A DNA stretch of 64,000 nucleotides from Paralichthys olivaceus (lineage: Eukaryota; Chordata; Actinopteri; Pleuronectiformes; Paralichthyidae). Shown here piece by piece: positions 1 to 64,000 of this stretch (position 1 is the first letter of the stretch; each line of letters starts with the position of its first letter). Both the position numbers and the translations under genes were made by a program. Below the pieces are notes generated by a model that had not been told where the DNA came from, ran no database searches, and saw nothing but the letters and a program-made list of their open reading frames with translations. Location of the stretch: the NCBI RefSeq assembly GCF_024713975.1, contig NC_091104.1, positions 10,063,580 to 10,127,579 on the forward strand, given 5' to 3'.

Positions 1-990
1 CTGTTTAAAGAGTCTGTTTCATGAAGAGACGCTCCTCTCATGCCGGCCGGACTGCGGACACTGACCACAAACGGCGCACGGCGGTTAAGACAACGTTTGT
101 TTGTTTTTTCTTTTTTATAATGTGCGAAGGGGATTTTTAGTGGTCAGGTTTCAGAGGTGTTTCTGTACGAATGTGTGCAAGTGGTGAGAATGTGAGTCGT
201 AATTATGAATCCTTTTTTTTTCTTTACTCTGTGGCAGACGTCAGTTTGTAAGTTTGCACTGATTTGGATTGTGGGTGTGGTCGAAGCACAAGAAAGACGT
301 GAATGCTGAATCTCACTGTGTGTGAGTTTTGAATTTTCTGCTCGTTAGAATAATCAGTTGTTGAACCGTCCTCTGGATTTGTAAACGGTACTGGTAGTTT
401 ATAATGCAGCTCATTGTGCTCTTACGAAGGTCTGGAAAGTCACACATGATTTTAGAGTTTGAGCTCAATACTCATTAATGAGATTTTTCATAAGCAACAT
501 ACAAATTATTTCAAATTTCTGTGCAGTGATTTATGATGAAAAAACAATCAACGGAGCTTTAAGCACCAGAATTTGTTTGCAGGTGGATCCAGGCACCTGA
601 AGGTTTGGGGGATATTCAGTGTCAGTCAGAAGCTTGACATCACTTTAAAGTTCTGTGAATGTAATTCCAACAATGAGCTGTAACGCTGTTGTTTTTTTTT
701 TCCTCTTCGTTTCATTTGGCAGAAAAATTAACAACATCATCAGTGGACATGATTGAGGAGTTTCTCGTGGAATATTAATGTCTCTGTAAATCTCAGGGAA
801 GCATGATTGGGTTCTGACCAGAAAAGGGAGCGTTTGTTATCGGCTTGAGTTTTATGCTTCAGTCAGAGAAGCTGTGACCTTTGAGTTAGGTCGAAAAAAG
901 TTTGATTCTGTTTCTCTGTAATATTTCATCCTGTTTTGGCTGCTTGATCATTTTGTTGTGTAAAAGTCCCAAATAAAGACGTGGTCCGGT
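1..990 (+). other. probable 3' UTR of a plus-strand gene off the left edge
   Basis: There is no sustained coding frame. The stretch is T/A-rich and ends in a canonical AATAAA at 972-977, followed by a GT-rich downstream element, as at a plus-strand polyadenylation site. In human, SP3 lies tail-to-tail with CDCA7, and the strands here fit that arrangement, so cdca7 is the expected owner. That is inference from gene order only. The first 24 bases could just be the end of its last coding exon (LFKESVS then stop), but I cannot confirm this. Confidence 0.35.
972..977 (+). terminator. plus-strand poly(A) signal AATAAA
   Basis: AATAAA is followed within 30 bases by GTGGTCCGGTGTAG and a T-rich stretch, the usual layout of a vertebrate cleavage site. 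It would end the transcript entering from the left edge. Confidence 0.45.
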
Positions 991-1404
991 GTAGTTTGAC
1001 TGTTTTCATGTATTCCCATATAGATATTAAAACAACAGAAAGTTGCTCTACAGTTTCAGAGTGGAAAAAAATAATCTTAATGAAGTTAGAAGTAAACTAT
1101 CGAACCTGAACCATGTTTTTTTTTACAATTTAGTTCAACTTTGTTGTCAGCAACAGGAAAAGTTGAAATCAAGTCAGGTCCCTTTTGCCCGGGCCCCCAA
1201 ATTACCTTGGGACGCCCCTGTAACAAGTCATGGTAAACTCAAATAAGTAAACGTGAGAAGATGTAAAGAGCTGAAATTCTTGGATAATTGGTTGGAACAG
1301 ATAAATTATTTAAAGTATTGATGAATGGTTCACATCCTTACAAAGTGTATTTAGTCGTTGAATTAGTACCCACCTTAAAAGATCCTAAGCTCACAAAAAC
1401 CTGC

Positions 1405-3273
1405 CAGTGTCAAGGTTTCAGACTTTTATTGTGATCCATTTGAAAAAAATGTTTTACAAAAGGTAACATTCAATTTTTACACCAATTCTTTAAAAAAATC
1501 ACTTAAAATAAGGTTTTGATACATCAAATTCCTTTAACTAGGTAATGGCTTCTATAAACAATGTGAAAATAAGATAATATACATGTAAATGAATGCTACA
1601 AACAGAGGAAGGGATTACATCAAATAAAATAAAAAAAGAAAAGAAACAAACAATGGCATGATTGTTTTCCTTTTGAGTGACATCTGGTATCCAACTGGAA
1701 TGTTCGATGACAATAGCGCCCCCTACAGGGCCTAATGATTTGTTGCAATCGTTTCTCAGTTTTCTTCACATGGTCACACTGGTGCATGTTCTCCTCCTGT
1801 GGCCATGTGCAGGGGGCGATGACGACGAACAAGCCCTGCAGGAACTCAGAGGTGCCCTCCCTGCATGTCACAGCCTGTGATCTCCACCGTGTGGCTTTGA
1901 TTCAGACGACACCCATATTGGCAAGGAAATTTAGAAAAGAATTGACACAATGCAAATTTACAACAAAAGAATTATGCAAAAGGACAAAAATAAAAACGTG
2001 TTTAGATGTGGACGAGCACAGTGGACGTCATGCTCAGGAGGACAGGTGAGACATTCTGTTCAGACTGACCGGATGCTGGAAGAAGTTGCCCTTTTCTCAG
2101 AGCAGCTTGCATTTACACCGCCCCCCCCCTATCTCTTCGAGGTGGGAAAACAACCCCCGATCAGTAACAGTGGCACTGTCGTCCTTCTCTGTCCGACTGC
2201 TCTCTTTGAAACAGCGACACATCGGTGTTACTGTCCCTTTGGTCGTCAGTGATTGGGTGACGGCTGCTGCAAAGTTTTACGAGAAATGCCTTTTCACTGA
2301 GAGTCAGATGAGAAACAAGATAAAAACTGGTCGCCTGGCTCTGTCCCTGGGAAACAACATCCACCAACCAGCACCTCTGAATCTCACTAACTAACATATT
2401 TTATCTTTCTTTAAACTGCACAAAAACAAGGTGTGAAAACACAAATCTGCCATTTTTAAAAGAGGGTTATGAACCTGGTTATTTCTCGGCTGGGAGCAGT
2501 AACATCCTCCACTGCCTGTGAAATAATCTGGAACATAAACCTCCAGAAAACGTATTTTAGTTTAAGTTTTCCACTTTGTGTTTGGGTTAAACAACAAGAT
2601 GCACCATGTTAACTAATGACTTTTAGAGGTAGATGTTGTAATGCCTGGACAGAGCCGGGGAAGCTGTTTCCAGTCAGGCTTCATATCATAACCGTATTTT
2701 CTATTAAGTCAAACATCATCTTTAAAAAAAACCAGAAGGCAGCTGTTCTCCGGCAGCAGCGAGGAAACAGTTCAGCGCCGATGTTGTGCTGCTTCAAACT
2801 GAGGAGTCGGTTTTGTCCCAGAGAGGTTCACTCCTTCGTTTTCTCTCTTCCAAAGAAACTGCTGCTCGTCTCCATTTCACAAACAGTTACATCATCTGCA
2901 AAGCTTAAAAAACACATGCACCTCCAGCATTTTATACAAGAGTATGATACAAAATAAGGCATTTCATTGTGTTAAGTATTCATGTTGTGTTTGAATGTTT
3001 TCTGCGTGTGTGTGTGTGTGTGTATGCTTACGCGTGTACATAGCAACCACATTTAAATGTTGTTTCTTGCCCGCCTATAAAAAGACTGCAAAAAACAAAC
3101 ATAAAGTCATGATAACTCTTACTTAAAATATATATATTTGTCATATATATTTACGTATATATTCATATGTAAAAAAAAACAAACAAAAAAAAGGGAAGAG
3201 GGGAAGAGAAGAGCCCAAGAGGTCCCTGTGACGGGCCAGTTCTCAAAAACCCACCTCACCCCGTTCAACCCCC
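1405..3273 (-). other. sp3: sp3 3' untranslated region
   Basis: This sequence runs from the sp3 stop codon to a minus-strand AATAAA (TTTATT on the plus strand at 1425-1430). It is A/T-rich, with a (GT)n run at 3005-3023 and an AT microsatellite at about 3127-3171. No coding frame is convincing. The exact 3' end is not proven, because upstream variant signals could give shorter forms. Confidence 0.5.
1714..1732 (-). promoter_or_regulatory. CTCF-like motif
   Basis: The reverse complement reads GGCCCTGTAGGGGGCGCTA, very close to the vertebrate CTCF core (CCASYAGRKGGCRS). It lies in the sp3 3' UTR, between two convergent genes, which is a common place for insulators. Motif evidence only. Confidence 0.45.
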
Positions 3274-6200
3274 TCATTCCATGACCTCGCCGGGCGCCAC
3301 GGTGACCAGCTGCAAGGGGATCTCCTGATTGGCTATGAGGTCGTGGGCGGTGGCGGTCTGGAGGATGAGCGTGGTGCCGTCGGCTGTGATGACGGTGTCG
3401 GTGGTGGGCGGAGGCGTGGAGGACGGAACCCCGCCTTTTTTATTCTGGTGAGTCTTTATGTGCTTGGCCAGGTGGTCGCTCCGCATGAACCTCTTGGAGC
3501 ACTCATTGCACACAAACTTCTTCTCCCCTGCAACATCAAGCAAACACAGACGTCAGAGAGAGAAACAAACGACTGATGAACCAGCTGGATTCATTCACTC
3601 AGTTTAACTCCAGCGTGTCGCTGCGGACACCAACATGTCGAGTCATAAACCTGCAGTTAGAGGCCAAGTATCTGTTTCAGATCATTTACAGCTTGTCCAG
3701 CAGAGGGCACTGAGGAGTTAGGGTGAGGTTTCTGTAGTGTTCTACACGATAATGTTCAGGATTCAAAAATACCACATTACATGTGATTTACTTTTTTCAC
3801 AGAAATTCTAGGATAGAATTATTAAAAACCCAGAGAGATAAAAGAAAAACTGGGTTCATGAGGTCATTAACGTTTAGAAACTGAAACTAAACTACGTTTA
3901 TATACAAAATGGTGATATATCAATCAGCCTTGGTGGAGGGATTCACTCCATGAGCGTCCTTCTGGTCGGAGGAAACTGTTTAACACTTTTAAGACTTTTC
4001 AATATCAGTAGATAATGATTGTGTTTCACTCTGGACAAATCTGTCCAATCATTAATTGACTTGGACACGTTGTCAATCACTTCAGCTCACTTCAGTTACA
4101 AGGTTTCAGTCCTCCAGCCTCTGGTAATCATTAGACTTTGCAGAGTATCGTTCATAATGTCTGAGCGTTCAGCTTTGGAGCAGCAACTACAGACAAATCT
4201 ACATTAATAATCAAAATATTTCATCTATTGTGTTTTAGTCAAATGATTGATGTACAGGAAGCAGCGATGTTAGTTCTCAGTTTTTCAAATTTCCATACAG
4301 AAAACAACCTGAGTTGAAGAACTTGTATAATGATGCTAAATAATGACGAGACGTGTGTGAGCGTCCTCTCACCTGTGTGTGTCCTCCTGTGTCTCTGCAG
4401 CTCGTCGCTCCTGGTGAACCTCTTCCCACAGAACATCCAGTTGCAGACGAACGGTCTCTCCCCGCTGTGCCAGCGCAGGTGAGCTCGGAGATGGGACGTC
4501 TTCCCATAAACCTTCCCGCAGCCAGCGATGTGGCAGATGTGCTGCTTCTTCTTCCCCATGCCTGAACCTCTGTGACACAAAAAGAAAAATAAGGAAGGAG
4601 CCGAAATAAACACTGAGGATGATAAAAAACAGGAATGTGAAGGCTGAAGATTGTATTTAAAACAGGATAAAAAAGTAATAATCTTAAATCTCTACGCTGA
4701 TAAACAACTGAGCATAAGTTTTGCTCTCTCATGCAAATAGATGTTGACTTGCACATAAATGTGAAATATTCCTGTGGTTTAACAACGTAAACGTGTTGCA
4801 ACAGATTATCTCCAGGGTGATAAAGTAAATCAAGTGATCAGTCACCAATTCAATTAACATATTCTTCATATGACTGTCATCGTGATGACTAGAAGATGTT
4901 GTTTGGTTGTTCTTTGACCCTTTAACCCTCGGATGGCGTACATTTTCAAATAAACAGATAAACTTAACACCTAAAGCTGATATATCTGTGTGTGTTTTCT
5001 TTGTTTGTGTGTTTATCTGTGTGTGTTTTCTTTGTTTGTGTGTTTATCTGTGTGTGTTTTCTTTGTTTATGTGTTTATCTGTGTGTGTTTTCTTGTGTTG
5101 TATCTTTCCCACCTTCCTCCAGACTCTTTGCAGTTGGGGCAGGTGCAGGCGACTCTGCGCAGCCTCTTGCCCTCCCCGCTCTGCGCCTCCATGTCCTCGT
5201 CTCCGATCTGAACGCGCAGGTGGTTCAGGTCACTGGGGTTCAGAGTGGAGTCTCCGCTCAGCTGCCACTCCTCAGAGTCTGGCTCCTCTTTTATCTGTAT
5301 ACCTGAAACAGGGAAGAAAGTGTGGATGTAGGATGTCAGGAGATTTTAGATTTGCACATAAAAATGTATGATAATGTGTGTGAACGTAAACGAGCAGGCG
5401 TCACGTACCAGCTGGACTGTTTGCATCGTCTCCCTGCGTGTACTGAATTCCAGCTTGTGTTACAGAGTTGACTGTGACAGTCTGGAGGTTGGGTAGGTTC
5501 ATTTGTCCGGCTTGGCCCAGAGGGAGGGTCTGAACTGGGGCTAATGTCAACTGCTGGGCCTGACCCTGGCCCTGCGGCAACTGGAGCCCCTGGAGTGACT
5601 GGACACCCTGAACCTAGAGAGACACATTTGATATATGTCAGTAAGGACACGATTCGCAGCACAAACACATTTAGTTTCTGTGGGTAACATGAAGAAACGT
5701 CCTGCACGTGTCTTTCAGCTCACCTGGAAGGTCTGCCACTGAATCTGTCCGGTAGCAGAGACCGTCTGGGCCTGGATGAGGAAGGTCCCGGGGTTGACCA
5801 GCTGCACGCTCTGCAGGGTCTGACCGGCTCCCGACAGGTCCTGACCTTGAGCCACCTGGGCTACCTGGCCATGACTGTCCGCAGACAGCTGCAGGATGGG
5901 CTGTGACATAGTGGTGGCGTTAGACGATGACACCTACAGGGTAAAGAAAACAGAACGATTTATTACACACAAAAGGTTGTGAAAACAAATCCCCGCCGTG
6001 ATTCTATACAGGAGGAGCTGGTTCTACACGTCAGAACTGAATTTTCCAACAGACCCGGAATTTATTTTTGGTTGAAATTTGAAGAAACAAAACTTATGAG
6101 ACAAGCTGACATCTGATCACATGTTTTTTCCAATCTGCACATAAATGCACCAACTCATTTGTAGGGAAGGAAAATGTAACTAAGTGGGTTTGTAAAAATA

Positions 6201-8208
6201 AATTGCAACAGACAACAAGTGTAATGATCAGAGATTAAGTTCGACGACAGTGACAACATTTTAAGAAGTGTTCTGTTGTCACCTTTAGGCTCATGACGGT
6301 AAAAACTAATTCAATCAGTGCAGTTGACTACTGCTGGATATGATTTAATATTTAGATACAACTAGTGATGATAACTGAGTTATAACAATGAAGACATAAC
6401 AACAGTCACTTTGAGGAATATAGTGGTTTTAAAATAATTCCCCTTTTTCCTTTAACTACAAAATGTGCACTTCTGTAAAATAACTTTTCAAAATTAAAAC
6501 ATGTTCATATGAAAAACTTCAGGACGGTCCTTCAACATGTTTTAGGTTTTCTGCAGCATGTGTGAGCAACACATTGAGGACAGTACATAAACATACATGG
6601 TCCCTCAGATTGATCAGGTGATCCTCAGCTCCAGAAACCACAGCGTTAAGACATACAGGCTACATGACACATGACCTTAGTATAAATGTAATCACTCACC
6701 TGGATGTGCTGCAGGTGGTTGTGGGAGTTGAAGTTCTCCGAGGAGGAAGGGTCAGACACCCCTGCGGACACGGCGGTTGCTTGGGTCAGGACCCCGGTGC
6801 CGTCGATGGTCTCGATGAGGTGGGAGGAGCTGGAAGAGGTGGCAGTGGTGGTTGGCACGTACAGCTCATGGTTGGCGTTGCTCACCGTCACCAGCGACTG
6901 TTTGCCGCCGACGTCGTGTCCCTGACTCTCCAGCGTCTGGCTGCTCATGATCAACTGGCCCTCAGGTGTCACTGCAGTAGCGATGGGGACCGTCTGCGCC
7001 CCCGTGAGCCCTAGTGACTCCAGATCCACACTGTTTATGGGGACGAACGTGATGTTTCCAGGGAGGCCGACGGGCACCGTGCTGGTGTATGTGGCCCCTC
7101 CAGCCAGCGAGACGCCTTGGATTGACTGCACTTGACCCGCCTGAGTGAGGAGGTCTGTAGTCGACGTTGTCCCGATGCTGACCTGAGTGCCGTCTTGGAG
7201 GATCTGGATCTGACCTGTGCCATCATCCATCCCCTGTGACGAGAACCCTGCAAGGGTCCCATCTGCATTTTGGATTTGGGGGATGACCTGAGGAAGGGAG
7301 CCACAGTTTAGAACAAAACCTTCACCTGGGAGGAAAATCTGCAGCATTTCAAACATGTTTCAGCCTCTTTTTACCTGATACTGAATGCCTGACACTCCAT
7401 TGGCTGCACCCTCATTCCCAGATGCTGTGACATAGATGGGCTGGTTGGGAAGACTCCCAATAGGAAGCACGTACTGCCCGTTGGACGTGACGATGCCCGA
7501 GTTTGGAATGTGAACAACTCCCTGGTCATCCTTCCCAGCTGAGACGGGAGTCAACACCTCCCATCGGTCGGAGCCCGTCAGCTGAATGGCTGACATGTCT
7601 GTCGTCTGGGAGTGAAAAAATGAAACGCTGTGGTTAACAGGGACACATCACACTGCTGATTCATCTCAGATCACTTATAGATGCAGAGGCTGTGTTGATA
7701 ACATGGAGGAGATAGTGAATCAGGACGACTGAGAGGACAGAAGATACAATCAGCAGCTCATGGAGCAGATAACAGGCTCAGCAATGGTGGAGAGCAGAGT
7801 GTGGGGGATGGGTGGCTGTTACAACACAACTCAACGCTACTGTTTTGATTATGGAGGCTTCCCCCGCTGCATTAACACATCCCCGCAGCCTCCAGCCCAA
7901 GGTGCACCGGCTATCTCCCAGCGAGCCGACCCAAGTGACTGACTTCAGTGTCCTACCCACTATGGGCGGGTTCTACAGGGGTAAAGTGGGTGGCCGTTAT
8001 TGAGGGGATCACAGGAAGTGTACGGCTTTCACCCCATGCCATCAAAATTGTAAAACGTGTGAACTCCATGCTCTCAAAAAAAAAACCCAACCAGCAAGCG
8101 CGGGCGAGCGAGAGAGACGCGCTAGAAAATGTCGGATACCTGTGTTTCCGCAGCGCCGCCGGGTTGCAGGAACTCGCTTTGACTGCTGTCCACGTCCGCG
8201 GACGCCAT
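3274..8208 (-). CDS. sp3: Sp3 transcription factor, eight coding exons
   Basis: Nuclear GC-box-binding activator/repressor. Coding exons (minus strand, 5' to 3'): 8140-8208, 7375-7605, 6700-7287, 5724-5933, 5409-5613, 5113-5302, 4373-4569, 3274-3527. All join in phase to 647 residues, against 781 in human Sp3. Glutamine/serine/threonine-rich activation regions fill residues 30-430. The acidic IKEEE motif near residue 439 is the Sp3 inhibitory-domain SUMO site. A Btd-like CxCPNC box precedes three C2H2 fingers at about 508-590 ([35 protein letters not shown]). The end, [15 protein letters not shown], is Sp3-specific; Sp1 and Sp4 end differently. The ATG at 8208 starts [15 protein letters not shown], but the same frame stays open upstream and resembles the human N-terminus (see findings). 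No Sp box (SPLALLAATCSKIG) is visible. Human SP3 and OLA1 are likewise adjacent on one strand. Paralogue a or b cannot be assigned. Confidence 0.93.
3694..3713 (+). promoter_or_regulatory. CTCF-like motif in the last sp3 intron
   Basis: CCAGCAGAGGGCAC matches the CTCF core consensus CCASYAGRKGGC. It sits in the intron between the last two sp3 exons. Motif evidence only. Confidence 0.35.
4984..5095. repeat. 31-bp tandem repeat in an sp3 intron
   Basis: About 3.6 copies of a 31-bp T/G-rich unit beginning ATCTGTGTGTGTTTTC start at 4984, 5015, 5046 and 5077, nearly identical. The array ends about 17 bases from the splice donor of the 5113-5302 exon. Confidence 0.9.
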
Positions 8209-8860
8209 TTCTCCTTGTTTCAGATGCTGCTCGGGCGCTAGCAGGGAGCGAGGGGGAAACTCGGCGAAACTCTGTAATCTTCGACTCCTGGCTGCCGGGA
8301 AAGCCCGCAAAGCATCCCCACGCTCCGGTCCAGGGGGAGCAGACGACGAAATGCAACTTTGCGGCGGAGGCTCCGGGGAGATTCGGGCCCAGATCGACTG
8401 TTTACTTTGTCAACTCCGTGGCTAGCCTGCTAGCTGCGCGGCTAGCTAACCATATCTAGCTAGTTAGCCGCGGAGCAGGAGATAAAAAGACGCGGCTCTC
8501 GTCGCTGATTTCCGGACAAACTCACCGAGTAGTCGCGCTTTTCGACGCGCTGAACGCTTGCGTGTCGGTCATAGCGCGGGCGGAGGTAAGCGGCGGGGTA
8601 ATCGGATCTACTGAACTCCGAACATGATTGTTTTATCAAAGGCGGGCTAGTGTTGATCGGTGAATTCGGGTCGATTTTTTTCTATTTTGATTGACGGTGC
8701 GGGAAACACAAAAAGGTGGGACCAACACGCTTGACCGTCCAATTTGCATCGCATTACAGGACGTCCCGCCCTTCTTCTCTGAGCCTATTGGCTGAGCGGG
8801 ATGCAAGGCGACACCTCATTGGTTAGCCGGAACGTCGATCGTCATATATATATATTTTTT
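8209..8860 (-). promoter_or_regulatory. sp3: sp3 5' leader and CpG-rich promoter
   Basis: The leader upstream of the ATG is GC-rich. It holds a near-palindromic GCTAGC-rich block at 8419-8474. Between about 8560 and 8850 there are GC-box-like stretches (GCGGGCGG, GGCGGGG, GGCGGGC) and two inverted CCAAT boxes (ATTGG at about 8785 and 8818), the usual arrangement for a TATA-less minus-strand promoter. GC boxes could allow Sp-family autoregulation, as known for Sp genes. The transcription start is inferred near 8560-8590. Confidence 0.6.
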
Positions 8861-9289
8861 TTTTTTTTACAGGACGTGAGTTTCCTGTTTGTTGTCGAGA
8901 AAGAATTCAGTCGCTGGAGCCTAAACGGAGACAAACGAGACCAGAGAGAGTTTGAGTTCAAATCAGAGACTTGATCTAATCCTTCAGTGCAAAATAAAGT
9001 TATTTACAATGTCGTGATTTCTGTTTCCTCTGTGTGATGTCGAGTTTACTGTCGCAGAAACTCGTTAAAGTTCGTCAGCTGGCCTCCATTATACCACGAT
9101 CAGAAACTATCTCACTTCGAAAAATTCTTCTGGTACATAATTGACAATCAGAAAAAAATATCAGTACTCTCATTATTACGTAGGCAAAACTCATATTCAC
9201 AAATAAAAAATATACTAGATTTGTTGTGTTTATATTTCTTATTATACAGTAGTATGAAATACTGTCCCACTACACACTGGGAAACTTTA
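8861..9289. other. intergenic DNA upstream of sp3
   Basis: A TATATA/poly(T) tract at 8844-8870 is followed by AT-rich sequence. I see no exon, RNA gene or recognisable element. Confidence 0.5.
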
Positions 9290-9525
9290 AATTCACCCCC
9301 ATGTAAAATCTATGCACAGATTCATATTTAAAATGAAATTATACTGTTTTAAATTGACCTCCATGTAAAATCTATGCACCGATTCATATTTAAAATGAAA
9401 TTATACGATTTTAAATTGCCCTCCATGTAAAATCTATGCACCGATTCATATTTAAAATCAAATTATACTGTTTTAAATTGACCTCCATGTAAAATCTATG
9501 CACCGATTCATATTTAAAATGAAAA
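9290..9525. repeat. 62-bp tandem repeat
   Basis: Four copies with exact 62-base spacing: ATGTAAAATC occurs at 9301, 9363, 9425 and 9487. Each continues TATGCACCGATTCATATTTA, with only one to three changes per copy. It is a minisatellite with no coding content. Confidence 0.95.
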
Positions 9526-10120
9526 TCAGTGTCCTGAATCTCTTGTGTTGTTCTTCTGATCACTATCTTATGCGATCACTTAATTTTTTTTATTTATTTG
9601 TTTATTCGACAGGGACGATGATCATTAACGTGAACAGCAAAATGTCTGTAAATGAACCGGAGTTCACTCAACAGGCTCACTTTCCTCTGTCAGTTTTTAA
9701 AAAGGCTAAAACCTAAAATTAAAAATGACTTGTTATAGTCAACACATACATGCAATATAAATATACAGACTAATATTCAGACAGGTGCAATGTATACAAA
9801 TAAGTAACAATACAACATAAGAGACAAAGTGCACACAACAGATAGTTTTGCTCAGAATAAAACACTGTAGAGTTTGAACACAGAACAGTGACGAGTCTTC
9901 ATGGCGACGACAGTGTGAGACAACAAGTAGCTGAAGTCGACCCTGAGAGAGGATCTTGGGATTTATTTCTCAGGAGCCGTTTTGCTTTGCGGTTACACTA
10001 TTGATTATTGATCATCCACGCAGAGGGAAACACCAAAGTTTGATTAACAAAAAAACCTGGAAGGTTTAAAAAATCCATTTTTGAAAGCCTCAGAATGGTT
10101 CAATCACTTTCTGTTTGGAG
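9526..10120. other. intergenic, probably decayed dispersed repeat
   Basis: The segment at about 9585-9720 (TTTATTTGTTTATTCGACAG and onwards) resembles an interspersed fish repeat that I cannot name. The rest is AT-rich and shows nothing recognisable. Confidence 0.3.
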
Positions 10121-10320
10121 CTTAAAGGTCCAGTGTGTAAGATTTAGGTGAAAGGGAACTATTGGCAGAAATTTAATGTAGAATAATTCTCATGATGTTT
10201 TCACTAGTTTGTTTCATCTAAATTATATGAATTGTAGTTTTCTTTACCCCAGAAAAGGCCCTTGATATATAAATACTTTATATGTACATTGAGGGGGTCC
10301 TCTCTATGGAGGATTTCACA
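10121..10320 (+). mobile_element. truncated MITE-like element, copy 1
   Basis: It begins CTTAAAGGTCCAGTGTGTAA and matches the first 130-200 bases of the more complete copy at 15192-15536, including shared internal blocks (TTTTCTTTACCC, AAATACTTTATAT). The right half with its terminal inverted repeat is missing. No transposase is encoded. Confidence 0.7.
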
Positions 10321-10538
10321 CGATACCAGTTTGATTATAAATTCAACATTTAAAGACAAAAAAAATGATTTAACAGATAAATAGAATTTTCTCCCAGCTT
10401 TAACATTTAGTTGCATTTTATGAATTTTTAAAGACATCTGCTTTAAATTGTTATTCTGTAACTTAAAGCTTATTAACAAACCATTGAAAAAAAACAACCT
10501 GGAGACTAAAATTAAACGACATTAATTCAATGTATCAC

Positions 10539-10672
10539 TTTATTTACATTTTATGAGGTTGTAATTTTTCCAGTAACGCTCTGAACGACATTACCTTATT
10601 TACATCCAGTTCCAGATGTTCCCTCCAGAGGTGCTCAACCAACCGGTGCCGGATATCATTCATCCCAGGAGC
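10539..10672 (-). pseudogene. terminal-exon-like fragment, gene unknown
   Basis: On the minus strand a pyrimidine-containing acceptor (TTGTTCAG) precedes 42 codons starting APGMNDIRHRLVEHLW. The frame then ends in TAA at 10546-10544, overlapped by AATAAA at 10544-10539. The layout is that of a real 3' terminal exon. It is not part of ola1, whose C-terminus is complete at 12219. I do not recognise the family; a transposase tail is possible. No partner exon was found nearby, so it may be a relic. Confidence 0.35.
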
Positions 10673-12007
10673 CTGAACAAGGAATTACATGACAATTCTG
10701 TTCATCTTGAGCTTGGAACATTAAAAACATACTTAACCTTAAGTGCCCGTCTGTACCATTTTATTTATCTGTAATCACTTTAAACATTTTTAAAGAAATT
10801 ACACTTTGAGCTGAACACTTATGTTGTTTTGCATTATTGTTTAGTGGTCTCCGTATCTTGTTTTTACTTGTAATTGCCCTACACCAAATTGCCTTCATAA
10901 TTAATGAGGTTGAATTGTATTGTATTATTTATGTTGTGTGATAAACTTCTTACACAAGTTAAGATTAGAAATACACAAAGCAATGACAGAGGTTTGTTTC
11001 CTTTTATTAACACATGCATATTGATGTGTGACATTTATTTGACCTTTGCTCCCTTTGAATTAACATCTTTCATTTCCCCCAGTGTCCCCATTTCTTCCTC
11101 AGCACAAAGAGGGCTGAGTTTCCATGTCCACAATTTGTCGGGATGTCTGGTCAGAGGATGGTAAATAAAGCGATTCACACAGTGGAGGCAGTGAGGAGAG
11201 GGAAAGCAAAATGTAGTCCAGATGATACTCCTGCAGCCGTCCAGATTCACAATGAAGCATTGTCTCGTTACGCAGGGTGGAGTTCATAATGTGAAGAGTC
11301 TGTTTTTTTTTTCTTTTCTTTTTTTTCAAGCCCAAACTTAAGTCAATAAAAGCAGCGTGAATAACAACATCCTCTGTTCAGGTGGTCTTCTAAAATGACA
11401 ATAACCCTCCTGCTCAGAATACAGCAGAGCACTGTCCTGAAGGTAAACACCGGGATGGATTTCATTCTCTCCTTAAAAGTCAACACACTGACTGTCACAC
11501 TTGTATAGACTAGGTCTATTTCAGGTATAAAGACTTTGTTGTTGATCGTATAAAACTATGAAAGTTCAGCTAAAGGTAAAGACATGAAGGAACTGAGAAA
11601 AGTTTACTTTCTTTTGAATGTTAAAAGTAATTACCCATTCAGAACTTGTGTTTTTGTATAAACTCAGATGAGGCACCTGCAACAGAAGCTATACAACATA
11701 CAAAGTCTTTGCAGCGCTGTTTATTAACTACCCTGAAAATCTGTCAATTCATCAGCAGTCATCACAGCAGTAAGCGTCAATTGACAACTGCAAATATATG
11801 GTCTTAGTCAGGCAACATTTTCTTAAAGATAAAAAGGGAAAATAGCAAAACACAAATTAAACCTTTTAAATATCTTTAAGTTGTGTGGTTTGAATGTTCA
11901 AATTTGGGTTTACACTGCTTTCATGAATTAGAACTGAGTCTCAATTTCGAGTTCTGCTAGAGGTTCCCCATTAGACTATTTCCTTTAAAACAAAAAAGTA
12001 TAATTAT
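10673..12007. other. intergenic DNA and possible long ola1 3' UTR
   Basis: Mostly AT-rich. A minus-strand frame of 62 codons (MNSTLRNETMLHCESG...) occurs near 11300-11114 but has no family resemblance or splice context. Minus-strand AATAAA signals at 11725-11720 and 12013-12008 could end ola1 transcripts. Confidence 0.35.
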
Positions 12008-12218
12008 TTTATTTTAACATTATAAATGTTATTATAAAGAATAATCTTTAATAGATTCTGGTCAGGGAGGTTAGGTGGGTGAACATCTAACTGACCATGT
12101 GTTGATCCTCTGAATTGAAGAGAGAAGAATGAAAACCAGCTGACAGTGAAGCTCTCACAGGCCTGACAGAACCGTGCTGAACTGTATTCTGAGCTCTCCC
12201 TCTGGGGATTGTGTCGTA
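12008..12218 (-). other. ola1: ola1 3' UTR (short form)
   Basis: The sequence from the TAA stop to a minus-strand AATAAA at 12013-12008. More distal signals exist, so this is the minimal 3' UTR. Confidence 0.4.
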
Positions 12219-15200
12219 TTATTTCTTTTTGGGGGCATTGGGTGTGTTGAATTTGAAAAAGATAATGTCCCCGTCCTCCACGATGTAGTTCCTGCCCTGT
12301 TGTCTGTATTTCCCAGCAGCCTGAAAAAAGAAGGGGAGAACATCAAATTTAAAGTGTGTTCAATTACGAGTGAATCTAACAGTGAAGCAGCGCTAGCGTG
12401 AAATTAGCATCTACATAAAAATACACACCTTGGCTGCATTTTCACTGCCCTCCTCTTTGAAGTCGATGAACTTCATCACCTCGGCCATGATGAAGCCTTT
12501 CTCAAAGTCAGTGTGGATCTTTCCTGCGGCCTGAGGAGCCTTGGAACCTTTCTGTTGAAGCAAGACAGAACCGAAAATCTCAAAAACATAACTGAAAATA
12601 CATCAACACGCTCCTTCAGTATTTTATCAATCAGGCATAAGATTTACAGCATAAAGTAGGATATTATTGCAATTATTACAATGCAATATTCTGCCGAAAA
12701 TGTTAAAAGCTCTCAAAAAGTCAGTCAAATTCTATAGTGACACTCAACTATGATAATGGAGCATTGTACAGTAGCCCACAAGGCCAAAATACACCGAAGA
12801 AAGAAAAAATACACAGTAAACAGAAATGTGTTGTATCTGATCACTCACCCTGACGGTCCATGCTCGCACCTCATCTGGTCCCGCTGTGAAGAAGTATTCC
12901 AGCTGTAGCGCTGCATAGCCGGTCTTTATTATTTTGGTCAGAACACTGGTATGAAATTAAAAAGAGAGGAGCCATGAAGGAACAGCTCAAGCTAAAATTA
13001 ATCTTTACAATGTAGATATATGAATAAGTTATCGTTTATGTTGACAGTAACACATGAGTATTTAGTCCAGAACTACACAATGATGCATCTTTATATATTA
13101 TTATTTTTTAATTATTCATTGTAAGTTGTGCCTGAACTGAAAACACACCCTGCTATGGTGCATACTATATACTGAAGTAACCATGAACACATGTAGCTGT
13201 GAGTTTCCTGCTGTGACATATAAAATGTTTATTGTAACAGAGGACGACTGCTTTATGTGTGTTTACTCAAAATAATTTACCTTTCACAAGGTGAGTAAAA
13301 TCCTACTACACCGACTGTGAGGTACTTTCAGATATTCAGCTGTCGGTCAGTTTATTCAAGAGAATCTGTTGAAACTGATTAATATTATTAAACTGATTAA
13401 TCAAACTGACAGTGACAGAACATTACTGAACTACAACTTTGATTATCTATTTATCAGTTGAGAAAGTTAGCAAACATTTCTCTTTACTTGTTATGATTGT
13501 AAGAGAAGATGTGTTGTACTTGTGAAAATAATTTTTCTGGTGATAACACATCACCGTAGGATCTGGAAAATTATGGGAGGTATCACATAATTTTGTGACA
13601 TTCATATTCATCTGAACCTAATAAAATGGATTCTAGTTATATGCCTCACCTCTGCGTCTTCAGCTCCTCACAGTATTTTTTCTTCTCCTCCTCATCCTCA
13701 ATGTCCAGCAGTTTGGATTCCAGAGCTCCACTCAGGGGAATGACCAGAGCACCAGGGTCATGAGCGTCTACCCAATCCTTGATTTTTGCCAACCTGTGAA
13801 ACAAAAAATGGACAGAAGTTAAACCTCTCAATACTCAACGGCTAAATATATGGACAAATAATGTACGGGACATGTGCGCACAAAAGCTGAGAGCAAATGA
13901 AACTAAACCTACCACTTGTTCTTTTTTCTGATGTAATCCTTCTCTGAGAGATTCACCAGGTAGATCATGGGCTTCGATGTCAGAAACAGGTATTTGTTCA
14001 ACACCTCAATCTGTGGAGAGACATTAAAAAAAGGGTTTAGAAACAGTTTTATATACATATATACTTTTCAGATACTTTCTCAAGAAATCCTTCTGCTAAG
14101 ACAATGAGCATCCTGTCACAGGTTTGACGGATGCAGTGATAATAAATCAGAAGGAAATCCCTTTAAAACAAGCTGAACACAGTGAAAGCAACAATTACGA
14201 CAATAAAGGGATAACGACTACCATAAATTTGCACATTTGTCAAAAAAGCAACAAATAACAGAAAAAATTAATAAATGAGAAATATTATTAGATGCAATAA
14301 AGCTAAAAATGTATTTAAACTGAACCATATATTGTAGAAATACTAGCACACACACTGTACCTCTTTGTCATTCCAGTCATTGTAAAACCTGACGGGTTTC
14401 TTCTCTTCCACCACCCAGTTCTTCACCTTTATCATGATGTCCTGAAGCAACAAGCAGGAGCAGCAGTTAGGTGACATTACCACACAGACAACAGATGCAC
14501 AGCAACTGCTCTCCCTGACACACTTTACTTTCTCACTGACACACTTTACTTACATATTCAGGCTTTAGTTTCTTGTCGCCTCCTCTGACAGCAGTTTTCT
14601 CCAGTTTGTCGAGAATTGGATCCATCATCTCCTCATCTTTTAGTCGCAGCTCCTCGTGGATGATCTCAATGTCCCTCACTGGGTCAACGTTGCCCTCCAC
14701 GTGGATAATATCCTCATCGTCAAATGCACCTTTAAAGCACAAACATTAACAGATGAAACCAGCTTGTCAAAAAAATTAACACTTGTTGAAATCTGAGGGT
14801 TAAAGATAAATTCCACTCATTAACAAAATCTGCCTTTCCATTCTGTGTGTCTTGTGCAGCCTTGACTACAACTTGCCCCCTAACACCTGTCCACTCTGCT
14901 CAGTTGCTGCCACGCAGCAGCTGCAGCCGGCAGTAGCAGTGACAACTCACGGGTCATGTGGAAGATCCCGTCACAGGCACTGATGTGGGAGAGAAAGGCA
15001 TTTCCAAGTCCCTGTCCTGCGTGAGCTCCTTTCACCAGACCAGCAATGTCCACAACATTCAGGAAGGCAGGGACCTTACTACAAGCAAGCGAAAAAACAG
15101 ATCGTGTCAGTGAGATGCTGTAATGTGTCCAAACACACTGTAGACGGTGAGAATCCCATGGTGGAAGGAAGATGTTGATTTTATAATAATCTAAATGTTC

Positions 15201-15960
15201 AGTGTGTAAGATTTAGGGGAAAGGGATCTATTGGTAGAAACTGAATATAAAATAGTCCTAGTGATGTTTTCACTCGTGTGTAATCATTTCAATTGGACCA
15301 ATTGTTGTTTTCTTTACCCTAGAATGAGCCCTTTATATTTAAATACTTTATATTTACATCAGGATGCCGCCATGTTTTTTTACAGTCCTCCAAACTGGAC
15401 ACACTAAACACCTTTTGAGTTTTTATGACAACTGAGGGTTTCCACAGGTTCTCTTTCCTGTTTGGAATGGGAGGGTGAGGGGTGTTCATCTGCAACATGA
15501 CACTTCACCACTAAATTCTACACACTGAACGTTTAAGATGCAAATGTCCATGCATGTGTGTCGTGAGTGATGTTGTGAACTCGTCAGTGCTAAAAAAAGT
15601 TGAGTGCGGTTTTGTCATGGCACACACCTGGCTGGTTTGTGGTACTGGCAGAGGAAATCGAAGCGCTCATCTGGAACAGGTACTCTGCTCTCATTTGGGT
15701 CAATCGTGCAGAATGGGAAGTTCTCTGCAGCAGCTTGGCTTTTGGTCAGCACGTTGAAAAAGGTGGATTTCCTGCAGAGGAGGAAATGAGAAGATGATCG
15801 GCTGCAGCCCAAAGTGTGTTTGGTGTCTCACCACATCTCCACTGCAGGTGTCATGAACGTACCCAACGTTGGGCAGTCCCACGATTCCAATTTTCAAAGA
15901 TGTGCCGAACCGTCCGATTAATGGAGGCTGCTTCGGGGCTTCTCCCTTTTTGGGGGGCAT
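12219..15960 (-). CDS. ola1: Obg-like ATPase 1
   Basis: Cytosolic P-loop ATPase of the Obg/YchF family, linked in other animals to translation and stress responses. Ten coding exons: 15863-15960, 15628-15771, 14951-15078, 14554-14729, 14361-14441, 13913-14010, 13650-13793, 12849-12945, 12429-12551, 12219-12320. They join in phase to 396 residues, the human length. The P-loop GLPNVGKST is at residues 28-36 and is split by intron 1 of the coding part. The G3 motif [20 protein letters not shown] follows. The G4 position is NLSEKDY, not NKxD, the hallmark explaining ATP preference in this family. The C-terminal TGS region ends in [12 protein letters not shown]. The start ATG lies exactly at the acceptor (CTGCAG|ATG), so exon 1 is non-coding. 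Same-strand neighbour of sp3, as in human. Confidence 0.97.
15192..15536 (+). mobile_element. MITE-like element with terminal inverted repeats, copy 2
   Basis: Imperfect inverted termini of about 23 bases: the left end reads TTCAGTGTGTAAGATTTA and the right end, reverse complemented, reads TTCAGTGTGTAGAATTTA. The body is about 345 bases and non-coding. It lies in an ola1 intron. I recall this as a very common non-autonomous element of percomorph genomes; the family name is uncertain. The internal GCCGCCATGTTTTTTACAGT block is well preserved. Confidence 0.8.
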
Positions 15961-16252
15961 CTGCAGGAGTTACAAGAAGTCGGTTACACCCTGACAGCCA
16001 TGATGGAGTAACACCACCACGGTCCTGTTAGTTATACCAACACCAGTCTGAGCTGTTTAATGTGGCTTCACTAAAAAACGTGTCCAGTCATATGCTCATT
16101 CAAACACGGCGTGCTAACGTTAGCTAGTGGCTAACAGGATCCAGTTCGAGCTGTTAGCCAGAATATCTCAGCGAACACAGAGTCCAGTGTGGATGTAACG
16201 TGAAACACAAACAACCGGGGAGGTGTTACACTGTGAGCCCCTCGTGTGGTAC

Positions 16253-16430
16253 CTTTCAGTCGGTCTCGAGCCTGGGGACAGCGTGTGGTTCACGGTTCGG
16301 GGCTGAGCGCACACACGGCCGCTCCACTGGAAAGACAAGCCCAGGGCAGAGCGGAAGTGTTTGGACGCGACGGCTCTCTGATTGGTCGGCGAAGGAGCAC
16401 GGGTGCCACGTCACAGCTGCGTTAAAGTTT
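16253..16430 (-). promoter_or_regulatory. ola1: ola1 non-coding exon 1 and promoter
   Basis: A clean donor (CTGAAAG|GTACCA) at 16253/16252 ends a CpG-rich non-coding first exon whose intron leads to the acceptor immediately before the ola1 ATG. Upstream on the minus strand are an ETS-like GGAAGT (about 16352), an inverted CCAAT box (GATTGGTC, about 16380) and a CRE-like CACGTCAC (about 16407). The start is inferred at about 16340. Confidence 0.6.
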
Positions 16431-17154
16431 TTCATTTTACTCAGTTAGTGTTTCAGACACTTTCTGTAGTGACTGTCTGACTCCTTCAAGCTAACTAACT
16501 AACACGTTTCAACAGACATTTCAACATTATTGACCAGTTGCACTGTGAATGCATTATCTGTATTTAAATGATTGCTGTGATTTTGATTTGAATCCCCGAG
16601 TGTTAGTATGAGATGATCAGAGTAAAGTAAAAACAGTGTTTGACCTCACAGCGTCAGAAAAGAGCAAGAATACATAGCTGAAGACAAGATGTGTGTCAGT
16701 TTAAAAAATCTACACTTATTTTATGTACAACTGGAATCACATAGTTAAAGATGATATCTAATGAACACTGTATAAACAATGTGAATATAGGCTGCAGATA
16801 GATTTTATATTTTGAACTGCAAAACTCTCATCCTGAGTGTTCTGAATATGCACCATAATAGTAAAAATAAATATACATTAAAGTTCTTCTTCTTCGTCGT
16901 TGTTGTTGTAATAAACACACTCCAAGCACTCACTCAATTTCATATGCATTTTTAAAAATCACAGAATAAATAAGAGAGTTCCGAATGCAAAGTGCAGAGT
17001 GTCAGGTGACTTTTAAAATAAATATCTAATGAATAACATTAGTGTATTTTGATAAATGTGCGTGTTGATAATCTATACAAGAGCCTCTGTGTCACTTCAC
17101 GTGCATGAAAACGACAGAAGATCAACTTCCACTGCAGGAACATGATAGTTTCTG
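16431..17154. other. intergenic DNA upstream of ola1
   Basis: AT-rich sequence. I see no exon, RNA gene or named repeat. Confidence 0.4.
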
Positions 17155-17235
17155 TCAATTGCGCATGCGCCCGCAGAGGACGTAGGTCCGCCATCTTGTC
17201 TGCAGCCTGGTGTCCTCTGCGGGGTGTAGCCATTT
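17155..17235 (-). promoter_or_regulatory. orphan NRF1/YY1 promoter-like island
   Basis: A perfect NRF1 palindrome GCGCATGCGC is at 17161-17170. A YY1/TISU-type element is at 17189-17199 (minus strand CAAGATGGCGGAC), in an otherwise AT-rich gene desert. On the minus strand the ATG inside the element opens a 51-codon frame (MADLRPLRAHAQ...) ending at 17039. The combination is typical of the start of a housekeeping gene with a very short leader, yet no downstream gene was found. Confidence 0.5.
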
Positions 17236-18087
17236 CAAGTCGATTCAATTCAGATCAGTTTTGTTGATGCAGATATTAAACTTTATTATCTCAGCGGAGG
17301 TAACACAGTGACGTGTAAACCTAAATGTCAGACTGGTGTCATAATGAAAATCAACACGTGACATTCATGTAATTATCTTGTTAATAAGGGATGAACATAC
17401 ATACTCCTGCAAAGGAATCATGTATGGACCAATTACAAGTTAAGAATAACACAATTTAATAAAAAACATTTCTCAACTGATCTGCAAAGAGTGGCTGAAA
17501 GGTCCTGAAATCAACACTTTAAGTCCATGGAATAATAAGTCAAAGAGAATTCTTTACTGAGGGACTGCCCTAAGAGTTACTCATATATGTGAACAGTGGA
17601 ATCTCTAAAGCTGAAATGGTTTAATTAGATGAATATATGTGGATTATGGGCTGCTGGTCAAAATTAACATTTGCAATTTCTCAGGTTGAGCCTTTAAGAG
17701 ATGATAAAGAATGATAGCAACATCTTTATGGACGAAACAGTCTAGAATGTATTGAACAAATGAGTTTATGGATATTATCAGTAGCATTTGCTTGTTACTA
17801 TACATTTGGATCCATCCATGTTCTTCTTTCACCAATTCTAGCCACAGTTCTCAGTATGAATACAATTCAGTCTTTCTTGGCACAATATAAGTTTAATTGT
17901 TACCAAAACAGCTTTCACTCATAGTGCTGCTGGAAGTTAAGATGTCCCAGGAAACATACACACAGCATCACAGATACAGTACAAAGCAGCTAACAGAATA
18001 TAATCCAACCATTATGACATTCATATTCTTTTCCCAAGATATTTCAAAATGAAGTGATGTTGAATACGAGAATTCAAACCAGTAATT
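17236..18087. other. intergenic DNA / distal tra2b 3' region
   Basis: AT-rich, with no coding frame of note. A minus-strand AATAAA at 17287-17282 could serve a long tra2b 3' UTR. Confidence 0.35.
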
Positions 18088-18897
18088 TTTATTTGTCAAG
18101 GGGAAAAAACTTCAAATGTTTGATAGGACTTCATGTTACATCACTGGAAGCGTTCTTGCTTCTAAATCCACTGGGCAAAGCGGACATTACATGTTACTAC
18201 AATTAATAAACAGAGCAACTGAGTTTGTTTTGCTTATTTACAACCCTCCCCAAAAGTAATTCCCATTATAAAGAGAGAAAATGAGTGTTTAAAACACATC
18301 ACTGATCAAACTACTTCAGAAATCAGCTACATACAAACAGCAGAAAGAGAACATGTGGTTTAACTTACACCGAAAATTCTTCTAATGTAAGAAAGTAAGT
18401 CTGTCGAGCTAATCAATCATAAACAAGCCAAAACTTTGCTTGTTTAAAAGTATTTTAAGCAGATCTGGAGAATTGCAATTTTCACCCGTTCAATTTTAAA
18501 ACACTTTTTTCATCATTTCTTCCAAACTAGTATAATTACATTCATATGTTTCTATATATTTTCTATCTTCCTGACACTAAATTATCGCATGTTACTTGTC
18601 ACTTATAACTTGCTGATGTATTTTGATTCTTGCTGCTGTAACACTGTAAATTTCCCCATTGTGGGACTAATAAAGGACTTCTTATTAATCTTAAACAATT
18701 GTGTTGATTTTGATTAAATCATCACCAACGCTGTGGTTCTCTGACAGACTGCATTTCAGGACTATTCTATTTCACTTTTAATACAAAAGCAAATCGAGCA
18801 TTCCAATATCATGAATAATCTGGTAGATAAACAACAACAAAAAAACGTACAAAGAAACAAGCAATAACATTGAACCTGTCGACTCCTCTCGTGCAGC
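18088..18897 (-). other. tra2b: tra2b 3' UTR
   Basis: The sequence from the TGA stop to a minus-strand AATAAA at 18093-18088, about 0.8 kb and AT-rich. A LINE/SINE-type tail is inserted on the opposite strand at about 18610-18700. A longer form is possible. Confidence 0.45.
18610..18700 (+). mobile_element. 3' tail of a LINE/SINE-type retroelement
   Basis: The sequence TGTAAATTTCCCCATTGTGG followed by GACTAATAAAGGAC is a tail I recognise from abundant fish retroelements (L2-like by memory). A related tail occurs at 50735-50790. Only the 3' end is visible. Confidence 0.5.
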
Positions 18898-21800
18898 TCA
18901 GTAGTGACCTGTAAAGAAAATGACAAAAAGGATATGAACATATTTAATAATTGTTAGTTCTTGTGGATCTAATAAATTACAAACTGTTCCAAAGACAGCT
19001 AATGTGTGAAAATTTAATGGCTGAATTTTTATATGAATTTTCAATAAATCAATATATTCTAATCACTGCGGTTGAATGATAGAAAGATGGTTTAAACTCA
19101 CGAGGTGAGTAGGACCGGGACCGGGATCGAGAGCGGTAGCCCCTGCTGTAGTAAGGAGATGGAGATCTGCGTCTGGAGAGAGAAAAAGAAAAATACATCA
19201 CTTCACCCGAGGTCTTGAATTGGATACATGTTTACGATCACTGAATGAATCAATTAGTTTGAACCAGGAAATTCTGAAAGCTGAATCATCAATGGCTCAA
19301 ACAGGCCACAAAGAACCAACCTGTATGATCTGTACTCTCTGTCCTCATAACGATCATAGTCCCGGTCGTATCCTCTATCATAGCCTCTGTCGTAGCCCCT
19401 GTCATAGTCCCTTGAGACGCGCCGTGACGAACCACCACTACTGCTGCTTCCGCTGCCGCTGCCACTGCCTCCGCCTCCACCACCACCACTAAAAGATACA
19501 CAGAATTAAGTTAAGCCTGGAAGACACCACAAACAGAACAAAAACAAAACAAAATATCTTGACTCTAAAAATATATGAAGGCGATGATGGTGGAGAAACA
19601 CTTACTATGTGGGACGCCCCATGTAGATTCCAGGGGTGGGGGTGTGGGCTCGTTTAGTAATGGAGAAATCCACTCGGATCCTGCGTCCATCGAGCTCCAT
19701 TCCATTAGCACGCTCCTTCGCCTGAAACAAACAGAAATAGACTTTTGAAATAAAACGTACTTGCTGTGAAATGGGAAGTAAATACTCAACACAATAAATA
19801 AATAAATATGTTTCCTCGTCTCGTTCTCCATACCTCATTAGAGTCTTCTCGATTTTCAAAGTAGACAAAGGCAAAGCCTCGCGAACGACGCGACTGTTGG
19901 TCGTACACAATGTTGACGTCACTCAAGGGGCCATATTTAGAGAAAACATCCCTCAGATCTCTCTCAGTGGTGTAGAGGCTCAGTCCAAACACACCCAGAC
20001 AGCTGTTGGGATCAGGGTTGGCCTATGAGAGAAAAGAGATGTGAAGAGAGTGAAAACACTGTAATGTAAAAAGCTGTTCATGAATACATATGCATTGTAT
20101 ATGATATGCAGTTGATGCATGTGGATAAGCTGGGAAATTCACAGAGCAGGGTAAAATAGCTAGTGCTATATTAAAGGTGATAGCTGAGAACATTTTCTGG
20201 ATTTTCCGGGATTTTGGTTTAGAATTAAACGGTTTGCAAGTTCAATGTTTCAGCTCTGGATGTCAAATTCATAAAGACTGTCACTGTGCACAACAAAAGT
20301 GGTTTCACTCATGATCTTCCCATATTAAGACACTGGACACCGGTTTAACTCAGTTCAACTGCTGTGAAGGTTATCCGATCACAAATGTCAAATTCACAAA
20401 CAAAGTATATTTAAAGCCTCTACAGACCCTGTTACCAATGTGTCTGCGTCGGTTTGACATGGGGGATCGGCTATGGCTCCTCCGGTGACGATACTCCCCG
20501 CTACGAGATCTGCTCCTGGAGCCGCGTCTACGAGAGCGGGAACGAGAGCGGGAGTAGTGCCTGCGTGAGCTCCGGTGGGACCGGGACCTGGGGATATGAC
20601 AGAAATGTGACTCTTCCAAAACAGACATACACAACTGTTAGTGTTTAAGAATCCACACATCACAACCAACTGAAGCCAGTCGTACCTAGATTTGGATCTA
20701 GATCGCGAACGAGACCTGGACCTGGAATGGCGGGAGCCATCTTTGGAGCGTGCTGGCGAGTGGCTGGTTGACTTGGCAGAGCCCCGAGGGGATGCACTCC
20801 TCGAGCCGGGCCGAGAGTCCTAGACACACCAGACACCGAGGTCAGGAACACTCTGACGCCAAGCGCTTGTCAAAAAACAGGAATTAGGGGACAGAAGGTG
20901 GTGGCGCTCGCCCTCCACGTGACTCTTTCAGAAGGAGTTCACCATATATTTGATGTTTAACAGGTTTTACACAAAATAATTAGATATTTGATAACATAAA
21001 GTCGTACATTGTAACAAATTTTATAATTTAGCTTGAAATTGTAATAGAACAAAAAATAAGCCTAAAATACATGTAAGGATGGACCAGTGATGTTTCTGAT
21101 AAAGAGAGGAAATAAATTGTGCATGCTTTAGAGAAAGAAACAGGATGAAATAGAGCAAATTGTTAGGAAATTACTCATACCCTGGTAAACTTCTGATCTT
21201 AACTTCATTACTTCTGTAACTTCATTACTTCAACAACAACCCTTCATTTCTTCTTTCTTCTCTTTGACATTATGACTTCTTTTTTCCTCCTCTTCCCCCA
21301 TTTATCATCTGCCATTACAACACTAGTAGTGGGGACAGATCTTGATCGCTTCTTTTCAGCATCCAACACATTAGCATGCATCAACACCATCAGCGTCAAA
21401 CAAAACAACTTCGCATCTGAAATCGTCTTCCGCCTTTTTCTTTCTTCCAACCTCAACCTTAACAAAGAACAAACAAGGGTGGTAAGGCATGATGTTGGTT
21501 TCTGTTGAAAACCAGAAAGGTACAAAGAAAACAATTGCAAAAGAACATAGATCAGGTGAATACATGTCAGTATGTTAGCTTGACAAAGTCTCAAGAGCTG
21601 CAACAAAATACATATTTTATCCATTTATTAGTTTGAGTATCTTCTTGCTTCGTCTCAATTATTTGCTTCATTTTCCCAAAAGTAAATGTTTTATTAACAA
21701 ACGCAACTTTAGCTTTTTGGGCTAAAAAAAAATGTTGGGAATCAACATTTCCAAGTTTGCTGATCGATTAAATCAAAATACTGCACGCGATGTAACCAAT

Positions 21801-22195
21801 GATGGAGAAGAATCAATAGTTGTGTTTAACAACCATTCACCAACACTATGGATATCTGTCAGTAATAACAAACACTGGTGGTGGGTTAGCTACACCTGCA
21901 GCTGTGCTCTGTTGGTCCTTATGCTTTAGCTTAGCAAACGTTACGACACATTCACGCTGCGTTTATTACAGTACAGTATCTCTATAAGTAGTGGCTGCTG
22001 GCACGTGACGCTAAAGTCAATCTCACACAGGTAACATTTAAACTTTAGGTCTGAGGCCCGTTTTTAAAATGTGTTTCCACCATCGGCCCTGCAGGCATGG
22101 CTAAGCTAGCTCTGAAAACATCAGCTAGCTAAACGTCATATTTTTAAAGGGGATTTTCTCACCTGCTCCCTGAACTCTTTCTCGTTGTCACTCAT
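18898..22195 (-). CDS. tra2b: Transformer-2 beta splicing regulator
   Basis: Nuclear SR-like protein that binds GAA-rich exonic enhancers. Coding exons: 22163-22195, 20686-20819, 20428-20587, 19834-20022, 19606-19721, 19321-19488, 19102-19172, 18898-18908; 293 residues, against 288 in human. Order: RS1 domain (residues 12-109); RRM (about 118-195) with RNP2 VFGLSLYT and RNP1 RGFAFVYF; the conserved linker [13 protein letters not shown]; a Gly/Ser run; [12 protein letters not shown] repeats; RS2 ending RSYSPRHY. Most diagnostic residues are TRA2B-like ([29 protein letters not shown]), but MSNRRRH, PLSDVN and KRAHTP are TRA2A-like. Adjacency to senp2, as near human 3q27, favours tra2b. The RS1-to-RRM exon uses a weak GTCTGT donor. 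Levels are probably autoregulated through the poison exon in intron 1. Confidence 0.9.
21181..21457 (-). other. tra2b: candidate tra2b poison exon (non-coding, NMD)
   Basis: In intron 1, the acceptor TTCTTTGTTAAG and the strong donor CCAGG|GTATGAGT bound about 277 bases. Read in phase from exon 1 ([11 protein letters not shown]), it gives [13 protein letters not shown]... and a TAA after 28 codons; 277 also shifts the frame. The 3' half is packed with AGAA/GAAG motifs (AAAGAGAAGAAAGAAGAAAT), the known Tra2 binding sequence. An alternative acceptor exists at 21502 (TTTTCAACAG). The position, stop and GAA content match the autoregulatory exon known in mammalian TRA2B. Confidence 0.75.
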
Positions 22196-22350
22196 TTTCT
22201 AACGTTGTTTGACAAAAGATGCGTAAAATCTAAGTGGTGAAGTAGCTTTAACGACAGATTTCACGTGACAGTGACGAATTTAACGCGACGCAGACGAAGC
22301 TGATCGGAGGCGGCTGAAGGAATGTTCGAGTCAACAGCGGGAGGTTTCCT
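22196..22350 (-). promoter_or_regulatory. tra2b: tra2b 5' leader and promoter
   Basis: CpG-containing sequence upstream of the ATG with ETS-like GGAAC/TTCCGG (about 22350). Start site not determined. GCTAGC/GCTAAG-type motifs cluster just inside intron 1 (22096-22135). Confidence 0.4.
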
Positions 22351-22630
22351 GTTCCGGTTGGATTTTCAAAATAATAAAAAAGTATACAAACCCTTTCATT
22401 TGCGCAAAGCAGAAAATTAAAGGGAAAATAAATGTTTGACCACTGATGCAATCGATTTCTTCAGTGAATAGATATTATTATCTACTACTGGGGCTGTAAC
22501 AAACTATCAACACTTACCTTACAATACCTTTGTTCACATTACATTTTAAAATGAAGACAATTATGACAATTTATCCTAATAGAGATTCAAACATCCAGCT
22601 CCACGTGAACCCTCCAGTAAAAATATCAAA
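22351..22630. other. short intergenic gap
   Basis: AT-rich sequence between the tra2b promoter and the senp2 polyadenylation site. Nothing recognisable. Confidence 0.4.
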
Positions 22631-22634
22631 CTCC

Positions 22635-23546
22635 AATTTAAAAAAAATACTTTATTACAGGAGGAAAGAAAAATCACATTTTCATAGCATGACCTCAAAC
22701 ATGCATGTGTGTACAGTAGTTTGTTAAGCAGAATGCTATAATGAAACTCAATGTAATAGCCTTAAGTAGCCTCTTGCATTATGATCATAAAGGGTTCACA
22801 GACCTAATGGCGCCTTATGTTAAATATGGGCAACCCACTATTAATGCTCATTCATGGAGGAAAAACAAACTATACACACACACTCCAAAAACACTTTCTC
22901 ATTCAGTCATCATAAATAATAGCAAAATATATATATTACAAGCATTCAACCATGCATTTGTCTCAAAAGGAGGTATCATCTTTATGTCAGAGATTTAATT
23001 CCACATCCTAGCATATTTATTTGCCAACCACCGTGTTGATCACAACTGGAAGAGAACAGCCAAATTACATTGACAAATCAACGACTACAATTGAAATAAT
23101 GAATTTTGAGTCCAGCTCCTCAGATGTGACTTGGAATTATGTGTGACTCAGTAATTTACAAAAAACTAAATAAGAGCATGCTCCATGAGCTCAGTGTCAG
23201 AGGGCTGAAGGCACTTCAGGCAGTACTTCAAATCAGTAAATCTAACAATCCAAAGTCAATAAAAAAAAGCTGTTCAGTCAGTAGTGCCAAAACATTTCTA
23301 ACAACCTAATACTGTCTCCAATTACAACTCAGAGATTACAAAACATTGATATGTCCCCCATAGAAGACGGGACATGACCGACTCTTAAGACTAGTGTTTC
23401 ATTTGTACAGACCAGAACAGCCCAACGGGGTTTGATTTCTGTCCACTTTTTTGGCCCATTTTTTTCTTCGACAATCACCATTATGTGATTAAAGTTAGAG
23501 TCTCTGTTGTTCTGGGGTTTAATGGACAGGAGATTGCTGTGATACT
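22635..23546 (-). other. senp2: senp2 3' UTR
   Basis: About 0.9 kb from the TAA stop to a minus-strand AATAAA (TTTATT on plus at 22651-22656). No coding frame of note. Confidence 0.55.
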
Positions 23547-26500
23547 TTATAGCAGCTTCTGATTGAGGATTTCCCAAATCATTAACTTCCTGAACAGCGG
23601 CATGTGGCACTGTAGAAAAAGAAGCAGAGGACACTTTCAGTTTTAAAGGAATAGATTTATAGAAAAACAATGATATTAGATGAATGGACAGTATTTACCT
23701 GTTTGAAGGTGAGAGGCCTCCCTTTTGCAATATAGTCAGCATATTTACAGGCAAAAACACCACAGTCACTGCCATTTTTCTGCTGAGGAATCTCCTACAG
23801 GAAACCACAACATAAACATTAATCTCACATTGATAGACATATTGTTTGAGTCACGTCATTCATCCCAGTGTAACTTACCGTGGCCCTCAAGCTTCCAATA
23901 GTCCATTTGGCACTGTCGAGCTCCCTGCCCTTCTTTGCTTTATGCTCCTCTTTAAGATAGAGTCTGGAAAATGAGCACAATGACAGCGCCAATTATTTAA
24001 TAACATAGAAAAAATACATTTGAATTAAACAGATAACTGAATTTTAAAAGAAAAATGAGGACTCACAGTAATTGACTGCAGATGTCATCATGTCTCTGGC
24101 CCATTGAGTCATATGACTTCACTGTCTTTGAATTAAAATCAATGACCTGGAATGAGGAGAAAGTTGAAATATGTTTAACACCATTGTCCAATTCTTGGAG
24201 TTTTTTTTTTTTTTTTTTAGAAAACATTGATTGACAATTGAACAACTGATTAAAGGCAGATATGTGTGTCACGAATCAACAACTTCAGTGAGGAATAAGA
24301 AATGAATAAATAATACATCTACAGTCAGCTAGTCGTTCTGACTCACAGCCATCGCCCAGTGGACACCCAGATGCAGAGGGACCAGGATGAGGTCGTAGAG
24401 GAAGAGGTCAACAGCCTTGGTCCAGCGCTTTACAGCAGCATGTCCTCCAACCTGCCCACCTCCTCCACCCCGCAGTTTAGGGAAGAAGAAGGTGCTAAAC
24501 GAGTAGACTCTTAATCCTGCTGCTTTGATAGAACATCGCTCCATGACCAGGGACAGGTAGAAGTTCATCACCTTGGCCGAGGAAACAGAAGAAGCAAAAT
24601 ATAATACAGCAGACATTGGTCACATAACTGACTGAGTTGGTGGTGGATCTTTAATTTGATACAATTTGCAAAACAATAGAAAGATCTATTGATGTAAAAT
24701 GTATATATACATAGTAACATATTCAGTATATTGTCGGCATAGAAAAGAATGCTCACTCTGTACTGTCTGTCAAACATAGACACAACACACGAGAAACATC
24801 CAGAGTAAGAACAGTAATTTTTTAATGACTGATTTGAATATTTTACTGGAAGATTAAAAACCTAACCCACTGGAAAGTGTCAACATTTGTAACAGAGGGA
24901 GAGGCTCTGAAAGAAATCTCCAAATTGAAGCCCCACTTTCCCAAACCTGTCTTACATACCTCATCATTTAGCCAACTGCCTTCCTGTAGCGTGGCCAGGT
25001 CTCTCTGTGTGATGCGAAGTTTAAAAGCCGCACTAAGAACGAGGTTGGGATCGCTCTGAGCCAACGCACCACTCACCTCCACAGCCATGTCCTACACAAA
25101 AACAAGAAATGCAGTGAAATAAACTGTACGGATTAAGGGTGAGAATAAATCCAAGTATCTGAAACATTTAATCGTACCTTTGTCAGCTTAGGTATGTCTT
25201 CATCACTGTGCCTTGCGTGTGCTGTGTAAGCTGTGTGTGTGTCAGGCAGACTGACAGCAGGAGTCTCTCTGTCCACTAGACTGAGGCGAGTGGCTACTTC
25301 AGTAGAGAGGTCCAACTCTGCTGCCTGTTTCTGCCAATACACAGTCAGACATAACAAGTTACGTTTAGGTTTCCATTATAACTTCATGAGGGCTGTGACA
25401 TGTTGGATGAGAGCAAGACAAATGGCTACCTTTGTATTCCTCGCAGGCTCTGTGTTCTCAAAGCTGCCACTAAAAGACTTGCTGAAAGTCAAACCGCCCC
25501 ACCTTGAGATGATACAGACAGAGGTTAGAGAAATAGAATTCATCAACACACAGTTATGAAGAAATACTACACCAACCTGTCCTTAGTTGCAGATGCATTT
25601 CTCCATGTAAACACGCTTGGGGCAGCTGTACAACAGACACAGATGTCAGTTCAACAACACTGAAACATTTTCACTGATGACAACAAATGGTTTCTGTGTG
25701 ATGTGTAAAGGTTCTGTATATTAAGAAGTTGTGTGACAGTCAAATAAATATATTTAGATTTTCGGCCAAAACAAGGAATTTGAAGACAACATCTTGGGAC
25801 TTTGGACTAAATCGTTTCACTTAAAACATCCCAAAGCAAATACTTTTACAGAGGGGTGAATTTTGGGGTGAATAATGTCTATAGACGTATCTTACCTGCG
25901 TATCCCGTTCTCCTGATGGGCACTGACTCAAATGTTTTCCCTGAAGCAGCAGGTTTATGATCACTCTGTGACAGTGACTCACTAGGAGATAAAGGAGAAA
26001 AGGATCCCAGAGGATGACTTAGTTCATGTCCAACAGTTAAATGTTGAGTGGATCTTGGTGGAATATCCAAAAATCTCAATTTGAATACTCACTCCTGTGG
26101 TTTTGTTTGGTTGAAAGGCAGTGGTTGACTTTTGCTGTATTTTTCTGTCACCATCTCCAGCAAGCGTCTATAGTGCTCCTTATTATTCTGCTTTATGGCC
26201 TGGAGGCAAAACACAAACACATAACTAACACAGAAAAATGGTACAGAGTCGTAAAGCATGACTTTTGAGCTGATTCTCTTGGTAGAGAAAAAACTGCACC
26301 CTGGATGCTGAGGAGCAGGGACTATTTTATTTAATTACACAGCAATTATGCACGTTGAAGCCAGTAAACTATACTCCAGAGAACAGACGCCTGAGCCAAG
26401 ATACAGGATTTGTGCTTAGTAAGGTAACTTGCTAACGATGGTTCATTTCCTACAGTGAAAATAGGCACATTAACATTTGCTGAACACCTAATCTTTTTCA

Positions 26501-29207
26501 GAGCACGTCAGGTTTGAGATAACTGATAAACACATAGGAAAGAATCCCCTACTGACCAATGAAGTTACTTTTAAGTGACATCCCCATTCATATTTTTTTC
26601 ACTTGAAAGTCTGTTTGACATTGCAAAGGTTGCAGCTGAATGAATTAAGCTAAAACTCCATAGACACAATGGCAAAACATTAATTTAATGAAATATACAA
26701 ATGTAATTATAAGCAGACCTACGTGTGACCAAGTGAAAGGGCATTTTAAGCCTATTAATTTACACATTCACACACACCTTCCTTCCGCTTTTGGCAGCAA
26801 CTGTTGCTTTGAGCCTGGATTATGTGTTTAGCTTATTTGTATTTGTGTAACATTATACAAAAAAATAACATCACGCCTGTATTTCTTGTACATCATCAAT
26901 GATTAATACAAACAATTCAATATTTCACCTCTTCCACAGTAAGACTGGGCTTGTAGCAGCGGTTGTGACCAAAGCCGTTACAGGTTGGGTCAGAGTTAGC
27001 AGTTCCCACCCTCAGAGTCGACCTCGACGGCAGCAGCTGAAGGGAGCCTCTCCTCTCTCTTTCCTTCCCTCGGTCAGGGAGGCCTGCAGAGACTGTCATC
27101 CCACTGGATTCAAAAAAGTTTAACACATAAGCAAGGGAGCATCTTCAAAAGGTGACACTGGAGAATCATTAACGATAATGCAGCTCTACAAGTATGATCA
27201 GTAGAGAATTAATTAAAAGTTGTTGGGGCAGCCACTAATGAAGACAATATCAAATACTGGACATCTTACCTGTATTTCCTCATTAGAGGAGGTGAGGAGC
27301 TCTGAAAAGCATTCTTGCCTCCCCTGTCATTCACTCCACCAACTGGTTTATCTGTGGAATAAGACAAAATCAAGAAAATGGTCGCGTGGTTTATGAATGA
27401 AATACATAAGAAGAGTATGGATGAGACAAATAATATACAAAAATAGTATTTTCCTTCAGGAGTAGCTGCTTCAACTTACCCATTCTCCACTCAGTAGTGT
27501 TCAGCCATGAAGTGTGGAGCTCATCTATCCCCATCAACGTGACAGGCTGTATTCACAGAGATACAACAACATAAAACGATGGAGAAAATAAACATAACAA
27601 TCGAGCATCACACAACAGTCACACAACTTCCTGATCTTTTAACAACTCTGTGTATGGCTGAATGTGTCTCAAGTAAGGACTCAAATGTCTATTTGAATGG
27701 GTGGCTCTCTTAGGTCTGTGTAAACAATATTCAGAGAAGTGTTCTGAACTATGTAGAGTTGTGGAGTTAGACCATATGCGTTTTTCAGTATTTTTTGGTC
27801 AGGTTAGAAAATATGGATCTGTGGGACACAAACCTGTGTGTCTTCATAATGTGTGGTTTTCTCACGCCTGGTCGTCAGAGGTTTCCGCACCCTGAGCAAA
27901 CCTGCTACCCCAGCCACAGTCTTCTTCACAAAGCTGATGACTACATCTGAAACACAGAATACCACAAGTGAACAAGTTTATTCATCTGTTCATACGTTTG
28001 GATTAAATATTGAGGTGTTCTTTGTTGTAAACAAACCTCGTCTGCGTCTTTTAACCTCTACAGGGTCACTCTGGCAAACACTGCCTGCAACATCAACACT
28101 GTAACAGAAAAACACAAGATTAGACATCAGTGATTCAAACAACATATCAATATTATCGATGATGAGTTCCGCCTGAGCTTGTTTCTCATGACCATGTTGC
28201 CAGTACACCAGTTACACCCAGCTAGACCTATGGTGGTATATCATCCTACCATTGCAATAAATACTTCTGAACTTCATACTTACACTGCTCTGCATTGTCA
28301 AGAGAAGTATTGTTATTAACTCAACCACATTTATTTAACAGGTAGAGACACTGCTTTTCAAGATTTAACCGAGAACATATGATCTCTCCCCAACACATGA
28401 TGCCTCATTACAGATTGATAAAACTAGATTAGAATATTAAACTCCTGTTTACTTGTGAATAATAAATCCACACGTTACTACATTAGCATTAACAATGGTT
28501 CGATACTACAAAGTAAAAGAGGGAAGGGCAAACAAAAACTTTAACCTTTGCTTATTTAATATGAATGTTACTGCTGCTACTTTAATCAAAGTGTAACTAT
28601 AAATGTGTTTAAACAACATATTAACGGCCCTAATTTAAATAGAGATATGCGTTAATATGGACAAGTTTAGCTCAGGAGAGTTTAGCAGTTAACGTGAACC
28701 TGTGTACAGGAAGGGGAAGTTGTGTTATGCTAGCAGTTTGCTAACAACACAACAACTTAGTAACAACAGCAGGCGATATTCAGGATATTAAAAACACAAC
28801 GTTACAGTTTAATGTCGCGGATGATTCGCCCTGTTGGTTTGTCAGTCACTTCGTTAATCAATCTATCACTCTCGGTCGGCCCACGGTGAGAACTTCAGGT
28901 GGCTAACGTCCAACATCAGTTTATATACGTTTGATAGATTAGCATCCAAACCAGGTGAGTTTAAACACGTGGAGTTGAATCGTTAATACAAAGAGGGACA
29001 TGGATAAAGCTTTTCTCCAAACACCGACCTCTGGTAGTTCCGTTTAGCCGCTCTGCCGTGACTCTGCTGCCGCTGTGCTCCGTCTTTAACGGCAGGTCGC
29101 GTGGATGTCCCCCCACTAACGTTCCCTCTGCCGGGCCACTCGGTGGGGTTTTGCCCCGTAGCGGGCTCAAACAGCGACGAGATGCCGTCAACTATCCATC
29201 CATACAT
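23547..29207 (-). CDS. senp2: SUMO-specific protease SENP2
   Basis: Cysteine protease (ULP family) that matures SUMO and removes it from targets. In mammals it acts at nuclear pores and in the nucleus. Seventeen coding exons: 29029-29207, 28037-28098, 27834-27946, 27480-27546, 27270-27351, 26929-27103, 26093-26199, 25896-25981, 25577-25625, 25430-25502, 25178-25330, 24960-25091, 24347-24571, 24067-24146, 23879-23963, 23699-23794, 23547-23609. All are in phase: 608 residues, 19 more than human. The amphipathic start [13 protein letters not shown] resembles human MYRWLVRILGTIF, and a basic [10 protein letters not shown] tract follows. The peptidase domain contains WLNDE, the catalytic trio His497 (GVHW), Asp514 (YDSMGQ) and Cys567 (NGSDCG) and the oxyanion Gln near 561, each offset from human by exactly 19. 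The C-terminus is [11 protein letters not shown] Gly-rich insert ([10 protein letters not shown]) lies before AVKRWTK. Confidence 0.95.
24199..24218. repeat. poly(T) tract in a senp2 intron
   Basis: About 18 consecutive T (A on the senp2 sense strand) between two catalytic-domain exons. A simple homopolymer. Confidence 0.8.
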
Positions 29208-29560
29208 CCCAGACAAATACGAGAAGAGTGTACCGAGGTCTTCTGCGCGGTCCAGGACTGTTTCACCGCAGAGAGGACGTCTGACTGACGATGTGCGACA
29301 CAGACCGCTCCGCCGTTATCTTAGCTTAGCGTTAGCATCGCCGTGTTGACGCGCGGCGGCTGTGCGTCACTGACTGTTTCACGCGGTGCGAAAGTTCTGC
29401 GTGTCGACGGACTACCGCGCGGGCGGAGTCGCAACGTAACAGCTGGATAGACACGCAAGCGGTGCGCGCGGGTCCTCGAAACCAACGAACCCCTTATCGA
29501 GGAAGTTAAAGCGCGTCAGAGGCAGATCAGAATGTGATTGGCTGACGCTGAGCTGCTCAG
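29208..29560 (-). promoter_or_regulatory. senp2: senp2 5' leader and promoter
   Basis: A CpG-rich block (GCGCGGCGG, CGCGCGGGCGG, GCGCGCGGG at about 29350-29470) with an inverted CCAAT box (ATTGG at 29537-29541). No TATA box in place. TTAGCTTAGCGTTAGC lies at about 29318-29338. Confidence 0.6.
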
Positions 29561-29576
29561 TTCATCGGTGTTGCGT

Positions 29577-29785
29577 AATAATGTTCAACAACACGAAGAA
29601 ATAATGAACTGATTCAAATACTTCACTAATAATGTTCAACAACACGAGGAAATAATGAACTGATTCAAATACTTCACTAATAATGTTCAGTTACATGAAG
29701 AAATAATGAACTGATTCAAACACTTCACTAATAATGTTCAACAACATGGCCTGAGGAAATAATGAATAATTTCAATACAAAATAA
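29577..29785. repeat. 51-bp tandem repeat upstream of senp2
   Basis: About 3.6 copies with exact 51-base spacing (ATGTTCA at 29581, 29632, 29683 and 29734). The unit contains GAAATAATGAACTGATTCAA. The last copy has a short insertion (GGCCTGA) and then decays. It lies immediately upstream of the senp2 promoter. Confidence 0.95.
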
Positions 29786-31424
29786 ATACAAAATTCAACT
29801 TGAACACAACAAAAATCTATGAAATGTAAAAATTAGTAAGAAATGTCATATTTTTTTAATTATTTAAATTGGAAGATTGGAGAACCAATAGAAACTGGAG
29901 TCAAGTTCCCATTAAGGCAAAATCAGGCTTGGCAAGTAAAGCTGATTGTGAGTTGAAGAAGAGCATCAAACACAAAGCACCTCATTAAAACAGACGATTC
30001 TTTGTTGAAAAACACTCAGTCCGTTTGGTTTGTTGTCACACATTTAAATTATTTATTAACTTTATGGTAGAAACATAGATGATACAAAAACTCAGATGCA
30101 ATAATACAACCTCTAGCTGTGTTGATCATGGGTTTCCAGTGTAAAACCAGTGCACATTTGGACACATGAACATCAGGCTTATGTACATAGTAACAACATG
30201 GTATAAAACATTAGTAGAAAAATAACAAATGGCAATATTCAAAATAAAAACATTTGTTCTCGCAACATCTAAACAGTGACCTTCAAAATATTAAGGTACA
30301 GAGAATACAAAGGTTACATTAGAAAATTTAAAAAATAATTTATGTACGTATAAAATTCACGCCATCAGAAAGAAATCCCCTCGCATCGGATATTCCTTTC
30401 TTTATGTTTCTACATAGGTGTAAGGCATGGAAAGATTTGGAAGGATGTGCAGACAGGAGACATTCATATGTTCAGTGGACGGATTACTTTTGGTCGGACT
30501 GGAGAACAGACGAGCCTATGAGAACACAGAGACAAAAAAAACCAGAATATCAGGAAATGCAACAAACAAACTTTACATCAAGATTTAACTTGCATTAAAA
30601 CAACACTCATGAATCTTGACTAAAGTCAGCTGTTGTCTGTAACTTTATAAAAAAATCCAATGTCCTCTTTCTTTTCATATAAAGAAAGCATAAAATAAAT
30701 AATAAATGAAGGAAATAGAACAGAATTATTGTACAAGCCAACATCAGTTATGTAATCAAAGAAGAAAAAAAAACAAACATTAGAAAACAGCTTGGGTGGA
30801 AAATAGAATAAAAGACCTAAATTGGGGCAGCTTATCTGTCACCACTACATATGCTGCTCCTTAAAAAACCCAAATACAGAAAATATTGCAAAGGCAGGTT
30901 AACAGAACATCTTCATGTGAAAATATTCAATTATGTAAAACCACACATGAGCAAATGCAGCTGCAATGAACCCTTGAATCATGGCTAAATTGGACACTTT
31001 CAAATAAAAAAAAGAAGAGGGTAAATTAAGTGCACTATACATTATAATAAATAGGATGATTTTGGACACAGTGGAGTTTTGTGTTTGGTGAGTGATCAAC
31101 AATCAGAGCTTTCTATCAGAACATGATTAATGAGCACAACAGCAAATTTTTTAATAGAAGAAACCACAAAATGACCATCATGCTTTGTTTGATGATTTGT
31201 TTCAGGATCAAATTTGTGAAAACGCATGAATACAACAGTTTGACAGCTGACTTAGATCTCAGTTGTCAGAGAGAACCAAACCAACAGGATGTCAGCTAGA
31301 AATGATTTGATGTCAAGCAAAGTTTAAATCTCTGAAAGTTGATGTTTGTATAATTCTGTCATGTACTGAAATACAACACATTCAAATGCTTTAGAATATA
31401 CTCAGTGATATTATATAATTGTAA
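29786..31424. other. intergenic, AT-rich
   Basis: No convincing coding frame. A minus-strand AATAAA at 30057-30052 could end a long alternative pcnt 3' UTR. Otherwise nothing recognisable. Confidence 0.4.
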
Positions 31425-31846
31425 TCAGCAGAAATGATCCCAAATGTGAATTAACAATAGCATGACACACTGGTATGAATTATATGAGAGCCCAAAACCT
31501 GCAGGACAGACCGGAGAGTTGTCACCTCTAATATGTGGTGCACTCAGTGACTGCTGACCCATTTGGGAGGAGCATTGTGCTGCTTTATTGTTTGGTGGAG
31601 TGAGCATGTTACACTCACACTCACCTGGACCATACAGGTAAAGTGGCGACAGGCAGCTCAGGTACAGCCACGTCCTGTTCTCCTGCAGCCAGCGCTGCCG
31701 ATAACCAATCATATCAGGGGAACAGGCTGACCGTATCCTCCTTTCCTCTTTAGGGAGTCTATGAGTCTTGCTTACTGGGTTGGGAGACGATAGAGCACAG
31801 AGGTATTGTGGGATTCGATAACACCGTCCCAGAAAGCGTTAGGGTG
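31425..31846 (-). other. unexplained open frame downstream of pcnt
   Basis: The minus strand stays open for about 140 codons, starting RFLGRCYRIPQYLCALSSPN and running through MIGYRQRWLQENRTWLYL to a TGA at 31425-31427. A consensus donor (GGTCCAG|GTGAGTGT) lies inside, at about 31625. It follows the most likely pcnt stop and poly(A) signal. I do not recognise the product. It could be an alternative pcnt 3' exon, a small gene or chance. Confidence 0.25.
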
Positions 31847-31963
31847 CCCATCACAACATTATTATGTTTTGTCTCGTACTAAACTCATCGTGGGAGAAAA
31901 AAGTGACCAAAGAAAGACGCATGCATCTGAAAGCAATAAGTACACCCTGTGTCTTGTGTACAA

Positions 31964-31969
31964 TTTATT
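31964..31969 (-). terminator. pcnt: pcnt poly(A) signal (proximal)
   Basis: A minus-strand AATAAA about 120 bases after the proposed pcnt stop, followed by ACACAAGACACAGGGTGTAC. A distal signal at 30057-30052 is an alternative. Confidence 0.4.
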
Positions 31970-32088
31970 TTAATTTTGTGCCCAGAACCTAAGAAGCTTG
32001 ATAATGTGGGATAAAGGAGGATACTGTGAAATCTCTAGGGTACCACTACCAGTGATTTTTCAATCTTGGCCCATTCAAGTTGCCTGTT

Positions 32089-35000
32089 TCACCCAACTTG
32101 TAGGTAATGCATCTCACCTTGCCTGGCTCCCACCAAACGTTGCTGCACTTTCTCTAGATGGTGGATATATTCTGTCAGGGATCCTTCTGGATCCTGAGAC
32201 GCTCCCCCTGAATGCCCAGAGGGAAGGGTGGTGCTGGAGTATGACCTAAACAAAGACGAAAACAATTACTTTTAACTGACTGACACAACTGTTAGGTCTC
32301 GGATTAAAAGACTCTTTGATAAAGTGTGGGCCAAACCTGTTGTGCAACCTGAAGGGTGATTTGCTGGGTGGGACGAGAGCCGACACCGTGTCTCTATTCG
32401 GGGACGAGTCGTAATTTGATCTGGACTGTTGCTGCCTTAAAACTTCAGCTTTAGGCCCTGTAGTAGACGGTAAGATTTAAAATGCACCCACTCACACAAA
32501 CACAGGATGAATATAATGTTAAACTAGGTTTACCGAGCTGACCTGGAGCATGACCATTGACAGTCCCAGATATAGATAATCTTCTGATTGCTTTCTGCCA
32601 TTTCCTGGTCAGGAACCTCATTCTGAAACAAAGAGTGAGGAGTTTGAGTTATCCACAATCAAGGCCGAGGTAACTTAAACTACTTTTAAATGCTGGTATA
32701 TATAAAACCCTCATGCTCTACCTTGAGATCGCAATGACAGCTCGTACAGCAGCTCTAAATCTCCTGAGGGGCCGGTGCAGGGAAGAGAGTGGTGGCGAGG
32801 GCCACGCCCCCATACGAGCAATGACACACAGTGTGACCTGCTCACAGTCCTGGAAACCTCCCAACAGCAACAGCAGGTAACGCTTCTGATACACCAGAGC
32901 TTTCCTGAAGCTCTCAGCACGCAGGTAACGCTCATACAAACGCTGCACCTGCAAACCAGTAAACAGAAGATACGTCAGTGTCTTTACACATGGTCAGTTC
33001 TAACAAGGGGATTCTTAAATGTCATTTGGCTGGTGCAATTGACATTCATGGATTAATGAACGGAGAAAATTAATTGTTTGAGAAACAAAAGTATAACCTT
33101 TTAAGGATGCCTTATATTTTCGGTGCATCTGTGTAAATAAATATAAAGTAATGTATCTAAATCTAATTTCATCATACGATATAAAAGATCAGATTTCACA
33201 TGAATGCTCTCTTGATACCTTTCAAATATTAATGTCATATTTTAAAATAAAATATCTAAAAACTGAATACAGATACAACAAAACACTTTTCAGGATCACA
33301 GCAAATCTATTTGATGTACACCAAAATTCTGCAGTAACAAATGTGTGCATGTGCATCCATTTCCAACTCACCTTGCTGTTGTTGATCACATCATTGATGG
33401 GTCTGTTTTCAGTTTCTGCCGTGACCTTGGCAAGCTGGTTCTCAGAGTGGCGCAGCTGTCGCTCCAGGAAGGTGAGTCTGTGTTTGTGAGTGGCTCTCTC
33501 CTGACTCAATGATGTCATACGCTCCGTCAGCTCCGAGTTCTCACTCAACAACTTCTCCAGCAGAGTGGACGATGGTGACGTGGATGAAATCTACAGTGAG
33601 AGAAGTACATCTATTTTGGCAACATTTAACAATGAATACAATGTTTGTGTTGTTACTACCACCATCAATAATAACAGTGCTGTATGTGATAATTATAACC
33701 ACTTGTGTACCTGCTGGTTTTGTTGTGAGCTTCCTGCCTGAGCGCCGTCAGTTTGGAGCTGCTGCTGCTGTGTGGATGCAGGCTTGTGTTGTTGCCCTGT
33801 GGTCCGTCCAGACATCCTCTGAGCAGCCATCTCTCTCTCCTCTCGTTCCAGCTCTGCTAGAGTCTGCTGCAGCTCCTGCATTCGCTGCTGATCCTGCTGC
33901 CGCAACAACTCCAACTCACACTAAAGTGAGAAATGTACATCAGGTGCATTTTTTAGTCTCCAAAATGATCCTGAATGTGAGCACTGTATTTGTGAAGGAA
34001 GTGAGCACATTAGAGAAAAGTAAGAACTTTGTCAATAACTTACCAGTTTGTTAGTGGTCCTCTCCTGACGTCTCTCTTTCTCCATCTGATCTTGCCGCCC
34101 CTTCCTCCTTTCTCTCTCCCACAGCTCCTCCCTCTCCCTCTCTTTGTCCTTCATCAGTCGGAGTCTCTCCTTCAGCTCTGCGAGTTCCACCCCAAGGCAC
34201 CTGGACCGCTCTCGCTCCACCTCCAAAGCACGGCTGGCTTCCTGTTTCTGCTCCTTCAAGGTCTCCATCGCCACACGCTGTCGAGTGGTGGCCTCCTGTT
34301 CTTTCTGCAGCTCCTCCCTCCTTGTTCTGTCCTCCTCTTCACATTTCCTTCTGCTCTGCAGTAACTCGGTCCTCAGTTTGGCCATCACGGCTGCCAGCTC
34401 CTCTCCCTGCATTCGCTCCTGCTCTAGCTGGCTGCGCATGTCAGAGATAAACTTCCTGTCTCTGGCTGAGTCGGCCTCATGTCTGCGGCTAAGCTCATCC
34501 AGCTGCCTGGAGCATCGGTCTCTCTCTTCGTCCAGCTTCCTGTGAGCAGCTGCAAGTTTAGAGTGAATCTCACCTGAGCGAAATTCTGCTTCGGTCAAGA
34601 GACGCTGGATACGAGTCTTTTCTTTCAGGATGAGATCGTGTTGCTGGGCAGAATGCTGACGTTCATCTTCTAGCTCCTTCTGGGTGTCGTCTACCCGTTT
34701 CTCCAGCAGCTCACTGCGCGACTGTTCAATCTGTAGCTCACGTCTGAGGTTGCTGCATGCCACCCTCTCCTGCTCTACATGACCCTTCAGAGCCATGACC
34801 TCTGACCTCTGTTGATCAGAGGATACTTGCATAGCCTGGAGAGAGAAGAGGTGTATCAGTTTAAAAGTGAGAGCTGAAGCACACTTTGGATTCTTAACAC
34901 TGTTTGATCTTTGACTGATTTTTCTGTGTTTAAGCTAATGAAGTGTATACACTATACACAGTATACACTGTCCTCATCTTACCTCTCTCCTTTCTCCCGC

Positions 35001-38000
35001 CTCTCTGTCTTTATGGAGACTCAGAGCTCTCTCCTGCTCCAGTTGTTGTTGAAGCTCCTGGAATCTGGTTTGCTCTTCCTTCAAAGCCACTTCAGCTTCT
35101 TCTACAGCGAGCCTAAAACAAATAGCATTACTTTAAATCCACATTTATAAGGTTATATATATAGAATTATTCCAAATACAGCAAAACACCAGCTTTAAAA
35201 TTCCCCTTTGATTAATTGACTGCAAAACCTTTAAATGACGACAAGAAATTTGACAATGGTGAATTGACCCATGTCTGATGTACATATATAATTGAGATGT
35301 GCTCGTGTCCTGTTGTACCTGAGCGATTGTATTTTTTTATTTTGCTCTCGCTGTGTGTCATGAGCACATTTCAGTTGTTTCTGATTCTCCTCCAGCTCTG
35401 CTTTCAGTTGGGATTCAAACTGTCCATCTCTCTGCCAGTCATATTCACCCCTGTTGTCAGTCTGAGGGACAAAGACAGAAGATCAGCACAGATATTCAAC
35501 TGAAATTATTGGATGAGAAATCTAGTACATAACATATACAAAGTGAAAGAAGAGAAAGTTATCCAAACAAAGACTGGAAAACACCCCAACCGCACTGTAG
35601 AGGATTGTAAAGTCTTAATTCAAAACTAAGGAGACTCACTTGTGTGTGTCTCTGTGCCATTCGACAGAGCAGCTCTCGGAGAGCGATCACAGTCTCCTGC
35701 AGCGCCCTCTTCTCCTGCTGCCAGCTCATGGGAGGGTTCGAGGATGATTTGTCCATTAAGGTGGCGCTATCTTCACCATGATACTCCGTCTGACTCGATG
35801 AGAAAGCTTTTACGTCTGAGGTATGAGGCTGGATGGAGGAGGTGGCACGCCGCTGTGACAAGGTGAGAATTCTGCAGCTTTCTTGATAAACCTTTTTCAA
35901 CAGATTCTGCAGAACGATCGGGAAAGAAACTTAGTAACATTGAGGCTATGGAAGTAATAAATAGATTTACTGACAAGTGTATATGAGGCCCACCTGGAGC
36001 TCAGGAGATAATAGGTCATCGCTGTAGCTCATGCTACCTGCAGCACTGTCTGTGTTAGCTGTCGGGTTCATTCCTCGACAGCGGAGATACTCAACAAACT
36101 GAGCATCCAGTCTTTCAGTCTGTTCAAGCTCGACTCTCAGCCTTGCACCCAACTCTGAACTCACGTCTGAATCACAAGAGAACAGAAGAGTTAAGTAGAT
36201 CAGTCTGGTGATGGTCTAAATTTATTACTGTCAATAAACTGCGCCTACTCAGTTTGTCTGTGTGAGCAACCGACAGCTTGTTGAGCTTCTGACCCTCACA
36301 TTAATAGCTTGTCCGAAAGCTATTAAAAAACGCATGAGTCAGTCCCACCACTGCATTGACTGACATACTTACTAGTGAGTAAATCCCACACACACACACA
36401 CAGTCAATCTATTAGCACACTAAATCTGCAGTTGAAAATAGTCCCAGCAAAATACACTATTTACTCAGTAACGTCTGCTAAAAATGTTCTTTAAAATCTA
36501 TACTACACAGATCATACGGCCAAACAGACACATATAAAAGTGGTGTCTGGGGTTGCTTTATTTTCTTGGAGACATTTCATATCTCATCTTAAGCAGTCGG
36601 GCTGCCTTGACCTATCACCTGTACATAAGAACCATATGACCAACAGTCATACAGGTGCAAATACTCACTGCTTCCATATCCATCACTGGCCCACTCTGGT
36701 GCTGATAGGGAGGAGGCAGAGCCAAGTGGAGACGGAGGGGCTGTCAGATCAAGTCCTTCCAAGTCACGCAGCTAAGAAGAAATTTACAAATATTTATCTA
36801 CATTTAAACCCAAGTTCAATCCAGGAGCTTCTTAAAGAATGACAATAAAATAGCCTGTGTAAAAATGTCAGATGACATACTCTGTCATTATCTAGAGAGT
36901 CAACCATGGAGAAGTTGTCTGAGACGAAGGCTGAGCCTGGGGAGCGGGTACTCCGCGTGGAAGGATCTGGAGTGATGGTCCGGGAGTGGGGGGGCTCCAT
37001 CACAACCCTGGGAGAGGTTTTGTGTTGGGGCAGATCCAGGCCCGTGCTGTTCAGTACGCTGAGCTCAGACAGACGAGAGCCCAGGACAGAGGCATGGAAA
37101 CGCTGCGGGATTATGTCCTCGGAGCATTCGAGTCTCCTCAACAGCTCCGGGGAGCTCAGAGAGGCTTCGTCACGAGAGACACTCACAATGTCCTCAAAGG
37201 GTCTCTGAGAAATATCTGATGAATCAAGAAATAAAAAAAGTCATTGTGAGAACATATTTTTGTTTCAGTTCAATTGTCAGTTTGTGTTGAGAGATTATCA
37301 TTGTTTGTGACAATTGTTATATAATAGTAGTGTAAAACTAATTTATAGTATGTTTAAAGAAGTTCTACCTTTCTGTTGGTATCCTTGTTGATGATGAAGT
37401 GTGTCCTGCTGTTGACAGTGCTGTTGGAGTTGCTGTAGTTCTCTCTGCTGATAGGCCAGTTCCTCTTCCTGCACAGCCAGGTCCTCTTGCAAACGTCTGA
37501 GCTCTGCCTTCAGCCGCTGGTTTTCAGTCTCCAGGTCGACAAGGGCACAGTCTTTGGTCTAAAATACAGGATCCAACATTTATAAAACTCAGGACTAAAA
37601 GACTAACTTGTAGAATTAAATAAAATTAAATCTATAGTTGAAATTTTTGTGTGCTCAGTTAAATATTCCCACCTGTCCTTCCTCGTGTAGTTTCTCAGCT
37701 CTCGCTGCACTGGTGCTCAGACCCTGTATCACTGTGGTCAGCTCCGTCCTCAGAGCCTGATGCTCGGCCCTGAGTCTGATGAGCTCCTCCTCCTTCTGTC
37801 TTAAAGCAGTGTCTGCTTTAGCCAAAGTCACTTCAGCATTTGTCTGATTAAAAGAGAAATATCCGTATGAGTATTGAGTGTGACTTTCCTGTACAGGCAT
37901 GTGCATTCATGCCCTACATTGTTTTCCAGAGCTCTACATGAGCAGTAGATGAATGGAATTCAGTACTTTGCGAAGTAACAACATTTAATTTAGCAACACT

Positions 38001-41000
38001 TGTCGGACACATTTGCAACTAAAGCTATTCTAGTATGCTGGGACCATTTGCCAAAAGCAGCTGTGCACCAGTACAATCAAAGTTTGACAGAATGCAAAGA
38101 CAAGCAGCAGCAGAACTAACGTATTTCAGCCTTCTTTTAAAGACCACAACTTGTCCTTACCACATCCTGCAGAGTAGATCGCAGCGGAATAGAAAACAAA
38201 TCCACCAGCTTTAAAAACAAGAGCTAACAAAGATTTTTCTCCCCCTTCCTCATTTTCATGTCACTTCCTCCGTGCAAGACTCTGCCGTCTCTTTGCTGTA
38301 ACACGTCATTACGCTCCTAACTATAACCAGATGTGGTCTTGCCTGCAGTTGCTAGCAAAAAAAAAGACAAATTCCCTTTCTGGACCTGGGGCCCGTTGAA
38401 GCTGGTTTACAGTTATTTGGGTGGCTTTGCATAAAACCCCCACCTCTTAAAACCTAAATTCTATCAAGCTACTGTATACTTATAGATACAGTCCCCTTAA
38501 TTTGCCAATTTTTTGGGAAAATCGGAAATCAGTGAAAATGTCGAAAAATCATTCTCACAATGTTAAAGAACACGACTTAAAGATTTTGTATCTGCCCCTT
38601 GATCCCGATCCGCAACAAACCACATCCCTCCACCAAGTTTTCTGGTAATCCATCCAGTATTTAAACCAATGAACCAACACACAGTCAGGGATGAAAATCT
38701 AAAACCAGAAACTAAGGTCTGCTGTGAACTATGTACACAAAACAAAGATGTAAAAAAACAGAAAGATTGGCAGCTAAATTAAAACTTAGATTCAATAATA
38801 TTTTAATGTCATTAACCATGAATAAAATAATTATCTACAACAGTGACACTCACCAGCACCTCCTTTTGAGCCTCTTCTTGATTGGTTTCCTTCTCATTGA
38901 GTTTAACAGTCAGGTCCTGGATCAGGCTTCTCATTGAAGTCACTTCCTGCCTCAGCCTTTCAATTTCCACCTGAAGTTGCTTCTCCTTCCTCCTGAGTGC
39001 TTCACTTTCAGCAGAAAGCTCTTCCTTCACAGTCTCAAGCGTTTTAATCTTTGCCCTTTCAACAGCAACCAGTTTCTCCATATCTACCACCTCGGCTCTC
39101 ATCTCCTGAATTTGTCTCTCAAGTGTAAGGCTGGTTTCTCTGAGAACCTCCATTTCTAGTTTCATCTCCTGCTCTTTTGTTTTTAAAGTTTCAATCTCTC
39201 TCATCTGCTCTTGTTCTGCCTCTTGAAGATTGGTAACCAGGGTGTTAAGATGGGCTTTCTCCCCATGCAGGGATTCCCTCTCCTCCTCAGATGATTTCCT
39301 CTTCTCCCTATCCACCTCTGCCTGGGCTTTCACCTTCTCCAGCTCAGCTTCCTTGAGGGTGAGGAGACCTTGGAGCTCATCTGCCTTTTCTTTCTCAGCA
39401 TTCAACCTCCTTCCCAGTTCCTGCCCGTGTCCTCTGTACTCTTCCTCCTGGGTGAGCAGTAATCTCTCCAGTCCCTCTCTCTCCGCAACCGCTGTCTCCA
39501 GCTGACTCTGAGTGGCCTTGAGACGAGAGCGAAGGGAACGAGAGGCGGCGGAGTGAGTCAGACTGAGCTCTTGCTTCAGGCTATTTGGCTTTCCCCTCCT
39601 CTCCTGTTCCTGGATGGTGTAGTGTTGAGGTTCTGGGCTGGGAGCGGGTGAGGGATTGATGCTGTCACCATCCTGAGAGTCGCTAACTTCATGCACGTTG
39701 GGGCCCAGTGTGGCAAGTTCTGCCTGCAGCGTGCTGATGACCTCATGAAGGCGCTCCTCTTCTTCCTCTTTGTCCTGACGCACTCTCATGACTTCAGACT
39801 GAAGATGTTCCACCTGTGAGCGCAGATCATCAAGTTCAACCTCCAAATCCTGTCAGGAAGATTAGAAACGGACAATTCCATTTTACATCACCACCTCATC
39901 GACTCTCACACTGTCTGTATGTATTCTGTATGTTCTTACCCTGACCGTGTTGTCTCTGGTGTTCTCCAGCTCCTGTTCTAGTCTTTGGATCTCATTGTTG
40001 AGGTGATCAATCTCCTGGTTTTTCTCCTGCAGTAGAGCTGAGGGGAGGGTCTCTTCAAATACTTCCTGCACCTCACTTTGCTCTTCCTTCTCCTCCTCAA
40101 GTATTTTGAGAGTAGACACAGTCTCCTGCAAACAGATTTGTAGATGCAAATTCCATTCATAATCTTTCTGTAAAGTTACAGAAAGCAACCAATACAAGTT
40201 AATGCCTTGGTAGCTGCTGATGTTACTTGGTCCCCTCCTCTTCCAGATTATCATCTTCTAAGCCAGGAGGCAAATGTCAGGAGAAATCATCATCTTCAGA
40301 AAACAGTACTTATATCATAAGTATTAGATTTTCATCAAGAGTACACATTTCAAATACACAGTATTAGAATTTTGGACAGTGGAATAGTTTGTTGGCTGTG
40401 TGTCTAGATACAAATCAAAGCATCTGAGAGGGAGAGATGAAAACCACAAATAAATAAGGATTTGGTTTTAAAAAAGTTTTACGATAAAAACAACAAAAAA
40501 GTTCTTACCTTCAGTGCAGCAATCTGCTCTTGGAGCTCATTTACACGAGCTGCATTCTGATTGGCCAGTGACTCCAGCTGAAGTGTGAGGTGTTTTAGTT
40601 CAACTTCTTTGATGCTCAAGTCTCTTTGCACATTCTCCAGTTGGCCAAGCAGAACCTCAACCTGAAATGCACATTATTTATTTACATTTTTTTGTTTATA
40701 CAAGGTTCTAGCATTCAGAAACATCTAGTCCTAGTGGTGGCTTCAAAAGACAGATCTGGCTAGCTTTACCCATTTGTACCAGCAGGTGGCACTGCTGCCA
40801 AATGTGCAAATTAAAATGCCCAAAAATGTCTGCCTCTTTCCACCAGCTTTTCATTAGCTCCTAGATACCTCTTGCTCTTTGGACTGTAGGCTCTGCTGAG
40901 TAGTGTCCAGGGCATCCCTAAGCTCCTGGGTCGGATCACGTGTGTTGTCATGGTAACAGTGTCTCGTCTCATCCAGTTTGGACTGCAGGGCGGAGATCTG

Positions 41001-44000
41001 AAGCCTGTTGGACAGCTGCTGCTGCTCCAGTGCTTGCTTATCCTGGCAGGAGGAGGAGATGAGGGAATCCTTGAGAAAAAAGTGAAGGTGCACACTTATG
41101 ACCCTATCTAAACTGAAAGTGTTCATCTGCTCTTACTTGTGTGAGCTCCTGTTCTCTCAACTTTGCTTTGTGAAGCTCTTGTTCAAGTTGACCAATAGAT
41201 CGGTTACTCTCAGCAGTGTTGAGCAGCGCATGCTCTAGTTCTCTGATTCGCCCGGCAAGCTTTTCTATCTCCTCATTGCGTTCAGCAAGGTCACGCTGGG
41301 CCTGCTGATTGGCTGTGAACAAGGAAGCGTGGTCGTCCATCTTGTCTTTGATGATAGCTTGCAGACTTTCCACCTGCAAAGACATACCAGGGACAAAGCT
41401 TTGAACAACTTTCCAAAAAAAAATATTATGGAAATTATGATTCGTAGCTGGAAAGAAAAGCCATGCCGTATCTGCAGCCACTGGTACCAAACACTGAATG
41501 AAGCCGCTTCAGAGAACAGTGACATGGAGGTGAAGGACAAATGAAGTGCGAACCATGCAAATGAATGTTAGCAAACAGAAAATTAACTGGGAATGAAATG
41601 ACAGATGAAATTTTGGCAAACACACAAAGCACTAAAATTACTCTATGGATGATTGCGTTAAAATTATAATGCACACCATGCACGGGAGTCAGAGGAGCTT
41701 AGAGAAGTAGACTACAGTTTCAATTTTCGTACCTGCAGAGCCAAGTCCTCAAACTACAGCGATCAGTTCAGCACAGGAATAAACACATGGTAAAAGTCAG
41801 GCTCATTAACAAACAAACAACACATTCATCAGGTCAACCTCTGTGAGTAGAACTATTAGTTCTTCAGTTAGCGAATATATCAATCTGCAAAACATGAGCA
41901 AACTCATCACATCAACCATGTATAAAACAAAAATCAGACACTGAAACTTAGTATCATTCAATATCCAAAAAGTCTATACATCTGGTTAAACATGTTAGTA
42001 TGCTGCTTTATGATATGTATATAAACACCATGTCAAGGTGACCCTCCGTACACTCTGTGCATTACATCATTAAGTGGTCTTTATGCAAACCTTATTGGAG
42101 AGGGTCAAAACATCCCACAGATGTCTGCCATCTGCCTGAAAGGATAAACTGCTCGATTCAGGCAACCACTATTTAAATCCAGTAGTCTGTCAGCAACAGC
42201 TGCAAACTGCACAGCAGCCAAGATGAAGAGAAAACCAAAGCAGCATAGTCTGATTTAAAGAGTGGGATGAATCCATAGTTCATTCTGATCTGATAAAAAT
42301 ACAAGCTTTGTGCAGAGAATAATACTTATCAGAGTTAGCACATCAAGTGAGGAGGTCACAAAATGGTGCTTTGGGATAAAATTGAAATTTGGTTGGTAGT
42401 CCGAAAAAGTTCACTCTCATGCTGTAAGTACACTTCGGATCAAGATAATGGGCCTCACCCTGTGTCCTTTGTTATCCACACTGGCTGTTTGTCTGAGTTC
42501 GGTCTCCAGCCTTCGGATCTCCTGTTGGAACTCGTCTCTTTCATGTTCACGCTCCACCGCTTGCTCCTGTATTTATAGGAATTAATTATATGTTAGACTG
42601 TGTCCACTGCATTAAGCAATTACAGGAGGACCAATCTCTGGCACTCTGAAATAACACTAAAGTGAAAGTGAAATTAGTTTACAGGCTTTATACAATGGCA
42701 AAAATGAAAGGGGAAGCTGAAAAAGCAGATTAATTACGTTTTAGCATCACGTTATATCAATATGTAAAAATATTCACCTCTATAAACTGGCGGTCGTGTT
42801 TCAGTTGTTTCTCCAGTGCTTGGACACGCTGGTTAAGGTCTTCCGTGTGGGTCTTGTTATGCAGCTCTGTCTCCAGGCCCTTGGTTTCCTGGTCTTCCAA
42901 ATCCCTCTCCAGGGCCCTGAGGCGTTGAGACAGAGATCTGTGGTCCCGCTCCGCCTGCCGCTGCAGGTCCAGCCTATCCTGGGTCAAACGCTCCGTCTCT
43001 GCTAGCAGAGCTTCAAAAATGAGAGAGGAAGGTGAGGTTGACTGTTGCAGTGTAAATAAAGAATTTTGAAAAGCAGGCAAGACAGTTAAATCATGAAGCT
43101 GTTAAACATACAGTGCCTTTCCTCCAGAAAAGTCACTGAATGCATTCTCAACAGATCTGATGTCAATCGTTGTTATATAGGTAAAACAACAACGAATAAC
43201 ACAGCATGCAGAGTCTTCGCTACAACATACTGGCTATGGTAGAGTTACAAACAGCAACCTCACACATCACTGCAAATATACTGCAAATTCACCCCCCACC
43301 CCCAACACACACATACTCCACTCTGACCCACAAACCTGCGTCAGGATCTAAATTCAGCCCATGGCCTACAGAGAGAAGATGCATCCGAGCATAGACATTA
43401 CATAAGTGTATGGTCAAGCTTGCTACAAAGGTCGTGTGACACAATATGAAGACAAACTTAGGATTTCTTTATTTCACTTCTTCTACCACTCACCTTTCTC
43501 TCGATCCCCCAGACCGGCAGAGAGATGCTCCTTCTGGCGGAGGAGAATCGTGTGCTCCTCACTGAGCTCCTGGTGCTTCAGTCTGAGGCTTTCCAGCTCC
43601 CCAGTGACGCTCCCCATCTGGTGCAGCTTCAACTTAAGATCCTCCAGCTCCTCTACTAGTCTCTCCTCTTGTGCCTCCCTCTGCTGGAGGCACTCCTCTA
43701 GGACCACTTTCTCAGCCATGTAGCCCTCTAGGAGCCCTTGACACATGATGCAAACAGAATGAGGTCAGAAAAAGACATACTATGCTTAAGCCTCTTGTGC
43801 TTGGCATCATAAACAGATGGATTATGCTTAAACTTTGGTTCAAGTGATGAAAATGGAGTATGAGCAGGAGAGAACAGCGTATTAAAGATCAGTGGATTAA
43901 CGACTGTAACTTGGCAGCAGAACATGAGTCAAGTGAAGTAAAGCGAATGAGGTCGCAGTGCTCACCCTCAGCCTTGTGGAGCTCCAGCTGGAGTTGACTC

Positions 44001-45801
44001 TTGAGCCTTGCTTCCTGATCTAGCTGCTCCAATAAGAGCTTGTGCTGCTTAAAGAGCTGGGCGGAGTCTTCTCTGCCCTGAGAGAACTTCTCTTCCAGAG
44101 AAAGGTGGACATCATGAGTCTGCTCCAGCTGGAAAAATTTGAGAAACCCACAATTATTAGACAGACACCATTTCTTGTGCATGGTTGAGTGAGATCAGTG
44201 GGTCTATGAATCCTTTACCTGTGTGTTGGCCTGGTTGAGCAGTTCCAGTAGCGTGCCTACTGTGTGTCGTAGTCTGCCGCAGGCATTCAGAGCTGCTTCT
44301 TCTCCGCCAGGACTGATCTGAGCATCTGAAACGAGCAAGCTCTCACAGAATAGCTGGGTCAGCTCCACATCCTCTGCTGACAACTCTGAAACTGTAATGC
44401 CTACAGAAAAAAGGGAAAATGTCAAATGTAATTGCTGAATTTACATAAATATTGACCCCATGGTCCTTGAGGAAATGACTTCATTCATATCTGTACCTCT
44501 AACAAAAACCCATGAACCAGCCTGAGCCAAAAATAATGATGGTTATGCCGTATATAACTTCAGAATGAGTTAGAAGCCAACTTACCCGACTCGTCTGCAT
44601 CTTTGATCCCTGCTGAGCTCTTCTGATGAGAAGCCTGCTGAGATGTGCTGGTTCTGGCACTGATCTTTTGGCCAATCAATTCCTCTGTTGCAACGATGCT
44701 GCGAACAATCTCAATCAGCACCATCCCTAGCTTTTCATTGGCCTTGTGCAGATTATATCTGGGAGAACAAAAGTAATGTCAGACCAACACATATACCAAA
44801 CCATGTGATACTGACAACCAGTATCAATTAGAAGCATATTTCAAAGTATAAACACAATCTAACTACCGCTGGTATACACAGGAAACAATTAGGGCACAAC
44901 ATACACAAAGGACATTATTTACCTTTCCTCTTTGGCAGTGTGCAAGTCATCAGTGAGCATCTTGAGGAGGTTGCCTCCCTCCTGACTTTCTCTGTCCCTT
45001 CGCTGGAGGAGAGTGTCCAGTGTCTCCATCTCCGCACGCTTCCCTTCTAACTCTCCCTGCAGACAGCCAACCTCTGCCCGCAGCTGAAACAATGGACACA
45101 GAGAACTTGCTAAAATTACCATCACTAACCCACCGACTAAACCCACTGCCACTGTGTAATGATATGTTTTGAAACATACTCATCTGTACAACTAAACAAG
45201 CGGACCAAAACTAGACATGACAACCGGTTCAAACTCAAATTACATCCGCCAGAGTCTTACTAACAATACAGGTAACAAATGCACATGGTTGACAACATCC
45301 CCACGGATCCAAGAACATGACAAAAGCATCAGGAATGTTCTGCATACATAAGAATAACCACTGGGGATCAAAACCAGATGTCAATAGTCTGAGACATCGA
45401 CTCTATCCAGATATCAAATATCAACCAAAATACACTCAATCTACTAAAAGGAAAAAATAAAAAAATTTAAAACCAGCTTAACTCATTCAAACACATACTG
45501 ACTATAACCATCAGGCTTCCTTGGCAGATACTTAAACCTCGGAAGTGAGAAAAGCCAGCGTCCAAAAGTACGGCTTTACTTGAGAGTTTTCTTTCATCTG
45601 TGCTAATTTTTCTTACCTTTCCATCCTCGTGCTGTCTATTGTCTCCCTCTCCTTTCACCATTTCTTCCCTCTCTTTTTCCCCCATTTCCCTCCCGTCAAA
45701 TGTCTCCTGCAGCCACCTGCCTCTAAACACAATGCTGTCGCCCTGACAACAGCACCCGCCCAGACTCTCTTAAGCCTCTCCTTGCTAACCTCATGGGCTC
45801 T

Positions 45802-45885
<84 letters not shown>

Positions 45886-48800
45886 ATATCTCACTATATA
45901 AAGCCAAGCCAGGCAGGTGCCATGGTAACAAATATAAACATACATTAGTCAAAAAGTTTTTTTTTTTTTTAATGAACACAGACTTTAGAAAGTAGATCAA
46001 TACCTTAGTAGTAACCAAGTGGATCAGAGTTAAAAGGTTTCAGTATGCTCCAAATCTCCACGACAACTAAACTACAACACATTTATGGAAATAAGCTCCA
46101 ACACCAAGACATCAAGGCTTTGCCCCATAGATGGACAGACATTATTCAGTCATCTGAATTCTGTAGTACACTGCTCAACTAGGTCTGCAACAAATGTCTA
46201 CAGCTGCCAAACTTCATCATCATCATTATTGTTCCGGTCCATTCTTAATTCCCAAATCTTCTAATTTCAGCCATAATCTCTCTTTCATCTCATTAAGGTT
46301 GAATATCCAGAATAAAAAAACATATCTTCTTAGACCTGTACAGTCTTGCCCCTAGCGAGGAAAGTGAAGCTTCATTACATCTTTAATGTCTGTTTTATAT
46401 TCTCTTTTCCATTAACAACATAATTAATAGGAAAGCCCTGGAAAAAGAAAAAAAAAAAATTAATTTTAATATATGCACTACCTGGGCCACCACAGCATCA
46501 AGCTGCTGCAGCTGGGAGGTGAGTTGGCTCATTTTGCCCGTGTAGCTCTGCTCCTTCTTCTCTTGTTCAGATGTGAAGCTCCGCCTCAGTTGCTGAAGCT
46601 CCCCCTCCTTCTGCTCCTCAAACTCCGTCTTCAAAGAAAGCAACAATGTGGGTTCATGAATTAAAATTATATCTTAAAAACCTGCAGAACAATGTCGGCA
46701 TAAAAGATCCCTGGCCATGTCTCCCTGGCTTATAGCTGACTACTGGGCTTCACGTTTCAGATGGTCAAACGCTAAATGTCTGAAAATGAAAAAAAAAAAA
46801 AGTACCTTCACCCTTAAAACCTTCAACATCAGAGGATAAAAAGCTTAGATCCATCCCATTTAGCCACTGTTCAGATGGCAGCAACACAAACACACGCAAG
46901 AGCCGGCAACACATAGATTCAGAGAACAGGGAGACAGACGGACTAGAACACTTCTACATGCAGTATATGATGGTGGGATTATGTGGAAACTGGGTTTGAA
47001 TAAAGCTCCAGTGGGACAGAGTCCAAGAGAAAGTACTATCCTTTGGAGGGAACTGGTGCAGCTGGAGCTTAGAGGGGGCTACACACACACACGCGCTCAC
47101 ACACGCAACAGCTTTCCATAATCCAGAGCTATTACATAATGGCGTTTCAAACAAACACTTAATAGTCAAGTAAATACACAACTTAAAATAAATAGCACTT
47201 TGAAACATAATTCTGATATTTTCCACATGAGGCGATTGTACACTGTGTAAAAGGTGCATCAAGAGATGTTATTTAAAACTATCCACACTCGTTTCTCTCA
47301 AGTATCTATATATTATTTCTTACCTTCAGTTGATTAATCCTGTCCTGCAGCCTCTCTTCTGATTGGACTTTGAGGAGCTCCACCTCTTCTATGAAGTGCT
47401 GACGTTGCCTTGACGACTCCTCTTCAAGCTCCCGCCGACATGCCTCCAATTCTCGGGCAGAGATACCCCTCAACTCCTGCAGCAGGACACACGCGTTTTA
47501 ATACTATAATATTCAGGCATTCAAAGTGCTTCTAAATAAGAAAAGTCCATGGCGTATTTGTGCGGTGCCACAAATACGCCATTATAAAGGACGAACAGTG
47601 ACTCTGTGTAATCCTGACTCTAATGGGCTGTAAGAGCAACAGAAGCATGAGACAACAACTCTAGTGACAACCATTAAAAACAACTCGCTAGGCAGAGCTT
47701 GAGATGTTCACTCATCTGTAAAAGACAGATTCAAACACACAGGCAATGCGATGCTCTATCATGCATTACACACCTGTAGCTGGAGTTGATGCTGTTTGAT
47801 GAGCTGCTCTTTCTCAGCACTGTAGGTGTGTGAAAGCTCCTCGAGTGAAGAATTGTGATGTTGCTCAAGCTCCAAAACCTGAGAGAACAGATGAGACCTT
47901 TAAGACAAATCTCGTGCTGTAAATTAAAAATAAAATAAATTGGGGGAAGCAGGACTAAAAATTCAATATAGTCTTGAGAATGTTTTTGTACATCACCAAA
48001 ATACTTGAATGTAATTTCATTATCTACCGTAAATATGGCTTTGTAACGCAGCTAAAAGCATTCAGTTACTTTGAGTAGCATTTGAGTACATATAATTTTT
48101 AAATGTCCTGCAAGAGCTTTATTTGCATCAGCAGAGTCCGCCACCATTATAACAATATATGTGCCTCCAAAATAAACCAGTTGCTCTTATAATCCTGTAT
48201 TTTCAGTTTATATTTGGATGTAAATTTAAAACTATCATGTTGTTCAAATATAAATTCAGATCCTATTCTGTATATTACCAGTTGCAACCAGTGTCCAAGA
48301 GCAGACACTTCACATTCAGTCTTTTTAAGATACGACAGAGGGGTTTTAGGGTTAGTACCTGCATCTTCAGGGTCTCCAGAGCTTTGCAGTGTTCATTATC
48401 TGAGGCCTCTTTTTGAGCAGCCAGCTCAGCCTGCAAGAGCAAATCATGAAAAATATAATTTAGGTTAAATTCAGCAGTAGAAGCAATAAATTATATGTAT
48501 TTTGTAATCTGATTAACTGTGTATCAGATGTTAGCCAGATGCACACCACTCATTTCCGCTTCTCACCTTGTGAACTTGGCTGAGCTCCGCTGCCATGGCA
48601 CTAAACTTTTCCATGTGCATCTGAGCCAGTTCTTTCCTCAGTTCCTCCTTGACGGACAGTTGTTCTGCAGCGTGGCACTCAATTATCTGCAGACATTCTG
48701 ACTTCTGGTGATTCAGATCTTGACGGTGCACCTCTTTGAGCTGTCCCATTTCATCACGCAGTGTCTGAGATCAAAGAAACAGAAGCCTTGTAAGTACTTT

Positions 48801-51800
48801 GACTTCAAAAGGAGAATCCCTAAACAAAGAGGGTTTCTAGGTTTCACCAAGTTAAATTTAAGATTGTTAGGTGCTTGCTAAAGTCAACACTTGCCCATCA
48901 TGAGCTCCCTAACTTTCGTAATTAGCAGTGTTGCGTTGTTTACTACAGGTCTGATTGTGCTGAGCCTCATACAGCTCAAACCACTGTTATGACAATCCCA
49001 CTTTTAATTTAATCAGGAAACCTAATTAAGTGCTTTTAATTAAATTTAAAAGAACTGCAGATTTGCTGATTAAGGTATTGTCCTGATAGAGTATGACAGT
49101 TACATTATGTTTTACTTTCTATGAGTGCCTCCTTACTTGCACTTCCTTCAGGTACGTGGCCTCCAAAGTGTCCATATTACCCAGCATCCTCTTTTCCAAT
49201 ACATCCCTCTCCTCTTGGTGTTTGCGAGTTAGCTCAGTTTCTAAAGCCTCCAGCTGATCCTGACTGGTCTCTTGCAAAATGGCCTCCAGATTTTTAAAGT
49301 CTGCCGTTCGTTTGGAATTGAGGGCCGCTTCCAAGGCAACAATCTCTGCATTGTGTTTGGATTCGAGATCAGTGGCTTTGGCTACAAGCTGATCTCTGTG
49401 ACTGGCACTGAGTGAATCTAGCTGTGCTTTGTGTTTGGCATCGAGTGTGTCCATCTCTTGCGAGTGTTTGCTCAGTAGAGCTGCTCTCTCATGTTCCAGC
49501 TCAGTTTGAAGTTTGTTCTTTAGCTCTGACACAGAGTTTTCATATGTCTGGACCAAATGCTGCTCCAGCACAGTTTTTTCCTCGTGGAACCTGAACCCAA
49601 CAGAGAAAAACAGCAGGATATTACAAACAAAGGATTTCTAAGGGTCTCTAAAATAAAACTGGTGTTTGTGATGTGATCTAAGAAAAAATATGCTGTCAGT
49701 CTCCAGTGACTTATGGTCCACCATTGCATTCAGTTTTCAGAGCACCAGTGCAGTAGCTGCAGTTTTGGCTCAGACGGATCTCACCTCTCTTGAGCCTGAC
49801 GTAGCTGCTCTTCACTCTGCTCCTGGAGGAGAGCAGTGAGCTCCTCGATTTCTGTTGTCATGCGTTTTTGTGCCTTCTGTATTTCTGCATCATGTTGTTT
49901 ACTCAAGGAAACCAGTCTGTCCTCCAGGGTATGGATCATGGTCATCCTTGTCTGCAGCTCCTCAGTGTGAGACCACAGTCTCAGTTCAATCTCCGCCTAA
50001 TTAAAATCCACACTGCATTATACAATCAATAAACTCAGGATTCAATTTGTTGTATAAATTATCATATTTTCTTTTCTCACCTCAACCTGCAGACCAGCCT
50101 CCAAACGGACTCTGGTAAGCTCTACGACAGAGGACAGACATTAGCATCATCTAACAACAAAACATTATTAATTTTAATTTCATAACAGTGTCTGTGAGTG
50201 AGGTACCTCGTAAGTGATTCTCAGAAAGTTTGGCTTTGAGTTGCTCCATCTCTAAAGCGTGACGAGTCTTCATCTCTTGCAGCTCATCATAGTAATGGTC
50301 TGTGAGGTCTGAGCGTACCTAACACACAAGTAAGTAAATGAGAGAGTAAGGGGAAAGTGTTTCAGGAACCTACGGCCCATCAGCTTGTTATATAGTTTTC
50401 GTGGAAACAGAGACATTAAAGATTGAAGGATTGTGTTTGTGTCTCACCTGCTGCACCTGTTCCTCAAAGGAAAGAGTCAAGGAGGATCTAAGATTGTCAA
50501 GCTCCATTGAGTGTTTCTCCTCCAATTCCTGGATGAGACATAGTGTAATATATACATAATTAAATAATAATAATTGAAATACAGTGTAATGAAAACCATA
50601 AATGTAATGCTGCTTAAATGTGTGGAAAACCTCCCTCCACAAATTGAAACATGAGCTTGTTAAAAGCTCAACATTTCTAAACAGTAACTTTGTATTTTAG
50701 CTAACATTGAAAGTATTGCAAGCTACTGATTATGCTAATGTAACATTGCAAATTTCCTCACTGTGGGACTAATAAAGTAAAAACTGTTCTACCCCAAACA
50801 TTATATAACAAAATGTTCACATCTTTACCTTATGTTTCTCAAGCTTGAGGCTGGTATCAGAAAGAACAACCTTTGCCTCCTCTGCTTCATCATGAGAAAT
50901 GGAACTGATTTAAGAAAAAAATGCACAGATGTTACTGACAAAACTCAATGTAAGATTTCATTACATGTTTCTAGTCTTGTTAAAAACCGACTGAAATACC
51001 TGTCATTAGCGGTTTTATGCAAAGACTCTTCCAAAGCAGATTCTACCAGTCGTAGCTGGAGAAGAGCTATTTCCTCTCTGTAGCTCTCTTCAGTCGCTTG
51101 CAACCTCTGCTCGAAGTACCTACAGCAGAGCGAGGGTAAATCATGTGTCATTTGATTGGATCAATAAAAGGAATAACAGGAAAATTGACTGGTAACTTTT
51201 GTACACTGTAGCAATTAAACAACATCAGTGTGCACGCTGACATACCTCCTTAGGCTTTCCAGCTCAGCCTCATTCTGCTCTTTGATTCCTTGTTTTTGTT
51301 CCTTAAACTCCATCTTTAGGCGTTCAATGTCATCAACACGAGATGAGCGAGCGAGAAGCTGCTCCTTTAGTTCTGTGAGACGATAGAATAGACAAAGACA
51401 GAAGAAAAGAACAATAAAGGGTCAAAAACAATGCAACTAATGTCTCAGAGTTAAGTTATTCAAGTTTCCTTTTCTTCCATGCATCACATCACAGACATTG
51501 TTAAAGTAAAATGTTTTTGATACCTTACTTGGGATGTTTTTAATATCTTAACTTTAACAACTAGGTGAAAATAAAGCCTTTTGAAGCAGATGTCAGGCCA
51601 GGTCATCAATATTACCTCCCAACTCTTGGCGACTCGCCCTCATGCTGTCCAGCTGAGTCCACAGCTGAGCTACTTCCTCATCTGAGTTCTTTTTCAGCAA
51701 TGTCTTCTCGTCCTGAAGGAGCAATACCTGTTTGACAGAAAGGAAACAAAACAAACTAACAAAAAACTTACTGTTTTGATTTAGATTTGAAGATATGTTG

Positions 51801-54800
51801 TTTTTTTATTGTTTTGTAGCTTAGTTATCAATGAATGAATGAAATGTCTGTAAAATAAAATAAAGATTGTTGAATGAATACAAGAAATGATTGGCAACTA
51901 GACGACATGTTCTTATGTTCCAGTGAACTCACCTCTTTAAAAAGTTGCTGTTCCCTCTCCTCCAGGTATAGAACTTGCTGCGCTTTCTCCTGCAGAACTG
52001 CCTTTTGACTAGAGACCAATTCCTCCAGGGAACCTGTTCACAATACATTAGAGCAGCATTGACAGTTTGAATTATCACAAAAAATACATAGCATGTAAAA
52101 CATAAAGAGCAAATGTTTTAATCTAAATAATAACATGACTTGCAATTTTGAGGACAAAAATGAGGTATTCTCATAAATAATTCCCTCCCCCTCGGTCAGT
52201 CAGTATAATTACCCATGCTGATGTGTACTCTGATGTAGAATATACAAATTTAAACAAAACAATTAGAACTCACTTGCAGCAGCGTCTCTGTCAGCCCAAG
52301 CTTGTTTCAGCTCCTTCTCTAGTTTTTGATTCTCCTCCTTACTGGATATCTGGAGTTCCTCCAGCCTGGCCTGTGACTCCTTTAGCTCTGACTGGGTCTG
52401 CGACAGAGCTGCCTGGGCTTCAGATAGAGATTTGTTGATCTGAGTAAGGGAGGCCTGGGTGCTGGCAAGCTCTGTCTGTGTGGCAGTGAGGCTGTTCTCG
52501 GTCTCTGACAGAGATGTCAGGAGGTTTGAGCGGGCGCTCTGAGCCTCTATCTCCAATTGTAACCTTAGAGCCTACAAAAGCAAAGGAGAAGCAAAAACAG
52601 AACAATGGTTGTCATCATATTAGACAATTTTTTTTTTTTTTAAATTACAACATTACAGAGATAAAATACAACACAAATGTTTTGGTGTCTGACCTGTATT
52701 TCTTTAGCCTGCTTTTCTTTCATTGAGCCTCTCTCCTGAGCAACATGAGTCTCCCACTGCTGCTTTAATTCATCTGAACACACAAAAAATAAAAAAACAC
52801 AAAAAATAAGTTCACCTTCATCAAAGAATTTTGAGCTTTCATCTGTCAATGTGATTTTCTTTATGCAGAATAAGCTTCTAAAGAATGAGCCTGATTCACC
52901 CAAATCCATAATGGTACACATGTTGAGTGCACTCGCAGGCAAACATGAAAAGGAACAGACTGAACTGAAAAACACTCTCATCTGGACTAACCCATGTCTC
53001 GTTGGTGCAGCTCCCGCAGTCTGTCCAGCTGCTCCTGGTAGTTCTGTTTGAGCTGGTCCAGTTCTACTTGATGCTGGGCCTGCATGGATGCAGTCTCTTG
53101 AGCAAATGTCTCCTTCAGGGAGGGCTGGACTTTGGTGACAGCAGACTCCTGAAGGTGCTCCAGCTGGGACATGTGGACATTGGTCAGGCTCAGACGCAAG
53201 GCTTCAAGCTCAATGGTCTTTTGGGCCTAAAGAAAAAGAAAGCACGTTTTTTGTTAGATTAGAAAATACCAGTACACATGATAGCTAAGAGATCACAGAC
53301 TACAAAATGGTTACACAAGGGAGAAAAAGAGACAGATGTTATTATGTGTTATTAAACTGCAAGCTGTGGCTTAAGATGTTCCACAGTGCTGGTGTGTGTG
53401 AAGTATATACACAGTGTACCTGTGCCTGCTGCAGTTCAGCCTGGTGGGCAGCCTCTAAGCTCTCCCTCAGTTCCAGCGACAGCTCTGTCTTCAGTTGACT
53501 AAGCTCCTCGCTGTGTTTGACAGTCAGCTCTAACACCACCCTCTCATGGTCACGTTCAGTCACCTGCAGGGAAGACAGAACAGGAGGCATGAGAAGTTGA
53601 AAAATAGATAAAATGGCTCAAGCAAAAATAATACTGCTGACAAAGCATTCAGTCTCTTTAAAGACACTAAAACTCTTTCGTCTCTGATACCTGTTTGATT
53701 AAGCTGATCTGTCTCTTTTGTTCTTCCTCCATACTGGCCTGCTGCTTCAGCAGCTCCTTCTCCAGGTGAGTGCTCAACTCAGTAATCTAGGCAGATAAAC
53801 AAAGGAAATCAGAGATTAAAATGCTGCTTGATCACCCATTTTGATTATAATTATTAAAAAATGCTAAAAAAAAATAATTCAACTGAATGTGGATCTGTTT
53901 TAGTTAGTGTAATAGTATAGAAAATAGTGAAAAAGAAAATGAATGCATTAAAAACTGATTACTTTGTTCCTCCTAAAGATTTCATCACATTTAGTAGCTA
54001 GTTTAAGCATCACATAAACACATCCTAGGAGATTTTAATAATTACAGATATTAAGATTATTTTTTGGGAAATGAGCACCATCATAAATCTATGAAATGAT
54101 GCCCTGTATGTGGTTTGTATATCTCACCTCTTGTTGATGTTTCTCCATCAAGTCTTTTTTCTCCTGTTGGTGAGACGTCTTGAGCTTCTCTCTGACCTCC
54201 TCCACAACCAGGACCTGCTTCTCCAGGAAAGCCTTGACCTCCTCATCCCTCTGCCATCTCTGCTCCTCCATGAGATGTTGCACATCAAGAAGCTCTTTCT
54301 TCTTCTCCTGTCTCTCTTCCTCCCATTTTTCCTTCTCTTCAGCCAACTGTTAAATATTTGTACACCATGTTAATCTTTGGGACAGTAGTATTTCAAACTA
54401 ACTCAAATAAATCATGCTCACATCCTGTCTTACCTCCACATCCTTGGATTTTAGTAGGATCTCAAACTGTTCAAGTTCCTCCTCTAAGACTTGCTCCATT
54501 TTTTTAATCTGCTCGTCCATCTCTTCTTCTTTTCTCTTGTGCTCATCCCTCTCCAGCACTGCCTGGGCCTGGGCCTCCTCTAGGTTGGCCAGGTTTTGTC
54601 TTAGACAGAGGATCTGGGATTCCAGTTCATTCTTCTCTTTCTCAGCCCTGTCCAGATTGATGTGGCTCTTGTCTAGCTCGTTCTGCAGTCTCTCCACCTC
54701 TGCTGCGGCATCCAGAAGCTGTGCATGTGTTGTTTCAAGCTCTTTAAATGTTCCATCTGAGGTCCCTTGACTTAAGGCAGCGTTTAGCTTTGTTTTTGTC

Positions 54801-57800
54801 TCTTCTAGCTCTGATATGAGATGGTCACAATGTGCCTAGAGAAAGAAAGACATAGACATTCCTCTAGCTTTTCAAAAGAAAAATACACAGAGACTCACAT
54901 GTTTATATTCTTACTGAGCTGTTAACAGAACCCACTTATTGTACTGGATTACCTGTAGTGTTTGCAACTGGTTGTCATCGCTGAGCTCTGCACTCTGCTT
55001 TATCTCCTGCAGAGAGGATACGAGCAGCTCTGGCTGTTTTTGATGAGACGGGAATCCAGCCTCCTTTTCAAGCTCCCCCACCAGTTTATCTTCTTCCTTT
55101 AATGGAACAATATCAGGGGCGAGTAGCAGAGTTTCAGAAGCTTCCTTTCCCAGAAACATTGCTGCTTTCTCTTTTTCTCCTTCTTCCATTAAGGCACCAA
55201 GTTTGTTCTTCAGGTCTTGTTCGTTCATCTCCTCCTCAACGTGTCTCCTCTTCTCCTTTTCCTCTTCAAGTTCCCAGAGAGCCTGTCTGAGCTCCTCTGT
55301 TACTTGAGCCCACCTGAATAGACAACAGTTTTAAAATGTTACGCTAATTCAAATCATAGAGTATCTATGAGTAACCATCACACACAAGCTCACTTTGTGT
55401 GAAATATATTGAGTTTTAATACAAATTTATATAAATTAAACCTTTTTTAACTTATCTTGTTATATGTCTTTTACAATGTTATTTTTCTTTTCTACAGATT
55501 TTATCTGAAGCTTATCTTTTGCACTTTGCCTTACTCCTGTTGATTTCTTACCTACTCCTGGCCTCCTCCAGCTCTTCAGCACTATTGACAACCTCCTCCC
55601 TCAACACATTCAAGTCCCTGTCTTTGAGAGCCAGCTCCTCACGGAGCTCGCCACACTGTTGATTCAGCAGCTCTTTTTCCAGGTCCGTCTCCTCAAACTG
55701 CTCCTCGGACAGTTTACTCCTGACCAGATCTCCACATGTGGAGTTGTGAAGCCACTGAGACAGACTTGGAGGATTTGAACTGTCAGTCCCGGGGTCATGG
55801 CACTGTGGGATAGAGAGGCTGTTGTTTTCATCGAGGAGACGGTTTGAAATTGAAAGCAGGGGCTCTTCACCCAAGACTTCACTGTTGAGCTCAAAACTAT
55901 AAAGAGAGGAAAAGAGATACATTATGGATATGAGGCATGCAGCATGGAAATAGACCAACACTCATAGAGATTAACTGCAATAGGAAGTCCTCTCACCTGT
56001 GGTCTGCAGAGACGTCCAGCTGACTGCAGTGTTCAAAGCTTTCATTGACCAATGAGGACTGAGAGTGTGCGAGAGGAACCGAAAAAAAGTATCTCTCCAT
56101 CATAACGTCCCCATGTATTGATACATTCATGCTGTCTTCATTGGGTCCACTTTCCAGATTGTCCATATCTGCACTAATACTTTCATCACAACTAAAACCA
56201 GCTTTTGCTTGGTTCTGTCGATTTTTAGAAGCTTTAAGTCCCATGACCTCTTCTTCTCTGAACTTCAGTTCTTTCTCCCTCTCCTCCAGCAGCTGCCTGA
56301 CTCTCTCCACCTCCTCCCTATGTTCCTCTTTGAGCATCTGCATCTCCTCTTCTTGTCTTTGTCTTTCCTCCTCGAGGCTCTGGAGACGAAGGGCAGAGGT
56401 GGCCACCTTTTCACTTAATTTCCTCTCTGCATCTTCTTCCTCCTGAAGTCTTTTCCTCAGCTCCAGAACTTCTCTGTTCAGTTTCTCCTTCTCCTCTTTG
56501 CATTGCTGCATCTCAAGGCACTGGGACTGGACTTGGCTCAGTTGGTTCTGGAGGTCTTGCAGCTGTGCATCCTTTTCTTTTCTCTCCTCTTCCCTTCCGT
56601 TCTTCTCTCTCTCCAGTAAAGAAAGCACATGCTGGTGTTTCTCCAGCTCCTCAGAGAGTTCAGCACATATGTGTCGACTCTTTTCTCGTTCTTCTTCCAG
56701 CTCAGCCCTCAGTTTGTGCACAACAATGTCCATGTCGGGGTCACTGTCACTGTTGAAGCCTTCGACACTTGATTGAGAGGCAGGTCCTTCACTTCCTGAT
56801 CCCTCTGTTGGTGCTTCCTTATGATTGATGTCTGCGTCTCGGGAGCTGTGGCCACTTTGAAGCTGTTGTCGATGAGTGTTGAGGACTTCAGAATCTGACT
56901 GGCTTTTGATTCGCAGAAACTCTGCACTGGTCTGCATGAAAGACAATTCAGATAATATTGTTTTGGTGACTTCCACATGAAAAGTGCATTGATAAGGCTG
57001 ATATCCTTCACAGTTTAAGCTTTGAGTGACTCTAACCTGTTGGAGCTGCCTCTGTAGAGCCTGAATCTGTCCAGCAAGTGACTGTGCCTCCAGCTGCACC
57101 TGGTCTCTGCTGGCCAGTGCCTCCTGTAGGTTGGAGCTTAGCTTGGCAATTATCTCATTACGCTTCTCCACAGCCTCTTGTAATTGCTGCAAGTATAAAT
57201 CAATTTCATAATCACAGAAATACACACAGTCATACATGGACATCTTTCCTCAGGCAAAGGGTAGTACAATTTGAGAGCATGGAATGTATTTCTCAATTAA
57301 AGCAGCCCTAAGATGAAAGTAATAACAAATAAACTAAAGCTAATTCTTTTTGAACCATCTAATTGAGCATTGACAACCTTAACATGAAAACAGAAGTATA
57401 ATAAAGAGACTATGCACATAACAATAATCTACTACTTTTGTAATATGAAAAACAATGTGGGATCCTGTCAAGATAATTTAAAGTAATTTTACAACAGCTT
57501 CATGACCTGAGGAAAACCTTTTTTACCACAATTCTCTACATAGACTTTCATATTATAGATGTACTAAGCTGCATTTTCAAATCAGTGCAGCCAAGCAGAA
57601 GTGGAGACAGTTACATTTGCCATTGGGTTGGTGATGACACAGACACAGAAATTCACAAGCCCTATAAAACCCACTCGCAGCAACACCATACAAAGACTTC
57701 CATCGTCTCAGTGTTTAAACAAAGTACATGTATAAAGACAAATCAATCCGTCTGCTAAATACATGGCAACATGGTATGTAAACAGGAACACTGATTTATA

Positions 57801-60800
57801 AGATCACTTAGGGCTCTGTTTATCATGTGAATTTGGAGCCTAGGATTTCAGTGCCAAGTATGAATCTAAGATCAAACCCATCTTTACCTTTCCTGGTACT
57901 TTTTAGCCTTTAAAAGTAAAATACTTCCAATCAAAGAGAATAATACCACTATATTATATTGTAATCCAAACATTATATATCCTTAAAGTGCAGTAATTCA
58001 ATATGCTATTTAAATGTTTAATTATTGACATTATACCTTAAGCTGTTCTTTGCCAGTAAGTGCAAGTAGCTCCTCATGTCCAAGCTCTTCCACAGGGGAC
58101 AGGCTTTGCTTCAGGGTGGGGGGCTCATCCATCTGTCTTTGTTTCTGCTGAACCACAGATTTCTGTGATTTGTGAGGTTCCTGAAGGATAAGATAGTTTT
58201 AGAATTGAGCATGGTTTACTTCCTATTTTGCAACATGCCACAAATATGTACGTAGTTCTATTGTGGGTGAAGTTTTTCTTTAAAAACGCAGTACATAGTG
58301 CCACAGTTAATCTTGGCCAGGTTGCTATGACAACACACCCTACAGGCAACAAGATGGTTAGTGACCCATTTTTCTAATGTATGTTTACAGAGCAGGGGGC
58401 ACGGACCACTTGTTAAAGCATACAGTGAGCAAACAAAATCAGACAAATTGTGGAGGTCGGTTCGTGTGAACCGTGAATAAAACTGAGTGAATTCATGCTG
58501 TTCAGCAGTTGTGTGTGATGTACCTCATGGTTGGTCTTTCTGTTCAACTCTGTGTCAGTGGCTGATGGAGGTACTGGTTCTACGTGACGGTCTTGCGTTG
58601 AGCCGTCATTCGTCGGGACAGTCGAGCCCTTCCTCTTCTGCGTCTTTTTCGCCGTCCCCGCACTGTCGCTTTTCGCCCGCTTCTGTCTGAAGCTAGCAAG
58701 CTGCGCAGGAAGGACAACGATAGGTAGATGGACACGTAGGTTAGGACAACTGAGCACCACCACACGATCAGCATGGTGAAGCTCAGGGGTCAAAGGTGAG
58801 AGACAGCTAGAGTCCAGAATAATGTCCTCATTTGAAAAAAGTAATCAAATCATCATTGTGAGATCATTAAGCAAGATTGTTGATAGTTCCCACTGCAGAA
58901 AAGAATAATGATCAAAAGCCCTTATTTTGATGAGTCAGGATAGAGCAAAAAAGGACAGTACCCAATGAAGCAAGAAGAAATCCCACAGTCACACCCAAAA
59001 TAGACAGAATCATAACCTTGCAAGTTTAGAACGAGGTGACGGTGCTAAATATTCTCAAATCTCCAGATAGCAATTAAAAGCCCATGAGAAATGCAGTGAC
59101 ACACATTGGACGACCTCTCTGCAGATGAGAAAAGGAGCAATGTATAGAATATTAATAAAAAATAAATAAAAAGTAAACATCCATTTCCTTCACTTGGGAT
59201 TTTTCAGTTTGTAGAAATGTCAAAATCAGACTCATAGACTGAAGCTTTTTGAAACAACAAAAAGTCTGCTCTGAATAACCAAGGACAAAAACATTAAGAC
59301 TCTAAGCCTGAGAAGTTCATCAACATTAAAAAAACATCATCCACAATCCAGCCAGGATATTTAGTTTGAATTCCAGAGTGACCGATTTGGTACAAATCCA
59401 CCTCAGTCCGTCGCTCTCTCTCTCTGAGCCTCCATCTCTTCTTTAAGCAGCTTAAATCAGATTACAGCATCCACATTGTGACAGACACCATCATGAAGTC
59501 CTCCATCAATGACTGACAAATCAATCAGTGACTCCCTGTCCTGCTGGCGTTCAGACGTGTCATTTCTTCCTCATCAGGTCAGCTGCTTTACTGTCCAGTT
59601 GTAGATCTTCCAGTTTGAATGCCCCAAAGCTCATTTGACCCAACCCCTCACCCTAAAACTCACTGCCACACCAACGAACAGAGCAGAGGGATCCACAAAC
59701 TCTGGATAGGGGATGGCATGTGTCTAGACTGAGGAAGGAGGGTGGAGACTGGGAGATGTACTCACATGGAGAGGAGGAGACAGAGCTCAGTGTGAGGAGA
59801 GCAGCATCAGAGTGTGCATGCTCAATTCAATATGAGATTACATGTCCTTGGGAGAACTACTTGTTGCTTTGTGCAATGAGTCACATACATGTGCATGGCA
59901 ACATATTGTGTGTATGCATGTGCACCAATGTTTATACTACATGTCACATGCCCGATCATAATCCAGATTGAAGGTTTGCTTTAGGGCAATACAATGCATC
60001 CACCAACCACCATCTTCTTTGTTTGACTTCTGAAACCAGTTTAATCATTCCCTCAGCTCCACAATTCAATCTCTTCCCACCTCACATCATTTATCTGCTT
60101 TCTTTCCCCTTATTAGTTAAAACCCCACCCTTTGTGTCCTTTCATCACCAGATTCACCGCCTCCGCCTGCCACAACACTCATCACATCTTTGAAAGATAC
60201 ATCAGCCAGATGAGCTGTGTTTAGCTCAAGGCCACTCTTGCACTATTGAGAGTCAGACTAACTAGCTGGCTGGAGCTTACTGTGGCCAAATCACATGTTA
60301 CTGGACTGAATACTAACATTGTGTTCAACAATGTCAGCAGCAAGACACATCACAAGATGATTCTGTGGATTTTATGTTTACAATTGTGCTTTTACTCATG
60401 TAAGTTTCATATATATGTTCCATGATTTCAATGTGGCAGAGAAATCACAGCCTTTTGATGCACTGAATACAGTAGAAGCAACGGACAGCAAGGCATCACC
60501 ATAGCAACACCATTCATGCAGCTTCAAGTGCAATATCCAACCTAACCAAATCTCATGGGCTCACTGCACCACCTGATGGCCTGCAACCAGCATCACAGCA
60601 TATGCAAGGCGAGCCGCTATATTAGACATTCAAATATAAAAAGGCACTGCAGACTTCCTTTCAAGTTTACAACCTTGAAAAATCTGCATTGTGAATCATT
60701 CTTTAAAGAGCAAAAGGCCTAAGTCTCAAAAATTGACAACAATTACATCATAGTGACGGAAAGCAGAAGAAAGCCCTGATTGCCCACTTGAGAGAAACAA

Positions 60801-62043
60801 AACGGGTGGTGTCATTAATAAATAGTCCACAAACCAACGATCCCAGACAGAGTCAAATGCCAATGACCAGTTAACATACTTACCGTCTGGTTTCGTGGCA
60901 TGTTGGATGATTTCTGTCATATGGAACACCAGGGTTTTAGATGAATTGTTTTTTTCATAGCATTCAGCATTGTTATTCATCAGTCTTATATTTTCAATGT
61001 GCTCCACCATGACATAGAAATGACCTACATCATCTTCAAATGCAGTTGAGTTAGATCACAACTGACCTAGATTTAAACCTAGCCTATAGACAAAGTGGTG
61101 TGATTGTTCATATAAGTTCATTCTTGATTATTGGCCCATTAATAATATGGTCTCACATTGAACTATGGGAGCACCACAGGAAAACCCCTCAGACTAAATG
61201 TTTAATGGCAGCTCCTTTTGACTAGGCACATTATATTCCTATAACATGGATGTATACGTTGGAGAAGTTTCTACAAAAAGATTGAATATTGTGGTGTACA
61301 ATATATATTCTTGAAATGCAGCATTAGACAGTTAGTCCAATCATAGTGCCAAAATAACAAAACAAAATACATAGCCTCAGTTTTATATTATGGCCTTAGC
61401 TTTGAATTGGACTTTTTTTTAAGGTAAGCTCCTTTAACCTTGCTTTTATATTTATTTAACTATTACACTGCTGAACAGACCGATTTCAACAACTTTCATT
61501 TTACTGTTGACCCTGTGTTAACTGCACATGACAAATACAACTTGAAACTAAAACATAGGTTGTACTTGCAATGTGCCTTGATACAGAGTTATGTTCAAAT
61601 ATCATTTTTTAAGATTTCACAGTTTAGAAATAAAATCCTTGGTGTCTAAACGTGTAGATACTTCCCCCTGTTGGACTTCAGGTGTATCCAGATTGATTAC
61701 TTCATCTAATTATCCGGTCATTTTACTACGTGAGTGTTATTGTTATCGTTAGCAATGTGCAGCCTCAGCTAATGTTAAAGACGCGGGCATGTGCGCGGTA
61801 AATGAAGTAACTTATGAATGCCTGCAATTCAAAGAGTGACTGGACTCTGAGCAACGACAAGCAAAACACACGTACACACAGTTTGGAGGTGGTGTAGCAG
61901 CAGCTAGGAGAGTTAGCGGGGGATAAATGCAAAGCTGTGACAAAAGAGTTAGCTAACTGCTAGCATAAAGTGAGCGTTCAATCTCAGTGACAAACCTTAG
62001 CTCTCCCCGCTTCTAGCTTCCTCCGCCGTTCGTCTTCATCCAT
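32089..62043 (-). CDS. pcnt: Pericentrin, giant centrosomal coiled-coil scaffold
   Basis: Pericentriolar-material scaffold that anchors gamma-tubulin complexes and centriolar proteins. About 58 coding exons encode roughly 4,000 residues (human 3,336). The start MDEDERRRKLEAGRAK continues as LASFRQKRAKSD, the shared PCNT/AKAP9 N-terminus. Nearly all the rest is heptad coiled coil rich in E, Q, L, K and R. Mid-protein LWTQLDSMRASRQELG and IELEALRLSLTNVH match PCNT. The PACT domain (32541-32950: YLRAESFRKALVYQKRYLLL, GGFQDCEQVTL) and SLTEYIHHLEKVQQRL are PCNT-type, not AKAP9. Exons: 61996-62043, 58524-58700, 58037-58180, 57037-57186, 55997-56931, 55552-55896, 54953-55313, 54434-54835, 54128-54346, 53691-53786, 53420-53563, 52992-53226, 52694-52773, 52274-52571, 51933-52033, 51616-51727, 51246-51372, 51000-51119, 50829-50904, 50448-50528, 50208-50319, 50081-50121, 49785-49996, 49137-49590, 48567-48764, 48359-48430; then approximate: 47775-47879, 47325-47476, 46482-46628, 44923-45084, 44586-44758, 44219-44399, 43969-44129, 43493-43738, 43336-43365, 42779-43010, 42460-42567, 41733-41753, 41139-41372, 40868-41068, 40509-40660, 39940-40124, 38854-39849, 37673-37843, 37370-37559, 36882-37214, 36670-36772, 35995-36168, 35640-35907, 35321-35463, 34982-35113, 34044-34834, 33711-33919, 33371-33591, 32723-32950, 32541-32622, 32339-32454, 32089-32245. 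The last exon may instead splice at 32117 to a downstream exon. Confidence 0.92.
38545..38710 (+). mobile_element. fragment of an abundant teleost dispersed repeat
   Basis: GATTTTGTATCTGCCCCTTG, then CTCCACCAAGTTTTCTGG, then GTAATCCATCCAGTA and CAGGGATGAAAA follow the order of a very common fish repeat that I recognise. The copy is diverged and truncated, lying in a pcnt intron. Family name uncertain. Confidence 0.55.
40779..40794 (+). promoter_or_regulatory. CTCF-like motif in a pcnt intron
   Basis: CCAGCAGGTGGCACTG fits the CTCF core consensus. Motif evidence only. Confidence 0.35.
45805..45883. repeat. (TG)n microsatellite
   Basis: About 39 uninterrupted TG units in the pcnt intron between the exons near 46482 and 45084. 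Likely highly polymorphic. Confidence 0.98.
50735..50790 (+). mobile_element. 3' tail of a LINE/SINE-type retroelement
   Basis: GCAAATTTCCTCACTGTGGG followed by ACTAATAAAG is the same tail type as at 18610-18700. Only this end is visible, in a pcnt intron. Confidence 0.45.
57187..58036 (-). other. pcnt: pcnt intron 3
   Basis: AT-rich sequence between two N-terminal coding exons. No further exon or named repeat was seen. Confidence 0.5.
58701..61995 (-). other. pcnt: pcnt intron 1
   Basis: The longest pcnt intron, 3.3 kb. Mostly AT-rich, with CT-rich simple sequence at about 59409-59430. An unexplained minus-strand frame lies at 60726-61010. GTTAGC/GCTAAC-type motifs cluster near the 5' end (61745-61970), close to exon 1. 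Confidence 0.55.
60726..61010 (-). other. unexplained open frame in pcnt intron 1
   Basis: An ATG-started frame of 94 codons (MVEHIENIRLMNNNAECYEK...). A strong donor (GACG|GTAAGTATG) follows codon 42, and a possible acceptor (GATGATGTAG) lies just upstream, so 60884-61022 looks like an exon. Spliced to pcnt exon 2 it would meet a stop at once. Not recognised; a transposon relic or untranslated alternative exon is possible. Confidence 0.25.
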
Positions 62044-62480
62044 CTCTCGGTTCAAACACAACCATTAAACGTCCAGGACAGACGCACTAATTGAACTGAA
62101 GCTCAACTTCTAACACAAGTTCGCTAAAACAAAATCTTGGAGCTTCCTCGGACAAAACTGTCAACAGATAATATTAAATATGGCCGCCCAGACGTATAAC
62201 TCCGCCCTTATCGAGTTTGCTTGAATAAACGGGCCAATCAAATCGCTGCCGTCAAGGTCGTCAGCCAATGGCGTTGGGGTTGGTTAAACATATACGTGCA
62301 GCACTAATGACCCGCCTCATATGTTATACGTCACTCAAAATCAGACTCTAACTGACCAATGAAATGGCCGTGTCGTGTGAGCAAGGTTGGAGTTCCTGCT
62401 TTTGTAGCCAATCAGGGCAGATCAACATAAAACACACCTCCGTTCACTTTGAACTGGAACGTGCAGACCTTCGCATAAGG
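62044..62480. promoter_or_regulatory. pcnt: pcnt promoter, probably bidirectional, four CCAAT boxes
   Basis: CCAAT occurs at 62234-62238, 62265-62269, 62356-62360 and 62408-62412, all on the plus strand, within 180 bases and with no TATA box. Multiple NF-Y sites are typical of cell-cycle promoters. The plus-strand gene to the right starts within about 0.8 kb, so the region may serve both genes, as the head-to-head C21orf58/PCNT pair does in human. Confidence 0.55.
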
Positions 62481-63176
62481 AATAGTTTCTATGGAAACGG
62501 AACAACCCACAATACTTTACTTATCAATTGACTTTACACAAAGTACAGTGACCAGAAAAGTGACACCTTCACTTTTGCATATTTTTCACAGTTCTAATAT
62601 ATGAATACTATGCAATCCCACATTGGCTCCATCATATTTGTTGCAAGGATAGTTCTTTATGCCACTGGCTTTATATTAGTGGCCGAGGACATGCTGATGA
62701 ATAAGAATCTGAACATCTGAAGTGCCTTAAACCCTATTTACACTTTACTATAACCAATGACAATGAAGTATTTCGTCCAAAACTGTGTCAAAAGATTCAC
62801 GCTGCAGTTATTCAAACCACAACGATTGCAATCATTTGTGTTATTCGTAGGTTACCTTTATTTATCTGTATTTTTCTTACTGACATTAGCACAGCATAAG
62901 CCCAAGTCAGGAATCGTTTTGTTTCTAGTGTTGACCTAATTTCTTTAGGTACTAAGGAACAGCCTATAGGTTGCCATTCATCAATTTATCTATCTATTTA
63001 TTTAGCTGATTTGTCAATAATATTTATTGTCGGAAGATTCACACTCTTCCCTCTCTCTCACATAGAGACGAGCAGGTATGCAAGTCATGGTCAAGTGCCA
63101 GTTGTAAACAAGTGTGTCTCATGGCAACCTCACTCACTCAAACACACAGGCCAACACAAAGTTTGTGTGACTCCAA
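62481..63176. other. gap before the right-hand gene; possible 5' UTR
   Basis: AT-rich. It may contain the non-coding first exon(s) of the plus-strand gene. The segment at about 63060-63191 ends in a good donor (TTTCAG|GTAAAG). No other feature seen. Confidence 0.35.
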
Positions 63177-63917
63177 ATGTCAAGATTTCAGGTAAAGTAA
63201 GCATTTACCTGGATGTCTAGTGTTGTAGCGATTATTGTCAATCCAGTACTACAGCACAAGTTATAATAACAGTTTCTTCCTTTGTGACATTTTGTAGGAT
63301 GGCAGCTCCACAGTTGACCAGATGACAAGACTCAAACTCAGACTACTGGAGAAGGTAGGTGAGAGGATAGCCTGGAATTTACAGGAGGCTATTTTGAGAT
63401 TATATTGAGATTTATAATCAACAACTTCAAGAAACCTTCTTTACTTATATTCCTAGAGACTGGAAAACGAAAAGAACAATATGGATGACAGAGCAGAGTC
63501 TGCACAGTCTGCAAGTAAGATGACAAAGAATTATTTGTGATGAAGAAAGTTGCTCATCATCTTCACTAGCATGAACAGAAACACTTACATAAAAGAAGAA
63601 TTCAATTTATGTTAAATAAGTATTGTACAAAGAAAACATAAAATAATCTTACTGTAAAAGTTAATCTGATAGTAAACTGATGTGATGTTGAAGAAGTCTT
63701 GGGAACTGAAGAAAAGAAAGTAAGTAAGTAAGTGAGCAAGTAAAGGATTTTAAGAAGACACTGCAAAGATAGACGTGGTCGACATGGGTGATGATAAAAT
63801 ATTGCAAGGTTTAGTTTGTGAGAACATGATTTTGTCTGCACAGGGAGTTATGATGGGCATCTGGATGCATTGCACGGTGCAATGAGGCGAAAGCAGGACC
63901 TACTGCAAAGACTGAGG
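63177..63917 (+). CDS. partial gene, probable C21orf58 orthologue (5' end only)
   Basis: Exons 63177-63191 (tentative start ATG, MSRFQ), 63298-63354, 63457-63514 and 63844-63917 have proper acceptors and donors and join in phase. They give DGSSTVDQMTRLKLRLLEK, then RLENEKNNMDDRAESAQ, then YDGHLDALHGAMRRKQDLLQ and RLR, a short helical, charged protein that continues beyond the window. The identity rests on gene order: C21orf58 is the head-to-head neighbour of PCNT in human. I do not know the family sequence well enough to confirm it. Function unknown. The start codon is uncertain, because an in-frame stop lies just upstream and the Kozak context is weak. Confidence 0.55.
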
Positions 63918-64000
63918 GTCAGAACAAATGCTTTTATTTTTGTGTTCCAAGATTATACTTTATACTTTATTTACACATTGCTTCCATTTAAAGACTACAG

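Follow-up and report, generated by a model that had tools for sequence, protein, structure and literature searches.

The first intron of a tra2 gene in the 64-kb stretch of DNA analyzed here (the window) holds a GAA-rich segment of 277 nt that is very probably a poison exon of the gene, be it tra2b or tra2a. Judged from the DNA, it is most likely the fish counterpart of exon 2 of mammalian TRA2B (uc.138). No other reading fits the evidence nearly as well: the gene family and the intron are the right ones, the length is 277 nt against 276 nt, an extreme GAAG density is confined to the exon, and the splice sites are usable. The segment lies on the minus strand between exon 1 and the first RS-coding exon of the gene model, and its coordinates (21457 to 21181) are exactly those at which the original prediction had placed it. 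The features are collected in Table 1.

Table 1. Features of the candidate exon and of the surrounding gene, labeled tra2b according to the assignment favored in the text (positions are those of the window)
Feature	Position	Strand	Basis or remark
Candidate tra2b poison exon, short form, 277 nt	21181..21457	-	splice consensus at both ends, in-phase TAA, top GAAG density on both strands
44-nt 5' extension if the upstream acceptor is used (exon of 321 nt)	21458..21501	-	acceptor score 8.1 vs 7.8 for the inner acceptor (provisional matrix)
TAA stop in phase with exon 1, 277-nt form	21371..21373	-	exon nt 85; codon 40 from ATG; 190 nt before exon end
TGA stop in phase with exon 1, 321-nt form	21244..21246	-	exon nt 256; 63 nt before exon end
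Donor AGG/GTATGA	21175..21183	-	score 5.6
Possible branch-point A (CTTAC)	21483	-	motif match alone; 26 nt from inner acceptor
Possible branch-point A (CTGAT)	21552	-	motif match alone; 51 nt from outer acceptor
Exon nt 17-44 aligned to mammalian TRA2B exon-2 oligonucleotides	21414..21441	-	22/28 identical, one 2-nt gap
tra2b exon 1, coding part (11 residues)	22163..22195	-	gene model; ends in phase 0
Next tra2b coding exon, RS1 region	20686..20819	-	gene model; directly follows exon 1 in the productive message
tra2b coding exon, RS1 region	20428..20587	-	unusual donor AGG/GTCTGT
tra2b coding exon, RRM first part	19834..20022	-	gene model and RRM searches
tra2b coding exon, RRM second part	19606..19721	-	gene model and RRM searches
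Last three tra2b coding exons (19488-19321, 19172-19102, 18908-18898)	18898..19488	-	Gly/Ser linker, RS2, stop

The minus strand carries a complete tra2 gene, whose eight coding exons (Table 1) join to encode an uninterrupted RS-RRM-RS protein of 293 residues. The RRM of this protein was recognized by Pfam (5.5e-21), and its best solved relatives are structures of human TRA2B (2kxn; E value, 3.1e-54). Intron 1 is 1343 nt long, with 705 nt before the candidate exon and 361 nt after it.

The protein and its neighborhood lean toward tra2b over tra2a, though not with certainty. Compared with working versions of the human TRA2A and TRA2B sequences, the RRM is identical to TRA2B at 92 of 102 positions and to TRA2A at 88 of 102, and the whole protein at 215 of 268 and 206 of 277 aligned positions, respectively. 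Among the 16 RRM positions that differ between these human sequences, 9 are B-like, 5 are A-like, and 2 are neither. The upstream neighbor on the same strand is a SENP1/SENP2-type protease gene (Peptidase_C48, Pfam); the first 13 residues of its product resemble the start of SENP2, and human SENP2 lies near TRA2B, while the catalytic part of the protease is tied between the two, with 113 of 206 identities to both SENP1 and SENP2. Although the RRM leans to TRA2B, a Gly/Ser linker (19488-19321, minus strand) directly follows it; this layout, together with a C-terminal DRYEDxxYR stretch, resembles that of human TRA2A. Should the gene be tra2a, which the linker, the C-terminal stretch, and the A-like RRM positions would favor, the exon would be the fish Tra2a poison exon and would work by the same mechanism, so that this is a case within the poison-exon reading. 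It would also fit a published description in which AGAA is more abundant in the poison exon of TRA2A than in the TRA2B exon (PMC4175592). Given the B-like majority of RRM positions, the higher identities to TRA2B, the SENP2-like neighbor, and an exon length nearer to the 276 nt of TRA2B than to the 306 nt of mouse Tra2a (PMC3240583), we consider the tra2a assignment unlikely; a length of 306 nt is matched by neither form of the exon described here (277 or 321 nt).

As had been predicted for what we take to be a tra2b poison exon, both ends of the segment match the splice consensus, with an AAG acceptor at the 5' end (preceded by ...TTTGTTAAG) and AGG/GTATGA at the 3' end (followed by GTATGAG). 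AAG is an uncommon acceptor trinucleotide. In a provisional scoring matrix, with candidate sites defined as consensus matches, the inner acceptor (21457) reached 7.8 and the donor 5.6, inside the range of the constitutive tra2b exons (acceptors, 4.3 to 15.7, n = 7; donors, 3.8 to 11.4, n = 7). On the minus strand, 3.6% of AGs and 5.2% of GTs score at least as high as the candidate's own sites. Two possible branch points precede the acceptors (Table 1), and a TTCAC match is also found at 21557 (minus strand), near the possible CTGAT branch point. Elsewhere in the gene, the constitutive coding exon at 20428..20587 has the weakest tra2b donor (3.8). Just downstream of the candidate exon, acceptor-like sites with first exonic bases 21125 and 21095 (minus strand) score 9.6 and 11.3 in the same matrix; they lie 56 to 86 nt downstream of the poison-exon donor, outscore the true acceptor of the next coding exon (5.1), and could be decoys or mark the beginning of another alternative exon.

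Since exon 1 ends in phase 0, the reading frame runs on into the candidate exon up to the TAA at codon 40. Both the early in-phase TAA and the frame-shifting length (277 mod 3 = 1) that had been put forward for this segment are thus present, yet an in-phase stop occurred in 1999 of 2000 dinucleotide shuffles of the exon, by nt 85 in 1777 of those, and two thirds of random exon lengths shift the frame. Because chance alone gives both, they carry almost no evidential weight, and we rejected them as evidence for a poison exon.

The motif content is more distinctive. The 277-nt exon contains 20 GAA, 10 AGAA, and 14 GAAG motifs. The GAAG count is the maximum over all 277-nt windows on both strands of the window and is unique to the candidate exon; the GAA count is exceeded in one region only (21, minus strand, near 56.4 to 56.7 kb, within the long open frame of a coiled-coil gene), and the AGAA count is exceeded in the same region (13) and equaled at 63.4 to 63.8 kb on the plus strand. 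When intron 1 was divided into bins of 100 nt, the three bins overlapping the exon held 3, 3, and 8 GAAG motifs, compared with 0 to 2 in the 11 others, and the density drops sharply at both exon edges. We also collected all acceptor-donor pairs about 50 to 400 nt apart with scores at least equal to the candidate's own, which gave 356 pairs including the candidate (186 on the minus and 170 on the plus strand). The candidate exon is first among them in GAAG density and its 321-nt form second, which is to be read as a ranking and not as a formal test, since the matrix is provisional and the exon's own scores served as the threshold. By iCLIP, Tra2-beta clusters fall within the poison exons of human TRA2A and TRA2B, and binding is AGAA rich (PMC4175592).

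These counts bear on the simplest alternative, that the segment is a purine-rich stretch of intron 1 with splice-like ends arising by chance that never enters the mRNA. Such a stretch would be expected to contain an in-phase stop and to shift the frame, and splice sites as good as the candidate's are frequent enough to form the 356 pairs on the two strands. A chance stretch would not be expected to have the top GAAG density on both strands with sharp ends at both splice sites, or to sit in the intron where mammals keep a poison exon with a length of 277 versus 276 nt and a partial sequence match to it. We therefore regard this explanation as improbable and treat the segment as a putative poison exon below.

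A second acceptor at 21502, which the original prediction suggested could give two poison isoforms, is also present: a consensus AG stands at 21503-21502, the first exonic base would be 21501, and its score slightly exceeds that of the inner acceptor (8.1 versus 7.8). The resulting exon of 321 nt (3 × 107) keeps the frame. Its frame is open for 85 codons (21501-21247, minus strand), with a K/R-rich tail at the end, before a TGA is reached. Under the rule that a premature stop must precede an exon junction by more than 55 nt, both forms would count as poison exons: the distance from stop to exon end is 190 nt in the 277-nt form and 63 nt in the 321-nt form. Two poison isoforms are thus plausible, but the longer one would act without a frame shift and after a long open run.

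This open run raises the alternative that the 321-nt form is a coding exon, yielding a basic peptide of 96 residues (the Tra2 N terminus plus the K/R-rich tail) with a function of its own. Its divisibility by three would fit, and an open run of 85 codons was equaled in only 3 of 2000 shuffles in the same frame; the fraction was 7 of 2000 when any of the three frames was allowed, the frame and acceptor having been picked after looking. Purine tracts are poor in stops and help to lengthen the run, a TGA lies inside the exon, and a Pfam search with the peptide of the 321-nt form gave no family match. A coding role for the long form is, in our judgment, very improbable.

The sequence was compared with that of the mammalian exon. 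In human TRA2B, exon 2 has a length of 276 nt (PMC4848834, PMC6003563) and lies, according to a review, in intron 1 (PMC12469348); the mammalian exon is embedded in an element of 419 bp with perfect identity between human and rodents (PMC4848834), and the review gives 96% conservation to chicken and lizard (PMC12469348). In place of the full exon, four fragments were taken from oligonucleotides printed in three papers. A human forward primer from PMC6635519 and a mouse primer from PMC11791180 (complement in PMC10070813) overlap and together make up a 30-nt stretch. PMC11791180 also supplied the second and third fragments, a mouse probe and reverse primer, and PMC6635519 the fourth, a human reverse primer whose exon is not stated. 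The 30-nt stretch aligned with exon nt 17 to 44 (Table 1) with a score of 75, which was reached by 4 of 1000 and 29 of 5000 shuffles. The exon is the best place found for it on either strand, though by a small margin: masking the exon leaves a top minus-strand score of 67, and the plus strand reaches 73, almost as high as the exon. A window control, in which 0.4% of 1063 minus-strand windows matched the stretch as well as the exon does, was discarded, since its four windows are the exon itself. The other three fragments gave no alignment with the exon above chance (shuffle fractions, 0.16, 0.90, and 0.44); the best local match of the mouse probe (exon nt 234-259), considered as homology, was rejected as not significant and probably out of order.

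When the first three fragments were chained in order, the exon scored 22, a value equaled by 9 of 200 shuffles. Of 231 consecutive minus-strand segments none scored as high; the top one (19) overlaps the candidate exon. The third fragment falls in this chain at exon nt 215 to 236, off the GGGG of the exon; the mouse primer has a GGGG. As expected, 22 nt of the exon had no exact match in a scan of viral contigs.

From the 96% conservation to chicken and lizard reported for the TRA2B exon (PMC12469348), a near-identical fish exon might have been expected. As judged from the fragments, the fish exon is not near-identical to mammalian exon 2. The alignment with the mammalian intron-1 exon that had been proposed as a check was thus carried out by way of oligonucleotide fragments, with one of four above chance and three of four at chance level. 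Place, length, motif load, and one sequence stretch (22/28) agree with the mammalian exon, and the description of the segment as deeply conserved is supported only in part. One reading of this pattern, which we offer tentatively and consider rather doubtful, is that most of the sequence of the fish tra2b poison exon has turned over while its place, length, weak ends, and Tra2-motif load were kept, and that a second acceptor was gained, giving a longer, in-frame poison form. If so, what selection preserves in fish would be the motif load rather than the letters, and ultraconservation in amniotes would need an explanation beyond autoregulation alone. If the poison-exon reading is correct, setting a nearly letter-perfect amniote exon against what looks like a loosely matching but motif-dense fish exon could help to tell which part of the ultraconservation the feedback loop requires.

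By analogy with mammals, we infer inclusion of the exon in RNA, its binding by Tra2, decay or retention of the message, and a feedback loop. Abundant Tra2 protein would bind the GAA/AGAA array of the exon and help the spliceosome use the exon's weak acceptor, possibly also the alternative acceptor 44 nt upstream. The mRNA would then include the exon between exon 1 and the first RS exon. Translation would end at the in-phase stop, after 39 codons in the short form and 96 in the long one, without giving a working Tra2 protein. The exon-containing message would be degraded by nonsense-mediated decay (NMD) or kept in the nucleus; as the Tra2 level falls, the exon would be skipped and Tra2 protein made again.

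Mammalian Tra2-beta promotes the inclusion of two poison exons, its own and that of Tra2a (PMC3240583, PMC4175592, PMC12077678), and deletion of the Tra2b exon in mouse germ cells raised Tra2b expression and blocked meiosis (PMC11791180). The elements required for a loop of this type, namely a motif array, splice sites of modest strength, and stops, are all present in the fish segment. On the fate of the RNA, a mouse NMD study includes an Sfrs10-PTC primer pair among its qRT-PCR primers (PMC10070813), and in human colon cancer cells the exon-2 isoform was nuclear and was not raised by cycloheximide or UPF1 knockdown (PMC4848834). Given this human result, and with the stop of the short form only 120 nt from the ATG, a lack of response to an NMD block would not refute the fish exon, and such a test could mislead.

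The closest known system is exon 2 of human and mouse TRA2B (Sfrs10), to which the candidate is alike in its first-intron location, its length (276 versus 277 nt), purine-rich enhancers, several stops, and predicted use as a cassette. It differs in that the mammalian element is perfectly identical between human and rodents over 419 bp (PMC4848834), whereas one of four tested fragments exceeded chance here, and in that splicing, Tra2 response, and RNA fate have been demonstrated in mammals, whereas the fish exon is known from its sequence. The Tra2a poison exon (306 nt in mouse) shares the mechanism and an array of Tra2-beta sites but belongs to the paralogous gene and is longer (PMC3240583). 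A 2011 report on this exon found 48% of its positions shared by every vertebrate examined, among them tetraodon, stickleback, and medaka, and gave comparative and EST support that extends to zebrafish (PMC3240583). An element of this kind reaching into fish is therefore not new in kind. The poison exons of SRSF5 and SRSF6, whose conservation reaches fish, are likewise stop-containing cassettes that give unproductive splicing, with EST evidence from vertebrates including fish (PMC4379411), but they belong to other genes and introns, and origins vary from gene to gene in the SR family.

Among the literature matches listed, we recognized no report of a poison exon in fish tra2b; most subscription papers lay outside the search. 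The words zebrafish and fish are absent from the main text of PMC11791180 and PMC12632421, no mention of fish tra2b was found in the available text of PMC13247117, PMC8060298, and PMC13038199, and a paper on cod, in the portion available, merely cites TRA2B. The element is expected rather than surprising, very probably a known control element in another species; if the reading is correct, the Tra2 autoregulatory exon extends to a fish tra2b gene in which it can be tested directly.

Other modes of action were considered and dropped. RNA structure as the conserved unit was abandoned, the fold of the exon being nothing unusual (z score, −0.62; 54 of 200 shuffles fold as well) and an Rfam search of 18800-22500 giving no match up to an E value of 0.5. 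Premature polyadenylation was set aside in the same way, as neither AATAAA nor ATTAAA occurs between the exon start and the end of intron 1; the three intronic AATAAA motifs are all upstream. Within the exon, CCCC (nt 124 to 127) and GGGG (nt 159 to 162) can form a hairpin of 39 nt (21334-21296, minus strand), whose span resembles that of the human exon-2 stem-loop 449-488, which ends in GGGG (PMC4848834). Adding 150 nt of flank lowers its pairing from about 0.75 to 0.1, and we claim nothing from it.

The genes on the minus strand of the window follow each other, from high to low coordinates (57249 to 3274), as a coiled-coil gene, the SENP1/2-type gene, tra2, an Obg-like GTPase gene, and a C2H2 zinc-finger gene. 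The long coiled-coil gene contains a pericentrin/AKAP9 PACT domain at 32718-32993, and the GTPase and zinc-finger genes were identified by eye as ola1 and sp3-like, respectively. A tandem array with a 51-bp unit (3.4 copies, 91% matches) occupies 29576-29746, a short way upstream of where the first exon of the SENP-type gene lies.
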